Part shown: positions 1 through 64,000 of the stretch, piece after piece
Numbering within the stretch: the first letter of the stretch is position 1
Layout: each line of letters begins with the position of its first letter
DNA from: Affinundibacterium fentianense
Lineage (GTDB): Bacteria > Pseudomonadota > Gammaproteobacteria > Burkholderiales > Burkholderiaceae_D
DNA: 64,000 bases
Direction: 5' to 3'
NCBI RefSeq assembly: GCF_018139545.1
Contig: NZ_JAGSPJ010000002.1
Span: 124,001-188,000, forward strand
The notes under the pieces: model-generated
What the model saw: only the letters and a program-made list of their open reading frames with translations
Databases searched by the model: none
What the model was told of the DNA's origin: nothing
Made by a program: the position numbers and the translations under genes

Positions 1-1
1 G

Positions 2-1249
2 ACGAAGAACGCAACAATTTACGAAGCAAATATTCGCCAGCACTCAAAAGAAGGCAGCTTCCAAAAATTCGAGGAATATCTCCCTGAATTAAAAAAAATG
101 GGCGTCAAAGTGATCTGGATTATGCCAATCAATCCTATCGGTGAAGTCAATCGCAAGGGCAAACTCGGTAGTTACTACGCTGTGCGCGACTATCGAGGTG
201 TCAATCCTGAATTTGGCACACCGGCCGACTTCAAAAAATTAGTGAAGTCAATTCACGCGCAAGGGATGTATGTCATTATCGATTGGGTACCGAACCACAC
301 TGCTTGGGATCACCCTTGGGCTAAAACGCATCCCGAATATTACAAGAAAGATAAAGATGGAAAATTTGTCCCGCCAGTGCCAGATTGGGCGGACGTGATC
401 GCACTCGACTATAGCAACAAAGCGCTTCGTACTGAAATGGTTGAAGCCATGCGCTTTTGGCTCACTGAATACAATATTGACGGGTTCCGCTGCGACGTCG
501 CTGCCATGGTACCAACTGACTTCTGGAATGACGCGCGCAAAGAGCTCGATAAAACGAAAAAGGTATTCATGCTCGCCGAGGCGCATGAGTTCGAGCTGCA
601 AGAGAAAGCGTTTGATATGACGTACGGTTGGCAATACAAGGATTTGTTCAACGACATCGCTCAAGGCAAAAAGTCTGTGAAGGACCTCGATGCTTATTTG
701 AATGGTGAGGAGAAAAATTACCACCCGAATTCCTATCGCATGTTGCATATTACGAACCATGACTTAAATAGCTGGGAAGGAACTGAATTTGTTCGTCTTG
801 GCGATGCGGTCGAAACTTTCTTGGTGCTTTCGAATGTAATGAAAGGAATGCCACTCATGTATAGCGGACAAGAAGCGGGGAACAACAAAGCGCTGAACTT
901 CTTCGACCGTGATCCGATTGAATGGAAACCCCATCCTTTCAAAAAGTTATACACCAAGTTATTTCAGTTAAAGAAGACAAACAAGGCTTTATGGAATGGC
1001 CTGGAAGGCGGTGAAATGCAGCGCCTCAATACAGGTAACGACGATCAAGTCTTTGCGTTCTCACGTGAAAAGGCTGGACATAAAATTGTCGCTATATTTA
1101 ACTTATCACCGAAAGCCCAAACTGCTGAGATCAAAGGAGTTTTAGCAAAAAATGGACTAAGTGATTTCAATACGGCTGCCAAAGCTCCCCACGGCGAGCA
1201 AGTCAAATTTGAACTGAAACCATGGGAATACAAAGTATTCGTCAAATGA
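2..1249 (+). CDS. GH13 alpha-amylase family protein, 5'-truncated by the window edge
   Basis: Retaining glycoside hydrolase of family GH13, acting on alpha-1,4-glucans or related oligosaccharides. The frame is open from the first bases and already reads as the start of a (beta/alpha)8 barrel (NATIYEANIRQHS), so the true start lies upstream. Conserved blocks: the region I motif ending in VPNHT (about 290-300), region II DGFRCDVA with the nucleophile Asp at 494-496, region III LAEAHE with the acid/base Glu at 578-580, and region IV TNHD with the transition-state Asp at 761-763. A C-terminal all-beta domain follows (about 1000-1249). Whether a signal peptide exists cannot be seen. Exact substrate specificity (amylase, cyclomaltodextrinase or other) is not decidable. 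No partner gene for starch or maltose use is visible downstream. Confidence 0.93.
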   Translation, partial: TKNATIYEANIRQHSKEGSFQKFEEYLPELKKMGVKVIWIMPINPIGEVNRKGKLGSYYAVRDYRGVNPEFGTPADFKKLVKSIHAQGMYVIIDWVPNHTAWDHPWAKTHPEYYKKDKDGKFVPPVPDWADVIALDYSNKALRTEMVEAMRFWLTEYNIDGFRCDVAAMVPTDFWNDARKELDKTKKVFMLAEAHEFELQEKAFDMTYGWQYKDLFNDIAQGKKSVKDLDAYLNGEEKNYHPNSYRMLHITNHDLNSWEGTEFVRLGDAVETFLVLSNVMKGMPLMYSGQEAGNNKALNFFDRDPIEWKPHPFKKLYTKLFQLKKTNKALWNGLEGGEMQRLNTGNDDQVFAFSREKAGHKIVAIFNLSPKAQTAEIKGVLAKNGLSDFNTAAKAPHGEQVKFELKPWEYKVFVK

Positions 1250-1405
1250 AGTAAAGACGACTACGGCGCTACAAAATAGCGTCGTGAATCAAAGTAGTGA
1301 AGTCATACCAAGAATCTCAAAGAGGACTCAATCGAATCGGTAAAGTCGACCACAGTCCTTACAAAAAAAAAGCGAAATGCAATACCCATTGTTGTAAAAA
1401 GAAAG

Positions 1406-1433
1406 CGCCAGCCTTAAAACTGGCGTTTTTTTT
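1406..1433 (+). terminator. Intrinsic terminator downstream of the GH13 gene
   Basis: A 6-bp stem CGCCAG/CTGGCG (1406-1411 with 1420-1425) and 8-nt loop are followed directly by nine T. A second hairpin without a T-run (ACGGCGCT/AGCGTCGT, 1263-1270 with 1278-1285) lies closer to the stop codon. Otherwise the 1250-1592 gap holds only the ompW promoter region. Confidence 0.85.
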
Positions 1434-1492
1434 GCGCTAAAACAAAGTTTCACTTCTGACCTCCTTATTTTGAACTGAGTGCACCACGAAAT

Positions 1493-1534
1493 TTGATTTA
1501 GCTCAAGTGAGATGTTGCACTGCGCAACTAAACT
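1493..1534 (+). promoter_or_regulatory. FNR/Dnr-type box plus -10 element of ompW
   Basis: TTGAT-TTAG-CTCAA (1493-1506) matches nine of ten positions of the FNR consensus TTGAT-N4-ATCAA. Exactly 22 bp after it lies TAAACT (1529-1534), a plausible -10. The inferred start site near 1541 puts the box centre at about -41.5, the class II activator position. The same spacing occurs at norC and nirS in this window. OmpW-type genes are known FNR targets in enterobacteria; activation here is inferred. Confidence 0.7.
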
Positions 1535-1592
1535 GTCTTCATCAAGTTAAGGAAATTTTTATTTAAACCATTCATAACCAAGGAAAATCAAA

Positions 1593-2204
1593 ATGAAAAA
1601 GCTCGTTTTAGCACTCTCTTTAGCAGCAGTTGGTTTTGTCAGCGCAGAAGCAATGGCACAAGAAAGCCCATGGTTGGTGCGTGGCCGCGTAGTCAATATC
1701 AGCCCAGCAAATGGTTCAGATCCAGTTGGTGGAACAGGCGCGTCTGATCGTATTACTGTCAGCAAAAAAACAATCCCAGAATTCGACATTAGCTATTTCT
1801 TTTCACCCAATGTTTCTGCTGAATTGATTTTGACCTATCCACAAAAACATGATGTTTATTTGGACGGTGCAAATATCGGTACGTTCAAGCATTTGCCACC
1901 TACTTTGTCTGCACAATATCGCTTCGCACCAAACGCCGACATCAATCCGTATTTAGGTTTGGGCGTGAACTACACAAACATTTCAAAAGTCAATTTGTTA
2001 GCTGGTAAAGGTGGATTGGAAAGCAGTAGTTTCGGTTTATCTTTCCAAGCGGGCGTGGACTTTAAACTCGATAAAAACTGGTCTTTGAATTTAGACGTGA
2101 AGAAAGTACAGATCCGTAGCGATGTGAATATTGCTGGTGCAAAAGTCAGTGCTGTTAAAGTTGATCCAGTATTGGTTGCAATTGGTATTGGCTATCGCTT
2201 CTAA
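1593..2204 (+). CDS. ompW: OmpW family outer-membrane protein
   Basis: A small eight-stranded outer-membrane beta-barrel of the OmpW family (203 aa), thought to pass small or hydrophobic compounds across the outer membrane. A cleavable signal peptide (MKKLVLALSLAAVGFVSAEAMA, cut near residue 22) is followed by the family opening in which the mature N-terminus reads SPWLVRGRVVNISP. The protein ends in aromatic YRF, the usual C-terminal barrel signature recognised by the BAM machinery. The start is supported by AAGGA upstream of ATG. The gene stands alone between two terminators and has an FNR-type site upstream, which suggests induction at low oxygen. The symbol rests on family membership and not on a demonstrated function. 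Confidence 0.92.
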   Translation: MKKLVLALSLAAVGFVSAEAMAQESPWLVRGRVVNISPANGSDPVGGTGASDRITVSKKTIPEFDISYFFSPNVSAELILTYPQKHDVYLDGANIGTFKHLPPTLSAQYRFAPNADINPYLGLGVNYTNISKVNLLAGKGGLESSSFGLSFQAGVDFKLDKNWSLNLDVKKVQIRSDVNIAGAKVSAVKVDPVLVAIGIGYRF

Positions 2205-2288
2205 GCAAGTGAGTTTGTAAGCGAAACACCTAAGTGTTTACCATTGTTTTGTGTGAGTTTTGCTGAAAGCGATCTCACCGACAATTTG

Positions 2289-2322
2289 AGCCATCATGCC
2301 TTACGGTCTGATGGCTTTTTTT
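2289..2322 (+). terminator. Intrinsic terminator after ompW
   Basis: An 8-bp stem AGCCATCA/TGATGGCT (2289-2296 with 2309-2316), 12-nt loop and a run of seven T. It lies 85 bp after the ompW stop. I see nothing else in the rest of the gap up to the glcF stop at 2535. Confidence 0.85.
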
Positions 2323-2534
2323 ATGCGACTGGAATTGAATGCACCTAGCTGTAGGATCGGAAGTGCATGGAAATTAAATTCTGAAAGAAGATTATTCGAT
2401 TTCCGACAGTTCTTCGATCAAAACACTTGCACGTCGGCGAATCGATTTCGTCATGTACCGCACGCTTTGATTTCGCATGTTTTGCTGACTGTCTACATGC
2501 TGAGCACAGCTTAAAAAGCACACCTAACACCAGT

Positions 2535-4193
2535 TCAGCTTTTCTTAGAACGGCTTGATCGATTCTTCTTGGTCAAACTCGCTTGCTCGCTCATTTCCGT
2601 TACCTGCTTAGGACTTGGCTTTGACTTATTTTTCCCTTTTGAAAGGGACTGCGTCTTGCCGCCGCCCTTCGCGTGCGACTCCTTATTCTCAAGCGATGCA
2701 GTTGCTTGCATCGCGCTTTTCGAATTGGGTTCTTGTATCGTTTTTTTCCGACGCGCACTTGAAGATTTCTTTGAGATGCTGTGTTGAATTGGCTCAGTAT
2801 CCTCTACTTGCTGCGTTAAAGAAAGCGGGCCAGGTAACGCACTTGTTTTTTCCTCTGATCGATCTGTCGACACCATCGCTGCTGGTATGACAGGTTCGAG
2901 CATCATCTCTGATTTGCCCTCAAGTGCGACGGATGTGATTGTTAAGTTTTTTGTTTGCAATGCTTGGTCCAACACCTCTATCCAATGAACGACTGGTTTG
3001 CTGGTTCCACTGGCCAAATGTAATTGACATGCCATATTGGCGCTGACAATGCGATCAGGATTCGCTGCGAGCAAATTGCTAAGTTTATTATCACGCAAAC
3101 GCCGTGCGAGATCCGATTGCAATATCGAATAGGTACCCGCGGAGCCGCAGCACAAATGACTGTCTTGGCAGCTCTGCAATACGACCCCGAGTTGATGAAA
3201 AATCGATTCAACTTTTCCTTTAATCGCTTGTCCATGCTGTAGGCTACACGGAGCATGCCAAACTATCGATTCAGTCAAACGTGCCTGGAATTGAAGACGC
3301 TGATTGGAGAATTGGATGAGTAAAAATTCACTCAAATCGAGCGTCATCTCACTTATTTTTTTTGCTTTGCTAGCGTAAACATCGTCGTGTGCGAGTAAAT
3401 TCCCATAATCTTTCACCATAACACCACATCCCGATGCCGTCATGAGTATGTGACTTATCGACTCCTCCTGTACGGTCTCATTACCAATCAATGGCCACCA
3501 CGCGTCAATGTTTCTTCGGGCATTTTCTCGCGCGGTGTCGATATCACTTAAGTGTAAACGGATGGCACCACAACAACCCGCCTCTGGGACGACCCGACTT
3601 TGAATTTGAAAACGGTCTAATACACGTGCAGTCGCCGCATTTATATTCGGTGCAAGACTGCCTTGAACACAGCCATCCAATAAAATCACTTGTTTCGTAT
3701 GCTTCGTTTCTGGGTAAGAGGTCTTTACTTCTCGCACCGGAATTTTTTTACTTAAGCGCTCTGGCAACACAACTTGAAGCTGGCGTCCCCAACTTAATGC
3801 ATGCTGAAACAGTCTAGGGTTACTTAATCCCGTCTTGAGAACCGCCCGTACAATCTTCTGGGTCCACTTGCGACCAACTTTCTTCTCAACTATTTCCCTG
3901 CCTATCTCTAGGAGGCGTCCGTACTTCACACCCGAAGGACAGGTCGTTTCACAGCTGCGACAGGTCAAGCATCGGTCTAAATGGGTTTGGGTTCGCTGAG
4001 TTGGAGTTTGCCCTTCTAATACCTGCTTGATTAAATAAATCCGTCCCCTTGGCCCATCTAATTCATCACCTAATAGCTGGTAGGTTGGGCAAGTAGCATT
4101 ACACATTCCACAATGAACACATTGACGCAGAATTTGTTCGGCCTCTTGACCAGCGAGTTTATCTTGGAATTCTTGGCTTATTTTGGTTTGCAT
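2535..4193 (-). CDS. glcF: Glycolate oxidase iron-sulfur subunit GlcF, with long Lys/Ser-rich tail
   Basis: Iron-sulfur subunit of membrane-associated glycolate oxidase (GlcDEF), which oxidises glycolate to glyoxylate and passes electrons to the respiratory chain. Two 4Fe-4S motifs are visible: C25-x2-C28-x2-C31-x3-C35-P and C75-x2-C78-x2-C81-x3-C85-P. Two CCG-type (heterodisulfide-reductase-like) domains follow, with GCCGA and CCGSAG motifs. At 552 aa it is about 140 residues longer than usual GlcF proteins. The excess is a C-terminal tail from about residue 425, rich in Ser, Lys, Glu and Thr and ending SRSKKS, probably disordered. The tail stays in frame with no stop, so it appears to be a real extension. 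The gene is last in glcD-glcE-glcF, 18 bp after glcE. Confidence 0.93.
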   Translation of the reverse strand: MQTKISQEFQDKLAGQEAEQILRQCVHCGMCNATCPTYQLLGDELDGPRGRIYLIKQVLEGQTPTQRTQTHLDRCLTCRSCETTCPSGVKYGRLLEIGREIVEKKVGRKWTQKIVRAVLKTGLSNPRLFQHALSWGRQLQVVLPERLSKKIPVREVKTSYPETKHTKQVILLDGCVQGSLAPNINAATARVLDRFQIQSRVVPEAGCCGAIRLHLSDIDTARENARRNIDAWWPLIGNETVQEESISHILMTASGCGVMVKDYGNLLAHDDVYASKAKKISEMTLDLSEFLLIQFSNQRLQFQARLTESIVWHAPCSLQHGQAIKGKVESIFHQLGVVLQSCQDSHLCCGSAGTYSILQSDLARRLRDNKLSNLLAANPDRIVSANMACQLHLASGTSKPVVHWIEVLDQALQTKNLTITSVALEGKSEMMLEPVIPAAMVSTDRSEEKTSALPGPLSLTQQVEDTEPIQHSISKKSSSARRKKTIQEPNSKSAMQATASLENKESHAKGGGKTQSLSKGKNKSKPSPKQVTEMSEQASLTKKNRSSRSKKS

Positions 4194-4211
4194 AATCAGG
4201 TCATGTCCAAT

Positions 4212-5276
4212 TCAACAATCGGAAAATAATTGGCCGCGATTGAAAATTCCGTTAGGATCAAACGCGTGCTTGATCCGCAAATGTACTTTCTGGAGAGCCG
4301 TCTCCATAGGTTCAAACACGGGCTGTTGGTGATTGGCATACCGAAATTGCGTCACATGTCCTCCCACATTTTTGACCCGCTCTCGAATCGTATCGATAGA
4401 CTCGTGTGTCCATACCCATCTTTGTGCTCCCCCCCATTCGATCAAAGTCTTAGCACGCGTTGGAATAGATGGGGCAGTCGAAGGCATCGACAGTCGCAGC
4501 AACGCGAGGCCCTCTTCCGCCATAAAAAAATGGTGTTGTTGCTCGCGTATCTGTAACCAGAAAGCATCTGCCAAATCAAACTCTATGCCACCAAGACGGT
4601 GTCGAGCATATCTCAAGGCGGACTCGGAACCTGAAAGACGCAAGACCAAGCGTCCAGCGTGAAAAACGCTCCCAGTAATCGGCAATGCTTGCGCTGCCCA
4701 TCGATTCAATTGGCGCAATGCATCAGGCTCAGACATAGCGAATACCAAGCTAGTCTCACGTTGGGGACGTGGCATCACTTTCAATGTGATATCCAAAATT
4801 AATCCGAGAACGCCGAGCGATCCAACCAAGAGTCGCGATACATCAAACCCGGCTACGTTTTTCATTACCTGCCCACCAAATTTCAAGCACTCCCCTTGAG
4901 CGTTCATCATCGTGATTCCTAGAACAAAATCACGCACAGCGCCACCGTACGCTCGACGTGGACCAGAGAACCCCGCGGCAAGCATTCCACCAACCGTCGC
5001 GTTCTCTCCAAAATGCGGCGGTTCAAAGGCTAGCATCTGACCTCGCTCTTGCAATACTTTTTCGACCTCAATCAAAGGTGTTCCAGCTCGCACTGTGATA
5101 TATAACTCAGTCGGTTCATAAGCGATGACTCCTGAATAGAGTCGGGTATCAAGAACCTCACCATAAACCGGCTTGCCATACCACTGCTTACTTCCGCTAC
5201 CCTGAATTCGCAAAGGCGAAGATTCCTTATTGGCTTGCAAAATTTGCTCTCGGAAAGCTTGTAAGACTGAATTCAT
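4212..5276 (-). CDS. glcE: Glycolate oxidase FAD-binding subunit GlcE
   Basis: Second flavoprotein-like subunit of glycolate oxidase (354 aa, normal length). The FAD-binding PCMH domain occupies roughly residues 1-175, with the conserved stretch GENATVGGMLAAGFSGPRR and then the GGQVMKNVAGFDVSRL segment typical of GlcE. The C-terminus FNRGQLF is the usual end of FAD-linked oxidase C-terminal domains. It starts with ATG 30 bp after the glcD stop and sits 18 bp before glcF, so the three genes are very likely one transcript. It is distinguished from GlcD by its shorter length and divergent nucleotide-binding region. Confidence 0.95.
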   Translation of the reverse strand: MNSVLQAFREQILQANKESSPLRIQGSGSKQWYGKPVYGEVLDTRLYSGVIAYEPTELYITVRAGTPLIEVEKVLQERGQMLAFEPPHFGENATVGGMLAAGFSGPRRAYGGAVRDFVLGITMMNAQGECLKFGGQVMKNVAGFDVSRLLVGSLGVLGLILDITLKVMPRPQRETSLVFAMSEPDALRQLNRWAAQALPITGSVFHAGRLVLRLSGSESALRYARHRLGGIEFDLADAFWLQIREQQHHFFMAEEGLALLRLSMPSTAPSIPTRAKTLIEWGGAQRWVWTHESIDTIRERVKNVGGHVTQFRYANHQQPVFEPMETALQKVHLRIKHAFDPNGIFNRGQLFSDC

Positions 5277-5306
5277 ACTTGGATCATTTCAAATCAAAAG
5301 ACGCCA

Positions 5307-6773
5307 TTAGAATCTCGGTAGCTCAGGGAATCGAGTCAATCCTGCGCGAACGTGCATACGCCCCATCTCTGCGCAGCGATGCAAACTAGGGATAGCTTTA
5401 CTTGGATTCAAAAGTTGGGCGGGATCAAACGCCTGTTTGATCGCCATAAAAGTCTGTAATTCCGCATCTGAAAACTGTACACACATCGAATCTAATTTTT
5501 CGATGCCAACACCATGCTCACCAGTAATCGTGCCACCTAATTGAACGCACAAGGCCAGAATTTCGGCACCGAAGGCTTCTGCTCGCTGAAACGCACCTTC
5601 GTGATTTGCGTCGAATAGAATGAGTGGATGTAAATTACCATCTCCAGCATGAAAAACATTGGCACAAACCATCCCGTACTTATCCTGCATTAACGCTATC
5701 GCCTCTAACACCTGTGCCAAATATTTACGAGGTATAGTGCCATCAACACAATAGTAGTCGGGGGATATCCGACCTGCGGCTGGAAACGCATTTTTTCGCC
5801 CAGACCAAATCGTCGCGCGTTCTACATCGCTGGAGGAAACCGTCAATTGACTCGCGCCCGCACGCTGCAAGACATCGCTCATGCGTAAAATTTCTTCTGC
5901 GACTTCTTCTGCGTTCCCATCAGATTCACACAATAAAATCGCAGCGGCTTGTTGGTCATAGCCAGCTTGCACAAACGGCTCAACCATTCGGATTGATGTG
6001 TTATCCATCATTTCTAAACCCGCTGGAATGATGCCTTCAGCAATGATTTGTGCAACCGCATTTCCAGCTTGGGTGACAGTCTCAAACGACGCCAGAATGA
6101 CTTGAGCGATCTGCGGCTTGGGTAATAATTTCACTGTCACTTCTGTGACTATCCCCAACAAGCCCTCGGAGCCAATAAACAGACCTAACAAATCTAAACC
6201 TCGGCTATCGAGACTTTGGCTTCCTAATTCAAGAATTTCGCCATCCATCATCACGACTCGGACTCGTAATACATTGTGTGCAGTCAATCCATACTTGAGG
6301 CAATGCACGCCACCCGCATTCTCTGCCACATTCCCGCCTATACTACAGGCCAATTGCGATGAAGGATCAGGAGCATAATATAGGCCGACATGGGCCGCCG
6401 AATCTGAAATGGCGAGATTGCGCACGCCAGGTTGAACGTGCGCCACGCGACCAACTGGGTCCAGTGCTAGGATTTTGTTGAGTCTTGCCGTTGATAATAC
6501 GATTGCGTCAAGCACTGGTGTTGCCCCACCAGACAATCCTGTTCCCGCACCGCGAGGCACGACTGCAATTTGAAATTGACGGCACAGCGCCAAGATGGTG
6601 ATGATCTGCGATTCGCTTTCAGGAATCACTACGGCCAAAGGAAGTTGTTTATAGGTGCTGAGTGAGTCACATTCATACGGCCGCAATTCCTCTTCATCCG
6701 ACAATACGCAATGTTGCGGCAGCCCCTTTTTTAGGGCGAGAATGAACGCTTGATGTCGGGTTTGTCTCGTCAT
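5307..6773 (-). CDS. glcD: Glycolate oxidase FAD-linked subunit GlcD
   Basis: Catalytic FAD-dependent subunit of glycolate oxidase (488 aa from the start chosen here). The PCMH-type FAD domain has PRGAGTGLSGGATP. The C-terminal domain carries HAGDGNLHPL and GTITGEHGVG, with the His residues expected around the flavin. The open frame continues upstream to an ATG at 6896, but that extension would be translated through a perfect terminator hairpin (6862-6890). The ATG at 6773 has a well placed GAGG upstream and gives the usual family N-terminus, so I chose it. First gene of glcD-glcE-glcF. No regulator of the GlcC type is next to it. Confidence 0.93.
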   Translation of the reverse strand: MTRQTRHQAFILALKKGLPQHCVLSDEEELRPYECDSLSTYKQLPLAVVIPESESQIITILALCRQFQIAVVPRGAGTGLSGGATPVLDAIVLSTARLNKILALDPVGRVAHVQPGVRNLAISDSAAHVGLYYAPDPSSQLACSIGGNVAENAGGVHCLKYGLTAHNVLRVRVVMMDGEILELGSQSLDSRGLDLLGLFIGSEGLLGIVTEVTVKLLPKPQIAQVILASFETVTQAGNAVAQIIAEGIIPAGLEMMDNTSIRMVEPFVQAGYDQQAAAILLCESDGNAEEVAEEILRMSDVLQRAGASQLTVSSSDVERATIWSGRKNAFPAAGRISPDYYCVDGTIPRKYLAQVLEAIALMQDKYGMVCANVFHAGDGNLHPLILFDANHEGAFQRAEAFGAEILALCVQLGGTITGEHGVGIEKLDSMCVQFSDAELQTFMAIKQAFDPAQLLNPSKAIPSLHRCAEMGRMHVRAGLTRFPELPRF

Positions 6774-6861
6774 TCCATTCCTCAATTTTGCGCCAATTTC
6801 AGCAAGCTCATTGAGTGTAGCTTGTGTCTGAGATTTTAGGATAGAGAATCTCTTAAACCAT

Positions 6862-6890
6862 AAAAAAAAGACGCCACTGCGTCTTTTTTT
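6862..6890 (-). terminator. Bidirectional-looking terminator between erpA and glcD
   Basis: Stem GACGC/GCGTC (6870-6874 with 6879-6883), loop CACT, flanked by eight A on the left and seven T on the right. On the minus strand it lies 80 bp after erpA and ends that transcript before glcD begins. Confidence 0.85.
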
Positions 6891-6970
6891 GTCCATGCTT
6901 AAGTGCTGTCACTACATTCAAACAATTTAGATAAATTACTCTCCGCCTTTACGTTCAAGCGGCATTGCAA

Positions 6971-7321
6971 TTACACAGAGAATGAAGACCCACACCCACA
7001 AGTTGATTGAGCGTTCGGATTTTTAATCACGAATTGCGCGCCTTCTAAATCATCCTTGTAGTCGATTTCGGCGCCAACCAAGTATTGATAACTCATCGCG
7101 TCGATCAATAACTGCACACCATTTTTATCCATAATAGTGTCGTCTTCGTTCGTCACTTCATCAAACGTGAATCCATACTGAAAGCCCGAACATCCGCCAC
7201 CTTGCACGAATACACGTAATTTCAAATCAGGATTGCCCTCTTCTTCAATTAATTGTGCCACTTTCGAAGCGGCACTGTCCGTGAAGATAATTGGGCTTGG
7301 CATATCTGTAACAGCGTTCAT
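6971..7321 (-). CDS. erpA: Iron-sulfur cluster insertion protein ErpA
   Basis: A-type carrier (116 aa) that receives Fe-S clusters from the assembly scaffold and delivers them to apo-enzymes in the cytoplasm. The three conserved cluster ligands are present: C44 in [11 protein letters not shown], and C108 and C110 in the C-terminal [11 protein letters not shown]. The double-Cys ending and the motif CSGFQYGF(T)FDE separate it from NifU or SufU types; ErpA is preferred over IscA because no isc genes adjoin it and this chromosomal position next to bactofilin and argC is typical of Burkholderiales ErpA. The start has GGAGC just upstream of ATG. A terminator follows. Confidence 0.95.
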
Positions 7322-7379
7322 AATTGGCTCCTGCTCGTTAATTCAAATCAGGTCTCTATTATAGTCTTTAAATACAATT

Positions 7380-7766
7380 CTAGTTGGATGCTGCCAACTT
7401 CAGAACTGGCTCTGCAATTTGATCATGAGCAAGTTTTCCTGAAACAAGCGCACCATTCATCATTTCCAACGCCTTATAGTGCACATCGCCAGAAATGCGC
7501 GCTTTACTTTGTAATTCTATGAGCTCCGTCGAGATAACTGGGCCGTTGATCACACCGTTCACAACAACATGGCCGGCGCGCACCTCACCATCAATAACTG
7601 CCTGTTCCGAGATGACCAAAATACTGGAAATACCCGCTTCAGCAATCACATTTCCTTTGATGTGCCCATCAATTCGCAGTCCGCCTTTGAAATGCACATC
7701 GCCTTCAATGTTGGTACTTGCTCCAATTAAGCTATCGATAGTACTTTTACTTTTACGATTAAACAT
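7380..7766 (-). CDS. Bactofilin family polymer-forming protein
   Basis: Small cytoskeletal protein (128 aa) of the bactofilin (DUF583/CcmA-like) family, which self-assembles into filaments at the inner face of the membrane and takes part in cell shape, stalk or polar functions. After a short N-terminal tail (FNRKSKSTID) the sequence is a regular right-handed beta-helix: repeating short strands with Gly at turns (IEGDVHFKGGLRIDGHIKGN, then VIDGEVRAGHVVVNGVINGP) across about residues 15-110. Length is typical. It lies 58 bp upstream of erpA on the same strand and could be cotranscribed. The precise cellular role in this organism is unknown. Confidence 0.93.
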   Translation of the reverse strand: MFNRKSKSTIDSLIGASTNIEGDVHFKGGLRIDGHIKGNVIAEAGISSILVISEQAVIDGEVRAGHVVVNGVINGPVISTELIELQSKARISGDVHYKALEMMNGALVSGKLAHDQIAEPVLKLAASN

Positions 7767-7875
7767 GCAAACTCCTCAAATTTTTAGAATATTGACAGTT
7801 TTAATAATAAAAGAGCTGCCTTTGCGTGTTTTCCCAACTACCACAGTCAATGTTCGCCACTAAACATAGTAACCT

Positions 7876-8598
7876 TCAGAGGCTCACATTCTGTTTTGCA
7901 CGCAACTCGCCTTTTTCGAGAACTGTCATTTGTGCCGATTTCACCGTGACACCTTCAGGTAGCGTGATTTGCCCTTCCATCCGCTGATAGTGCTTGAATG
8001 AAAGTTTCAATTTCGCCGACTCACCCGATCGAGGGTCAGGGAATTCCATCATAGCAGGTTTACCGTCCTGTACTAGTGTCAAGCTGATATGCATTTCACC
8101 AGAAAATTCTCGTACCGCTTTCCCCCCCTGCATGACCAAAGTTCGGTAGCGCAATTGGTTACCCACAAGCTCGATTTTAGCTTTCTGCAAAGTAATCCCT
8201 TGAGGTCTATTCGCTGATGGCATCAGACTTTCAAAAAAAGCGAGATCATCCTTAATCTTATTATTTTCCGCTGTTAATGCATTGATTTGGTCAGCTAGCT
8301 GCTTCTGCATAGATTTTTCGATATTTTGCTGACTTTCAATTGTTGCCGCTGTGGCTAACAATTTATCGCGCTCTGCAGTCAAACTGCTCACTTTCTCTTG
8401 TAGCTCAGACATTTGCTCGGGTGAAAATTTAGGACCGAATGCAAAACTTCGCCCCAGATCGTATGTCCACATCGCAATCGCACCGCCGATACCAATCACC
8501 ACCGCAAACAGGGCAACTTTAATTGGCCATGGCAAATGCTGGTTAATCGTCATTTTCGACGCAGTTATGCGTCGACGAAAAAATTTCGAAAGAGGCAT
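7876..8598 (-). CDS. DUF6776-type membrane-anchored coiled-coil protein
   Basis: Conserved protein of unknown function (about 240 aa) found beside argC in many Burkholderiales. Visible parts: a short basic cytoplasmic N-terminus (FFRRRITASK), one transmembrane segment (about residues 25-45), a coiled coil (about 60-115, with repeating SELQEKVSSLTAERDKL and ALTAENNKIKDD), and a C-terminal beta-rich periplasmic domain (about 125-240). The frame opens at a TTG (8604), but ATG at 8598 is more likely; it starts 6 bp after the argC stop, so the two genes are probably cotranscribed and translationally linked. A role at the cell envelope is inferred only from topology. Confidence 0.8.
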   Translation of the reverse strand: MPLSKFFRRRITASKMTINQHLPWPIKVALFAVVIGIGGAIAMWTYDLGRSFAFGPKFSPEQMSELQEKVSSLTAERDKLLATAATIESQQNIEKSMQKQLADQINALTAENNKIKDDLAFFESLMPSANRPQGITLQKAKIELVGNQLRYRTLVMQGGKAVREFSGEMHISLTLVQDGKPAMMEFPDPRSGESAKLKLSFKHYQRMEGQITLPEGVTVKSAQMTVLEKGELRAKQNVSL

Positions 8599-8604
8599 AG
8601 TCAA

Positions 8605-9642
8605 TTAGGGATTAATTGGTACGTGCTGCAAACCAGTTTCTTCTGCGAGACCAAACATGATATTCATGCACTGTACCGCCTGCCCAGAAGCACCTTTTAC
8701 CAAATTATCCTGTACAACCAAAACCACCACGTGTTTGCCATTTCCAGGGCGATGTAGCGCGATCCTGAGCATATTGGACGCACGCGTTGAACGAGTCTCA
8801 GGGTGTGACCCAAAAGGCATGACATCGATGAATTGCTCATCTTTATAGGCATCCTCAAATAATGCCTGCAATGCTTCATTGCTGATGTCCTGGTTCAATT
8901 GTGCATACAGGGTGGAATGCATGCCGCGGATCATCGGGACTAAATGCGGCGTAAACAGTAAACTCACTTCCTTGTCGGTCATCGTTTGTAACTGTTCGAT
9001 AGTCTCCGGAGTATGTCGATGTCCTGCGACTCCATAGGCTTTGAAACTATCGCTGGTTTCTGAAAAAAGGATACCAATTTCCGCTTTGCGTCCTGCTCCT
9101 GACACGCCCGATTTACAATCAGCGATCAAATTTCCCGCATCGATCACACCTGCTTTTAGCAGAGGCGCAAAACCTAATTGCATCGTGGTCGGGTAACAAC
9201 CCGGATTGCCGATCAGGCGGGCTTTTTTAATTTTCTCGCGATTCAATTCTGGTAGACCATAAACTGCTTCGGACAACAAATCTTTACAACTGTGCTCCAT
9301 GCCATACCATTTTTCAAATTGCGCCACGTCCTGCATGCGAAAATCAGCGGCTAAGTCGATGACCTTGACACCGTTATCTAACAACTCGCGCGCTTGCGCC
9401 ATTGCCACGCCGTGCGGCGTCGCAAAAAAAACGACATCACATGCATTCAGATTTGCTTTATCCGGAGAAGAAAAAGCAAGATCAACTCGTCCACGCAAAG
9501 ACGGATACATCTGAGCGACAGGGACACCATCCTCTTTACGCGAAGTAATTGCGGTTAATTGCGCCTGTGGATGGGTAGCAAGAATACGCAGCAATTCAAC
9601 GCCGGTATAACCCGTTCCACCAACAATACCAATCTTGATCAT
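8605..9642 (-). CDS. argC: N-acetyl-gamma-glutamyl-phosphate reductase
   Basis: Third step of arginine biosynthesis: NADPH-dependent reduction of N-acetylglutamyl-5-phosphate to the semialdehyde. At 345 aa it matches the long ArgC type. The N-terminal Rossmann motif is [15 protein letters not shown] (residues 5-19). The catalytic Cys is C149 in GNPGCYPT, and GHRHTPE holds the conserved catalytic His. It precedes the DUF6776 gene by 6 bp. Upstream (9643-9872) the gap holds the rpsI terminator, so argC probably has its own promoter there. No other arg genes are in the window. Confidence 0.97.
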
Positions 9643-9813
9643 TTTTTATCCTAAACTAAAGCAAATAGCATGAAAGAAATATGCATGCATTCTAGCAGCC
9701 GAAACCTGAATCCCCAATAGACTAATTCTTCCACCGAAACACTCAGTAAAACAGCCTTACTAAAAATTGTTCACAACTGTTAGATGTAGGATGGAATTGT
9801 TTTTTTCAAGGCG

Positions 9814-9844
9814 AAAAAAAACCGCCAAAATTTGGCGGTTTTTT
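9814..9844 (-). terminator. Terminator after rpsI
   Basis: Stem CCGCCA/TGGCGG (9822-9827 with 9833-9838) with a 5-nt loop, flanked by eight A and six T, so functional in either direction. It ends the rplM-rpsI transcript 28 bp after the rpsI stop. Confidence 0.88.
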
Positions 9845-9872
9845 GTTCCAGCAAAATTTGCAAAAACGCAAA

Positions 9873-10265
9873 TTAACGCTTGGAGAATTGCTTTGCGCGA
9901 CGTGCTTTGCGCAAACCAACTTTTTTACGTTCAACTTCACGAGCATCACGAGTAACGAAGCCAGCTTTGGACAATTCAGATTTCAAAGTTGCATCGTAGT
10001 CGATCAAAGCACGTGTGATACCGTGACGAACCGCGCCATATTGGCCAGATTCACCACCACCGTGTACATTGATCATGATATCGAATGTTTCGAGGTGATT
10101 TGTCAATTCCAATGGTTGACGGATAACCATCAAGCCAGTTTTACGTGAGAAATATTCGTCAGCTGGTTTGCCGTTGACAACAATCTTGCCGCTACCTGTT
10201 TTCAGGAATACGCGAGCAACTGCGCTCTTGCGACGGCCAGTTCCGTAGTTGTAATTACCGATCAT
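9873..10265 (-). CDS. rpsI: 30S ribosomal protein S9
   Basis: Small-subunit ribosomal protein uS9 (130 aa, normal length), whose C-terminal tail reaches the P-site tRNA. The family N-terminus [19 protein letters not shown] is intact. The C-terminus has [20 protein letters not shown] and ends in SKR, the conserved basic tail. It lies 9 bp after rplM and is followed by a terminator, giving the common rplM-rpsI two-gene operon. Confidence 0.99.
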
Positions 10266-10274
10266 GGCTATTCC

Positions 10275-10703
10275 TTAGATGTCGAGTACTTGTGGTTGCT
10301 GAGCTGCATGCGGATGTGTTGCATCTGCGTACACTTTCAACTTCTTGATCATTGCATAACCGAGTGGGCCTTTTGGCAACATGCCTTTAACAGCTTTCTC
10401 TAATGCACGACCTGGGAAGCGAGCTTGCATTTTTTGGAAGTTCGTTTCGTAGATACCACCTGGGTATCCAGTATGACGATAGTAAACTTTGTTCAGAGCT
10501 TTAGTACCAGTCACGCGCAGTTTAGCTGCGTTAACAACAACGATAAAATCGCCTGTGTCTACGTGTGGTGTAAATTCTGGTTTATGCTTGCCGCGTAAAC
10601 GGAGTGCCACTTCGCTGGCAACACGTCCGAGAACTTTGTCTGTCGCGTCAATCACGAACCAGTCGCGCTGAACCTCATGGCCCTTAGCGGAAAAGGTTTT
10701 CAT
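10275..10703 (-). CDS. rplM: 50S ribosomal protein L13
   Basis: Large-subunit ribosomal protein uL13 (142 aa, normal length), an early assembly protein. Recognised by [20 protein letters not shown] at the N-terminus, then [27 protein letters not shown] and [14 protein letters not shown]. It is first in rplM-rpsI and is preceded by a strong sigma-70 promoter (10829-10857) and a leader of about 118 nt. In E. coli L13 represses its own operon through the leader; a similar mechanism is possible here, but I did not identify the binding structure. Confidence 0.99.
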
Positions 10704-10828
10704 GTTGAATCCTAAATAAAAAAGATAAAAAACACCCTGATTTCGGTGGTTCTGCTATTACTCGGACTAGCCGCGCGTAGCAGACGCTCCCTTGTTAAAT
10801 TTTCTCCTGGGCGAACAGAGAATCGGAA

Positions 10829-10857
10829 ATTATAGTATTTTCAAAGACTTAGTGCAA
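10829..10857 (-). promoter_or_regulatory. Sigma-70 promoter of rplM-rpsI
   Basis: Read on the minus strand: -35 TTGCAC (10857-10852), a spacer of exactly 17 bp, then a perfect -10 TATAAT (10834-10829). The predicted start near 10822 gives a leader of about 118 nt before rplM. Confidence 0.85.
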
Positions 10858-10952
10858 GCACTGTTTATGTTTTAAGCAAAAATTCAACGGAATGTAATGC
10901 TTCCTCTGCACGTACGCGCTTCTACTTTTTGCTTGATTCAATCACGCCCCCC

Positions 10953-11046
10953 AAAAAAAACCCGAAGACTTAGCTTCGGGAATAAGTCACGTGGAGTGAC
11001 GGAGGAGATGCGTGAAGAGAGATAAAACAACTCACACGAAATCTGA
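10953..11046 (-). ncRNA. Candidate small RNA ending in a strong terminator
   Basis: On the minus strand a perfect 7-bp hairpin CTTCGGG... paired CCCGAAG (10961-10967 with 10974-10980) is followed by eight U (10960-10953). No minus-strand gene lies upstream to use it: the next one, at 11875, has its own terminator. A -10-like TACTAT sits at 11058-11053, predicting a start near 11046 and a transcript of about 90 nt. That transcript would carry a pyrimidine-rich CUCCUCC segment, able to pair with ribosome-binding sites. The -35 is poor. No known family was recognised. The rest of the 10858-11283 gap shows nothing clear. Confidence 0.4.
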
Positions 11047-11283
11047 ATTTGCATAGTAGGCGATCAAGGACTGTTCTGCTAGAGAAACTTAATGCAATCT
11101 AGAAAGTACTAAAAAATGCGCCTAGCAGTACTGCTTTTCGACACCTTTTCAAGACTACCTAACAATTTAGTGCTACGGTTTGTTCATCAACGTTTTTTCG
11201 GAAGCATCAGCATCGGTACTTTCAATCAACAACTCGGCTACAATAATGGTCTACAAGTAATCATTTTCGACGCAGGGGAAAAC

Positions 11284-11748
11284 ATGGAAGCAAACGTACG
11301 TTGGACCGGGGTCTCCGGTATGAGTTTCTTGGCTGAAACAGGTTCAGGACATGCGGTATTAATGGATGGCGCTCCAGAGGGTGGCGGACATAATTTGGCT
11401 CCACGCCCAATGGAAATGGTATTACTCGGAACTGGCGGATGCTCTGCCTACGACGTTGTATTGATATTGCGCAAAGGCAAGCAAGATGTGCGTGGTTGCG
11501 AGGTCAAACTATCTGCCGAGCGCGCCACAACTGAACCAAAAGTATTTACGAAAATCCATTTTCACTTCATCGTCACTGGCCGTAATTTAAAAGCGAATTT
11601 GGTCGAACGCGCAATTGCCTTATCACACGAAAAATACTGCTCCGCTTCCATTATGCTCGGCAAAACAGCAGAGATGACCTGTAGTTTTGAGATCGTCGAA
11701 GATCTCACACTGGCATCGGAACACGAACAAATTTCGCACAGCGCTTAA
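11284..11748 (+). CDS. OsmC/YhfA-like family protein
   Basis: OsmC-fold protein (154 aa). Members of the OsmC/Ohr superfamily are thiol-dependent peroxidases; the YhfA-like branch has no firmly assigned substrate. The two conserved Cys are present, in LGTGGCSAYDVV and in LSHEKYCSASIML, about 55 residues apart as expected. The frame opens at 11116, but only the ATG at 11284 has a Shine-Dalgarno sequence (AGGGGA, 5 bp away) and gives the family N-terminus EANVRWTG, so the upstream 56 codons are not coding. The gene is alone on the plus strand and shares a bidirectional terminator with the convergent membrane gene. Confidence 0.9.
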   Translation: MEANVRWTGVSGMSFLAETGSGHAVLMDGAPEGGGHNLAPRPMEMVLLGTGGCSAYDVVLILRKGKQDVRGCEVKLSAERATTEPKVFTKIHFHFIVTGRNLKANLVERAIALSHEKYCSASIMLGKTAEMTCSFEIVEDLTLASEHEQISHSA

Positions 11749-11819
11749 GAAATTGGCACTGCCATTCGAATGAGAACAAAGCCTCAATAAGAATCATAGT
11801 TTCGATTGCAACGAAAAAA

Positions 11820-11846
11820 AATGCTGGGGTCACCCAGCATTTTTTA
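11820..11846. terminator. Bidirectional terminator between convergent genes
   Basis: Stem ATGCTGGG/CCCAGCAT (11821-11828 with 11833-11840), 4-nt loop, with an A-run on the left and a T-run on the right. It serves the OsmC-like gene (plus) and the BPSS1780-type gene (minus). Confidence 0.88.
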
Positions 11847-11874
11847 TTTTCTGTCCTCGTATCGCTTTGCCAAC

Positions 11875-12639
11875 CTAGACCTGTTCGTCACGGGCGAAAA
11901 TCTCTTTATATGACGTAAAAAAAGTGCAATACATCACAACAAAAAGTGAAACTACGATAGGGATCAGGAGCAGATTCAAGAAACTAAGTAGGCCAGGAAG
12001 CAAATTAGCAAATAGGCCGAGTGTCGCTGGAATAAAAAATAAGATGCCAATCCAAGCCACAAAATAAATCAAGAACGCAGAACGCGCGCGCCAAACCGCG
12101 AAGAAACTATAAAAAATTGCCTTACCCACTCCCATACCGTGCCACATAATCAGCGGTGCGGCAAACCAAAAAGCCATCATCGCAGGCAAATGAAATACCC
12201 TTGCAATCAATAGACTACTCACTATCGATGTCTCGCGAATAGCCTTTTCATCGATCATACGGTTATTGCTAATGAAATCCCACAACACGCCCCCATCTAC
12301 AGCCATTGTCAATAAAAACGAGAGCAGCAAGGTCAACATCTGCAAAAAACCTGACCAGCACAAGGCCTTTAAAGCGGGCGTCCGAAAGGGCATAAATAAA
12401 GTGCCGGGCTGAAATGCTTGGTCTTCGTCAACCTGTCGGCAAACTTGCATAAAACCCATGCCCAATACAGGCGAGAACACCATCAAGATGACGAAACCAA
12501 TCTGAGGAATCGCAACCATACCAAATAAGCAGAAAATAAAGCCCATAAAAGTGAACATCACTTCAAATGGACGCTTTTTAAATAGCTGGGCGCCTTGTCT
12601 AATCCATTCCCATCCTGCGACTGCTTTCGGTGTATTCAT
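11875..12639 (-). CDS. BPSS1780 family membrane protein
   Basis: Integral membrane protein of unknown function (254 aa), of the BPSS1780 type that accompanies thrB in Burkholderiales. After a short N-terminal WEWIRQGAQLFKKRP segment there are about six hydrophobic helices (roughly residues 28-52, 53-65, 92-115, 143-165, 185-205 and 210-240). The ATG lies 3 bp after the thrB stop, implying tight translational coupling. It is the last gene of the DUF2782-thrB-BPSS1780 group and is followed by a terminator. No catalytic motif is seen; a link to homoserine or threonine handling rests only on the neighbour. Confidence 0.8.
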   Translation of the reverse strand: MNTPKAVAGWEWIRQGAQLFKKRPFEVMFTFMGFIFCLFGMVAIPQIGFVILMVFSPVLGMGFMQVCRQVDEDQAFQPGTLFMPFRTPALKALCWSGFLQMLTLLLSFLLTMAVDGGVLWDFISNNRMIDEKAIRETSIVSSLLIARVFHLPAMMAFWFAAPLIMWHGMGVGKAIFYSFFAVWRARSAFLIYFVAWIGILFFIPATLGLFANLLPGLLSFLNLLLIPIVVSLFVVMYCTFFTSYKEIFARDEQV

Positions 12640-12642
12640 GTT

Positions 12643-13614
12643 TCAAACTTCTGTTAATTGGGGTAAGGCTGGTAAATCTTGGTGTATCCGAAGCCGCAAA
12701 ATCCGCTCAAAATGTGTTGGATCATGCGGAGTCAACATCTCGGCATCGCGTGGTTTGTAATAATCAAAGACGCGCGACAACCAAAACCGAAAGGCCGCCG
12801 CCCGCAACATGGGTCGCCAAGCTGCCGATTCCGCTGACGTGAATGGGCGAACGGCATGATAAGCCGCGAGCATCGTATTGACTCTCACCCAATCCAATTC
12901 CCCGGTCGTCAAATCGATGCACCAATCATTCACTGTCACTGCTACATCAAACAGCCAAGCGTCACAACCAGCAAAGTAAAAATCAAAAAAACCGGTCAAT
13001 CGCTCGCCATCGAACATCACATTATTTCGAAATAGATCCGCATGGACAGGCCCTTTCGTCAACGACTGATAATTTGCTGTCGCCGCAAAGTCTGTCTGAA
13101 AAGTGATTTCATCTTGCATGAGTTGGCGATTTGCGCTGTCCAAGAATTCTAAAACGCTGGGCACAGTTGCTTGCCACCACTCTAACGAACGCAAATTCGG
13201 TTGTTGGATCGAAAAATCCTGTCCCGCCAAATGCATACGCGCCAACATTGTGCCGACTTCGGCGCAGTGCTGTGCTTGAGGATGCATCTGTGAGCTGCCC
13301 TCCAATTTACTCACAATCGCGGCCGGTTTTCCATGCAAAGCCACGCATAATTCACCCTCGGCATTTGCAACTGGCGCGGGAACTAGAATCCCTTTATCCG
13401 CCAAATGGCGCATTAATTTCAAATAAAACGGCAATTGCTGAAAATTGAGATTTTCAAAAATTGTCAGAACATATTCGCCTTGCTCAGTTTCAATAAAAAA
13501 ATTACTATTTTCAATACCCGACGCAATCCCACGAATATTTTGTGCTTTCCCCAATGGGAACTGGGGCATCCATGCGTTTAAATCTTCTAGTGTTACCGAT
13601 GTAAATACAGCCAT
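12643..13614 (-). CDS. thrB: Homoserine kinase (APH-fold ThrB)
   Basis: Phosphorylates homoserine to O-phosphohomoserine in threonine biosynthesis. This is the aminoglycoside-phosphotransferase-fold type common in betaproteobacteria and pseudomonads, not the GHMP type of E. coli. Seen: GIENSNFFI in the nucleotide-binding N-lobe, the catalytic loop [11 protein letters not shown] and the metal-binding [16 protein letters not shown]. The frame begins at GTG 13623, but the ATG at 13614 matches the family start [12 protein letters not shown]. It gives 323 aa, the usual length. thrC and hom are not in the window. Confidence 0.94.
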
Positions 13615-13629
13615 TTCAATCACAATCCA

Positions 13630-14154
13630 TTATTTTTTCTCGGGCGGCATGGATGCCGACGAAGAGGATGAAGTCGATGATGCACTCGCCGCTGTTGCGG
13701 CAGTGCTCGATGAAGCAGCTTTCGCTGCTGGAGTCGCGACTGATTTGGTAGAACCAGTTTTTGAAGTGGAATAAGGTCCCGGTGCTAAGACTGGCAGAGA
13801 TTCAACTTCTTTGCTTTCTTTCTTACCGCCGAATTCCATGACTTTCCATTGCGCTGCGCGATTGGCGTCACCTTCTGGGGTGCCTTTCGGCGCATTATTG
13901 GGTTTTACCGTGTAGGTGCTTTTGCCAGTACGTACTTGAACTTCTGTCACTTTACCGTTTTCTTTACGTTCCACGGTTTTGAGCTTATTACTCTCAGGCT
14001 TTATCAGCTTGACATCAGCTTCGGGTCCCTCTTCCAGTTTTTCCAGTTTTGGCGGCGGTGGCGCCGTTTTCTCTTGCGCTGCCAACAGAGGTGATGCTGA
14101 GATCGCAATAAGAGCTGCAACCAGGTTGGAAATTAACTTCAAAGAGCTTTTCAT
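13630..14154 (-). CDS. DUF2782 exported protein with Ala/Ser-rich tail
   Basis: Conserved exported protein of unknown function. Signal peptide about residues 1-25 (MKSSLKLISNLVAALIAISA, cut after LLAA). A short Pro-rich linker is followed by the DUF2782 core (about 45-90): TVERKENGKVTEVQVRTGKSTYTVKP. The C-terminal third (about 115-174) is low-complexity Ala/Ser/Thr and probably unstructured. It lies 15 bp upstream of thrB, the usual place for this family between polA and thrB in Burkholderiales. ATG at 14154 is preferred over GTG at 14163 because it gives a compact signal peptide. Confidence 0.8.
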   Translation of the reverse strand: MKSSLKLISNLVAALIAISASPLLAAQEKTAPPPPKLEKLEEGPEADVKLIKPESNKLKTVERKENGKVTEVQVRTGKSTYTVKPNNAPKGTPEGDANRAAQWKVMEFGGKKESKEVESLPVLAPGPYSTSKTGSTKSVATPAAKAASSSTAATAASASSTSSSSSASMPPEKK

Positions 14155-14431
14155 GATGTTCACTTTTCGTGGAAATAAGAAGAATTCGTTACAACAACAG
14201 ACTTAGGCAATTCCCATTGTAACAAAGCAATTAGGCTTAAGGCTGCATGATTTCATAATCCGCAGGTTTAGTATGCAATACACGCACAAAAAAGTAGCGC
14301 AATCGACTCCAAATAAGGAATGCGGAAGGCGACAACGAAATTCAAGCATTTTTCCTGCAATCTGCTTGATACACTCAAAAAAAAACCGCGAGCGTCGATC
14401 ATTGAGCAATCACCTTCACACAGCGACGATC

Positions 14432-15169
14432 TTACAAATAAAGCATGCGCTGACGTTCTTCGTCTGATGGCTCAATGTCGTGCGCTTCATAAAATGCGAA
14501 AATTGCGTCAACCACATTGGCTGGTTCATCGATAACTTGTACTAAATTCAAATCCTTATCTTCAATCAAACCTTTATCCGCTAATTGCAAGCGTATCCAA
14601 TCCAGAAAACCTTGCCAAAAGCTGGTCCCGACCAAGATCACAGGAATACGCTTCGTCTTACCCGTTTGCATCAAGGTTAGGACTTCCATCAATTCATCCA
14701 AGGTTCCAAACCCGCCTGGAAAAATGACGTAAGCATCGGCGTATTTCACAAACGACACTTTGCGTGCAAAAAAATGGCGAAAATTTAAAGAAATATTCTG
14801 CCAAGGATTGGTTTTTTGCTCGTGCGGTAATTCGATATTCAGGCCGACTGAGGCGGATGCACCGTCAAAAGCACCACGATTCGCCGCTTCCATGATGCCA
14901 GGCCCGCCCCCGGAAATCACTGCAAAACCTTCATCCGATAAACGTTTTGCGACATCCACACAATCTTGATAATAGGGATTATCGTGGCTAATTCTCGCAG
15001 AACCGAAGATCGTTACAGCGGGCCCCAAGGCAGACAGACGTTCGGTAGATTCGATAAACTCTGCCATAATCGTGAACATATGCCATGACTCACGGGCCTT
15101 CAAGGCGGTTGCCTTGTCTTTGTCCGTGATCTGGCGCAATTTTAAAATTCTTTTTCCGCTGTCATTCAT
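14432..15169 (-). CDS. LOG family (TIGR00730) protein
   Basis: Rossmann-fold protein of the LOG/lysine-decarboxylase-like family (245 aa). Characterised members are cytokinin-riboside 5'-monophosphate phosphoribohydrolases that cut nucleotide N-glycosidic bonds; the bacterial substrate is usually unknown. Diagnostic motif PGGFGTLDELMEVLT is present, as are GSARIS and SGGGPGIMEAANRGA in the nucleotide-binding half. ATG at 15169 has AAGGA upstream; the frame also opens at TTG 15187, which would overlap the polA start. The gene diverges from polA with only 12 bp between start codons. A nine-A run at 14377-14385 may be part of its terminator. Confidence 0.9.
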   Translation of the reverse strand: MNDSGKRILKLRQITDKDKATALKARESWHMFTIMAEFIESTERLSALGPAVTIFGSARISHDNPYYQDCVDVAKRLSDEGFAVISGGGPGIMEAANRGAFDGASASVGLNIELPHEQKTNPWQNISLNFRHFFARKVSFVKYADAYVIFPGGFGTLDELMEVLTLMQTGKTKRIPVILVGTSFWQGFLDWIRLQLADKGLIEDKDLNLVQVIDEPANVVDAIFAFYEAHDIEPSDEERQRMLYL

Positions 15170-15181
15170 ACCCAAATCCTT

Positions 15182-17968
15182 ATGCAAAAAACTCTGTTAT
15201 TAGTCGACGGCTCTAGCTATTTATACCGCGCATTCCACGCCCTACCTGATTTGCGCAATATGCGCGGCGAACCGACTGGCGCGATACACGGCATGGTCAA
15301 TATGATGCGCAAGCTGCGCCAAGATTATCCCGCAGCTTACATGGCTTGTGTGTTTGATGCCAAGGGCAAGACCTTCCGCGATGACCTGTATCCCGAATAT
15401 AAAGCACAGCGCGCACCGATGCCAGACGATTTGCGCTTACAAATCGAGCCGATTCATCAAGCGGTGGCAGCCATGGGTTGGCCGATTTTGATGGTAGAAG
15501 GCGTCGAAGCCGATGATGTGATCGGCACACTCGCGGTCGAAGCCACTGCACGCGGCATGAACACCATCATCTCGACAGGCGATAAAGATTTGGCGCAATT
15601 GGTGAATACCAACGTCACCTTGATCAACACCATGAGCAATGAAAAACTCGATGAAGCAGGCGTGCTCGCCAAATTCGGCGTACCACCGAATCGCATCATC
15701 GACTATTTAACCCTGATCGGCGACACCGTTGATAATGTCCCTGGCGTGACCAAGTGCGGCCCCAAAACAGCGGTGAAATGGTTGACCGAATACGATAGCT
15801 TAGATGGTGTGATCGCCAATGCCGACAAGATCAAAGGCGTGGTCGGCGACAATTTGCGTGCTGCCTTAGACTGGTTGCCACAAGGTCGTGTCTTAATTAC
15901 GGTCAAAACCGATTGCGATTTGGCTGGACATCATATTTCCATCGATGAATCACTGAAAGCCAAAGAAGAAAATCGCGAAGAAATGATCGCGTTCTTGCAG
16001 CATCAAGGCTTCAAGAGTCTATTACGCGAATTTGGCGTTGATCCAGTAGCCGGTTCTGCACCTACCAAAGCCGCACCAGCGCAAGGTGGATTATTTGGCG
16101 AGGATGCTGCTAGCGATTCTGCAGCGAGCAAAGCACCTGTCACGATTCCCGCCGCGCCTGCGGTCACGCAATACGAAACAATCTTGACCGAAGCCCAGCT
16201 CGATGTGTGGTTAGATAAAATCAATCAAGCCGCCCTCACCTCAGTCGATACCGAAACCACCTCATTAGAGCCGATGAACGCACAAATGGTCGGGATTTCT
16301 TTGTGCTGCGAAGCAGGCATCGCTGCGTATATTCCGCTCGCGCACAATTATCCGGGTGCACCAGAACAATTAAATCGGGAATTCGTTTTAGGCAAAATGA
16401 AGGTTTGGCTAGAAGACGCGAGCAAAGCCAAAGTCGGACAAAATCTCAAATACGACACGCACATTTTCGCTAATCACGGTGTGCATTTACGCGGCATTCT
16501 GCACGACACTTTGCTGCAATCTTATGTATTTGAATCCCACAAATCACACGACATGGACAGCCTTGCGTTACGCCACTTAGAACGCAAAACGATTAGCTTT
16601 GAAGAAGTCTGCGGCAAAGGTGCATCACAAATTGGTTTTGATCAAGTGGACATCGAACGTGCCACCGCCTACGCTGCGGAAGACGCCGACATCACTTTGC
16701 AATTGCATCAAGCGATGTGGCCACAAGTCGAACCTTACGACAAGCTGCGCTTCATCTATGACAAGATCGAATTACCGACGTCGGTCGTTTTACAAAAAAT
16801 AGAACGCAATGGCGTCTTGATCAATCGCGATTTACTCGCCACACAATCACATGAAATCGGCAATCGCTTATTAGAGCTTGAACAAAAAGCCTACGAACTA
16901 GCAGAACAACCATTTAACTTAAATTCACCCAAACAACTCGGTGAAATTTTCTTTGGCAAACTCGGCCTGCCTGTCGTCAAAAAAACACCATCAGGCGCAC
17001 CATCGACCGATGAAGAAGTGTTGCAAAAACTGGCTGAGGATTATCCATTGCCCAAAGTGCTATTGGAATACCGCGGCCTCGCCAAACTCAAATCGACCTA
17101 CACCGACAAGCTACCAAAAATGGTCAACAACGAAACGGGTCGCGTCCACACCAACTACGCACAAGCAGTGGCAGTCACAGGTCGCTTGGCATCGAACGAT
17201 CCTAACTTACAAAACATTCCCGTGCGCACCGCCGAAGGCCGCCGCATCCGCGAAGCCTTTGTCGCCGCACCGGACAATAGCATCGTCTCTGCCGATTATT
17301 CCCAAATCGAATTACGCATCATGGCGCACATCTCGGGCGACGCGAGTTTGCTCAAAGCCTTTGCCGATGGCGAAGACGTGCACAGAGCCACCGCATCAGA
17401 GATTTTTGGTGTGTCATTAGCCGAAGTCACGAGCGAACAACGACGCTACGCCAAAGTGATTAACTTCGGCCTCATCTACGGCATGAGCGCTTTTGGCTTA
17501 GCCGGCAACCTAGGCATAGAACGCAGCGCCGCCCAAAGCTACATCGATAAGTATTTCCAACGTTACCCAGGCGTCGCTCAATACATGGCCGACACTCGAC
17601 TACAAGCCAAAGCGCACGGCTACGTCGAAACCGTATTCGGCCGCCGCCTCTGGCTACCAGAAATCAACAGCCCCAACGGACCACGCCGCCAAGGCGCAGA
17701 ACGCGCTGCGATCAACGCACCTATGCAAGGAACAGCAGCAGACTTAATCAAGCTTGCGATGATTGCGGTGCAAGGTTGGTTGGAATCTGATGGATTGCAA
17801 TCCAAGATGATTATGCAAGTGCACGATGAATTGGTGTTGGAAGTGGTACCTGAAGAATTGGAATTGGTGAAGCGGAAATTGCCTGAATTGATGGCTGGGG
17901 TGGCGGAGTTGAAAGTGCCTTTACTTGCTGAAGTGGGAGTGGGGTTGAATTGGGAAGAGGCGCATTGA
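15182..17968 (+). CDS. polA: DNA polymerase I
   Basis: Family A polymerase for Okazaki-fragment processing and excision repair (928 aa). All three domains are present: 5'-3' exonuclease (about 1-300, opening LLLVDGSSYLYRAFHALPDL), 3'-5' proofreading exonuclease (about 325-520) and polymerase (about 545-928). Proofreading residues look intact: VDTETTSLEP, GQNLKYDTHIF and YAAEDADITLQLH. Polymerase motifs: A DYSQIELRIMAHI, B RRYAKVINFGLIYGM, C MQVHDELVLEV. A low-complexity Ala-rich linker (about 295-325) joins the first two domains. There is no recognisable ribosome-binding site before the ATG and only 12 bp to the divergent LOG gene start, so the promoter must lie inside that gene or the mRNA is nearly leaderless. 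Confidence 0.99.
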   Translation: MQKTLLLVDGSSYLYRAFHALPDLRNMRGEPTGAIHGMVNMMRKLRQDYPAAYMACVFDAKGKTFRDDLYPEYKAQRAPMPDDLRLQIEPIHQAVAAMGWPILMVEGVEADDVIGTLAVEATARGMNTIISTGDKDLAQLVNTNVTLINTMSNEKLDEAGVLAKFGVPPNRIIDYLTLIGDTVDNVPGVTKCGPKTAVKWLTEYDSLDGVIANADKIKGVVGDNLRAALDWLPQGRVLITVKTDCDLAGHHISIDESLKAKEENREEMIAFLQHQGFKSLLREFGVDPVAGSAPTKAAPAQGGLFGEDAASDSAASKAPVTIPAAPAVTQYETILTEAQLDVWLDKINQAALTSVDTETTSLEPMNAQMVGISLCCEAGIAAYIPLAHNYPGAPEQLNREFVLGKMKVWLEDASKAKVGQNLKYDTHIFANHGVHLRGILHDTLLQSYVFESHKSHDMDSLALRHLERKTISFEEVCGKGASQIGFDQVDIERATAYAAEDADITLQLHQAMWPQVEPYDKLRFIYDKIELPTSVVLQKIERNGVLINRDLLATQSHEIGNRLLELEQKAYELAEQPFNLNSPKQLGEIFFGKLGLPVVKKTPSGAPSTDEEVLQKLAEDYPLPKVLLEYRGLAKLKSTYTDKLPKMVNNETGRVHTNYAQAVAVTGRLASNDPNLQNIPVRTAEGRRIREAFVAAPDNSIVSADYSQIELRIMAHISGDASLLKAFADGEDVHRATASEIFGVSLAEVTSEQRRYAKVINFGLIYGMSAFGLAGNLGIERSAAQSYIDKYFQRYPGVAQYMADTRLQAKAHGYVETVFGRRLWLPEINSPNGPRRQGAERAAINAPMQGTAADLIKLAMIAVQGWLESDGLQSKMIMQVHDELVLEVVPEELELVKRKLPELMAGVAELKVPLLAEVGVGLNWEEAH

Positions 17969-18000
17969 TTTTCGAAGAAGAATGCATTAATTATTAAAAT

Positions 18001-18693
18001 ATGAAATCCTTTTTGAATAGCGAAGCCAAAAAAATCAACGATAATCATTGTCAACTTAGGTATCGTCGAATCAATTGGTCTGTCGAAACGAGACATAAAA
18101 TTATCTCGAAATTTAAAATTTTCAATCAATTGGCAATTGATCAAAATTTTCCTTTTTCTTTCTTCATTCAAACACATGGAACAAAGAACGAAGAAGTAAT
18201 TCAGCTGGAAATTCAAAGTCAAAAAATTGGTATAACAAGAACCAGCAATAAACATCTAGCATTGCCTTTTGAAGACTCGAATCAAACAGTTTTGATAGAA
18301 AAAGGGGCTTGTTTAGTCGCATCACAAACAGCATGGGGTACGGTCTGTTTTATTGCGAGCCCTTTAAAATCGGAAATCTTAGAACACAAAGATAAGGAGT
18401 TCATTCTCTTCTACGACGTAGATCCACGAGATGTAACGGACAAGCTAATCGAAAGCGCGATTAAGAAATATTTACTTCTCATTCGCTCGACAAGTGTCAG
18501 ATCAAACAGCAATTTAACTTTTGCAGATAGATTGAACTTATTCTTTATTGAAAAAACCGACGTAAGAAAGACTAATGAAATTATTCGAGAAAACACTTCT
18601 AAAGTAATACTATTCTTATTCTCAAAATTTGCGCCCCCAATTTTAACGGTAGTTACGGCATACTGGGGATGGCTGAAATTTCTAAATCCATAA
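18001..18693 (+). CDS. Unrecognised AT-rich protein with C-terminal membrane segment
   Basis: A 230-aa protein I do not recognise. It is clearly more AT-rich than polA next to it, with many AAA, ATT and TTA codons, which suggests transfer. The N-terminal two thirds look soluble and mixed alpha/beta, with a stretch VLIEKGACLVASQTAWGTVCF around residues 97-117. The C-terminal 30 residues (ILFLFSKFAPPILTVVTAYWGWLKFL) form one probable membrane segment. It begins 32 bp after polA. The following gap (18694-18874) has a degenerate inverted repeat (GGGTAGGTACGC near 18714, with GTACCTTAC near 18772). Function unknown. Confidence 0.6.
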   Translation: MKSFLNSEAKKINDNHCQLRYRRINWSVETRHKIISKFKIFNQLAIDQNFPFSFFIQTHGTKNEEVIQLEIQSQKIGITRTSNKHLALPFEDSNQTVLIEKGACLVASQTAWGTVCFIASPLKSEILEHKDKEFILFYDVDPRDVTDKLIESAIKKYLLLIRSTSVRSNSNLTFADRLNLFFIEKTDVRKTNEIIRENTSKVILFLFSKFAPPILTVVTAYWGWLKFLNP

Positions 18694-18874
18694 CTCAACT
18701 CAGCCTTGTAGGGTAGGTACGCTTTTTGTGCCAGCACGGATTGCTTTGTTTCTCAACAAAATTTGTTCGCTGTACCTTACTCTTATCTCCTTTTTCAACC
18801 GTAACGCGTGGGCACGATGAATCCGTCCCCATTCTACGAATTTAATCAACCCAAAACGGTCTAAAAAAAACCTA

Positions 18875-19798
18875 ATGAACTTTCAAATCCGCCCTCTCTT
18901 ACTGATCACTAGCATCGCCATTCTCAGCCACACCCAAACCGCAAACGCCAACAGAATCGGCATCAAAATGCCAAGCGAGCCAAAGCTAGCATCTGCACCG
19001 ACAGCTTGTAAATCGCTCGATGATTGGAATGAGCCTACGCATGCGCGTCGGATTTATGGCAATACTTGGTATGTCGGTACTTGCGGGATCAGCGTCGTGT
19101 TAATCGCGACACCGAACGGTCATGTCTTGATTGATAGCGCACCAGAAAAAGCGTCGGAAGCGGTGCGTCAAAACATCCTGTCTTTGGGTGTCAAGCTGAA
19201 TGACATCAAAACGATTTTGATCACACATGAACACCATGACCACATGGGTGGTTTGGCTAGCGTGCAAGCCGCAACTGGAGCTAAGGTATTAAGTCGAAGT
19301 AATATCGTCGATGTTCTGAAATCGGGTAAGAATGATCGTCGTGATCCGCAATTTAATGAATTATCTGGCTTTGATCCTGTTGCGAATGTGCATGCGTTTG
19401 AGGACGCAAGTACGATCACTATCGGTGATAAAAAAATTCAACACTTGCCCATGTCGGGTCATGCGCCTGGCGGCTCAGGTTGGACTTGGCAAGAATGCGA
19501 AAAATCCGTTTGCAAGAATCTCGTTTTCGCAGACAGTTTAGGATCGATTTCTGATGCAACTTATCGCTATTCCGCACCCGATTCTTTGGCTAATGCGCTG
19601 CGCGAAAGTAGTCAGCTCGTCGCGAAGACCACTTGCGATATTTTGATCACTGGTCATGGAACTGCGAGCAACTTACTCGCACGACTTGATCAAAAAGCGC
19701 CCTTAATCGATCCCAAGGCTTGTTTGATCTATGCAGAACGCGGTGCACAAGCTTTGCTTAATCGACTAACTCAAGAAAAGAGTGAGTACAATAAATAA
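18875..19798 (+). CDS. Subclass B3 metallo-beta-lactamase (secreted)
   Basis: Zinc hydrolase of the MBL fold, most like chromosomal subclass B3 beta-lactamases, which open the beta-lactam ring in the periplasm. Signal peptide about 1-26 (ending TANANR). Zinc ligands: THEHHDHMGG (HxHxDH), the His in MSGHAPGGSGW, and the His in ITGHGTASN. The segments YGNTWYVGTCGISVVLI and the C-terminal CLIYAERGAQALLNRL match the B3 pattern. Length 307 aa is slightly long. It is alone, with no ampR-like regulator beside it. Ancestral, non-resistance activities exist in related MBL proteins, so actual beta-lactamase activity is inferred. Confidence 0.85.
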   Translation: MNFQIRPLLLITSIAILSHTQTANANRIGIKMPSEPKLASAPTACKSLDDWNEPTHARRIYGNTWYVGTCGISVVLIATPNGHVLIDSAPEKASEAVRQNILSLGVKLNDIKTILITHEHHDHMGGLASVQAATGAKVLSRSNIVDVLKSGKNDRRDPQFNELSGFDPVANVHAFEDASTITIGDKKIQHLPMSGHAPGGSGWTWQECEKSVCKNLVFADSLGSISDATYRYSAPDSLANALRESSQLVAKTTCDILITGHGTASNLLARLDQKAPLIDPKACLIYAERGAQALLNRLTQEKSEYNK

Positions 19799-19862
19799 TC
19801 ATGCACACTCTCTGCAAGCTAGCCAATTGAATAATTCATTTTGCACACTCATTAGTTAGAGC

Positions 19863-19926
19863 AGTGAGGCGAATAATTTCCCGCCTCACTAAGCGACTTT
19901 ACTAAGCGACATCACTAAGCGACTTC
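19863..19926. repeat. Hairpin plus three 13-bp tandem repeats
   Basis: A 9-bp inverted repeat AGTGAGGCG/CGCCTCACT (19863-19871 with 19882-19890) runs into three tandem 13-bp units with core ACTAAGCGAC (19888, 19901, 19914). The array touches the stop codon of the convergent membrane gene. The hairpin could act as a weak terminator between the convergent genes. Confidence 0.75.
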
Positions 19927-20359
19927 ACTTCGCCCATTCAACTGGACGGCGTGGATCCTTAGTCTGCTGCTTCCAACGACGACAAAGCAAGTGGCCTGCC
20001 ATGATTGGAATCAAAACGAAGGCGACTTTCGCATACCAACGTCCATACCACTGGGCGTCACTGATGGTGATACCAAACAAAGATTTCACGGCATTCTGCG
20101 AAGACCAATATTCCAAAGCCGGGAAAAACGCCCAAGCAAACCCGCCCAGTAAAATTGGGAAAACATAACTAAAGGGTAAAAACTGCAGCGCAATAAGTAC
20201 GACGCAAACAAGAAAGACACCGCCTGCTCGAAAAAGAATGGAAAAACCAGTTTCGGTCGGCACGGAGAACAAGTCTGACATTTTTGTGACGACGGCAATA
20301 CATGCCAGCAAACACAAATACAGAAAAAAACGGCGGAAGAAACTTAACAAGTAGTTCAT
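19925..20359 (-). CDS. Small hypothetical membrane protein
   Basis: A 144-aa protein with about four hydrophobic segments (roughly residues 8-25, 40-60, 62-80 and 108-125) and a basic C-terminus (CRRWKQQTKDPRRPVEWAK). I do not recognise the family. It is convergent with the B3 lactamase gene, and its last codons lie on a tandem repeat. A candidate FNR-type palindrome is 115 bp upstream of its start. Confidence 0.65.
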   Translation of the reverse strand: MNYLLSFFRRFFLYLCLLACIAVVTKMSDLFSVPTETGFSILFRAGGVFLVCVVLIALQFLPFSYVFPILLGGFAWAFFPALEYWSSQNAVKSLFGITISDAQWYGRWYAKVAFVLIPIMAGHLLCRRWKQQTKDPRRPVEWAK

Positions 20360-20473
20360 TACTTTTGATGTCCTTATAAAACCATTTGCCCCAAACCTAC
20401 CGACCAGCCTGGCCGGGAGATCGCGAGAAAATTTTGCTTTTTAGATAATTGCAAATTTTACTCGGACAGCGCG

Positions 20474-20487
20474 TTGATCTCAATCAT
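20474..20487. promoter_or_regulatory. Candidate FNR/Dnr-type box between divergent genes
   Basis: TTGAT-CTCA-ATCAT matches nine of ten consensus positions. It lies in the 432-bp gap between the divergent genes at 20359 (minus) and 20792 (plus). Neither side shows a -10 at the 22-bp spacing seen elsewhere in this window, so this is weaker. The rest of the gap shows nothing clear. Confidence 0.35.
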
Positions 20488-20791
20488 TTTGTCAATTTCA
20501 AATCATATCGATCATCATCGCTACACTTCAGAATAGGAAAGTTTTCGATCCTATTGTATCCATCTAAAAGGAACGCAAGCTTCGCTTGCAATCACGTGTT
20601 CCGGTTGATTCCAACTTTCACATACGGCAAATACCAACCGAACAATTTAATGTTGCGTTGACGGTACGGTTCATCAGAATGTGCAGTGCAATATACCAAC
20701 TCAGCAATCTAAATCGCGTTATATTGCCGACTCGTGAAGTATGTCCTGATGCGTGTACATTCACAATCAAACTTAATCAAGGGGAAATACA

Positions 20792-21355
20792 ATGACATTA
20801 TTAGCGCTCTGGCTACCGATCCTACTTACAGCGGTTGGCGTCTTTTTTGCCAGCAGTTTAATTCACATGGTATTCAAATGGCATAACTCGGAATACCGCC
20901 CCTTGCCGAACGACGAAGATGTGCGGCAAGCATTGGCCCCGATTAAAAATGAACCTGGCATGTATGCGACCCCGCATTGCCCTGATATGAAGGACATGCA
21001 AACCGAAGCCGTTCAACAAAAATTTCGAGATGGCCCAGTAGCCTTAATCACCGTTCGGAAACCCGGTGCGCCGACAATGGGTCGATATTTGCTACAGTGG
21101 TTTGCTCTCAATCTCAGTGTTGCAGCTCTAGGTGGATTGTTAGCATTGCAGACCATGGGGCTTTACGCGAATCCACACTATGCCGGGCACTTTATCGGTC
21201 TTTTCACGATGATCGTGTATGCTTGTGGCAGCATACAAGAGTCTATTTGGATGGGGCGACCATGGTCAGCTACATTCAAAAATATATTGGACTCTTTGAT
21301 CTATGGTGTCGTCAGTGCGCTGGTCTTCTGGCAATTCTGGCCTATCACCAATTAA
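20792..21355 (+). CDS. Conserved hypothetical membrane protein
   Basis: A 187-aa protein with one N-terminal membrane helix (residues 2-28), a polar domain of about 70 residues with EYRPLPNDEDVRQAL and MYATPHCPDMKDMQ, then three helices (about 100-125, 130-150 and 165-183). The start is well supported by AAGGGGAAATACA before ATG. I recognise the overall pattern as a conserved hypothetical but cannot assign a function. The His/Cys/Asp-rich stretch before the helices could bind a metal, which is only a guess. It is followed by the M28 peptidase gene after 185 bp. Confidence 0.7.
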   Translation: MTLLALWLPILLTAVGVFFASSLIHMVFKWHNSEYRPLPNDEDVRQALAPIKNEPGMYATPHCPDMKDMQTEAVQQKFRDGPVALITVRKPGAPTMGRYLLQWFALNLSVAALGGLLALQTMGLYANPHYAGHFIGLFTMIVYACGSIQESIWMGRPWSATFKNILDSLIYGVVSALVFWQFWPITN

Positions 21356-21540
21356 CCGCCTGAAGATAGACTCGGGCGAGGTACTATCGATGAATAAGAA
21401 CTTGCAAAGTGACTGGAGTAGGTAAAAAACTCCCGCCACTTTTGATTGGAACTTGTCGACACCCGATTCGTTCAATTGCTCGATTTACCGTTAGACTGCT
21501 ATCCAAATTGGAATTCTTTTATCCCCTCACAGAGGCAAAT

Positions 21541-22869
21541 ATGACTGTTCTTAATCGATGCAAAATCAACACAATAGGATTATTGAGTTCTAGCCTATGT
21601 GCACTAGGATTCGCCTGCCAAACGTCTGCGCAATCTCTCGAAATCCTACAAGGAAGTGCGCTCAAACAAGACGATTTTGTTGTCAGTTTGGTGCGTCAAC
21701 TCGATCTAGAAAAGTACAAGGCAACGATTAAATCCTTAACGGAATTTGGTGATCGCCGCCAAGGGACAGAACGCAATCGGCGTGCGCTCGACTGGATAGA
21801 GGCGCAACTTCAAGCGTACGGTTGCACGAATACACAGCGCATGCAATTTGACTATACCCAGCCCCCCCCTGCAGCGCCAGGGGCAGCGCCAACTCCACGT
21901 CGCAATTTAATACCCAGCGGCGGTCTCGGAGGCGCACCCGGGCAAGGTGGCAGCACTCTATTTGGCAAACGCGCTAAAACGGGAGTAAATACGGATCCGC
22001 TTCTACAGCCAAATGAAAAGCTACGCCAATTGAACGCAGAACAAACACCGGTCGGTACATCGCAGCGTGAAAACGTCTATTGCACCAAGATAGGCAAAAA
22101 AAATCCTGACGAAATGTATATTGTTGGTGCACATTTTGATGGAATCGGTTTTGGCGAGGCCGCAAATGACAATGGCTCTGGTACCGCACTAGTAATGGAA
22201 TTAGCCCGCATTTTTAGTGCTCCAGACGTTGAAACCGACAAGTCCATCCGTTTTGTTTTGTGGAACAACGAAGAAACGGGTTTAAATGGTGCCTACGCCT
22301 ACGTCGCTCAACGTAAAGATCTACAAGGAATCGAATCGCCAAAAGGTTCAGGCCTGTATCCCGAACCAAAATGGCTAGGAATGATACAGCACGATATGAT
22401 GCTATGGGATCATGGCATGCCGGTGCCACAACTCGATACAAAAGGTCAGCAAGTTCTCGACGCAGAGGGCAAACCTATCTATGTTTCTCCGAAAGAGCAG
22501 CGAGCCGAGGCGGATGTCAATATCGAGTTTCAATCGACGTCGAAACAGGCTGAAGGTGCCGCCAAGTTGGCGTGGTTCTTCCGAGCCGCCAATGACAAAT
22601 ATGCGACAGACTACCCAGCCGCAGTCGGCTTTCACATGACGAACACAGACTCGGTCCCCTTCATGGATCTCGTCCCCGCTATTTCCTTACGCGAAAATGA
22701 ACGGGGTATGCATATCGGGGCTGGATGGAATCCCAATTGGCATCAACCGTCGGACGTATTTACGACTTACTCTGACAAAGATTTTAGATTGGGCTTGAAT
22801 GCTGCGCAAACGACCTTGTCCGCTGTCGCGGTCTTAAGCGGAGCAAAAAAAACCACACAAAACAAATAG
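21541..22869 (+). CDS. Secreted M28 family metallopeptidase
   Basis: Zinc aminopeptidase-like enzyme of family M28 (442 aa), exported by a signal peptide (about 1-30, ending TSAQ). Metal and catalytic motifs occur in order: VGAHFDGIG (His ligand), ANDNGSGTA (bridging Asp), NNEETGLNGA (catalytic Glu and metal Glu), NTDSVPF and HQPSD (final His). A Pro/Gly-rich insertion (about residues 100-145 after the start) separates the N-terminal helix from the core. The ATG at 21541 has AGAGG upstream; the frame also opens at GTG 21409, but that adds a non-signal stretch. It probably degrades peptides in the periplasm or outside the cell. Confidence 0.9.
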   Translation: MTVLNRCKINTIGLLSSSLCALGFACQTSAQSLEILQGSALKQDDFVVSLVRQLDLEKYKATIKSLTEFGDRRQGTERNRRALDWIEAQLQAYGCTNTQRMQFDYTQPPPAAPGAAPTPRRNLIPSGGLGGAPGQGGSTLFGKRAKTGVNTDPLLQPNEKLRQLNAEQTPVGTSQRENVYCTKIGKKNPDEMYIVGAHFDGIGFGEAANDNGSGTALVMELARIFSAPDVETDKSIRFVLWNNEETGLNGAYAYVAQRKDLQGIESPKGSGLYPEPKWLGMIQHDMMLWDHGMPVPQLDTKGQQVLDAEGKPIYVSPKEQRAEADVNIEFQSTSKQAEGAAKLAWFFRAANDKYATDYPAAVGFHMTNTDSVPFMDLVPAISLRENERGMHIGAGWNPNWHQPSDVFTTYSDKDFRLGLNAAQTTLSAVAVLSGAKKTTQNK

Positions 22870-22960
22870 GCGTCAATCAAAGTCGCGGGCGGTTCCTTGT
22901 TGCGTGAAATATCACTAGCTTGGAACACCTGCGGCAGCATCGGCAGCGTATGAGCAGCAT

Positions 22961-23554
22961 TTGACAATTCGGTTCATTACGACCCACTTCATTCTCGACA
23001 AAGTAAAAAAGTCAATCGATTTAACAATTGTTCTTGATTCGCTCGTGCTCAGGGCGCCGACTTGCAACTATAATTATGTTTTATCATTGCATACCCTCCC
23101 TTTGATTCTGAATCGCCCACCTCGCCTTGATACAACTAGCATTTTTCGGCCCCACGGAAGATTTCACGTCCGCGCTGAAGGTCAGCTCCTACTCACTGAT
23201 GTAACCGGTCCATGGAATCGCGAATTAATCGAACATTGGGCACAACAGGCAAGGCAAATCGCAATTGGATTCTCTCCTGATCGCCCTTATATCGGAGTAA
23301 CCACCGTTCACGAGTCAATACTTTGTCCCGCGGATGCCCTCAACCGAATACAACGGGCATTGGAATATAGTAAGACGAATCTTTCCTGCCTAGCAAATAT
23401 CATTATCGCTGCAGATGATGTTGAGGGTCGCGATTTGGTCATCGATAAATACCAACGAATTGGATTAGATGGTTTCTTCGCTGACGCGACCAGTGCAACC
23501 GCATGGGCGTTCAACAAACTCAGAGAATATCAGTCAAATTCGCGCGCAAGCTAA
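22961..23554 (+). CDS. Hypothetical protein, start uncertain
   Basis: The frame opens at TTG 22961 (197 aa) and contains no in-frame ATG. A TATAAT at 23069-23074 suggests the real start is later, for example TTG 23102, giving about 150 aa. The part after residue 60 looks like a compact alpha/beta domain: FHVRAEGQLLLTDVTGPWNRELIEHW, then IGVTTVHESI, and a final segment IGLDGFFADATSATAWAFNKLRE. The pattern recalls STAS/SpoIIAA-like single domains that occur widely in proteobacteria, but the match is loose. Function unknown. It lies between the M28 peptidase and a CorC-like gene on the same strand. Confidence 0.55.
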   Translation: MTIRFITTHFILDKVKKSIDLTIVLDSLVLRAPTCNYNYVLSLHTLPLILNRPPRLDTTSIFRPHGRFHVRAEGQLLLTDVTGPWNRELIEHWAQQARQIAIGFSPDRPYIGVTTVHESILCPADALNRIQRALEYSKTNLSCLANIIIAADDVEGRDLVIDKYQRIGLDGFFADATSATAWAFNKLREYQSNSRAS

Positions 23555-23704
23555 CGAATCCAGCAAAGACGTTGCATAGATGCATTCCGTCGCGAGCAAC
23601 TACGGCATAAGTGCCTAGACGATACTCAATTGCACCTCCAAAGTGTTTTCGTTTTAACTTCGCTCAGCTATGATGCGTTATGCTGTAATCAATGCGGAGG
23701 CAAC

Positions 23705-25003
23705 ATGGCATTCTTTGACCATCTCATGGTAATTCTAATTTTAGTGATTATCAGCGGATTTTTTTCTACGTCCGAAATTGCCCTTGCAGCAGCACGCAAG
23801 GTGAAATTACAGATACTAGAAGAAAGTGGCGACCCACGAGCAACGAAGGTGCTTGCATTACAACAAGAGCCCGGTCACTTTTTTACTGTGGTACAAATCG
23901 CGCTCAATGCGATTGCGATCTTAGGTGGTATTTTAGGTGAACAATCATTAACTCCTTATTTTGCCCAACTATTTCACTCGCTGTTTGGCAGTGCCAGTTG
24001 GATTGACACCTTAAGCTTTCTCAGTTCCTTTATTTTTGTCACATCGATCTTTATTTTATTGGCAGATTTAATGCCAAAGAAGCTGGCCATGGTTGCCCCA
24101 GAGCGCGTCGCCATGTTTGTCGTTACCCCGATGTTAGTTTGCGTCAAATTATTCAAACCTTTAGTTTGGCTATTCAATGGCTTATCCAATCTGATTTTGA
24201 CCAGTCTTAATTTGCCAACGGAACGTGACGACCAAATTACGTCCGATGAAATCCATGCAGTTGTGAACGCAGGTGCGGAAGCCGGCATACTACAAACCCG
24301 CGAACATGACATGATTGGGAATGTGTTTGAGTTAGAAAGTCGCACAGTGCCTTCTGCCATGTCGCAGCGCGACAGCATCGTATTTTTGACCTTGCAAGAT
24401 AATGAAGCCAGCATTCGCCATAAAATTGCCGAACATCCGCACACTAAATTTTTGGTCTGTGATGGTCAAATAGACAAAGTGGTTGGCTATGTTGAATCCA
24501 AAGATATATTGAAACGCATACTCACAAACCAAGCTTTCTCTAAAGTGCAAGAATTGTCTCTACGCTCGGCCTTGGTCGTTCCCGATTCACTAACGCTCTC
24601 AGAAATGTTAGAGCAGTTCAAAGCAACACGCGAAGATTTTGCAGTCATTTTGAATGAGTACGCACTCGTAGTTGGCATCATTACCCTCAATGATGTGTTA
24701 AGCACGCTAATGGACGGTATGGTTCACCCATATCTGGAAGATCAGATCGTACGAAGAGATGACAATTCTTGGTTGATCGATGGTGCGACTGCAATTGAAG
24801 ATGTTTGTCGAGCCCTCGACATCGATGCCATGCCTGAGTCTGGCAACTACGAGACTGTCGCTGGTTTTATGATGACGATGCTCAGAAAGATCCCGAAGCG
24901 TACTGATTTTGTCATGGTAGGTGATTACAAATTTGAAGTCGTCGACATCGATCAATTCCGAATCGACCAGTTATTAGTCGTGAAATTAGCAAAATCCGAC
25001 TGA
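23705..25003 (+). CDS. CNNM/CorC-HlyC family membrane protein
   Basis: A membrane protein (432 aa) of the family that includes CorC, HlyC and the CNNM magnesium transport-associated proteins. A DUF21 membrane domain (about 1-185) opens with HLMVILILVIISGFFSTSEIALAAARK. Two CBS domains follow (about 205-325), then a C-terminal CorC_HlyC domain (about 345-425) with SGNYETVAGFMMTML. The start at ATG 23705 has a strong GGAGG; the longer frame from 23630 lacks support. The older name hemolysin is misleading; a role in Mg2+ or Co2+ efflux or homeostasis is the better family-level guess. Confidence 0.9.
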   Translation: MAFFDHLMVILILVIISGFFSTSEIALAAARKVKLQILEESGDPRATKVLALQQEPGHFFTVVQIALNAIAILGGILGEQSLTPYFAQLFHSLFGSASWIDTLSFLSSFIFVTSIFILLADLMPKKLAMVAPERVAMFVVTPMLVCVKLFKPLVWLFNGLSNLILTSLNLPTERDDQITSDEIHAVVNAGAEAGILQTREHDMIGNVFELESRTVPSAMSQRDSIVFLTLQDNEASIRHKIAEHPHTKFLVCDGQIDKVVGYVESKDILKRILTNQAFSKVQELSLRSALVVPDSLTLSEMLEQFKATREDFAVILNEYALVVGIITLNDVLSTLMDGMVHPYLEDQIVRRDDNSWLIDGATAIEDVCRALDIDAMPESGNYETVAGFMMTMLRKIPKRTDFVMVGDYKFEVVDIDQFRIDQLLVVKLAKSD

Positions 25004-25141
25004 GTTTAAGCGTCAATCGAATCCGTAATATAAGACTGCGAAGGTCTATATTCTCAGAATAAACAACACTGATAAGCGTAAAAAGTTGCGAGTCAAAATA
25101 ATCACTGCGATACTTTGCTCGGATTGACATTCATTCTTTCC

Positions 25142-25921
25142 ATGACCAAAGTCTACTCTTACTGCATCTTGTTTTGCATGCTGTGCCTATCAATGGCGAC
25201 AGCGGGTTCGGCTCACGCGCAAACTGCGGTGACGCTTTACATACAAGAAAATTTAGATGTGAACGGCAGCCCCATTCCACCCGATCAAAATCTAATGGAG
25301 TTAATCAATTATTTTGAACGTACGACCAATCTCCAATTTAATAAAATGATCGTTCCTTGGCGACGTGCTCAATATGAAACATTGCAAGGGAATGGGATTA
25401 TTTACGGTCTATCGCGCAACCCTGATCGACTCAGTCGCTTTCACTACTCGCAGGCCGTTGCGAGTCAAACTATCTGGGCCATTACATATGGCAAACCCAA
25501 ACCTAAATACAAAACGATCGAAGATCTGCGCGGTAAAGTGATTAGTGTCGGACGCGGTTTTAGTCACGGAATGGAATTTGAACAAGCTAGGGATATCATC
25601 TTTAAGGTGGAAGAGGATGCAAGTTTCACGACCGCACGTTTCAATAAATTGATCAACAAAACCAATGACTTGATTTTATGGCCTTTGCGCGTCTTGAAGG
25701 ACCAGAGTGAAGTCGAAACCTATATCAATCAGGTCTTTGCGAATTATTCTGGTTTCAAAGACACCCATTTCGATGTATCTGATCAACCCTTATTTTACGA
25801 CACCGAACACTTCGCGAGCGCGAAAGGCAAATTCGAAGACATCATCGCAAAAATAGACAAAGCGATCGTGGAAGGCAAGAAAAGCGGTGAACTAAGCAAA
25901 CTTTTGCGAGCCTACCGCTGA
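25142..25921 (+). CDS. Periplasmic solute-binding protein-like (PBP2/SBP family 3)
   Basis: An exported protein (259 aa) with a signal peptide (about 1-27, ending GSAHAQ) and the type-2 periplasmic binding fold seen in polar amino-acid binding proteins. Typical features: an LxE opening (TLYIQENLD), a central hinge after GLSRNPDR and the second-lobe start YKTIEDLRGKVISVGRGFSHG. No ABC permease or ATPase is adjacent, so it belongs to the orphan PBP-like proteins common in betaproteobacteria, whose ligands and roles are mostly unknown. ATG at 25142 is preferred over TTG 25115. No clear ribosome-binding site. Confidence 0.8.
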   Translation: MTKVYSYCILFCMLCLSMATAGSAHAQTAVTLYIQENLDVNGSPIPPDQNLMELINYFERTTNLQFNKMIVPWRRAQYETLQGNGIIYGLSRNPDRLSRFHYSQAVASQTIWAITYGKPKPKYKTIEDLRGKVISVGRGFSHGMEFEQARDIIFKVEEDASFTTARFNKLINKTNDLILWPLRVLKDQSEVETYINQVFANYSGFKDTHFDVSDQPLFYDTEHFASAKGKFEDIIAKIDKAIVEGKKSGELSKLLRAYR

Positions 25922-26050
25922 GCGTACGATCGCTGTGGGATTGGGAAAGTCGTAGCAAATAAGGCTATGTACTTTTCACTACAACTTTCCCATCATAAAT
26001 AAAAGGCAAACCAACAACCAGCATGCCAATTTCAAAATAGCGCGAAGTGA

Positions 26051-26734
26051 CTATTCAAATATGGTCTTCTTCACGCGCACAAATATTGCACCTGTGGGGG
26101 CTCCCCAAGTATGGCCTCCACAAACCATCTGATATAACAAGACCATCCCTTGACTGCTATTGGTCGAATAAGCCAGGGTATGGGTTCCTGAACTCAAACG
26201 CGAAGTTCCTGTGGTGGTCTTTTTGTTTTGATATTGGGAAGTATCAATCACTGGTAAGCTCACCATCATCATTTGCTTATTACTCGCAGTGTCAAAAACC
26301 TTACAATAATATTCATTCGAGTTATTCCAGTGGCTACGATCCTGAACTTCAATTTCAAATATCACTTTTTGTCCTGCCTTTAAAAGAGCACCAAATGGAA
26401 AAGCATTGCTCTCTTCATTTCTATCGAGTGGGACACTCTTTGCAATCAAAGCTTGTTCAACGACTTTCCCTCCAATATTCAAGCCTTCATCATCCATCTT
26501 TGCCGTATTTGCTGGCGCTGGTGGCGGCGCTGGGGCATCATTTTTAGGTGGAGACTGCGACACGGACTCTCCAGAGCTTGACGTATTTCGAAGTAGCTTT
26601 GTGTCTATTTTTGATATGGGTCGTATGTTTGAGCTTGTTTGCGCACAGACGATCGACGATGCCATCACTCCTACCATGCAATTCATCAACACTACGAAGC
26701 GAATTGCACTTCTCAATTCATTCTTTTTGTTCAT
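26051..26734 (-). CDS. Exported hypothetical protein with Pro-rich linker
   Basis: A 227-aa unrecognised protein. Signal peptide about 1-33 (MNKKNELRSAIRFVVLMNC, then GVMASSIVCAQ). A low-complexity linker with APAPPPAPANT follows (about residues 65-75). The C-terminal domain (about 90-227) looks beta-rich, with EIEVQDRSHWNNSNEYYC and a Cys pair that could form a disulfide (Cys in EYYCKVF and MVCGGHTWG). The ATG at 26734 has GGGAGAC upstream, which decides it over an earlier in-frame start. It is isolated and opposite to its neighbours. Confidence 0.7.
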   Translation of the reverse strand: MNKKNELRSAIRFVVLMNCMVGVMASSIVCAQTSSNIRPISKIDTKLLRNTSSSGESVSQSPPKNDAPAPPPAPANTAKMDDEGLNIGGKVVEQALIAKSVPLDRNEESNAFPFGALLKAGQKVIFEIEVQDRSHWNNSNEYYCKVFDTASNKQMMMVSLPVIDTSQYQNKKTTTGTSRLSSGTHTLAYSTNSSQGMVLLYQMVCGGHTWGAPTGAIFVRVKKTIFE

Positions 26735-27265
26735 GTTTGTCTCCCAAGATGCATTCAAATTCAAGAAGAAAGCTAGTACCACTGGAAATTCGCTGAAACC
26801 ACTCTAATATCCGTATGACCACGACCTTCCAATCGCCTTCGACACGAATTATCAAAAATCAAGCGAAGGCTTTTCTAGCATACCAAAATAAAATATGTAT
26901 CAGTAATTACAATAAGATCTGTTTGGATGAAATGACTTTCTTGCGAGTCTCTGTCGATGAATTCCAACACTTATGTAGGCTATGGGAGGATTAGAGAAAG
27001 CGCTCTAAACCTGCAAAACTCTCAGCTCGTCCATAGTAAGAATAGAGAATTAAAGCTTGTTTCTCTCTTTATTTTTTGTTGCAACGCAAATTGACCGCGA
27101 ATCACTTGATTTTGATAATCCGAGCAGACCACTTGACCGTTCGCCAATTTTTTTGATGACTATCGATGCGAGCAAAGTTGGTTTATCGCAGGCTGTGTAA
27201 CAAGAACATTCGATACTGCACAGCCCTTTTCGTTTTTCATTCAAGTAGCACTCAATGGGAGTCGC
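26735..27265. other. Intergenic stretch without visible genes
   Basis: About 530 bp between two divergent exported-protein genes. I see no convincing open frame, terminator or repeat. It presumably holds both promoters. A T-rich tract with several half-sites (TTGATTTTGATAAT near 27109) is not a good FNR match. Confidence 0.5.
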
Positions 27266-28153
27266 ATGATGAAGTTCAAACGTTTATTTCTATCTCTATT
27301 TCTGTTAGGTCTTACCGCGCTATCAAACCTAGCAAGTGCAGAAAACTATACATTATGGGTCAATGGTCGTGGGGGCGGCGGTGTCGTTGGCAACTACGGC
27401 AGCTTTACTTATTGGGGTCCCGCAAGCACCGCTGCTGGAGTAAATAAAAAGGCCGTAAATTGGGATGGATACAATAGTATCGCATCCCAAAATAGCAAAA
27501 TTCGTGATGCCCTCGATTGCTTCTGCACAGGAAATAATTGGTGCTACGTCGCAACCCATAGTGCTGGCGATCTGATGATGGGATACACACTCGCTAACTA
27601 CGGTAGTTCAGCAAGGCTTAAGAAAAACGCCGTTGCCAATTCAGGGGGACAGTGTGGAAACACAGACGGTAGCACACAAACTGGATGGAATATTAAATGG
27701 GTTAGAGCTGCATCTGGGGCGGGCGGCGGCTCCGAACTTTCCGACGCAGGTTCTTGGGCAATCTCAGAGCCACTCGTGAAGGATCTAAAAACATCCACTG
27801 CTCGCGCGATGTACAACCACAATAATACAGCGAATGTATGGTTCTATATGTATGCAGGCGCAAAAGGCACATTGTACTCGGGCATTTTGCCAGGCCAAGA
27901 TGACGAAGCGGTGTCATATCACAGTACAGGTGGCGTGGCTGGCAACGCTGGTCGGTCCTTGTGTAACCCAAGTGATTGGCTTTGCGATAATCTGAGTTTG
28001 GGTACGGCGGCAAATGAGGGTGGCTCGGTTAAATGGTCATTCCACTCGGTCGCATTCCGAGACGATAACGAAGCATACAATCACTATGCCAATGGAAATT
28101 GGCAGGGAATTATTTCAGTGGTACGAACGGCAATGGTTAACAGTGCATTGTAG
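27266..28153 (+). CDS. Secreted alpha/beta-hydrolase-like protein of unknown family
   Basis: A 295-aa exported protein (signal peptide about 1-25, ending LASA). After it, YTLWVNGRGGGGVVGNYGSF looks like a beta strand and Gly-rich oxyanion region, and CYVATHSAGDLMMGY around residues 91-105 resembles a lipase or esterase nucleophile elbow (HSAG, normally GxSxG). Several Cys pairs (DCFCTGNNWCY, SGGQCG, LCNPSDWLCD) suggest disulfides in the mature form. A late His (WSFHSVAF or YNHYANGNW) could complete a triad. This reading is an inference; the protein is not assigned to a named family. It may be paired with the next exported gene, 211 bp downstream. Confidence 0.7.
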   Translation: MMKFKRLFLSLFLLGLTALSNLASAENYTLWVNGRGGGGVVGNYGSFTYWGPASTAAGVNKKAVNWDGYNSIASQNSKIRDALDCFCTGNNWCYVATHSAGDLMMGYTLANYGSSARLKKNAVANSGGQCGNTDGSTQTGWNIKWVRAASGAGGGSELSDAGSWAISEPLVKDLKTSTARAMYNHNNTANVWFYMYAGAKGTLYSGILPGQDDEAVSYHSTGGVAGNAGRSLCNPSDWLCDNLSLGTAANEGGSVKWSFHSVAFRDDNEAYNHYANGNWQGIISVVRTAMVNSAL

Positions 28154-28364
28154 TGGGTGAACATCCTGGTCTGGCTCCATGCCAGACCAGTAACTGAATT
28201 GCTACCTACCGGCAACCTCCCTGCTAATACCAACCAATAACAACTAATACCAGCTAATTCTCGGTTAACTAACTGCTAGTTGAAGTATACGTTCTATTTG
28301 CTTGAAACCAAGTCGTCAACCTAATCTCAAGCTCACTTGACTCCACCTTGATTGCCACTCCTTT

Positions 28365-29645
28365 ATGCGAATCCGATTTTCTGCGTCGAATATCAAGTTC
28401 ATTGCAATTTGCGTTTGCGCACTAAGCCTAATGGCAGCATTTTATTTTCATGACTCAGCAAAAGTTAAACCACCTGTCGATCAACATGTATCGTATCCAA
28501 CGCTCGGCCAGTCTGATGGAGCACGCGCCGCCACGACACCTACTCCGAGTCTTTTAGCTGGCGATCCAATTCAAATCAAACGGCAATTAATCAAACAAAT
28601 TGAAGAGACCGATCACACTTTGTGCAGCTATCGAATCGCCACCAAATACCCACTCGGTTCTCGACCAATCAGTGAGCACCCCGATCAGGTTTACCCTAAT
28701 CAGCCTGTGATTGAGTCTTATCCAATGCGAAGATCTTCGGGAGGCACTGACCAACAGATTCAAATCCAAAGTGGGCAATCACGTGTTTATTTAGGATCGA
28801 ATGAGAGCGTTAGCTTCACTTTGCAGGCAAAAAATGCACAACAACAAAGCATCCCTTTATTTGTCACGCGAAGCACAGCCAACGCAGTCCAAAATGGGAA
28901 TGTAGCTCCTGGTGTCCAAGTTCCACTGGCCTTTGCCGATAATGGGCGGGATGGTGATCTTCAAGCGAATGACAATATCGCAAGCGCCGTTTTTCAACCT
29001 GCGAACAGCGGGCTCGCAAACTTCAATGGCACTATACGCATCAACGTCAACTACACAGTAAACGGTCAAGCTGGCTTTGTTTTCTTTGACATTATTTATA
29101 CACCAGAGCTACCAGCGAAATGGGTCGGTAAAATTCGCGAATCGGTGGAGAACGGGCAACTCGTGTTTCATTTACCGATTGAAGTGCGCCAAGCTGGACG
29201 GTACATCATCAATGCCAGACTTGACGACGCAAAATCGCAGGCATTTGCATTATTAAATTTCAATGATTTACTTCCGCAAGGTCGGACTGAAGTTCGTCTG
29301 ATCACCGCGGGCAATCTATTGCGAGACCAACAGCCTATTTTCCCACTCAGCTTGCGAGATGTTGACGGTTACCTTTTAAAAGAAGACACCGATCCTGATC
29401 GTGCGCTCATTCCGCGAATTGAAGGGCAGGCATTTACCAGTAAACAGTATTCACTCAACGTATTTTCAGACGCTGAGCCAGACACTGAAGAAAGGCGTCG
29501 ACATCTAACTGAATTCAAGAAAGATTTAATGCTTGCCCAAGCTGCGCTGGTCGCATTTGATCCCGATCAGGCTAGAAAGCCTTTTCCTCAGAGTCCTTGC
29601 AGTTTGGATCAACAAGCAAAGAATTCAAAACTTCCGTCTCGATAA
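28365..29645 (+). CDS. Exported or membrane-anchored beta-sandwich protein, unknown
   Basis: A 426-aa protein with an N-terminal membrane segment or uncleaved signal (about 10-28, FIAICVCALSLMAAFYF). The middle part (about 125-250) resembles an immunoglobulin-like domain with LGSNESVSFTLQAKNAQQQ and an Asp-rich FADNGRDGDLQANDNIASAVF, as in choice-of-anchor X or calcium-loop domains. A second beta-rich part follows (about 255-330), and the end is polar. I cannot name a function. It is on the same strand as the preceding secreted hydrolase-like gene. The short gap 28154-28364 contains imperfect direct repeats of ACTAATACCA. Confidence 0.65.
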   Translation: MRIRFSASNIKFIAICVCALSLMAAFYFHDSAKVKPPVDQHVSYPTLGQSDGARAATTPTPSLLAGDPIQIKRQLIKQIEETDHTLCSYRIATKYPLGSRPISEHPDQVYPNQPVIESYPMRRSSGGTDQQIQIQSGQSRVYLGSNESVSFTLQAKNAQQQSIPLFVTRSTANAVQNGNVAPGVQVPLAFADNGRDGDLQANDNIASAVFQPANSGLANFNGTIRINVNYTVNGQAGFVFFDIIYTPELPAKWVGKIRESVENGQLVFHLPIEVRQAGRYIINARLDDAKSQAFALLNFNDLLPQGRTEVRLITAGNLLRDQQPIFPLSLRDVDGYLLKEDTDPDRALIPRIEGQAFTSKQYSLNVFSDAEPDTEERRRHLTEFKKDLMLAQAALVAFDPDQARKPFPQSPCSLDQQAKNSKLPSR

Positions 29646-29754
29646 ACACCGCCTAAACTAGTTTGCAACGTCGTACCCCAATATTGCAGAATCGGATCGA
29701 GAATAAAATTGAACTGCCTTCAATTAACGCAAGTGCTCTGTTAACGCTAAACTC

Positions 29755-29781
29755 AAAAAAAAGCCCGGCATCATGCCGGGC
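29755..29781 (-). terminator. Terminator after the DHH phosphoesterase gene
   Basis: An 8-bp GC-rich stem GCCCGGCA/TGCCGGGC (29763-29770 with 29774-29781), 3-nt loop, followed on the minus strand by eight U (29762-29755). Confidence 0.88.
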
Positions 29782-29876
29782 ATTCATCGATAATCAACTC
29801 ACATCAATAGTAAGCATCGAATGGGAATTGCACCATACTCATTCCACTTTGTTTCGTAACAAAGATCAAGCTGAGC

Positions 29877-30815
29877 TTAGCCATCCTTGTTTATTTTGTG
29901 TATCAATTCAGCCAAAACCTGTTCAGCCTGATGATTTTCAACCTGGCATGTCCCTGCATTTTCATGCCCACCACCGCCATATCCAAGCATCAATGCACCG
30001 ATATTCGTTTTAGAACTTCGGTTCAAAATCGACTTGCCCGTTGCAAATACTGTGTTTTGCTGTTTGAGTCCCCACAAAACGTGGATAGAAATATTAATCT
30101 CTGGGTACATCGCATAAATCACGAATCGATTTCCAGCAAAAATTGTGTCTTCGTTGCGTAAATCGAGAACGATCAAATTACCATGGATAGTTGAACAGCG
30201 TTGTATCTGATCTCTACATTTGACAGCATGTTCCTGATAAATTTCGACACGCTCTTTGACATCTGGTAACTCCATGATCTCTTCAATTCGATGATTACGA
30301 CAATAATCGATCAAATCCATCATTAAGTTATAGTTTGAAATTCGAAACTCTCTAAAGCGTCCCAAGCCTGTCCGCGCATCCATAAGGAAATTCAATAAGT
30401 CCCACTTTTCTGGATGAAGGACTTCCTCACGGTTAAACTGCGCCGCATCTCCTTTATCGACAGCAGCCATCATGTCGTCCCATTCAGGTGGAAATACTGC
30501 TTTACCACCATAATGATCAAACACCACACGCGCTGCTGAAGGCGCATCTGGGTGAATGATATGGTTCTTACGTTCGCCCGGATTACGCAAGGTTTCGGAA
30601 AGATGATGGTCAAAAGCGAGATGGACGCCAGGAACAAACGGCAAATTAGTGGTGATATCTCTATCATTCACTTCGACTTTACCATCTTGCATATCTTTGG
30701 GATGCACGAACCTAATTTCATCAATCAAATTTAAGTGCTTTAATAGAACTGCACAAACTAAGCCATCAAAATCACTACGCGTTATTAATCGAAACTTAGC
30801 GGATTCCAAAGACAT
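29877..30815 (-). CDS. DHH family phosphoesterase (exopolyphosphatase/NrnB-like)
   Basis: Cytoplasmic metal-dependent phosphoesterase (312 aa) of the DHH/DHHA1 superfamily, which includes nanoRNases, cyclic-dinucleotide hydrolases and exopolyphosphatases. Metal-binding motifs: D15-F-D17 near the N-terminus (RSDFDGLV), the signature D69-H70-H71 (FDHH) and a DHHA1-type substrate loop GYGGGGHENAGTC near the C-terminus. Family naming as exopolyphosphatase is common, but the true substrate (short RNA, c-di-nucleotide or polyP) cannot be told from sequence. It stands alone, with its own terminator. Confidence 0.88.
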   Translation of the reverse strand: MSLESAKFRLITRSDFDGLVCAVLLKHLNLIDEIRFVHPKDMQDGKVEVNDRDITTNLPFVPGVHLAFDHHLSETLRNPGERKNHIIHPDAPSAARVVFDHYGGKAVFPPEWDDMMAAVDKGDAAQFNREEVLHPEKWDLLNFLMDARTGLGRFREFRISNYNLMMDLIDYCRNHRIEEIMELPDVKERVEIYQEHAVKCRDQIQRCSTIHGNLIVLDLRNEDTIFAGNRFVIYAMYPEINISIHVLWGLKQQNTVFATGKSILNRSSKTNIGALMLGYGGGGHENAGTCQVENHQAEQVLAELIHKINKDG

Positions 30816-30950
30816 GGGACACCTCGACGAAAACGAAAATTAAGACCTTAGTCTACTCTAAAGCATTCACGTTTTCGAGAAGAATTCTGCAATTTGATTT
30901 CACATTGGATGAAATTTGCGCTATTCATCCCAATTAAACACAATGAACAG

Positions 30951-30977
30951 AAAAAAACCTCCCATCACTGGAAGGTT
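30951..30977 (-). terminator. Terminator after the DUF4139 gene
   Basis: On the minus strand AACCTTCC and GGGAGGTT form an 8-bp stem with one mismatch, followed by a U-run (30957-30951), 51 bp after the DUF4139 stop. Confidence 0.75.
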
Positions 30978-31027
30978 TTCTTGAGGAGACTAATCCAATT
31001 GACGATGTAAGTCGATCGACGTACCGA

Positions 31028-32467
31028 TCAATACCGAACTAGTGCGCGATATACCAGCTTCGTACTACCTTCAGCAGGAACTTGAACCTTCCAAACAGCC
31101 ATATTACTACTTGCTTTGGTGTGTGGATGACTGCTACTAATCACTTGCCAATCGCCGGGCATTGGCTCCTGCACTGTCACAGTTACCGCTTCCTTCTTTG
31201 CATTCTTAAGAAGAATTTCGTAACCACTCTCGAACACATAATTGTATTTTGAATTTCCTGCAATTTTCTTAAAATCAGTTTGCTTTTTATCAGCCGTCAC
31301 GTCAAAAGCATCACCTAATTTAAGGCGAACTCGCTCATTTTTAGCTGTGTGGTCAACACTGTCTTCACCAATAAATTGTGCATTCCCATTGCTATCTTTT
31401 TTGTAGACACGAATGACACCTTTCGGCAATGGCATGCCCAATTGAGCACTCTCTTTGTTCTCGAATTCAATAAAAGCACCGATCTTCATTTTTTGCCCGA
31501 GATCGCCATATGCTCCCTGATAATAGTAATCTGCACCACGCAACACAAATTCTTTGCGTGCTGGCACGCCCGACGCCGCTAACAAAGCAACTTGTTTCGT
31601 TTGATTTTCAGCGATCGTGGTCGGGCGATTCAAGGAATAAAGATGATACTCAAAGAGTGACTCCTCGGCCATGTCAGCAACTTTGGCACGTGGCGCTGCA
31701 GCCATCGCCATCACTTGCCCACCTTTTGCCAGAAAATTCTCCCTCACTTGATTCACATCGCCCGCAACCAATTGCAGCTTAGCATTCTGGTAAGTCGCGC
31801 CGCTAGTATTCGTTAAAGTGACCCAACCGGACACGTCAATTTTATCCTCGGCGGAGCTGAGTTCAACGACATAATCCGCTTTCCAAGCCAAGCCACCAGT
31901 TAAGTAACTGAGTTCGACATCCTGCGTCGCGCTTGCTGTGTTGTTTAACGACATGACTAAAGTAGGACGATCACGTAAATTCGCAGGTACATCACCGAAA
32001 ACAATACGCCCTGGTACCCCCGTTTCAATTCGGTTCCCAATCTTCAACACGACACCACCATTTGCGGCAAGTACTTGCGCGTCTTCATTCGTATCTATTC
32101 CTGTTGTGGGATGCGTGCGCACAACAGTCACGTTTTTACCGACATATTTTTCCAACAGTTTTTGCGGTGTCAACAAGTCAAAATCAAAATTTTGCTCAAT
32201 CACGGACAAACTACCTGGAACCGAAATACTTCGCAACAATGCTGTTTCAGGCCGCATCCTGGCGCTAACATCACGGTATGCAAGAGCAGTGACACCTCGC
32301 TTCAAATTCAGTCGACGTTGATCCTTAACCAATGCTAAATTTTCGTTATAGATCGTTACAGCGACCTCACGTTGATCGGCTAAACCGGTTCTTTGTTCAT
32401 GGTCTTGCGCTAAAACGAATGGCGAAAAGATCATCAACATCGAAATGCAACTCACTGAATAACGCAT
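31028..32467 (-). CDS. DUF4139 domain exported protein
   Basis: An exported protein of about 479 aa with a signal peptide (about 1-22, ending FVLAQ). The N-terminal part (VTIYNENLALVKDQRRLNLKRG) and the large beta-rich DUF4139 domain (about 185-479) with the motif YLTGGLAWKADYVVEL match the mucoidy-inhibitor A-like family. Function is not established in bacteria. Three in-frame starts are stacked (GTG, ATG, ATG); the AGGAG is best placed for the third, at 32467. It lies just downstream of the YggT gene on the same strand (37 bp), so the two may share a transcript. Confidence 0.85.
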   Translation of the reverse strand: MRYSVSCISMLMIFSPFVLAQDHEQRTGLADQREVAVTIYNENLALVKDQRRLNLKRGVTALAYRDVSARMRPETALLRSISVPGSLSVIEQNFDFDLLTPQKLLEKYVGKNVTVVRTHPTTGIDTNEDAQVLAANGGVVLKIGNRIETGVPGRIVFGDVPANLRDRPTLVMSLNNTASATQDVELSYLTGGLAWKADYVVELSSAEDKIDVSGWVTLTNTSGATYQNAKLQLVAGDVNQVRENFLAKGGQVMAMAAAPRAKVADMAEESLFEYHLYSLNRPTTIAENQTKQVALLAASGVPARKEFVLRGADYYYQGAYGDLGQKMKIGAFIEFENKESAQLGMPLPKGVIRVYKKDSNGNAQFIGEDSVDHTAKNERVRLKLGDAFDVTADKKQTDFKKIAGNSKYNYVFESGYEILLKNAKKEAVTVTVQEPMPGDWQVISSSHPHTKASSNMAVWKVQVPAEGSTKLVYRALVRY

Positions 32468-32504
32468 CATCACTCCTTTAAAGAATCAAACTAGCGGGAT
32501 ATTT

Positions 32505-33059
32505 TTAAGCTAGATAAAAATATAAGTTTGGGAGCGCAGACATTAACACACGACCCAGCAATTGCAAAATAATAAGTGCTACTAGCACGGAAAAATCAAT
32601 GCCACCGATTGGAGGAATAATACGGCGCAATGGTGACAAAATCGGTTGATTTAACGCACGAATCAATGGTGCAATCGGCGCATAGGGATTCACAAAACTA
32701 AGTATCGCCTCAAGCACCAACAATGCCATCAAGCCGTAAATTACCCACTGACAGAGCCGCAGTAGTGCAAGCAACAAAAAAATGCCTGGGTGATGCTGCA
32801 TAGTAAATAGAGACTCAAGCAGTATGGATAAAAAGGCTACAAGAAAAGCACCAATCAAACTAGCCCAATCAAAGCCGCCAAAGCCGGGCACTAGACGACG
32901 AATTGGTTTAACTAGCCAATCAGTAATTTGAAAAATCGCAAGTCCTAATGAATTCGGTGGCCGCAGACGCAAGGCTTGCATCCAAAATCTCAACAAAAGA
33001 AATCCGCCCAATATTCCCGCAACGATCTCAACAATAAAACTAAACATCTCATAGAACAT
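32505..33059 (-). CDS. YggT family integral membrane protein
   Basis: A 184-aa inner-membrane protein with two YGGT repeats, each of two membrane helices followed by a conserved amphipathic segment: SLGLAIFQITDWLVKPIRRLVPGFGGFDW (about 37-65) and PIAPLIRALNQPILSPLRRIIPPIGGIDFS (about 131-161). Members are linked to osmotic tolerance, Z-ring or chloroplast division-related functions; the molecular role is unclear. Unlike in many proteobacteria it is not beside proC or the pyridoxal-binding yggS gene. GAGGT lies 8 bp before the ATG at 33059. The H1-like gene upstream has its own terminator. Confidence 0.92.
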   Translation of the reverse strand: MFYEMFSFIVEIVAGILGGFLLLRFWMQALRLRPPNSLGLAIFQITDWLVKPIRRLVPGFGGFDWASLIGAFLVAFLSILLESLFTMQHHPGIFLLLALLRLCQWVIYGLMALLVLEAILSFVNPYAPIAPLIRALNQPILSPLRRIIPPIGGIDFSVLVALIILQLLGRVLMSALPNLYFYLA

Positions 33060-33071
33060 ACTTGCTACCTC

Positions 33072-33108
33072 AAAAAAAAACCCACTGGGTGATTAACACA
33101 CAGTGGGT
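33072..33108 (-). terminator. Terminator after the histone H1-like gene
   Basis: Stem ACCCACTG/CAGTGGGT (33080-33087 with 33101-33108), loop of 13 nt, then nine U on the minus strand (33080-33072). Confidence 0.85.
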
Positions 33109-33146
33109 ATTGTGCCTGAATAAAACCAGGCGTCCAAGTAAGAAAA

Positions 33147-34028
33147 TTACGCTGGACGAGTACCAGTTGGGAAAGGCCAAGCTGCTGTTGGACTGACAAC
33201 TGTCTTTGCTTCTGCTGGCGCTGCCGCTACTGCAGCAGGCTTTGCAGCTGCTGGTTTTGCTGCTTTTTTCGCTGCTGGTTTAGCTGCGGCCTTTTTTGCG
33301 GCTGGCTTAGCCGCCGCTTTTTTTGCTGCTGGCTTTGCGGCTGGTTTCGCTGCTGGCTTAGCTGCTGCTTTTTTTGCTGCTGGCTTAGCTGCTGGTTTCG
33401 CTGCTGCTTTTTTCGCTGCTGGTTTCGCTGCTGCTTTTTTCGCTGCTGGCTTAGCTGCTGGTTTCGCTGCTGCTTTTTTCGCTACTGGCTTAGCTGCTGG
33501 TTTCGCTGCCGCTTTTTTAGCTGCAGGCTTAGCTGCTGGTTTCGCTGCTGCTTTTTTCGCTACTGGCTTAGCTGCTGGTTTCGCTGCTGCTTTTTTCGCT
33601 GCTGGCTTAGCTGCTGGTTTCGCTGCTGCTTTTTTCGCTGCTGGCTTAGCTGCTGGTTTCGCTGCTGCTTTTTTTGCTACTGGCTTAGCTGCTGGTTTCG
33701 CTGCTGCTTTTTTCGCTGCTGGCTTAGCTGCTGGTTTCGCTGCTGCTTTTTTCGCTGCTGGCTTAGCTGCTGGTTTCGCTGCTGCTTTTTTCGCTGCTGG
33801 CTTAGCTGCTGGTTTCGCCGCTGCTTTTTTCGCTACTGGCTTAGCTGCTGGTTTCGCTGCCGCTTTTTTAGCTGCAGGCTTAGCTGCTGGTTTCGCTGCT
33901 GCTTTTGCCGCAGGTTTTGCTGCAGGTTTTGCTGCAGATTTTGCCGCAGGTTTTGCTGCAGCTTTCTTTGCCGCCGGTTTCGCCGCAGGCTTAGCTGCTG
34001 CTTTCTTGGCTTCTGGTGCTGTTGCCAT
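33147..34028 (-). CDS. Histone H1-like Ala/Lys/Pro-rich repeat protein
   Basis: A 293-aa protein made almost only of Ala, Lys and Pro, similar in style to histone H1-like and AlgP-type C-terminal domains of betaproteobacteria and pseudomonads. It is strongly basic and expected to be disordered and to bind DNA or RNA without sequence specificity; a nucleoid role is an inference. Eleven tandem 13-residue units KKAAAKPAAKPAA or KKAAAKPAAKPVA fill residues 54-196. Only the ends differ: MATAPEAKK at the start and a less basic tail ending PFPTGTRPA. AAGGAG precedes the ATG. A hairpin AATCCGCT/AGCGGATT (34076-34083 with 34096-34103) sits just upstream, possibly in its leader. Confidence 0.9.
   Translation of the reverse strand: MATAPEAKKAAAKPAAKPAAKKAAAKPAAKSAAKPAAKPAAKAAAKPAAKPAAKKAAAKPAAKPVAKKAAAKPAAKPAAKKAAAKPAAKPAAKKAAAKPAAKPAAKKAAAKPAAKPVAKKAAAKPAAKPAAKKAAAKPAAKPAAKKAAAKPAAKPVAKKAAAKPAAKPAAKKAAAKPAAKPVAKKAAAKPAAKPAAKKAAAKPAAKKAAAKPAAKPAAKKAAAKPAAKPAAKPAAKKAAAKPAAKKAAAKPAAKKAAKPAAAKPAAVAAAPAEAKTVVSPTAAWPFPTGTRPA
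33441..33869. repeat. 39-bp tandem repeat array, 11 units
   Basis: In-frame array within the H1-like gene, eleven copies of a 39-bp unit coding for 13 residues. Units 1, 5, 8 and 10 (counted from the protein N-terminus) carry Val instead of Ala at position 12. Such an array can change length by slippage or recombination without breaking the frame. Confidence 0.9.
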
Positions 34029-34371
34029 TTTGTTTCTCCTTCACGTTAGTCGGAAAAAAATCAGATTAAAGTTAAAATCCGCTCGCTTTCTAATAAGCGG
34101 ATTATTCATCGGCACAAACATGACTTCTGGTTGCGCTAATGAATTCGGCACCGACCACTTTTGCGTATGCAACGCATTCGATGGTCATCTGGCTTTGTCG
34201 TTTGCCTCTTTTTCTTGTTGACTACAGGCAGACCTTAACGATTGATGACAACAGCCAAAACGTTACAAGTGCTTTAAATGATGACATCTCCATGCACTTT
34301 ATGACTTGTAACGTCGGAATTCTTTCAATACGACGATTCAACACCGATTGGAAAAATCAATTTTCCAAACA

Positions 34372-34407
34372 CAAAAGCGCAACGCCCAGCCTCGCTGGGG
34401 TCGCGCT
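34372..34407 (-). terminator. Probable terminator of the nrdA-nrdB transcript
   Basis: On the minus strand AGCGC, then CCCAGC...GCTGGG, then GCGCT form a two-part stem (34407-34376), followed by UUUU. It lies 130 bp after the nrdB stop. The rest of the 34029-34537 gap holds only the H1-like leader hairpin and no supported gene. Confidence 0.65.
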
Positions 34408-34537
34408 ATCGTTTAAAGCTCTCTCGAATGAGTCTCTACAGTTCATTCAGTTTTGCGAAGCCTTTCTTGTTCAATCACTTTTTTCGCATTGTAACTGTTT
34501 TACGAATTTTGTCTTGAACATCTTCGACTACAAAAAT

Positions 34538-35740
34538 TTATTCCCAATTGAGTGCACCACCTGTTTGATATTCGATGACACGGGTCTCAAAGAAGTTACG
34601 CTCTTTTTTCAGATCGATCATTTCGCTCATCCACGGGAAAGGATTTTCTTCTTGTGGGAACAAAACATCGAGACCAATTTGTTGCGCGCGACGATTTGCG
34701 ATGAATCGTAAATAGCCTTTAAACATAGGCGCATTCAAGCCGAGTACTCCTCGCGGCATTGTATCCTCTGCGTAACGATATTCCAACTCCACCGCACGTA
34801 AAAACAACGATTTAATTTCATCGCGAAATGCAGCAGTCCACAAATGTGGATTTTCCATTTTGATGGTGTTGATCAAATCGATTCCGAAATTGCAGTGCAT
34901 CGATTCATCACGCAAGATGTACTGGTATTGTTCCGCCGCACCCATCATTTTATTTTGACGACCGAGCGCAAGAATTTGTGTGAAGCCAACGTAGAAAAAA
35001 AGCCCTTCCATCAAGCACGCAAAAACAATCAATGAGCGCAACAGTGTTTGGTCGGCTTCGATAGTGCCCGTCTTAAATTCCGGGTTAGTCAACACATCAA
35101 TAAAGGGAATCAAAAACTGATCTTTATCGCGAATGGATTCAACTTCATTATACGCATTGAAGATCTCAGCTTCATCTAAGCCGAGTGACTCAACGATGTA
35201 CTGGTATGCATGCGTATGAATCGCTTCTTCGAATGCTTGACGCAATAAATATTGACGACATTCAGGTGCAGTGATGTGGCGATAAGTGCCAAGCACAATA
35301 TTATTTGCTGCCAAAGAATCGGCAGTCACAAAAAATCCGAGATTGCGTTTTACCAAACGACGTTCATCTTCACTCAATCCATTTGGATTTTTCCAGAGTT
35401 CGATATCGCGCTGCATATTGATTTCTTGCGGCATCCAGTGGTTTGCGCAACCTGCCAAATATTTGTCCCACGCCCATTTGTATTTGAATGGAACGAGTTG
35501 ATTTACATCCGTCTGACCATTGATGATGCGCTTATCGGCTGCGTTAACTCGACGCCCAATATCTTCGGCACTCACCACCACAGGCTTCGTTACCAAGGCA
35601 GGATTCAGCGCGATATCCTGCGTTTGCAAACGCGCTTGATATGAATCAAATTGACTCGCAACTCCCGCTGGAGCGGCAGGTTGTGCCGCCGGGCGTGGCG
35701 TAGGTGCCGCTGGAGCGACTTCATCATCCCATGAAAGCAT
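34538..35740 (-). CDS. nrdB: Class Ia ribonucleotide reductase beta subunit
   Basis: Small subunit (400 aa) of aerobic ribonucleotide reductase, holding the di-iron tyrosyl radical cofactor that starts reduction of ribonucleotides to deoxyribonucleotides. By alignment of motifs the iron ligands are D141 (TADSLAAN), E172 and H175 (FEEAIHTH), E245 (LMEGLFF), E279 and H282 (RDESMH), and the radical Tyr is Y179 (THAYQY). Overall sequence is closest in style to the Chlamydia type beta subunit, but the Tyr and first-ligand Asp argue for class Ia chemistry. A Pro/Ala-rich N-terminus (residues 9-27) is unusual for enterobacteria yet common in Burkholderiales. It follows nrdA by 98 bp. Confidence 0.96.
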
Positions 35741-35838
35741 GTGATATTCCTTATTTGTTAAATTTTGCTAAATTTAATGCAGCGAGGATCGTGACCACTG
35801 CCACTACATTGCAACAGTGGCCTCGCTATATCAAGTTC

Positions 35839-38766
35839 TTATTGGCAGGCTTCGCATTCCTCAAATCCTGGATCACCAGGACGCAAGTAACACGCAGCAC
35901 CTTCCGCTTCAACTGCTGGCACTCCACTCGCTTCGACGCTCGCCGTTACATAACCGCCATGGGCGCCATCAACTGCAACCGCATTCAATGCGCCAGTTTT
36001 ACTTGTGGATTTCTCAGTATGGGTCGCACCAATCGTACGTAAGTAGTAGGTTGTCTTCAAGCCACGCAGCCAAGCCAATTTATACGTCTCATCCAATTTC
36101 TTACCTGAAGCACCCGCCATATAAATATTCAATGATTGCGCCTGATCTATCCATTTTTGACGACGTGATGCTGCTTCCACCAACCAAGTTGGGCTGATTT
36201 CAAATGCAGTCGCATACAGTTCACGTAAGTCTTCTGGAATTCTATCGATTTTCGCCAAGCTACCGTCGAAATACTTCAGGTCAGAGATCATTACATCATC
36301 CCATAGACCACGCTCTTTCAAATCGCGCACCAAGTGCTCATTAATTTCCGTGAACTCACCCGACAAATTCGATTTAACATATAAATTTTGGTATGTAGGC
36401 TCAATACACGCAGAAACCCCAATAATGTTCGAGATGGTTGCGGTTGGTGCAATTGCGACGCAATTGGAGTTACGCATACCAAATTGCTTAATACGATTGC
36501 GAACGATCGTCCAGTCCATACTTTCAGAACTATCGACTTCTAGATAGCCACCGCGCTCTTGTGCCAGTAGCTTCACCGAATCCTGTGGCAAGATGCCACG
36601 GTCCCAAAGTGATCCATTGTAGGAGCTATAACGACCACGCTCCTCCGCCAACTCGGTGGATGCCAAATAAGCGTAGTAACACACTGCTTCCATTGAGGTA
36701 TCAGCGAATTGCACCGCATCCATTGATGCATAAGGTACACGCATCATATGTAAGCAATCTTGGAAGCCCATGATTCCCAAGCCAACCGGACGGTGACGTA
36801 AATTAGAATCACGCGCTTTTTTGACCGCATAGTAATTAATATCAATCACGTTATCGAGCATACGCATTGCAGTCGTGATCGTGCGTTTGAGTTTTTCATG
36901 ATCCAACTTGCCATCTTTCATGTGCGCTGGCATGTTCACTGAACCCAAGTTACACACGGCAATTTCGCTGTCATTCGTGTTCAGTGTAATCTCTGTGCAC
37001 AAATTCGAGCTATGGACGACGCCTACATGCTGTTGTGGCGAACGAATATTGCAAGGATCTTTAAACGTGATCCAAGGGTGACCAGTTTCGAACAGCATCG
37101 ACAACATTTTGCGCCACAAATCTAATGCCTGAACTTTTTTCGATAATTTAATTTCGCCTGTTGCTGCTTTTGCTTCGTAAGCGGTGTAAGCATCTTCGAA
37201 TGCTTTACCAAATTTATCGTGAAGATCAGGTACGTCAGATGGTGAGAACAAAGTCCATTCGCCCTTCTCCATCACGCGCTTCATGAACAGGTCTGGAATC
37301 CAATTCGAAGTATTCATGTCGTGCGTACGGCGGCGATCATCACCCGTGTTCTTACGCAATTCCAAGAATTCTTCGACGTCCATGTGCCAAGTTTCGAGAT
37401 AAGCACAGACCGCGCCTTTACGTTTACCGCCTTGGTTTACCGCGACCGCCGTGTCATTCACGACTTTCAAGAATGGCACCACGCCTTGTGATTTTCCGTT
37501 CGTGCCTTTGATATGCGCACCTAATGAGCGGACTGGCGTCCAGTCATTGCCTAAACCACCGGCATATTTCGCCAATAGAGCGTTTTCTTTGATTGCTTCA
37601 TAAATACCGTCCAAATCATCCGCAACGGTCGTTAAGTAGCAAGAAGATAATTGTGAACGCTGCGTACCACTATTAAATAGTGTCGGCGTAGAGCTCATGA
37701 AATCGAAGGTCGACAATAAATTATAGAATTCAATTGCGCGCGCTTCGCGATCAATCTCATTCAAGGCCAAGCCCATCGCCACGCGCATGTAGAACGCTTG
37801 CGGCATTTCGATACGGATGTCGCGAATGTGCAAGAAGTAGCGATCGTATAAAGTTTGCAAACCAAGGTAGCCGAATTGCAAATCGCGGTCAGCAACTAAG
37901 GCTTTTGCCATACGCTTTAAATCAAACTGCGCGAGTTTGGCGTCCAGCAATCCTGCTTCGATACCTTTTTTAACAAACTTCGGAAAATACTCAAGATACT
38001 CCGCTGCGGCATCCGCTTGGGCCACTTCTTTGTTAAATACTTCTTTACGTACCGTGTGCAATAGCAAACGTGCAGTGACTTGACTATACGCTGGTTCTTT
38101 TTCCATTAAGGCACGCGCTGCAAGGATCGCGGACTTATGTAATTCCTCAACTGGAACACCATCATATAAATTCTTTAAAGTCTCGATCAGAATCGCTTCT
38201 GCATCAACCAATTTTTCGAGTCCAACGCAAGCAGCGGAAATCAAAGCACGGACTTGCCCAACATTCAGCACTTGTGGCTTACCGTCAACGATCACATGAA
38301 TTTGCGGAGCAGTTGCGTCTTGCTTACCCGCTGCTTGAGCCTCTAATTGTTGACGACGCTCATCCATCCGTTTTGCGCGGTACAACACATAAGCACGTGC
38401 GACATCATGTTCACCTGAACGCATCAATGCCAATTCGACTTGATCTTGGATGTCTTCGATATGGAATGTGCCGCCATTTGGCTGGCGACGCATCAATGCA
38501 CTGACTACGTTAAACGTCAGGTGTTCGACCAGCTCACGTATTCTTGCGGATGCAGCACCCTGACCACCATTGACAGCCAAAAAGGCTTTCGTCACAGCGA
38601 TTGAAATTTTCGACGGCTCAAAGCCTACGACCGCACCATTTCTACGAATAATACGGTAGTCGCTAAAACTCGCAGTTGGAACGACATGATTTTGCGGCGA
38701 CAGGCTAGCTTGCGCAGCGACAGGATCATGAGCTTGAGTTGATGATATTTCTAAAGAAGAGTGCAT
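35839..38766 (-). CDS. nrdA: Ribonucleotide reductase alpha subunit
   Basis: Large catalytic subunit (975 aa; E. coli NrdA is 761) with an N-terminal ATP cone (about 36-135, starting YRIIRRNGAVVGFEPSKI) for allosteric activity control. Catalytic-barrel motifs include SGTQRSQLSSCYL, NLCTEI and MRNSNCVAIAPTATISN; the paired Tyr of the radical path is in LKTTYYLRTIG. The C-terminal Cys pair CEACQ shuttles electrons from thioredoxin or glutaredoxin. The extra length is mostly N-terminal, as in other Burkholderiales. Two NrdR boxes lie about 265-310 bp upstream, so transcription is very probably under NrdR repression when dATP is high. Confidence 0.97.
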   Translation of the reverse strand: MHSSLEISSTQAHDPVAAQASLSPQNHVVPTASFSDYRIIRRNGAVVGFEPSKISIAVTKAFLAVNGGQGAASARIRELVEHLTFNVVSALMRRQPNGGTFHIEDIQDQVELALMRSGEHDVARAYVLYRAKRMDERRQQLEAQAAGKQDATAPQIHVIVDGKPQVLNVGQVRALISAACVGLEKLVDAEAILIETLKNLYDGVPVEELHKSAILAARALMEKEPAYSQVTARLLLHTVRKEVFNKEVAQADAAAEYLEYFPKFVKKGIEAGLLDAKLAQFDLKRMAKALVADRDLQFGYLGLQTLYDRYFLHIRDIRIEMPQAFYMRVAMGLALNEIDREARAIEFYNLLSTFDFMSSTPTLFNSGTQRSQLSSCYLTTVADDLDGIYEAIKENALLAKYAGGLGNDWTPVRSLGAHIKGTNGKSQGVVPFLKVVNDTAVAVNQGGKRKGAVCAYLETWHMDVEEFLELRKNTGDDRRRTHDMNTSNWIPDLFMKRVMEKGEWTLFSPSDVPDLHDKFGKAFEDAYTAYEAKAATGEIKLSKKVQALDLWRKMLSMLFETGHPWITFKDPCNIRSPQQHVGVVHSSNLCTEITLNTNDSEIAVCNLGSVNMPAHMKDGKLDHEKLKRTITTAMRMLDNVIDINYYAVKKARDSNLRHRPVGLGIMGFQDCLHMMRVPYASMDAVQFADTSMEAVCYYAYLASTELAEERGRYSSYNGSLWDRGILPQDSVKLLAQERGGYLEVDSSESMDWTIVRNRIKQFGMRNSNCVAIAPTATISNIIGVSACIEPTYQNLYVKSNLSGEFTEINEHLVRDLKERGLWDDVMISDLKYFDGSLAKIDRIPEDLRELYATAFEISPTWLVEAASRRQKWIDQAQSLNIYMAGASGKKLDETYKLAWLRGLKTTYYLRTIGATHTEKSTSKTGALNAVAVDGAHGGYVTASVEASGVPAVEAEGAACYLRPGDPGFEECEACQ

Positions 38767-39031
38767 TTCGCCTCCAGGTTCAGGGTCTTATAAATTGAAT
38801 TAAGGTGAATATTGCGTTCGTACTGCGCGTGTTACAACTAGTTGTACTGCTTGCTGTACTGCGATTTGCTGAAGGTCTCAGCAACTTCAACTTCCACTTC
38901 CGCTTGTACGTGAACTGTGCAACCGTCTCATCCAAATCTAAACAGCGATGAACGACGTCAGACTAGCGTGTGAGGCGATTAAATCGAATCAGAACACGTG
39001 AAAAAAATAACTTTGGGAAACTTTCCAAAAA

Positions 39032-39077
39032 ACACTATATCTAGTGCATTTATTTTTATTTGCACTAATTCTAGTGT
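39032..39077. promoter_or_regulatory. Pair of NrdR boxes upstream of nrdA
   Basis: Box 1 ACACTATATCTAGTGC (39032-39047) and box 2 GCACTAATTCTAGTGT (39062-39077) both fit the NrdR consensus (acaCwAtATaTwGtgt) and are 30 bp apart start to start, close to three helical turns. Box 1 overlaps a minus-strand TATAGT that could be a -10, so NrdR binding would block the promoter. The nrdR gene itself is outside the window. The rest of the 38767-39369 gap is AT-rich with an imperfect hairpin (GATAGT/ACTATC, 39316-39333). Confidence 0.88.
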
Positions 39078-39369
39078 CTCGATCTCGAGAGTGCAACCGG
39101 TTTTTTTATTCAAAGGTGGATATTTTTGGGAGATTTTGTATGCATTCGTTTGACAACCGAGAACATACAAAACAACGGGGATTCCGACGTGAGTGGACAC
39201 TCACATGGTATGCAAAAAATTTGTGCAGGCGACTCAACAAACGCAGATTTTTTTGTTGAATTTATTTTTGCAAGAAGAAGAAAAAGAGAAAAATAAACCA
39301 CAGATAGGGAAACTTGATAGTCACTTTACTATCGTAAATACAAGTTAGACGACCGATAGGCCGAATTGG

Positions 39370-40026
39370 TCAGCCTAAACCAGACCTTTGTACATCCCAA
39401 TGCGGTAGGCTATTTGCGTATCGATTCCAATCAAAGCAGGGACCAGGGTCCGTCTTGCGACCAGGTGCAATTTCGTCATGTCCAACGATGTGCTCGATCG
39501 GGTGTGCATCGATCAACGCTTTGCTTAGCAATTGTAAAGATAGGTACTGATCGGAGGTAAATGGTAAAAAATCACATCCCTCTAGTTCAATACCGATAGA
39601 ATAATCATTGCAGCCTTCTCTCTCTTCAAAGCATGAAACACCAGCATGCCATGCACGATCCAAGGTCGACACGAATTGTATGAGATGACCGTCTCGACGA
39701 ATCAAGAAATGACTAGAAACTTGTACTCCGCGCAAATCGTGAAAGCTTGGATGGGCGTCAATTTCTAATCGATTAAGAAATAAATCAACGATATGCGGAC
39801 CGCAAAATTCTGCTAAAGGTAAACTGATGTTGTGAATCACCAGCAAATTGATCGCTATTCCTGCGGGTCGTGTGCCGAAGTTGGGGGAGTGATGCTGTTC
39901 GATCTGCGGGCACCAACCACGCGGGTCTATCCTCAACGGAATCAATGTCGGATCACGCAAATTGTCCAACATTGGTTCGACATACTGACCCACTACGTGC
40001 GATGGATTAATCCGCTTCAACATCAT
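39370..40026 (-). CDS. ampD: 1,6-anhydro-N-acetylmuramyl-L-alanine amidase AmpD
   Basis: Cytoplasmic zinc amidase (218 aa) that removes peptides from anhydromuropeptides during peptidoglycan recycling and so indirectly controls AmpR-dependent lactamases in other bacteria. Zinc ligands fit the amidase-2 family: the His in LLVIHNISLP, the His in RAWHAG and the final His/Asp in VGHDEIAPGRKTDPGPCFDW. The first 20 nt overlap the end of pilR, which is the usual pilR-ampD order in Oxalobacteraceae. The starting ATG has a second ATG next to it. Length is slightly above the 187 aa of E. coli because of an N-terminal addition. Confidence 0.94.
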   Translation of the reverse strand: MMLKRINPSHVVGQYVEPMLDNLRDPTLIPLRIDPRGWCPQIEQHHSPNFGTRPAGIAINLLVIHNISLPLAEFCGPHIVDLFLNRLEIDAHPSFHDLRGVQVSSHFLIRRDGHLIQFVSTLDRAWHAGVSCFEEREGCNDYSIGIELEGCDFLPFTSDQYLSLQLLSKALIDAHPIEHIVGHDEIAPGRKTDPGPCFDWNRYANSLPHWDVQRSGLG

Positions 40027-41482
40027 GAATTTTCAGCTTTTGTATAGAGTATCGCAATTGTCGAAAACTCACGCCCAACAATTCGGCAGCCTGAGTCCGG
40101 TTATTGCGTGTTTTCAACAATGCAGCTCGAATGACCTCGCGCTCGATATGCTCTAAAAACGCTGGCAAGCTGCATGGCAATTCCGGCAGAAGAACAGATG
40201 CAGGCTTATTCAACCCGACAGTATCCGTAGACTCCATCTGCTGGATCTGTTCTACTGAAACAGAGGTAAACTTGTCGGCTACGCTCGCACGAGTGCTTCC
40301 CCTAAGCCCTAGATCGATTACTTCAATACTGCCGTCATTTGCAAACGCTGCTGCCCGCTCTAAAATATTCTCCAATTCACGGACATTGCCAGGAAAATCA
40401 TAGCTTTGCAAAGCACTTAAAGCCGATTCGGTCAATGAAACAGGGTAACCAGGCACACCCAACTTAAGCAAGATCGAATTCGCTAATTCGCTCACATCAT
40501 TCAAGCGCTGACGTAAAGGCGGCAATACTAGCTCGATCACATTTAAACGATAATAGAGATCTTGACGGAATTTTCCTTCATTGACGCAAGCTTCAAGATT
40601 TTGATGGGTTGCGCTCAATATTCGCACATCGACAGCCTCTTCAATGGTCGCGCCTACTTTACGCACGCGACGCTCTTGAATTGCTCGCAGTAGCTTCACT
40701 TGCATCGCTAAGGGCAAATCAGCCACTTCATCGAGCATTAAGGTTCCACCATTCGCAGCCTGAAAGAAACCATCTCTATCATCAACCGCACCTGTAAAAG
40801 CCCCTTTGCGGTAGCCAAAAAATTCAGCTTCCATCAAGGCTTCGGGAATCGCCCCACAATTGACAGCGATAAAGGGCTTGTCTGCTCGCGGACTATTTCG
40901 ATGTATCTCACGAGCCGCTAATTCTTTACCACTTCCTGACTCACCAGTAATAATAACTGGCGCCATACTTCGGGCTAACCGACTAATCTGTGCTCGAACA
41001 TGTTGTATTTCGCTCGACTGCCCAATCAAGAACGAGGGTGAGGAAGGCGTCGCACTCACAATCGCGACTTCTTCTGTTGGTTTAACATGCTGCATTTGCA
41101 AGGCTGAGCGCACCAACTTACGTAGTTGGTCTAAAGCGACCGGCTTCGAAACGTAGTCAAATGCGCCAGCTTTCAATGCGACGACCGCATTATCTGCACT
41201 TCCAAATGCCGTGATCACCGCAATTGGTGTCGCGCGATATTGCGCATTCACTTCTTCAACCATCTCTAAGCCGGATCCATCAGGCAAACGCATATCGGTA
41301 AGCACTAAAGAATAGCTATGTTTACTCAAAAAACGGCGTGCGCCTTCCAAGGATTCGGCTGTATCCACATCTAAACCCATCTTTATGAGAGTAATTTCCA
41401 ATAACTCTCGAAGATGTGCCTCATCATCGATCACCAAGATCCGCGCATTAGTCGTAGTAGCGCCGCTATCGTTTTGACTCAT
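40007..41482 (-). CDS. pilR: Sigma-54-dependent response regulator PilR
   Basis: NtrC-type regulator (491 aa) expected to activate type IV pilin (pilA) transcription with sigma-54. Receiver domain: acidic pair D19-D20 and phosphorylation site D63 in LTDMRLPDGSG. AAA+ domain: Walker A GESGSGKE (180-187) and the sigma-54 contact loop GAFTGA (227-232). Fis-type helix-turn-helix at the end: NRTQAAELLGVSFRQLRYSI. It overlaps pilS by 4 bp and ampD by 20 bp. The assignment as PilR and not another NtrC-like regulator rests on the paired six-helix PilS-type kinase; no pil structural genes are in the window. Confidence 0.9.
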   Translation of the reverse strand: MSQNDSGATTTNARILVIDDEAHLRELLEITLIKMGLDVDTAESLEGARRFLSKHSYSLVLTDMRLPDGSGLEMVEEVNAQYRATPIAVITAFGSADNAVVALKAGAFDYVSKPVALDQLRKLVRSALQMQHVKPTEEVAIVSATPSSPSFLIGQSSEIQHVRAQISRLARSMAPVIITGESGSGKELAAREIHRNSPRADKPFIAVNCGAIPEALMEAEFFGYRKGAFTGAVDDRDGFFQAANGGTLMLDEVADLPLAMQVKLLRAIQERRVRKVGATIEEAVDVRILSATHQNLEACVNEGKFRQDLYYRLNVIELVLPPLRQRLNDVSELANSILLKLGVPGYPVSLTESALSALQSYDFPGNVRELENILERAAAFANDGSIEVIDLGLRGSTRASVADKFTSVSVEQIQQMESTDTVGLNKPASVLLPELPCSLPAFLEHIEREVIRAALLKTRNNRTQAAELLGVSFRQLRYSIQKLKIHDVEAD

Positions 41483-43218
41483 GACTTCTCATTCGAGGAA
41501 AAATTAATTACGAAACGCCCTCCGGGATCTATCCCGTAGGTTGAAGTTTCATCATTGCGGTATTCATAATCAAGCAAAGCATGATTATTCAAGCACAATT
41601 CGCGTGCCATATATAAACCCAAACCGGTTCCTTTGCTCGAAGTCGTGTAAAAAGGCTCAAACAAATGGGCTCGTACCGTTGCCGAAATACCCGGACCATC
41701 ATCTTGTATGTGAAGTTCGCGTCGATTACCAGATGACACGGTCATAATCAAGCGAATACAACCTGGTTTTCCACTGGCATAGCGGACTGCGTTTGACAGT
41801 AAATTAGTAATCACTTCATGTAGGTGGCCAAGGTCAAACATGATATCAAAATGGCCGTTATCACTGATTAAAATCATTTGTTCAGAAATCCCGCGCGTTT
41901 CAACAAACTCTTGCACGATGTCTCGAATTTCATCAATCAGCGAAATAGGTTCCAGATTCATTTGCGCTTTACGCGACAACTTCAAAATATCTTCGATCAT
42001 CTGATTGAGGCGGGCGACATTGTCTTCAACTATTTTCAATAGACGCCTAGACTGCACTTCGTTTTGAACGTCCTCGCCTAGCAATGAAGCCGCATAAGAA
42101 ATCGAAGAAAGCGGATTGCGGACTTCATGCGCAATACTCGCCGTCAGTCGCCCCATTGACGCTAGCTTCAACTGTTGGGCTTGGTTCTCTAACTCTGAAA
42201 CGTTTTGAATAAATATCAACGTATAAGGTTTAAGGTGCAATTCAAGTTGATCGTATTCGCTCTCATCTATCCTAACAAAACGCAATTTCAAGTGCGTTGA
42301 AACTTCGACCGGTTCCTCAGTCGCCGACAAAGCCTGGTTCGGCGCGCGCTCTTCGATATAGTGACGAATAACGACAAAAGACGCGCCCTCATTGCGTAAC
42401 CAAGTCGTGGTATCAGGTCGCTGCCCATTTGTCCATTTCTGGAACGCTTCCGCGATGGGCTCCAAACCAGCAATCTGATGAAGTCCAACTTTTTCTACCG
42501 TTCTATCCTTACGCTGAAGTATACCTAGCATGCGCTCAGCGGCCGGATTCATCTCAAATAAATGGCCATCCTGATCAATCACCAAAATTCCATCATCCAT
42601 ATCAGCAATGACAGTGCGATTAATGGCTTGCTGTAGTGCTAATTCATAACCTCTTCGCGAGGCTAACTCTTCTTGCCCAATGAGGTTTTTTGCCAAGCGA
42701 TTCAGCACATACACCACAGCGAAATAGGCTGCACCGTACAACCCGGCTTGTGAAATAATCCCACTATCTTCACTCTGTAAAACCTGATAGGTATTCACCG
42801 TCAACAAGAAAATTGACACCGCAGAGACAAAAAAAAGTGCGAGAACCAATGGGCCCAAAATTCCCAAGCCAACCAGAGGAAAGAGATAGAGAATAATTAG
42901 ACCACTCTTACTCCCACCCGATCCGATGTAGAGAATTGAGACAACCAGCAAATCCAAACTAATTTGGGTAACGAGCTGTAGCAGAAATCGTTGTTGCCAT
43001 TGACGCTTAACGACAACAAATGCGAGCGCCAATAACAGATAGCTTGCTGCAATTGCGCGTAGCAAATTCGGTTCGAATATCCAGTATTCTGTGAAATTCT
43101 TAAAACTTAGAAAGAGCAAAATCGCGAGTGCAACAATGACCCGCGAATAATTTAAGGTTTGCAAGGAGCGCCAGAGTGTCGCACCAATGTCACCTTGTCG
43201 AAGCTCGTTAAGTGTCAT
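41479..43218 (-). CDS. pilS: Sensor histidine kinase PilS
   Basis: Membrane sensor kinase (579 aa) partnering PilR. About six N-terminal membrane helices (roughly residues 25-45, 55-72, 80-98, 105-125, 125-145 and 160-180) without a large periplasmic loop are typical of PilS. A PAS domain follows (about 195-275, VIADMDDGILVIDQDG), then the dimerisation/His-phosphoacceptor helix with H364 in SIAHEVRNPLSS and the ATPase domain with NLLSNAVRYAS, DDGPGI and GTGLGL boxes. The frame opens at TTG 43233, but ATG 43218 is the better start. It is separated from the upstream PP0621-type gene by 30 bp. Confidence 0.9.
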   Translation of the reverse strand: MTLNELRQGDIGATLWRSLQTLNYSRVIVALAILLFLSFKNFTEYWIFEPNLLRAIAASYLLLALAFVVVKRQWQQRFLLQLVTQISLDLLVVSILYIGSGGSKSGLIILYLFPLVGLGILGPLVLALFFVSAVSIFLLTVNTYQVLQSEDSGIISQAGLYGAAYFAVVYVLNRLAKNLIGQEELASRRGYELALQQAINRTVIADMDDGILVIDQDGHLFEMNPAAERMLGILQRKDRTVEKVGLHQIAGLEPIAEAFQKWTNGQRPDTTTWLRNEGASFVVIRHYIEERAPNQALSATEEPVEVSTHLKLRFVRIDESEYDQLELHLKPYTLIFIQNVSELENQAQQLKLASMGRLTASIAHEVRNPLSSISYAASLLGEDVQNEVQSRRLLKIVEDNVARLNQMIEDILKLSRKAQMNLEPISLIDEIRDIVQEFVETRGISEQMILISDNGHFDIMFDLGHLHEVITNLLSNAVRYASGKPGCIRLIMTVSSGNRRELHIQDDGPGISATVRAHLFEPFYTTSSKGTGLGLYMARELCLNNHALLDYEYRNDETSTYGIDPGGRFVINFSSNEKS

Positions 43219-43248
43219 GTATTTGAAGTTCAATAAAATCGGTCAAAA

Positions 43249-43527
43249 TTATTGACTAAATGCTTCTGCATGTTCCTTGCAGCAAAATTGTAAATTGCCG
43301 CGAAGGACTGCCTCCGAAGCTGGAAAATAAATTTGGCATTGGGCACAATTGAGCATAGCTTCGCTTTGCGTGGTTTGATGAACCGAACGGGCTGCAGAAA
43401 AAGAACTTCCATCCTCAGTCGAGAAACGCGTTTCTTCCTTTTTCGCCGAGGTCCGACTTGCATTCATATTTTTTCGAATAGCAAAGTAAACCAATACAGC
43501 CAGCCCCAACCACACGATGATCCTCAT
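43249..43527 (-). CDS. PP0621 family small Cys-rich protein
   Basis: A 92-aa protein with one N-terminal membrane helix (about 3-17) and a C-terminal zinc-binding-like motif: C-x2-C (LNCAQCQIYFP) and then CC-x2-H (LQFCCKEHAEAF). This matches the PP0621 family, which in Burkholderiales and Pseudomonas lies between the CcsA-like gene and pilS. The starting ATG overlaps the upstream gene by 4 bp (ATGA type), so translation is coupled. The function is unknown; the metal motif suggests a membrane-tethered zinc ribbon. Confidence 0.85.
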   Translation of the reverse strand: MRIIVWLGLAVLVYFAIRKNMNASRTSAKKEETRFSTEDGSSFSAARSVHQTTQSEAMLNCAQCQIYFPASEAVLRGNLQFCCKEHAEAFSQ

Positions 43528-44333
43528 AAGACGCTCCTGTGCAACACGACTTCCAATACGAAGCGACTACCAACATAGGCCAGTAACAGACTGACAAACC
43601 CAAATAAAGTAATCCTCAATACCGCCTTGCCGCGCCATCCGCGCCACTGACGCCCCGCCAACAACACGGCAAAGAGCAACCAAGAAAGCAAAGACAAAAC
43701 AGTCTTATGATCCCATTTAAACGCAACCCCTAAAAACTGCTCAGAAAAAATAACACCGGAAAGGACCGTTAAGCTGAGTAGGATAAATCCCAAGGTCACC
43801 AGCAAGAACAAGATATGTTCCATCTTGAGTAAGGCTGGCAACCGATCGAGCGCACGCTCCAACCAAGTCTGCACAGGCTTAGCGCGCCTGCGATGGAGAT
43901 ATAAATCTTGCACATACATCGCCAAGGCATGAAAAGCTGCGATCGTGAGCGTGCTGTAAGCAAGTAAAGCTACACCGACATGCCAAGGGAACATCGAAGG
44001 TTTGCTGGACAACATCACGAGGCTTCCTGGAAACGCTATAGGTAACAACACTGTCACAGCTGCCTGCGGCAATACTAATATACGTAGACCATCCAAGGAA
44101 AAGTTTCTGTTCTCGACCAAATACACCAAAACTGAAACCCAAATTGCCGCCGACCATACCACCGCGAAGCCTATTCGCAATGCATGCTCAGCATACAAAC
44201 TCAGACCCAAAACCAGCCCATGCAAACACCAAGCACAGGCGGTCAGTACCAAAGCCACGACGCGGCGACTATCTGAAATAAACGGACATATCACATAAAG
44301 CAGTGCTGCCGTAATGGAGAGATAAATTAGCAT
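43524..44333 (-). CDS. CcsA/YpjD-like cytochrome c assembly family protein
   Basis: Inner-membrane protein (269 aa, about eight helices) of the cytochrome c assembly (CcsA/HemX/YpjD) family. The conserved region FPWHVGVALLAYSTLTIAAFHA and the later FKWDHKTVLSLLSWLLFA hold the His residues used for heme handling in the family. True CcsA is larger and works with CcsB; this short form is the YpjD type, whose exact role is unclear. In relatives it normally lies divergent from ffh; here an S46 peptidase gene and an unknown membrane gene lie in between. First gene of the group leading to pilS-pilR-ampD. Confidence 0.85.
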   Translation of the reverse strand: MLIYLSITAALLYVICPFISDSRRVVALVLTACAWCLHGLVLGLSLYAEHALRIGFAVVWSAAIWVSVLVYLVENRNFSLDGLRILVLPQAAVTVLLPIAFPGSLVMLSSKPSMFPWHVGVALLAYSTLTIAAFHALAMYVQDLYLHRRRAKPVQTWLERALDRLPALLKMEHILFLLVTLGFILLSLTVLSGVIFSEQFLGVAFKWDHKTVLSLLSWLLFAVLLAGRQWRGWRGKAVLRITLFGFVSLLLAYVGSRFVLEVVLHRSVL

Positions 44334-44439
44334 TCTCTAAGTTTACACTATGTTGCGTTGAAATTTTTTGCTTTCACCAATCTGGTGCCACTTCTATTGC
44401 GCCAACACAAAAGTATCGCAGACTTCAAAAAAATCCTCT

Positions 44440-44589
44440 ATGGAAACTTTCACCCGCAGAATTACAACACTAGACATCAAACAGGACGCGTTGTCGCGAC
44501 AATCTACAAAAAGCGCATCGTTGACCCTTGACGAGTGGTGGCGCCTTCAGGATACTGCGAGCTCTCAGAAACGCGACTGGCAAAACTAA
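44440..44589 (+). CDS. Possible 49-aa small protein (doubtful)
   Basis: A short frame from ATG to TAA in the 311-bp gap between the CcsA-like gene and the S46 peptidase gene, encoding a polar peptide with LTLDEWWRLQDTASSQKRDW at its end. No good ribosome-binding site (TCCTCT precedes it). I do not recognise it. It ends 56 bp before the peptidase start. It could equally be non-coding leader. Confidence 0.25.
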   Translation: METFTRRITTLDIKQDALSRQSTKSASLTLDEWWRLQDTASSQKRDWQN

Positions 44590-44644
44590 TCGCGCTTCTC
44601 AGCCCCAAGAATGATCGATCAACCGCCTTTTGGCAGGAAATAAA

Positions 44645-46807
44645 ATGAAAAAATCACTTTTCGCTTTAGCCGCACTCACAATGAGCGGCGCAAATGTGTA
44701 CGCTGATGAAGGTATGTGGATGCCACAACAACTACCTCAAGTCGCTAAACAGCTCAAAGCAGCGGGTCTCAAACTAGATCCCAAGACACTCACGCAATTA
44801 ACTGAATTCCCGATGGGAGCGATTGTCAGTCTGGGCGGATGCTCCGCTTCCTTCGTCTCTCCACAAGGTTTAGTTGCAACCAACCATCACTGCGTCTACG
44901 ACAGCGTAGCACGCAATTCAACTCCAGAGAAAAATTTACTGGCCGACGGTTTCTTAGCCAAAACTTTGGCCGAAGAATTGCCCGCAGGTCCTGGTTCCCG
45001 AATCTTTGTAACGACTGAAGTGAACAACGTCAGTGAGAAAGTCATCAGTGCTGATGTTGCGAAACTGACCGGCAAGGCGCGTATCGACGCAATCGAAAAA
45101 AATCAAAAAACATTGATTGCTGCATGTGAAAAAGAAGCGGGATTCCGCTGCAGTATTCCGTCATTTTACGGTGGGTTGGAATTCTATTTAATTAAACAAA
45201 TGGAAATTAAGGACGTCCGTTTGGTCCATGCGCCAGCCGAAGGGGTTGGGAAATTTGGTGGCGACACGGACAATTGGATGTGGCCTCGCCACACGGGTGA
45301 CTACGGTTTCTATCGTGCCTATGTCAGCAAAGATGGTAAGCCCGCTGAATACAGCAAAGACAACGTCCCTTACACACCAAAACACGTCTTAAAATTGGCT
45401 AAAGATGGATTAAAAGAAGGCGATTTTGTCATGGTTTTGGGCTATCCTGGCCGTACAAATCGCCATCGTTTGCCATCTGAGATTGCCTACACTTTCGATT
45501 TTGAATATCCGAATTTTGTTAAAGGATCAGCGGAAACGCTAGCGATTATCGCAAACGAGACAAAAGATAATAAAGATGCCAATCTTAAATACGCTGGCAT
45601 GGTTGCAAATATCAATAACTACTACAAAAACCGTCAAGGCATGTTAGATAGTTATGCTGGCAGCGATATTTTGGAACGTAAAACCAAGGAACACGCTGAC
45701 CTAAAAGCTTGGGTCAATTCCAATCCTAAAACAAAAGCAGAATACGCTGCAGATATCGAAAAAATTGAAGCGATTTATGCGAAACGTGATGCAACCGCGA
45801 AAAAAGAATCTTTCCTCGCGTCCTCCTATCCTCGCTTCTTAGGCACGGCACGCACTTTGTATCGCTTGGCGCATGAAAAGGCGAAGCCAGACGCAGAGCG
45901 TCGTGCGGGCTTCCAAAATCGCGACCTGCCCCGTTTTAAAGCAACTGTTGACGGTGTCGAGCGCAGCTATGATGAAAAAGTCGATAAAGCATTAGTCTTG
46001 AACAGCTTGGTCAAATATGCTGCTGCGCCTGCTGCCGAGCGTAACGCGAATTTCGACAATGCGATGGGCATCAAAGATGGCATGAGTAAAGTACAGCTGC
46101 AAACTTTATTAGACCAAATGTATGCTGGTAGCCAGTTCGGTGATAAAACTTTCCGTGCTTCATGGTTAAACAAATCTGTGGATGAATTCAAAGCGAGCAA
46201 TGACAGTTTTATCAAAGCAGCGGTCGCTATGTTTGACGAAGGCATGAAACGTGAAGTGGCTGATCAAGAATCTGCAGGCGATATGCAAAAAGCCTATGCC
46301 AGCTACATGAAAGCAAAAATCGCCTACATGAAGAGCAAAGGCCAAGCAGTTTATCCCGACGCCAACAGCACTTTACGCGTGACATTTGGTAAAGTTGCGA
46401 GCCGCCCATTCGGTGCGGATGGTACAACTTGGACCGCATTCACGACAGTCAAAGGTATCACTGCCAAAGCAACCGGAACAGGTGAATTTAATGCACCTGC
46501 GAATCAGTTAGCAGCGATCAAAGCGAAAGATTTTGGTAAATACGTTGATCCGGTATTAAAAACTGTACCAGTCAACTATCTCGCTACACTAGATATCACC
46601 GGTGGCAACTCAGGATCAGCAGCACTAAATGCAAAAGGCGAATTCATTGGCTTGGCTTTCGACGGTACACTCGATTCGATTATTGCAGATTGGGACTATA
46701 ACAAAGCATCTAGCCGCTCTATCCAGGTCGACTTACGCTACATGTTATGGCAAATGAAACATGTCGACAAAGCAGATAATTTATTGAAAGAAATGGGCGC
46801 AGAATAA
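44645..46807 (+). CDS. S46 family dipeptidyl-peptidase (DPP7/DPP11-like)
   Basis: Exported serine exopeptidase (720 aa) of family S46, which removes dipeptides from peptide N-termini in the periplasm and is common in bacteria growing on proteins. Signal peptide about 1-20 (MKKSLFALAALTMSGANVYA). Chymotrypsin-like catalytic residues: His in ATNHHCVYD, Asp in GDTDNWMWPRHTGDY and Ser in TGGNSGSAAL near the C-terminus, with the alpha-helical domain inserted between. The ATG at 44645 has AGGA upstream; the frame also opens at TTG 44630. DPP7 versus DPP11 preference depends on a substrate-pocket residue I cannot place with certainty. A strong terminator follows. Confidence 0.93.
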   Translation: MKKSLFALAALTMSGANVYADEGMWMPQQLPQVAKQLKAAGLKLDPKTLTQLTEFPMGAIVSLGGCSASFVSPQGLVATNHHCVYDSVARNSTPEKNLLADGFLAKTLAEELPAGPGSRIFVTTEVNNVSEKVISADVAKLTGKARIDAIEKNQKTLIAACEKEAGFRCSIPSFYGGLEFYLIKQMEIKDVRLVHAPAEGVGKFGGDTDNWMWPRHTGDYGFYRAYVSKDGKPAEYSKDNVPYTPKHVLKLAKDGLKEGDFVMVLGYPGRTNRHRLPSEIAYTFDFEYPNFVKGSAETLAIIANETKDNKDANLKYAGMVANINNYYKNRQGMLDSYAGSDILERKTKEHADLKAWVNSNPKTKAEYAADIEKIEAIYAKRDATAKKESFLASSYPRFLGTARTLYRLAHEKAKPDAERRAGFQNRDLPRFKATVDGVERSYDEKVDKALVLNSLVKYAAAPAAERNANFDNAMGIKDGMSKVQLQTLLDQMYAGSQFGDKTFRASWLNKSVDEFKASNDSFIKAAVAMFDEGMKREVADQESAGDMQKAYASYMKAKIAYMKSKGQAVYPDANSTLRVTFGKVASRPFGADGTTWTAFTTVKGITAKATGTGEFNAPANQLAAIKAKDFGKYVDPVLKTVPVNYLATLDITGGNSGSAALNAKGEFIGLAFDGTLDSIIADWDYNKASSRSIQVDLRYMLWQMKHVDKADNLLKEMGAE

Positions 46808-46894
46808 TTTCTTTCACGAATTAAATCGATTCGTTCGACAAGTCACTAGTCGGTGCAGCAAGACTGCAACCAATCGATGTCGTTTCACTACACT

Positions 46895-46926
46895 AGGCGG
46901 GCTGAATAATCAGCTCGCCTTTTTTT
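46895..46926 (+). terminator. Terminator after the S46 peptidase gene
   Basis: Ten-pair stem (46895-46904 with 46911-46920, one G-U pair), 6-nt loop and a run of seven T. Confidence 0.9.
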
Positions 46927-47012
46927 ATCATGCACTTAGGCCTCTGCGTTCCTTATTGCTTTGTTCGGCACATTGCCTCTCAATTGGAACTTAACTATTC
47001 GAGGTGTAATCG

Positions 47013-47024
47013 CCCCCCCCCCCC
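47013..47024 (+). repeat. Poly-C tract of 12
   Basis: A homopolymer of twelve C in the gap between the S46 peptidase terminator and the membrane protein gene at 47151. Long G/C runs are slippage-prone and in other bacteria tune promoters. The tract is about 127 bp upstream of the start codon. The rest of the 46808-47150 gap shows only the terminator. Confidence 0.85.
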
Positions 47025-47150
47025 TTCTCCTTCATAGAAATCAGCTCATTCAAAAATTACGCCAAATAAAAATCGCTTCAATTGCGTAAAGAATAATTTT
47101 ACAATTCAAGCACTATATACATTTCACCAACAACACTCCCCAAACTCAAG

Positions 47151-47981
47151 ATGTCTCATACGTCCACCACACCCACAGCACCACATCGTTCACGCACGCA
47201 CAAGATCCTGGATGCGTTTCCAAAGCGCCCTATGAGCATTCTTCATTCACGTCTCACAAATACTTGGCTCAGCTTGATCTTTATGCTTATCGGTGTCGTG
47301 TTTCTCATTTTCTTACCTGTTCTTCAGGTTCCTGACTTAATCGACGATTACATCATCTCAAAAAATCCCGTAAAAGATCCAACTGCACAAATCCAAGGGC
47401 AATGTCGCATCATGCGACATATTCTGATTTCTTGTGACGCCAACATTATTTACCGTCCAGATCCAGAAGCACCGCAACAAAGACAAATTAAGCGCGAATT
47501 TTCCTACCTTGGATTCAAAGCGGCTGATTCGATTGCTGCCATCCGTTCCGAAAAAAATTTGGCATTAATCACAACCGATGTCGAAATAAAACACCTCAAA
47601 AACCGCATCACATTTCTTGTTTTATGGTGTCTACTGTTCTTTTCGATGTCCTTTTATACGGCTTTATCGCTAATGAAGGACATTCAATTTAAGAAACAGT
47701 TACGTTCAAAAGTGATTCTTAAACCGGTGATCGCAGAAGTCACGGAAATTTCAGAAACCAACAGCGTTCGTTTCAGTACGTCCGTCAAAGGAAAAAAACG
47801 GATTTGGAATGCGGCATTCAGAGAAAATGAGACGCCTTTATTTATCGCTCCAGGCACCAATCTTGCACTTGCCGTGACTTTATTGAATTCACCATTTATG
47901 CTCTTGCTAGACGAAGATTTTAGTTGTCTCGATTTTACTGAGGAAGAGGAAGCGAAACTACGAATGGCGATTAATGCGTGA
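47151..47981 (+). CDS. Unrecognised membrane protein with two membrane segments
   Basis: A 276-aa protein with a basic cytoplasmic N-terminus (about 1-38), a membrane helix (about 39-60), an exported loop of about 100 residues with two Cys (QCRIMRHILISCDANIIY) that may form a disulfide, a second helix (about 150-172) and a cytoplasmic C-terminal domain ending in an acidic segment (DEDFSCLDFTEEEEAK). I do not recognise the family. It lies upstream of ffh on the same strand, 370 bp away. The start codon lacks a good ribosome-binding site. Confidence 0.65.
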   Translation: MSHTSTTPTAPHRSRTHKILDAFPKRPMSILHSRLTNTWLSLIFMLIGVVFLIFLPVLQVPDLIDDYIISKNPVKDPTAQIQGQCRIMRHILISCDANIIYRPDPEAPQQRQIKREFSYLGFKAADSIAAIRSEKNLALITTDVEIKHLKNRITFLVLWCLLFFSMSFYTALSLMKDIQFKKQLRSKVILKPVIAEVTEISETNSVRFSTSVKGKKRIWNAAFRENETPLFIAPGTNLALAVTLLNSPFMLLLDEDFSCLDFTEEEEAKLRMAINA

Positions 47982-48116
47982 CATTCCGTAAAGATGCCAA
48001 TCCCGGTCAGTACATTTCGATCTTTAACAAGAATTTAGCCCATTTCAGTACCTGCAAAAAGAATCACAGGTCGATCCCAGTTCGCGCAAGTTCGCTACTT
48101 TAGAACGCTGAGAATG

Positions 48117-48149
48117 CCTGAAATGCGGGTTCTGAGGACCCATTTCAGG
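48117..48149. promoter_or_regulatory. Perfect inverted repeat upstream of ffh
   Basis: CCTGAAATG/CATTTCAGG (48117-48125 with 48141-48149) with an inner GGT/ACC pairing. A TAAAAT (48150-48155) follows at once and may be the ffh -10, which would place the palindrome over the -35 region. It could be an operator or a terminator stem without a U-run. No other element is clear in the 47982-48351 gap. Confidence 0.5.
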
Positions 48150-48351
48150 TAAAATACGGACGTTTAGTCTATCTCGTCAACAGTCTGACTTCGCCAAATT
48201 CGGTTTATGTTGTGAAGCGCAGGTTTTTCAGAATGAAAATCTAGCAATATTTAACGAGTTCAAGCTAGCCATCGCTACGATCGCCGGCGTTGGCTTTTTC
48301 AATTCTTTCCACGAGATCGACCGCATCAAGGACTCATTTAAAAGGCTTACT

Positions 48352-49710
48352 ATGTTAGACAATTTAACCCAACGTCTCGCCAAAGTCGTCAAGACCATGC
48401 GCGGCGAGGCACGTTTGACCGAATCCAATACAGCCGAGATGTTACGCGAAGTTCGCATGGCATTATTAGAAGCTGACGTTGCTTTGCCAGCGGTGCGAGA
48501 ATTAATCGCTAGGGTGAAAGAAAAGGCTTTAGGTGAAGATGTGATCGGCTCGCTCACACCGGGTCAAGCTTTGGTTGGTGTCGTACAAAAAGAACTTGCC
48601 TCTGTGATTGGTGCCGATTTAGGTGAAAACGCATCCGAGTTAAATTTCGCGACACAACCACCCGCAATCATCTTAATGGCAGGTCTACAAGGTGCGGGTA
48701 AAACAACGACAGTTGGTAAACTCGCTCTCTATCTACGAGAAAAGAAAAAGAAAAAAGTTTTAACTGTCTCAGCCGACGTCTATCGTCCTGCGGCGATTGG
48801 CCAGCTTGAAACGGTCACTGCGCAAGCAGGTGCCGATTTTTTTCCGACAACGATCAACGACAAACCCGTCGACATTGCACTGGCTGCTCTCGACTGGGCC
48901 AAGAAACATCACCATGAAGTCTTAATCATCGATACCGCCGGTCGTCTCGGCATTGATGAAGCGATGATGCAAGAAATCGCTGCGGTACATGCAGCAGTCA
49001 AACCAATCGAAACATTGTTCGTCGTTGATGCCATGTTAGGCCAAGACGCGGTAAATACAGCAAAAGCATTTAACGATGCGTTGCCATTGACTGGCGTGGT
49101 ATTGACCAAGCTGGATGGTGATTCCCGCGGCGGTGCAGCTTTGTCTGTGCGTCATGTCACGGGCAAACCGATCAAGTTTGCTGGCGTCTCTGAAAAACTG
49201 GATGGCCTCGAAGCCTTTGATGCCACGCGCATGGCGAACCGTATTCTCGGTATGGGCGATATCCTTGCATTGGTCGAATCCGCACAAAAAGGCATGGATA
49301 TTGAAGCGGCGAAAGGTCTAGCAGAAAAGATCAAAGTCGGCGGCAAGTTCGATATGAATGACTTCAAAGCGCAACTCGCTCAAATGAAGAATATGGGCAG
49401 CTTATCGAGTCTGATGGATAAATTGCCAGCACAATTCCAACAAGCGGCGAGCGGCGCGAATATGGACAACGCAGAAAAACAAATGCGCCGTATGGAAGGC
49501 ATTATCAATTCGATGACGCCGCTCGAACGTGCCAAACCTGATCTGATCAAGGCTTCACGCAAACGTCGCATTGCCGCTGGCGCTGGTGTCCAAATTCAAG
49601 AAGTGAATCGTATGTTGGCGCAATTTGATCAAATGCAAAGCATGATGAAAAAGCTCAAAGGCGGCGGCATGATGAAAATGATGCGGGGGTTGAAAGGCAT
49701 GATGCGTTGA
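48352..49710 (+). CDS. ffh: Signal recognition particle protein Ffh
   Basis: SRP54-type GTPase (452 aa) that binds 4.5S RNA and the signal sequences of nascent inner-membrane proteins and docks with FtsY. N domain (1-90), G domain with GLQGAGKTTT (G1), DTAGRL (G3) and TKLDGDSRGG (G4), and a Met-rich M domain (about 325-452) ending MMKMMRGLKGMMR that binds signal peptides and RNA. Length is normal. It appears to be a single-gene unit. Confidence 0.98.
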   Translation: MLDNLTQRLAKVVKTMRGEARLTESNTAEMLREVRMALLEADVALPAVRELIARVKEKALGEDVIGSLTPGQALVGVVQKELASVIGADLGENASELNFATQPPAIILMAGLQGAGKTTTVGKLALYLREKKKKKVLTVSADVYRPAAIGQLETVTAQAGADFFPTTINDKPVDIALAALDWAKKHHHEVLIIDTAGRLGIDEAMMQEIAAVHAAVKPIETLFVVDAMLGQDAVNTAKAFNDALPLTGVVLTKLDGDSRGGAALSVRHVTGKPIKFAGVSEKLDGLEAFDATRMANRILGMGDILALVESAQKGMDIEAAKGLAEKIKVGGKFDMNDFKAQLAQMKNMGSLSSLMDKLPAQFQQAASGANMDNAEKQMRRMEGIINSMTPLERAKPDLIKASRKRRIAAGAGVQIQEVNRMLAQFDQMQSMMKKLKGGGMMKMMRGLKGMMR

Positions 49711-49888
49711 TTTACCTGCACAAATCCAATTCTAGGGCGCCGCGCGTTGTTGCCAATGCTCGCAATACCGAAGTATTGCTGTGCTTGGCGGCGCCTAGCG
49801 CGACATCCCTATAATTGAATTTCTGCAGGCAAATCGCTTCTCTGTTTTTTTTAAAAACAAAAACAACTTCGCTAGTTTTTTCAAAATC

Positions 49889-49922
49889 GTAGGTTGGTGC
49901 TGAACAAAATGAAACCCAACAT
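49889..49922. repeat. Dispersed GTAGGTTGGTGC-type repeat, copy 1
   Basis: GTAGGTTGGTGC (49889-49900) followed by CCCAACAT (49915-49922) forms an imperfect inverted repeat. The same 12-mer occurs inverted at 59618-59629. Similar short GTAGGTTGG...CCAAC elements are scattered through intergenic DNA of many bacteria. Confidence 0.6.
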
Positions 49923-50010
49923 GAGGTAGCGCACTCACACACGCTGGAACAATAACCCTTCATCCAAGAGTCGCTAAAAAAACGAAAGAGAAGCAGCAAA
50001 AACTACAGTG

Positions 50011-50155
50011 CTTCCTCTGCGCCATTCTGCGCATCAGCGTCTCGGCATTGAGGGAATTTTCATGAGGAACTCAACAGCAACCCCCTCCTCCATTTCCACA
50101 AAAAACCAACCTCCTGCCCTTCCTCTGTGTCTCTGTGCCTCTGTGTTGAGAGGTT
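50011..50155. repeat. Intergenic repeat of the CTCTGTGTCTCTGTG type
   Basis: Two related halves, CTTCCTCTGCGCCATTCTGC (from 50011) and CCTCTGTGTCTCTGTGCCTC (from 50122), separated by about 90 bp. The minus-strand translation gives NTEAQRHRG, a phrase well known from spurious proteins predicted in such repeats across unrelated bacteria. Most of the 49711-50361 gap consists of this and the preceding repeat. I find no supported gene there. Confidence 0.65.
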
Positions 50156-50361
50156 TTCTATCCACGTCAAACATCACGAAAATTTCACACTCTGCAGAGG
50201 AAAAACGACATTTTCCCCTCTGAAAACCACGTCTGCCCTGATTTCTCACACATTTTTCGCAAAAAGCAAAAAAAAACACTTGCATCACTCTGTAATCGGC
50301 ACCACTATAAGCACTGCGTGAAATGGCGCATTTTCCAAGACAATTGTGAAGGAGCCTCAAT

Positions 50362-50799
50362 ATGGCAACAGCACCAAAAAAAGCAGCAGCAAAACCAGCA
50401 GCGAAGCCTGCCGCAAAAGCAGCAGCGAAACCAGCAGCAGCAAAAAAACCAGTAGCAAAAGCAGCAGCTAAACCTGCAGCAAAGGCAGCAGCTAAACCTG
50501 CAAAAGCAGCAGCTAAACCAGCAGCAGCGAAAAAGCCAGCGGCAGCACGTAAGCCAAATGCAGCTTTCATGAAGCCTATGACTTTGTCTCCAGTTTTGGC
50601 AGCAGTAATTGGCGCAGCACCAATGCCACGTACTGAAGTAACCAAAAAAATCTGGGAATACATCAAAAAGCACAAACTGCAAGATGAAGCAAACAAACGC
50701 AATATCAACGCGGATGACAAATTGAAAGCCGTTTTCGGTGGCAAGAAACAAGTCTCCATGTTTGAAATGACAAAACTCATTTCTGGTCATCTGTCCTAA
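50362..50799 (+). CDS. SWIB/MDM2-domain protein with histone H1-like N-terminus
   Basis: A 145-aa basic protein. Residues 1-66 are almost only Ala, Lys and Pro, like the H1-like protein at 33147-34028. Residues about 68-145 form a SWIB/MDM2 domain: FMKPMTLSPVLAAVIG, then RTEVTKKIWEYIKKHKLQDE, and VSMFEMTKLISGHL at the end. In eukaryotes SWIB domains occur in chromatin remodelling; in chlamydiae and betaproteobacteria they are small, often nucleoid-linked proteins. A role in DNA compaction is inferred. AAGGAG precedes the ATG, and a strong terminator follows. Confidence 0.92.
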   Translation: MATAPKKAAAKPAAKPAAKAAAKPAAAKKPVAKAAAKPAAKAAAKPAKAAAKPAAAKKPAAARKPNAAFMKPMTLSPVLAAVIGAAPMPRTEVTKKIWEYIKKHKLQDEANKRNINADDKLKAVFGGKKQVSMFEMTKLISGHLS

Positions 50800-50870
50800 T
50801 CGGATCTGATTTCCATATTGCTTTGGGCAATGCTTGGGTCGTAAATATTACTACCCAAATCCCAAACAAA

Positions 50871-50896
50871 AACGCCCGCATCGCGCGGGCGTTTTT
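50871..50896 (+). terminator. Terminator after the SWIB gene
   Basis: Stem AACGCCCGC/GCGGGCGTT (50871-50879 with 50885-50893), 5-nt loop, then TTTT, preceded by an A-run. Confidence 0.9.
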
Positions 50897-50971
50897 GTTT
50901 CCGATATCGAAATGCTTTAGTCACACCTGTACCTAAGCTTTACCAATTTCTGACGCACACTGGAATTTGCC

Positions 50972-51997
50972 ATGTCAACACGTTCTTCTCACAACAAGCC
51001 CAAAGCAATGTCGCCATCGAAAAGAGTTGTTGAAGATAATCCGTCATCCAATACAAGTACTTTGTTTCATCCGCGAAATCGACATCAAGGAAAATACGAT
51101 TTTGAACAATTAATTGAGGCTGACAAGTCCACCTTAAACGATTCCTTGGCAAGTTTTATCTATACCAATATTGGCGGAGAAATAAGCATACACTTCTCTG
51201 ACCCCAAAGCAGTCAAAGCCTTAAATCGTGCACTACTCCGACTGCAATACGGTGTCAGCGAATGGGACATTCCTGAGGATTATTTATGCCCGCCAGTTCC
51301 TGGTCGTGCCGACTACATTCATCATCTAGCGGATCTATTAATCGCTAATAACCATGGTAAAAGCCCTAAAAAATCGCGTGTTCAAGTGCTCGACATTGGC
51401 ACTGGAGCAAATGGTATTTACCCCTTAATTGGCGCTAGTAGCTATCAATGGCAATTTGTCGCGAGCGATATTAATCCAGACTCAATTGCTAATGTTGATC
51501 ACATTCTCAAAAACAATCCAACACTCAGCACGATGATTCAAACTCGCTTACAGATTGACCGTAAGGCATTTTTTAAGAACATTATTCGCGATGACGAATG
51601 GTTTGATCTAAGTATGTGCAACCCACCATTTCATGACTCTGCCGCTGAAGCGCAAAAAGGGACACAAAGAAAATGGAACAATCTTGGAATGTCACAACAG
51701 CGCGATAAACTCAATTTTGGTGGTCAAGATACAGAATTATGGTGTGATGGTGGCGAGCTCACTTTTATTCAAAACATGATTAAAGAAAGCCAAGTATTTG
51801 CAAGCCGCTGCTTTTGGTTCACCAGCTTGGTTTCAAAAGCCAGCCATTTACCGGAAATCAAAGTCGCACTCAAGCAGGCAAATGTACAACAAAGCAAAAT
51901 CATCGATATGCAACAGGGCCAAAAGCAAAGCCGCTTAGTGGCTTGGTCGTTTCTGAATCCAATACAACAAGCGGCTTGGGCGAAAATGCGCTGGTGA
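50972..51997 (+). CDS. rlmF: 23S rRNA (adenine-N6)-methyltransferase RlmF
   Basis: SAM-dependent methyltransferase (341 aa) that makes m6A at position 1618 (E. coli numbering) of 23S rRNA. The SAM-binding motif is VLDIGTGANGIYPLIG (from 139), with ASDINPDSI next. The catalytic motif NPPF is at 217-220, followed by the RlmF-specific HDSAAEAQKGTQRKWNNLG. The N-terminus is basic and variable, and an internal Met at 13 could also be the start. It is on its own between the SWIB gene and the nor genes. Confidence 0.95.
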   Translation: MSTRSSHNKPKAMSPSKRVVEDNPSSNTSTLFHPRNRHQGKYDFEQLIEADKSTLNDSLASFIYTNIGGEISIHFSDPKAVKALNRALLRLQYGVSEWDIPEDYLCPPVPGRADYIHHLADLLIANNHGKSPKKSRVQVLDIGTGANGIYPLIGASSYQWQFVASDINPDSIANVDHILKNNPTLSTMIQTRLQIDRKAFFKNIIRDDEWFDLSMCNPPFHDSAAEAQKGTQRKWNNLGMSQQRDKLNFGGQDTELWCDGGELTFIQNMIKESQVFASRCFWFTSLVSKASHLPEIKVALKQANVQQSKIIDMQQGQKQSRLVAWSFLNPIQQAAWAKMRW

Positions 51998-52302
51998 GAA
52001 AGCGACCGTCTGCAGTAATTTTGCATTGAGCCTACCCCACGCTTTACTGAAATTGATGTCTTTCCAAGTGATCGATCTCAGATCGATCTACCACCGATAT
52101 CACCTTACTATGCCTAGCTTCAGCATATTCCTTGCATACGTAGTTGTGACGACTCGCTAGCACGCATATTCCATTCGAATCAACACAATCAACTTGACGA
52201 AGTTTCCAATGCGAAGAAATCCTCACATGTTTTGATTCGCCTCAAAGCTTTCATCAAAACAGCAAATTTCTGCCTCGCAACGCTGTTGCCATCTTTCTAA
52301 AA

Positions 52303-52344
52303 TTGACTGCAATCAAGGAAAGCGAATCTCTAGACACTTACTAT
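52303..52344 (+). promoter_or_regulatory. FNR/Dnr-type box plus -10 element of norC
   Basis: TTGAC-TGCA-ATCAA (52303-52316), then exactly 22 bp, then TACTAT (52339-52344). The inferred start site near 52351 puts the box centre at -41.5. The leader to norC would be about 98 nt. The regulator could be a Dnr/Nnr-type NO sensor or FNR; none is encoded in the window. Elsewhere in the 51998-52448 gap there is a palindrome AGATCGATCT-like sequence near 52080. Confidence 0.8.
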
Positions 52345-52380
52345 CAGTGACGTGGGGAAATAACATCCACAACATCAATT

Positions 52381-52418
52381 AGCGCTGGCGAATCCAAACG
52401 ACAACTCAGCGCTTTTTA
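52381..52418 (+). promoter_or_regulatory. Terminator-like hairpin in the norC leader
   Basis: AGCGCTG (52381-52387) pairs with CAGCGCT (52407-52413), 19-nt loop, followed by TTTTT. It lies between the predicted norC start site and the start codon, so it may attenuate or stabilise the mRNA. Confidence 0.5.
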
Positions 52419-52448
52419 TGATTTACATTTAATAGGGGTTAACTCGAC

Positions 52449-52874
52449 ATGAGCTCATCGTTCACCAAGTCAACCGCCAGAAATATCTTTTATGGCGGCT
52501 CTGTTTTTTTCTTCCTGTTATTTCTCGGACTCACATTCGATACGATGAGTGCGTTGCCCAAGCGAGATAACAGTGCCAATTTGACCGAATCCGCGATCCG
52601 CGGCAAGAAGATTTGGGAAACCCGTAACTGTATTGGTTGCCACACTTTATTAGGTGAAGGTGCTTACTTTGCGCCTGAACTCGGCAATGTGTATAAGCGT
52701 CGCGGCCCGGATTTTATTCGTGCTTGGATGGCGGCTCAGCCAACCGGTGCGCCAGGTCGTCGCCAAATGCCACAGTTCAATTTGAATGAAAAAGAAATGA
52801 ACGATTTGGTCGAGTTTCTGAAATACAGCTCAGAAATTAATACCAACAACTGGCCGCCTAATATCGAAGGCTAA
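52449..52874 (+). CDS. norC: Nitric oxide reductase subunit C
   Basis: Membrane-anchored cytochrome c subunit (141 aa) of cytochrome c-dependent NO reductase, which passes electrons to NorB. One N-terminal membrane helix (about 13-33) anchors a periplasmic heme domain with CIGCH (C61-H65), then GEGAYFAPELGNVYKRRG. The distal Met ligand is probably in RRQMPQFN. It precedes norB by 36 bp. The presence of norC shows the short (cNor) type and not the quinol-dependent qNor. Confidence 0.96.
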   Translation: MSSSFTKSTARNIFYGGSVFFFLLFLGLTFDTMSALPKRDNSANLTESAIRGKKIWETRNCIGCHTLLGEGAYFAPELGNVYKRRGPDFIRAWMAAQPTGAPGRRQMPQFNLNEKEMNDLVEFLKYSSEINTNNWPPNIEG

Positions 52875-54296
<1,422 letters not shown>

Positions 54297-54307
54297 TAAG
54301 TAGAACA

Positions 54308-54337
54308 ACGCCCGACAGAACATCGTCGGGCGTTTTT
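54308..54337 (+). terminator. Terminator between norB and norQ
   Basis: Stem ACGCCCGAC/GTCGGGCGT (54308-54316 with 54325-54333), 8-nt loop, then five T. Confidence 0.88.
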
Positions 54338-54392
54338 AGTTTTTAGTTCGACGTTTTAAGTTTCCAATTCCGATGTACACAGAAGGTTTTTC

Positions 54393-55238
54393 ATGAACGA
54401 TTTAAGTCATCAAGCATTTCTAGCGCCAGCTTCAACAACAACTGAGATTCCGTTTTATCAGCCAGTTAGTAATGAATGCGTGCTATTTGAATTCGCTTAC
54501 CAACGCCAATTGCCCCTATTAATCAAAGGCCCGACAGGCTGCGGCAAGACGCGTTTCGTCGCACACATGGCGGCAAAATTGGCGCGTCCCTTAATTACCG
54601 TCGCTTGCCATGATGATTTAACTGCCGCAGATTTAGTCGGGCGTCACCTAATCGGCGACGGCGAGACTATCTGGTCGGATGGGCCGCTCACCCGTGCGGT
54701 ACGTCAAGGTGGTATTTGTTATTTGGATGAAATTGTCGAAGCGCGCAAAGACACCACGGTGGTCTTACATCCGTTGACGGATGACCGCCGCATACTTCCT
54801 ATCGAACGTACCGGCGAAGAACTGACTGCGCCAGATGAATTTATGCTGGTTGTATCGTACAACCCCGGCTATCAAAATTTATTAAAGAATCTCAAACCCT
54901 CGACCCGTCAACGTTTTTTAGCAATCCAGTTTGATTACCCCAATGCGGAATTAGAGCAAAGTATTTTGATGACAGAGACCGGCATTGATCTAGCTCTAGC
55001 GACACGTTTAGTCGATATCGCGCGCCGTTTCCGTCAACTCAAACAACATGATTTGGACGAAGCAGCATCTACCCGACTGCTAGTCTATGCCGCGAATCTG
55101 ATTGCGGCGGGCTGTCCCATCGTGGATGCTTGTGCAGCCGCGTTGGTTGAACCTCTGAGCGATGATTTAGACACAATTGCAGCCTTAATGGAAGTGATCA
55201 AACTACACTTTGGCAGCAGTAAAGGCAGCAATAAATAA
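54393..55238 (+). CDS. norQ: NorQ/CbbQ-type MoxR AAA+ ATPase
   Basis: Cytoplasmic AAA+ protein (281 aa) that works with NorD to activate NO reductase, probably by inserting the non-heme iron. Walker A GPTGCGKT (46-53), Walker B CYLDEIVEA (D111-E112), then the sensor region VVSYNPGYQ and the C-terminal CbbQ_C domain. It is preceded by the norB terminator, so it may have its own weak promoter or depend on read-through. It is followed after 14 bp by the small membrane protein gene. Confidence 0.95.
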   Translation: MNDLSHQAFLAPASTTTEIPFYQPVSNECVLFEFAYQRQLPLLIKGPTGCGKTRFVAHMAAKLARPLITVACHDDLTAADLVGRHLIGDGETIWSDGPLTRAVRQGGICYLDEIVEARKDTTVVLHPLTDDRRILPIERTGEELTAPDEFMLVVSYNPGYQNLLKNLKPSTRQRFLAIQFDYPNAELEQSILMTETGIDLALATRLVDIARRFRQLKQHDLDEAASTRLLVYAANLIAAGCPIVDACAAALVEPLSDDLDTIAALMEVIKLHFGSSKGSNK

Positions 55239-55252
55239 TAAGACGATATCAG

Positions 55253-55675
55253 ATGAAACATCCGATGAAAATTCTGGAACCCACCACATCAGAAATTCGC
55301 ATCGCGAGCGCGGCGGCGATTCTGTATTTACTGAATATTCTCTTGTTGCCCTTCATCGCTTTTGTCCTGCTGCTAGTTTTATATCAACGTCAGCGTCACA
55401 ATGTGTCGACACTAGTACAGTGCCACTTGATACAGGCTATGCGCGCCAGTATTTGCGCGGGATTGATGCTGATTTTAGTCAGCATCGGAATTTTATTATT
55501 CGGCAATTTACACGAAGTCAGCACCTGGATTATTTTTATCCTGTATGTCTTATGTGTGCATTCAGTGTTCATCTTATTTGGCGTCTTTGCCTTAACCAAA
55601 GCCCTATCCGGAAAATTATATTTCTATCCTCTGATTGGCAAATCGACCACGCATGGCGCCCATGATGGCAGCTAA
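55253..55675 (+). CDS. Small unknown membrane protein inside the nor cluster
   Basis: A 140-aa protein with three or four hydrophobic helices (about 18-45, 62-85 and 88-115) and a His-containing C-terminus. It is located between norQ (14 bp before) and the polyferredoxin (12 bp after), a tight spacing that implies shared transcription and function. It is not NorE (a larger cytochrome oxidase subunit III relative) nor NorF by length and sequence. The pattern of short helices recalls DUF4870-type membrane proteins, but the match is weak. A role in NO reductase assembly or quinol/NO handling is inferred from position only. Confidence 0.75.
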   Translation: MKHPMKILEPTTSEIRIASAAAILYLLNILLLPFIAFVLLLVLYQRQRHNVSTLVQCHLIQAMRASICAGLMLILVSIGILLFGNLHEVSTWIIFILYVLCVHSVFILFGVFALTKALSGKLYFYPLIGKSTTHGAHDGS

Positions 55676-55687
55676 ACGAGTATTAAC

Positions 55688-56713
55688 ATGCAAGTAAAAT
55701 CACATCTCGGTTTATGGGGAATCCCCGTTCAACAATGGCGTCGCTTCACGCAAGTCAGTTTCTTTTTATTGTTTGTATTCGCACCAATATTTGACCTCTT
55801 CCGCCTAGATCTTAATCTCAAACATTTCATTATTTTGGGGATGGATTGGACCTTGGGCCTGAATGATTTCGTGGCCGGCAAAGATACCGCCGGACAAGCA
55901 GCCAAAGCCATTTTTCTGCACGCAATTTTGCCGCTGATTTTACTGGCGGCGGGCGTCATCTACGTTGCGTGGAAATGGGGGCGGATTTATTGCGGCTGGT
56001 TGTGTCCACATTTTTCCATTGTCGAAACCATCAACCAAACTTTGCGTAAAGCGATAGGTAAGCAAAGTTTATGGGATAAGGAAGCGCTGCCTTCGCGCAA
56101 TCCAGATGGTACGCAAACTAAACCTGATGCAATCTGGTGGTTAGGCGTCATTCCTCTCACCATCATTTGTGCCATCACTTGGGCCACGGTATTACTCACT
56201 TATCTGCTCCCGCCTGCTGAGATCTACGGCAATCTTTGGCATGGGACCTTAACCCGCAGTCAAACTGTATTTTTAATTGCAGGTAGTATTGCCTTCTTTG
56301 TTGAGTTTATGTTTGCACGTCATCTATTTTGTCGCTACGCCTGTGCTTTGGGCTTATTTCAAAGTTTGGCATGGATGGGCAATGACAAAGCGATGGTAAT
56401 AGGCTTTAAACGTGAAAGAGCCAAAGATTGCTTTTCTTGTTACTCTGCTTGCGATCACGTTTGCCCGATGCGCCTCAACCCGCGCAACGTCAAACGCATG
56501 ATGTTCGCCTGCGTACAGTGTGGACAATGTACCGACGCCTGCACCCAAACGCAAAGTGACAATCCGCAAGGCAATTTACTCGAATGGGTGAACCAAGCTT
56601 ATGCCGAATCGGAAGCGGCATTGAATGGCAGTACTGCTCGTGTGATTCGAATTAAGCTAGAAAAGAATAATGTAATACCAATCCATAATTCGAACAAAAA
56701 GATTCCATCGTAA
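55688..56713 (+). CDS. NapH/CcoG-like 4Fe-4S polyferredoxin membrane protein
   Basis: Membrane protein (341 aa, about five helices) with ferredoxin-like clusters. Cys motifs: CGWLCP near residue 102 (as in NapH/CcoG/NosR), CFSCYSACDHVCPMR near 250 and CVQCGQCTDACTQ near 275, the last two matching 4Fe-4S sites. Relatives pass electrons from quinol (NapH) or reduce copper for oxidase assembly (CcoG/RdxA). In this setting it may supply electrons or metal for NO reductase maturation, which is an inference. It begins 12 bp after the small membrane gene. Confidence 0.85.
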   Translation: MQVKSHLGLWGIPVQQWRRFTQVSFFLLFVFAPIFDLFRLDLNLKHFIILGMDWTLGLNDFVAGKDTAGQAAKAIFLHAILPLILLAAGVIYVAWKWGRIYCGWLCPHFSIVETINQTLRKAIGKQSLWDKEALPSRNPDGTQTKPDAIWWLGVIPLTIICAITWATVLLTYLLPPAEIYGNLWHGTLTRSQTVFLIAGSIAFFVEFMFARHLFCRYACALGLFQSLAWMGNDKAMVIGFKRERAKDCFSCYSACDHVCPMRLNPRNVKRMMFACVQCGQCTDACTQTQSDNPQGNLLEWVNQAYAESEAALNGSTARVIRIKLEKNNVIPIHNSNKKIPS

Positions 56714-56869
56714 GCCTCAAAAAGTAACAGTATAGAGAAAGCATCGGATTGATAAAGCGGGCACAGCCCGCTTGGTACATCAAACAATTTAGGATTTACC
56801 AAGGCTTAGTGGCGCGAATTGCCACCACCCTACAAAAGCAATAAGAACTTCAAATATGAAAGTGTAGTA

Positions 56870-58726
56870 ATGGAAGAATATATAGGCGGCTTGTGGGATA
56901 AATTGATCACTCGTCTCGCATATCAGGGTTACCCAGAAGCCCGTGTAGAATTGGCACAGATGAAAAACATCGGGGCGACATTCTTTCGTGCGCTCGGTGG
57001 CGATCCTGGTATCAATCTACAATCAGGCTCTGCCAGCGCGCACGGTGCGCGTCGTAGTTGGCTAGAACGTATTGCTGGTATCGGTGAGAAAGCGGAACTC
57101 ACATGGGCAGATGAAACCACTTTACACCTACCCGCCTCTATCGATTACTTTCCAGAACGCGAACTCAATCGCGAATTGTACTTATGGCTGCTGGCATTAG
57201 TCGCCCATGATGTTGAGCCAGATGCCACCTACTTACAACGCAATCAAGCCGCGACCTTGGCCTTGCTGAGTGCATTCCCCTCTTTACAGGATCGTTATCA
57301 ACGTTTGGTAGAAGCGAGCTTGCTGCGCCGCCCTTATCCTAGTGAATTAAAAAAATACGAAGCAGAAAACGAATTACTACTACGTCAAGCGCTATTACAA
57401 CCGGGCAGCGTTCATGCTGAATTAAAAAAAGTCGGACGTAAAGAATTCAACTTCGTTCCTGTTCCACTGTGGTTGAATACGCCACCCAAGAATGCGATTA
57501 ATAATACCAAGCCCGCTAGCAAACTCACACCCGAGCAACCGCAAGGCAGCGCGGTGCAATCCGATACCGAACAACGCAAACGGATGGCAGAACGCACTGA
57601 CATGCCCGACAACCCTAGCCCCTTCATGCTGTTATTTCGCGCCGAGAGTTTATTTTCTTGGGCGGAGTATGTGAAGGTCAATCGCCCGCTAGATGAAGAT
57701 GATAATCCCGACGCACAAAGAGCGGCGAATGACTTTGATGTGATGAGCGTCGCCAACGATGGCAAGAGTACCGCGAGTCGGGTGCGCTTTGATCTCGATT
57801 TACCGGCCGAAGCCGATGACGATTTATTGCTAGCCGACGGCATTCTTTACCCAGAATGGCATTACAAAAAACAACAACTGCAAGAAAAGCATGCGCGCAT
57901 ACAAATGCTACTAGCACGCGATGCCGAAGCAATCGCCTTACCAGAACACTTACGCGCAACCGCCAAGCGCTTGCGCCAACAGTTTCAAAGCTTAACGCCA
58001 GAACGTCAACGTCTGCGTGGTCAACTTAGCGGCGACGATATCGATATTGATGCTTGTGTACGCTTTAGCGCAGAACGACGCGGTGCCAACAGCGGGTATG
58101 CCGTTGCAAGTCCCGGCCTGTATCTAGATAATCGCCAGCAAAGCCGCGACATGGCGTGCCTCTTACTCGCAGATTTATCGATGTCCACCGATACTTGGGT
58201 AAATAATCAAGCTCGCGTGATTGATGTGATACGCGACAGCCTTTATCTATTATGTGAAGCTTTATCCGCCACCCGTGATCGCTTCGCTATGTATGGATTT
58301 TCGTCAGTACGACGTGACAACGTGCGCTTTCACTTACTCAAAGGTTTCGACGAAAAATACAGTGATCAGATACGTGGTCGCCTAGCAGAAATCAAACCGG
58401 GCTTTTACACCCGTATGGGCGCGGCGATCCGACATGCTTCTGCCATTTTGCAACAACAAAAAAACGCGCGTCGTCTACTCTTCATTTTGACCGATGGCAA
58501 ACCCAACGATCTCGATCAATATGAAGGCCGCTATGGCATCGAAGACACGCGAGTTGCAATTCACGCTGCGCGTCAGTTAGGACTGATTCCTTTCTGCGTG
58601 ACGATTGATGAAAAAGCAGAAGATTATTTACCGCACCTGTTCGGAGCGAAAGGCTATATCGTCGTAAAAGATGCGACAGAGTTACCGCATCTTTTACCGC
58701 GCTTATATGCCGCACTGACTCAATAG
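56870..58726 (+). CDS. norD: NorD, VWA-domain NO reductase activation protein
   Basis: Cytoplasmic protein (618 aa) that partners NorQ in activation of NO reductase. The C-terminal von Willebrand A domain (about 425-618) has the metal site DLSMS (MIDAS) in CLLLADLSMSTDTWV, plus FILTDGKPNDLDQYEGRYG. The N-terminal part is helical and has a low-complexity acidic middle. The frame begins at 56819, but the ATG at 56870 gives the usual MEEYIGGLWD start. A hairpin AAGCGGG/CCCGCTT (56755-56761 with 56767-56773) sits in the 156-bp gap before it and may mark processing or a weak terminator. Confidence 0.93.
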   Translation: MEEYIGGLWDKLITRLAYQGYPEARVELAQMKNIGATFFRALGGDPGINLQSGSASAHGARRSWLERIAGIGEKAELTWADETTLHLPASIDYFPERELNRELYLWLLALVAHDVEPDATYLQRNQAATLALLSAFPSLQDRYQRLVEASLLRRPYPSELKKYEAENELLLRQALLQPGSVHAELKKVGRKEFNFVPVPLWLNTPPKNAINNTKPASKLTPEQPQGSAVQSDTEQRKRMAERTDMPDNPSPFMLLFRAESLFSWAEYVKVNRPLDEDDNPDAQRAANDFDVMSVANDGKSTASRVRFDLDLPAEADDDLLLADGILYPEWHYKKQQLQEKHARIQMLLARDAEAIALPEHLRATAKRLRQQFQSLTPERQRLRGQLSGDDIDIDACVRFSAERRGANSGYAVASPGLYLDNRQQSRDMACLLLADLSMSTDTWVNNQARVIDVIRDSLYLLCEALSATRDRFAMYGFSSVRRDNVRFHLLKGFDEKYSDQIRGRLAEIKPGFYTRMGAAIRHASAILQQQKNARRLLFILTDGKPNDLDQYEGRYGIEDTRVAIHAARQLGLIPFCVTIDEKAEDYLPHLFGAKGYIVVKDATELPHLLPRLYAALTQ

Positions 58727-58973
58727 CAGAGCTAGCGTCGATTTGACACTATCTAAATAAACCATCTACAATCCGCCTCACGGGTGCGAAGGGGCGCCCT
58801 CCCGCACAAGACGCGTTCACCCTCAATCCTTCATTTGATGTGATTTCACCATTTCGTTTGACGTCAGCGGGCCGTCAATAAACGAGACGGAGATTAATCA
58901 TGTCATTACCCAGATTCTATTTACAAAATCAAACTTTACCTAGCCAATGCTCCTCATTTTTGGAGGAACAGAC

Positions 58974-59480
58974 ATGAACATCGTATTGAATGAATTAAAG
59001 ATAAAAGCGACGTTTCTGCACAAAAAAATCGAGCTTGACGATCAAACCACGCTCACCTTAATCAAGAAACTCAGTCGACAACGTCGCTGGCCTGTTCCTG
59101 AACAATGGCAACACAAACATTGCTTAAATCTGATTGCAGCAAAGTATGGTTTTCACGATTGGCAGCACGCTCATCACATTTTCTCTGGATTAGCAAAAAT
59201 AGGAGAAGATATGGGCGATTTTTGGCAAGAAAATTTAGGCTTTATCAATCATTGGTTTGCCAGCTATCAAGAAGCTTTGGATTACTTGGCGCAAGATAAA
59301 AACGCCTATTTACTGCCGTATCGACAGCAATTTATGGTTGTCAAATCTGAATACCTTGAAGCTCTCCACTTTCAACCCAATCATATTTGCTGGCTTCAAT
59401 TTGAACGCAATTTATGCTCGGCATACGGCAGTGACTCGTGGTTAGAATTAGCTTTGTATCGATTGAAGCAACTGGGCTAG
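58974..59480 (+). CDS. Hypothetical protein following norD
   Basis: A 168-aa soluble protein that I do not recognise with certainty. The first 75 residues include a compact motif LIKKLSRQRRWPVPEQWQHKHCLNLIAAKYGFHDWQHAHHIF, resembling the short helical module that precedes glyoxalase-superfamily and other toxin/DNA-related domains. The rest is rich in Trp, Tyr and His. GGAGGAACAGAC before ATG 58974 is a strong ribosome-binding site. It lies 247 bp after norD and may be cotranscribed with it. Function unknown. Confidence 0.6.
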   Translation: MNIVLNELKIKATFLHKKIELDDQTTLTLIKKLSRQRRWPVPEQWQHKHCLNLIAAKYGFHDWQHAHHIFSGLAKIGEDMGDFWQENLGFINHWFASYQEALDYLAQDKNAYLLPYRQQFMVVKSEYLEALHFQPNHICWLQFERNLCSAYGSDSWLELALYRLKQLG

Positions 59481-59617
59481 CGTACTTATTGCTGATGAAT
59501 GTGTTTATTAACGTCATCGCAATGATGGGAATTAAAAAGCGCTTTAATTCCCATTTTCCTTCTTCTGATTCAGGCAAGAAGGAACAATAAAAATTGTGGG
59601 CGCGATTTTAGATTGCC

Positions 59618-59629
59618 GCACCAACCTAC
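59618..59629 (-). repeat. Dispersed GTAGGTTGGTGC repeat, copy 2
   Basis: An exact, inverted copy of the 12-mer at 49889-49900. It sits in the 528-bp stretch between the unknown gene after norD and the AT-rich gene at 60009. Confidence 0.55.
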
Positions 59630-59705
59630 AAGAACTAACTTATTTTTACCCGAATCGCGTGCTCCTCGCTCACATTAGAAACTGCTAACAGAACGGCTTA
59701 TGCAA

Positions 59706-59891
59706 TCATTGATCTTTCACTGGCACCTGATCGATCATCTTGTTTTGCAAGACCTTGATCATCTCTGTTAAACGTAAAACGGGATATACCGTCTCTGTTT
59801 CGATTTCCTTATGCGTGCTTGCAGCATCTGCAGATATCAATCCTGATTGCGGGCCAAAGCGTGCAGTATAAATACGTGCATTACCTTTCAA
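59706..59891 (-). pseudogene. Possible gene remnant or small protein (61 aa)
   Basis: A minus-strand frame with codon use like real genes. It encodes a short peptide with FGPQSGLISADAASTHKEIE and MIKVLQNKMIDQ near the end. It looks like the C-terminal part of a larger protein whose front is missing. No ribosome-binding site of note. I cannot name a parent family. Confidence 0.3.
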
Positions 59892-60008
59892 TGCTGAAAG
59901 GTATATTGATAAAATTCACGGTTGATGCAAATCGTCACAATCTTATTCTCGAATAGTAAGAGCATGTTTGTACAGATTTAGTAAATCAAATGATTGGAGA
60001 AACGAAAT

Positions 60009-60752
60009 ATGGAGAATAATTTATTGTCGTATATGAGGCTTGTCAATATTAAATATTTTCTATTTAGACAGATAACGTTCGAGCGGCGAGCCAAATTTCT
60101 GCAATACATGTTCAATTTTCTGACCTCAGTTTTTCTTGGGACGAATTTAGTTGCATGCGAGAGAACGGGACAAACATTTTACATCGATCGTGCGAATGGA
60201 ATCTATTCGAAGGATCCATCGCAAGCTGTTGAAATTTCTATTGACGGCTTCAGATTTTCTATTCCCGGTGGATACTTAAATAGTGTTGGGCGATGGAATA
60301 ACGAAACATTAACTTTTGATGGGAATTTTTATTTTGAAATGGATGCTGAATCGCTTTTACCGATTACAAAGAAAAGTCGTAAGAGAATTTGGGGCGGGGT
60401 TGTACCTCGAACGGCAAAGGTTTGGGGTGAAGCAGCGGAATTAAATCAATTGTTAAACGGGACACATCCATATTTGCATGCTGAGCGAGCTCCACATTTG
60501 GATCAGAATGGATTAATAGGTTATCTAGCGAACGGCTATGAGATATATGTAGATCGTCTGGGTAGTGGGGAAATCATTATTTGGCGTTGCACTGTCAGTG
60601 AAGCATTGCGCACTCCTTTCTGTGAAAATCGATCGATTTTCACAGGTCTTCAGTTGACAATTTTTTACAATAAAAATGACGTTTTAGCCTCACCACGAAA
60701 AAATCTTGAAGTAATCAAAGTACTTAAAACGCAACTTAAAGAGAATAAATGA
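60009..60752 (+). CDS. Unrecognised AT-rich protein, possible lipoprotein
   Basis: A 247-aa protein, distinctly AT-rich compared with nor and nir on either side. There is a hydrophobic segment ending in a lipobox-like LVAC (FLTSVFLGTNLVAC, about residues 37-50), but it is preceded by a long N-terminal stretch. The real start may be a later Met, for example in QYMFNFL. The rest looks beta-rich with GFRFSIPGGYLNSVGRW. GGAG lies upstream of ATG 60009. It abuts the truncated SGNH gene, suggesting insertion by transfer. Function unknown. Confidence 0.55.
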   Translation: MENNLLSYMRLVNIKYFLFRQITFERRAKFLQYMFNFLTSVFLGTNLVACERTGQTFYIDRANGIYSKDPSQAVEISIDGFRFSIPGGYLNSVGRWNNETLTFDGNFYFEMDAESLLPITKKSRKRIWGGVVPRTAKVWGEAAELNQLLNGTHPYLHAERAPHLDQNGLIGYLANGYEIYVDRLGSGEIIIWRCTVSEALRTPFCENRSIFTGLQLTIFYNKNDVLASPRKNLEVIKVLKTQLKENK

Positions 60753-60785
60753 TGCCTACAAATAGCACCACTATACCACCAGCGA

Positions 60786-61262
60786 TTATTGATCAATAAT
60801 GCGCGATGCCCCTGGATTAAGCTGATAGCTTCCAAGAAAAAATATTTTCATTCCAGCATTTTTTGCGATCGAAGCAAGCGACGTCAAAGCGAACTCTGCA
60901 TCGCTTTGTGCAGACTCTCCGAACGCTCCTATCAAATCTCCACCTCGTTCCTGAATTACAATTCCATCATAATGATGAGTTTGCATCGCTCGCACGAGCG
61001 TCTCATCCTTTAATCGATCAGTTAAAGTTGCACCACCCTGTACCAGCATGTCGGCTTGAACAGCATGACCATTATTGCTACTTAAAGTGGAGAAGACAGC
61101 AGGAATGTTGCCCACATAAGTAAGACTATTTCCAACAAAAAGAACGCGTTTTATCGAGCTATGAGCTTGAGCATAAGGCAAACGGAGTGTTGTAAATGCA
61201 TGCAAATTCGTCGCCAACACGAGAGCCGAAATAGCGCACAAGATGCGAATCAAAAACTGCAT
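60786..61262 (-). pseudogene. Truncated SGNH/GDSL hydrolase
   Basis: The 158-aa frame holds the N-terminal part of an exported SGNH hydrolase: signal peptide (about 1-22), block I FVGNSLTYVGNIPAVF with the nucleophile Ser, the Gly-containing region MLVQGGATL and a VIQERGGDLIG segment. It ends abruptly after ASRIIDQ without the C-terminal DxxH catalytic pair, and full members are about 240-260 aa. The next sequence in any minus-strand frame does not continue the domain. Best read as a pseudogene cut by the adjacent AT-rich segment. Confidence 0.7.
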
Positions 61263-61599
61263 AAATTACCTCAACTTCCGACAAAAATATAAGCGCTCCC
61301 TAACCCTGGCAACGCTAAGGAAATGCAACGAACAAAGTCAATACTGACAGCAAAACTTTGCTAACTCATTCATGCTCCAAGTGCATATCAGGATGGACAG
61401 GGAAAATACAAGTCCATAAATAACTGGGCCTTGCAAGTTAAAACATATCGCGCACACAAATGGGGTTCCTCGATTGCGTAGAGAATATGAATTCTCATCT
61501 ATGAGCGTTGTATTTTTTCACGATTTTTTTTGAACTCCGCGTGCCAACTTCGCCCTAAGTTTTGATCTATCACAGACATTCCTCGAATCAATTCTTTTC

Positions 61600-61641
61600 T
61601 TGACCGCAGTCAATGAATTGCAAAAAACAGCAGAGTAGCCT
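61600..61641 (+). promoter_or_regulatory. FNR/Dnr-type box plus -10 element of nirS
   Basis: Perfect palindrome TTGAC-CGCA-GTCAA (61600-61613), exactly 22 bp, then TAGCCT (61636-61641), keeping the three most conserved -10 bases. The predicted start near 61648 gives a leader of about 149 nt. Core bases TTGACYGCARTCAA are shared with the norC site. The rest of the 61263-61796 gap shows no gene. Confidence 0.75.
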
Positions 61642-61754
61642 GAGACCATTCGCACTGCAATCGTTCCGAGTTTCACAACCAAAAATCACATCAATCAAAA
61701 AGAAAACCAGCAATACATCATCGATTAACGCAAGGTCGTTTTTATCAAAATTAA

Positions 61755-63545
<1,791 letters not shown>

Positions 63546-63555
63546 GGAGAAATCG

Positions 63556-63876
63556 ATGAAATTCACCCTTTCAACTTTGTTAGCGACATGTGCATTGGCA
63601 GTAGCAAGCCTACCTGCGATGGCCGACACAGGCGCGGATCTAACTAAGAAAAACAACTGTATGAATTGTCATGGCGTCGATAAGAAGATCGTAGGCCCGG
63701 CATTCAAAGACATTGCCAAGAAATATAAAGGGAATGCCGATGCAGTTGCACTGTTGTCCAAGAAAGTAAAAGATGGCGGCAGCGGTGTGTGGGGTCCAAT
63801 TCCTATGTCGCCAAATAAAGCCGTCAGCGATGCGGACATTAAAGTGATGGTGGAATACGTGTTGGCCATGAACTAA
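63556..63876 (+). CDS. nirM: Cytochrome c551 (NirM type)
   Basis: Small periplasmic class I cytochrome c (106 aa precursor, about 82 aa mature), the likely electron donor to NirS. Signal peptide about 1-23 (ending PAMA). Heme-binding CMNCH (35-39) and axial Met in PIPMSPN (M84). GAGGAGAAATCG precedes the ATG, which lies 10 bp after nirS, so both are on one mRNA. Name NirM rests on position and type; a NirC-like role is the alternative. Confidence 0.9.
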   Translation: MKFTLSTLLATCALAVASLPAMADTGADLTKKNNCMNCHGVDKKIVGPAFKDIAKKYKGNADAVALLSKKVKDGGSGVWGPIPMSPNKAVSDADIKVMVEYVLAMN

Positions 63877-63885
63877 AACGCGTAA

Positions 63886-63907
63886 TGGAGTGCAGCGCTG
63901 CACTCCA
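63886..63907. repeat. Perfect 22-bp palindrome after nirM
   Basis: TGGAGTGCAGC directly followed by its reverse complement, with no spacer, 9 bp after the nirM stop. It could be an mRNA-stabilising hairpin or a recombination or operator site. Confidence 0.8.
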
Positions 63908-63926
63908 CTACGCGCAGTTCACATTC

Positions 63927-63960
63927 AAGCGTACAGAGAACTAATCTGTACGCTTTTTTT
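63927..63960 (+). terminator. Terminator after nirM
   Basis: Ten-bp stem AAGCGTACAG/CTGTACGCTT (63927-63936 with 63946-63955), 9-nt loop, then a run of seven T. It ends the nirS-nirM transcript. Confidence 0.92.
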
Positions 63961-64000
63961 ATATTTACCAGTTCATTGTTAGGCATATTCACTGATAGAC

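Follow-up and report, generated by a model that had tools for sequence, protein, structure and literature searches.

What switches on the nitric oxide reductase genes of Affinundibacterium fentianense, and which regulator reads the switch, are the questions raised by the DNA upstream of norC in a 64,000-nucleotide stretch of its genome (GCF_018139545.1, contig NZ_JAGSPJ010000002.1, positions 124,001 to 188,000, forward strand; hereafter the window). The original prediction took the element at 52303–52344 for a class II FNR/Dnr site. On re-reading, the letters and coordinates of the norC box, its 22-bp gap and the TACTAT hexamer were all correct (Table 1). TTGACTGCAATCAA is a TTGA-N6-TCAA inverted repeat of the kind bound at class II Crp/Fnr promoters, and with the -10 hexamer placed at -12 to -7, transcription would start at 52351 and the box would be centred at -41.5. 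Both the 22-bp gap and a centre at about -41.5, found at norC and nirS alike, are typical of class II Crp/Fnr promoters, as is the lack of a canonical -35 hexamer at 16–18 bp upstream of norC (0 found). The equal geometry that had been claimed for ompW and nirS was also confirmed, with 22 bp between box and TANNNT at both. Judged from the DNA and its relatives, there is strong support for 52303–52344 as a real class II FNR/DNR-type promoter element that has been retained in related genomes, and the norC switch is an ordinary one of known type.

Table 1. Promoter features and genes of the window discussed in the text.
Feature	Position	Strand	Remarks
Distal norC box TTGATTCGCCTCAA	52232..52245	+	precedes the proximal box by 71 bp; predicted centre at -112.5
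Proximal class II operator of norC TTGACTGCAATCAA	52303..52316	+	centre -41.5; perfect box in 12/12 norC genomes of the genus
Spacer, 22 bp	52317..52338	+	identical length in 12/12 norC genomes of the genus
-10 hexamer TACTAT	52339..52344	+	TANNNT in 12/12 norC genomes of the genus
Predicted transcription start	52351	+	predicted from the position of the -10 hexamer
norC	52449..52874	+	best solved relative 3o0r_C, nitric oxide reductase subunit C, E 4.9e-58
norB	52899..54296	+	best solved relative 3o0r_B, nitric oxide reductase subunit B, E 7.2e-235
norQ-type AAA ATPase	54393..55238	+	Pfam AAA_5 and CbbQ_C
CcoG/NapH-like ferredoxin membrane protein	55688..56713	+	Pfam Fer4_5; NCBIfam ccoG 66.5 bits, under cut-off
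norD-type VWA protein	56819..58726	+	Pfam VWA
Upstream nirS element TTGATCTATCACAG	61562..61575	+	TTGAT, 38 bp before the nirS box
nirS class II operator TTGACCGCAGTCAA	61600..61613	+	22 bp before TARYCT in 16/16 genomes
nirS -10 TAGCCT	61636..61641	+	22 bp after the nirS box
nirS, cytochrome cd1 nitrite reductase	61797..63545	+	best solved relative 5guw_M, E 4.3e-259
ompW box TTGATTTAGCTCAA	1493..1506	+	9/10, one mismatch to TTGAYN4RTCAA; begins TTGAT
ompW -10-like TAAACT	1529..1534	+	22 bp after the ompW box

The nor cluster also contains the CcoG/NapH-like gene, which sits between the norQ- and norD-type genes; the latter name is one that we assume from the position of the gene. The nirS operator lies 9.3 kb from the norC operator, and a single small cytochrome c gene comes after nirS. 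In the 18 kb past nirS (61797–64000 of the window and L136), visual inspection of ORFs of 140 aa or more revealed no haem d1 synthesis cluster. OmpW was identified by Pfam.

The main evidence for the putative operator is its conservation in relatives. The nearest named NorC sequences are those of Undibacterium flavidum (99%) and U. macrobrachii (97%), from which we infer that the genus of the host and of the compared genomes is Undibacterium. Our sample of this genus comprised 43 genomes, with norC in 12 and nirS in 16. A perfect TTGAYN4RTCAA box exactly 22 bp from a TANNNT hexamer precedes norC in all 12, and a box followed after 22 bp by TARYCT precedes nirS in all 16 (15 boxes perfect, one 9/10). 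Much of the surrounding sequence varies from one species to the next, more being shared by close relatives. The same arrangement was found at ccoN, for which 19 of 20 fetched stretches and the host's own genome gave 20 loci: the box is perfect in 20/20, and the gap to the -10 measures 22 bp in 18 of them and 21 bp in two. The class II part of the original prediction is thus upheld by retention at 12/12 norC and 16/16 nirS promoters, and of the two regulator names that it offered, DNR is the better half, as argued below.

Three Crp/Fnr proteins above the cut-off for the HTH domain are encoded in the host genome (L001, L002 and L003), together with two PF13545 hits below it (L004, L005). Four proteins carry a cNMP domain, namely these three and one more, in whose ORF a motif suggests what we take to be a GGDEF domain; the helix of L003 is presumably CRP-like. 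Only L001 (C45:523127–523996; helix LETVSR) is FNR-like, none of the other three cNMP-domain proteins being so, and its gene lies about 12 kb from ccoN. L002 (976–1818, 280 aa) is DNR-type: its best solved relative is DNR 3dkw, with which it has the recognition helix PETFSR in common. Its gene is located on another contig than the window, beside nar genes, in a neighbourhood that we read as narGHJI, narXL, dnr and narK; the stretches with nar, dnr and narK (L137, L138) themselves yielded no N22-TANNNT box scoring 9/10 or better.

The distribution of these regulators points to the DNR-type protein. Its gene (E ≤1e-30) was found in 12/12 norC genomes vs. 17/31 others (Fisher p 0.004) and in 16/16 nirS genomes vs. 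13/27 others (p 0.0004), p values that are only a guide, as the genomes of one genus are related and not independent samples. A DNR-type protein with an FNR-type helix is accordingly both present and associated with nor and nir, as would be expected of DNR-controlled promoters. The FNR-like protein has no CxxC at any of the 30 loci read (the host and 29 relatives; L001, L250–L279), although a C-x11-C occurs near the N-terminus in 20 of them. This gives no support to an oxygen-labile cluster like that known from E. coli, and the CxxCx5C motif plus fourth cysteine of Fe-S FNR proteins was likewise not found in the host or the 29 relatives. Both the co-occurrence of the genes and the missing CxxC argue for DNR at norC.

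We consider it likely that the norC site is a class II activator operator, read most probably by the DNR-type protein L002. The box at 52303–52316 would overlap the -35 region and drive norCB and the linked nor genes: a DNR-type dimer would bind TTGAC-N4-RTCAA centred at -41.5 and recruit RNA polymerase to TACTAT, as at nirS, the presumable signal being nitrogen oxides and/or low oxygen. L002 has other residues in place of all six histidines that DNR 3dkw shows in the aligned stretch, including H139, which PMC8510549 names as a residue of the haem/NO site of DNR. This makes NO sensing via the same haem site doubtful, and the signal of L002 may differ from haem-bound NO; for this reason we use the label DNR-type with no claim of haem-NO sensing. 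L002 is at best 41% identical to the other DNRs in our tree, where it forms a long, unplaced branch.

The original prediction also read the shared geometry of ompW, norC and nirS as a sign of one shared activator, which now seems doubtful. The ccoN promoters have nearly the same geometry, yet 19/20 of their boxes are of the TTGAT/ATCAA type, and a TTGAC half is present in 25/28 norC and nirS boxes vs. 1/20 ccoN boxes. When only distinct boxes are counted, the proportions are 17/20 vs. 1/7 (p 0.002); the ccoN genomes partly differ from the norC/nirS genomes. Three of the 28 norC/nirS boxes lack a TTGAC half, among them the norC box TTGATTGCAATCAA. The ompW box, too, begins with TTGAT. Since base 5 of the half-site differs at near-equal spacing, equal geometry is no pointer to one activator. 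The 22-bp spacing looks generic, as any class II Crp/Fnr protein needs it, and it may be base 5 that separates two activators.

This distinction bears on a second set of elements, newly observed here, upstream of the norC and nirS operators. A distal norC box (at least 8/10) precedes the proximal one by 71 bp in six genomes, by 70 bp in two and by 59 bp in one, and none was found in the remaining 3/12 norC genomes of the genus (L158, L159, L163). All nine distal boxes begin with TTGAT, vs. TTGAC in 11/12 proximal boxes. At nirS, a TTGAT precedes the operator by 38 bp in 13 genomes and by 39 bp in three (16/16). The distances of 38, 59 and 70–71 bp, few as they are, would differ by about whole helical turns, and a second dimer, in phase with the helix, may occupy the upstream elements. 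At the box at -112.5 and the TTGAT before nirS, this would possibly be a dimer of the FNR-like paralogue; ccoN, the likely target of that protein, has TTGAT-N4-ATCAA. Such a promoter with two inputs, the DNR-type protein on the proximal TTGAC and the FNR-like protein on the distal TTGAT, would be compatible with activation by L002, and we regard it as a tentative extension of that reading: three genomes lack the distal box, the copy in the window is imperfect on its right side, and the nirS elements, mostly TTGATCTATCGCAG-like blocks, match in the left half only, with the right half off consensus.

It is less likely that the FNR-like paralogue activates norC, nirS, ccoN and ompW alike, with the DNR-type protein acting elsewhere or only modulating. 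The FNR-like protein also has an FNR-type helix and could share the norC site; the location of its gene near ccoN, the class II geometry of the ccoN promoters and the one TTGAT-type norC box in the genus are all consistent with this. However, the FNR-like gene (E ≤1e-20) shows no association with nirS (15/16 nirS genomes vs. 23/27 others; p 0.64, as a guide only), and one genome with both norC and nirS (G033, assembly 89% complete) has no FNR-like match at E 1e-20. The difference in base 5 between ccoN and norC/nirS and the absence of CxxC at 30/30 loci read further argue against it, making this reading an unlikely one. Second FNR-like copies exist in other genomes.

Still less probable is control of the nor genes by NorR and sigma-54, by NsrR or by a plain sigma-70 promoter, with the box being decorative. 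According to PMC1274295, norB of betaproteobacteria can be controlled by NorR or NsrR. In 52000–52460, however, we found no sigma-70 promoter pair, no forward sigma-54-like site (TGGCAC-N5-TTGC, up to one mismatch) and no NsrR-like site (ATGYAT-N5-ATRCAT, up to two mismatches), and box and spacing are invariant in 12/12 genomes, so that this option appears very improbable. The single sigma-54-like match of this region (52277–52291) is on the minus strand and has one mismatch, and all three readings of the norC promoter were dropped after these motif scans.

Chance had been called unlikely by the original prediction, and the counts in the window agree with this. It contains four boxes of at least 9/10 with N22-TANNNT (ompW, norC, nirS and a minus-strand box at 24955, within the ORF 23630–25003), more than the maximum of two in 200 dinucleotide shuffles (mean 0.28), and two perfect ones vs. 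a shuffle mean of 0.005; at every other gap from 14 to 31 bp there is no box or one. In the whole genome, 43 perfect boxes vs. nine for the reversed pattern were found, an enrichment that we set aside because 27 of the 43 fall in ORFs of at least 150 aa. Perfect boxes with N22-TANNNT number three (norC, nirS and ccoN) vs. two for the reversed pattern, and therefore the genome-wide count by itself is not above chance; with a 21-bp gap to TANNNT, no perfect box occurs in the host genome. These genome-wide counts would speak for a chance palindrome, which the window shuffles, the conservation at norC, nirS and ccoN and above all the 12/12 retention refute in practice.

Base 5 was also followed outside the genus, together with the helix of the DNR. 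Starting from 80 norC loci, we followed 76 (30 with the DNR of the window's organism as query, 46 with that of G071), leaving out L024, L025, L026 and L049, and six of the 76 had no DNR match at E 1e-25. The helix was read by tblastn and alignment from the best DNR match per genome only. In the resulting 70 loci (69 genomes), the residue after the helix Glu, presumably the one next after position 181 by alignment to CRP numbering, is Thr in 45, Tyr in 18 and His in seven. The norC box was called as the best TTGA-N6-TCAA (at least 7/8) within a stretch of up to 400 bp, matches closer than 60 bp to the start codon being excluded. This rule removed two Tyr loci (L085, L086), in both of which ATGAACCAAGTCAA precedes the start codon by 15 bp. 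Boxes were found at 38 Thr, 16 Tyr and six His loci, and a TTGAA half occurs in 0/38, 16/16 (on both sides in 11, on one in five) and 1/6 of them, respectively. The His exception (L074) comes from a genome with seven Crp/Fnr matches (G048).

The Tyr group carries this operator at further promoters. We found 33 TTGAACNNGTTCAA sites in the 18 Tyr genomes (present in 14 of them; reversed control three) vs. four in the 21/44 Thr genomes searched (reversed control three). To 23 of the 33 sites a gene could be assigned: nirS (n = 7), norC (n = 10, two in one genome), nosZ (n = 1), a cytochrome d1-domain gene (n = 1), a tetrapyrrole methylase (n = 1) and molybdopterin oxidoreductases (n = 3), which we take to be NapA-like from their appearance. 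One of the remaining 10 precedes a chemoreceptor-like gene, and the other nine were compared only with NirS and NorC. On a tree built without the helix columns, the Tyr group requires two changes, close to one origin. The Tyr/TTGAA pairing is one lineage event at many promoters and not many independent events; in these relatives, which belong to a neighbouring group, operator and reading protein alike appear to have been altered. The TPEYFSR helix and TTGAA-N4-TTCAA operators occur in a Comamonadaceae-like clade (DNR loci L195–L206, L208–L210, L236–L238 and L240; operators L281–L316); L199, within these DNR loci, has PEHFSR.

On balance, we think it probable that base 5 sets the specificity of DNR and that a change from Thr to Tyr (PETFSR to PEYFSR) rewired the operators of nirS, norC, nosZ and napA-type genes from TTGAY-N4-RTCAA to TTGAA-N4-TTCAA at near-unchanged class II spacing, with DNR thereby insulated from FNR. 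The unswitched state would be that of Undibacterium, where C or T at base 5 already splits the targets of the DNR-type and FNR-like proteins. We found no report of a TTGAA-type DNR operator in the literature, which is weak evidence of novelty, as subscription papers were mostly outside the search. For the genus, the window provides a firm assignment of the nor and nir promoters and a testable split of two activators sharing one geometry. If true, a base-5 code and a clade with co-changed operator and helix would open the crosstalk between regulators of denitrifiers to direct testing, and DNR targets of Comamonadaceae-like denitrifiers could escape regulon predictions that use a TTGAT matrix.

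Herbaspirillum seropedicae, which we take to belong to the same bacterial family as the host, offers one comparison among known systems. According to the study on its Fnr1 and Fnr3, it also has a class II Fnr promoter, with a site centred at -42 at fnr1, but both proteins have conserved cluster-ligating cysteines (PMC5934665), whereas the Undibacterium FNR-like protein lacks CxxC. In the DNR regulon of Pseudomonas and betaproteobacteria, as described in PMC1274295, an FNR-box-like operator likewise precedes nirS and nor and is read by a non-Fe-S Crp/Fnr regulator. That text gives CTTGATnnnnATCAAG as the DNR consensus in denitrifying species and positions 180 and 181 as specificity-determining. 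Measured against this description, the Undibacterium system differs in base 5, which is mostly C at norC and nirS, in the second conserved norC box, and in a regulator without the six histidines of DNR 3dkw in the aligned stretch. The predicted centre at -41.5, shared with class II FNR/CRP promoters, is called almost optimal for Fnr-dependent promoters in PMC5398030. The same source describes, for FnrL and Dnr of Dinoroseobacter shibae, TTGAC-N4-GTTAA upstream of norC as well and, between nirS and nosR2, a site whose position relative to nosR2 is -41.5, in another organism group and with other regulators and another operator arrangement. The motifs of FNR and DNR closely resemble each other according to PMC8510549, and PMC12403760 describes an overlap of Anr and Dnr sites.

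Further features were noted near norC and elsewhere in the window. At 52414–52451, a TTTATGATTTACATT-like block and, directly before the norC start codon, a CGAC-ending sequence are common to the window and several relatives (L153–L162). Some relatives (L024, L026, L153, L155 and L162) have the short repeat AGGACTTACGCAAAATTGCG upstream of norC; in L155 and L162 it precedes the start codon by 70 and 125 bp, respectively, and a search of the window allowing three mismatches found no copy. Finally, two lysine/alanine-rich low-complexity proteins, presumably histone-H1-like, are encoded at 33147–34028 and 50362–50799.
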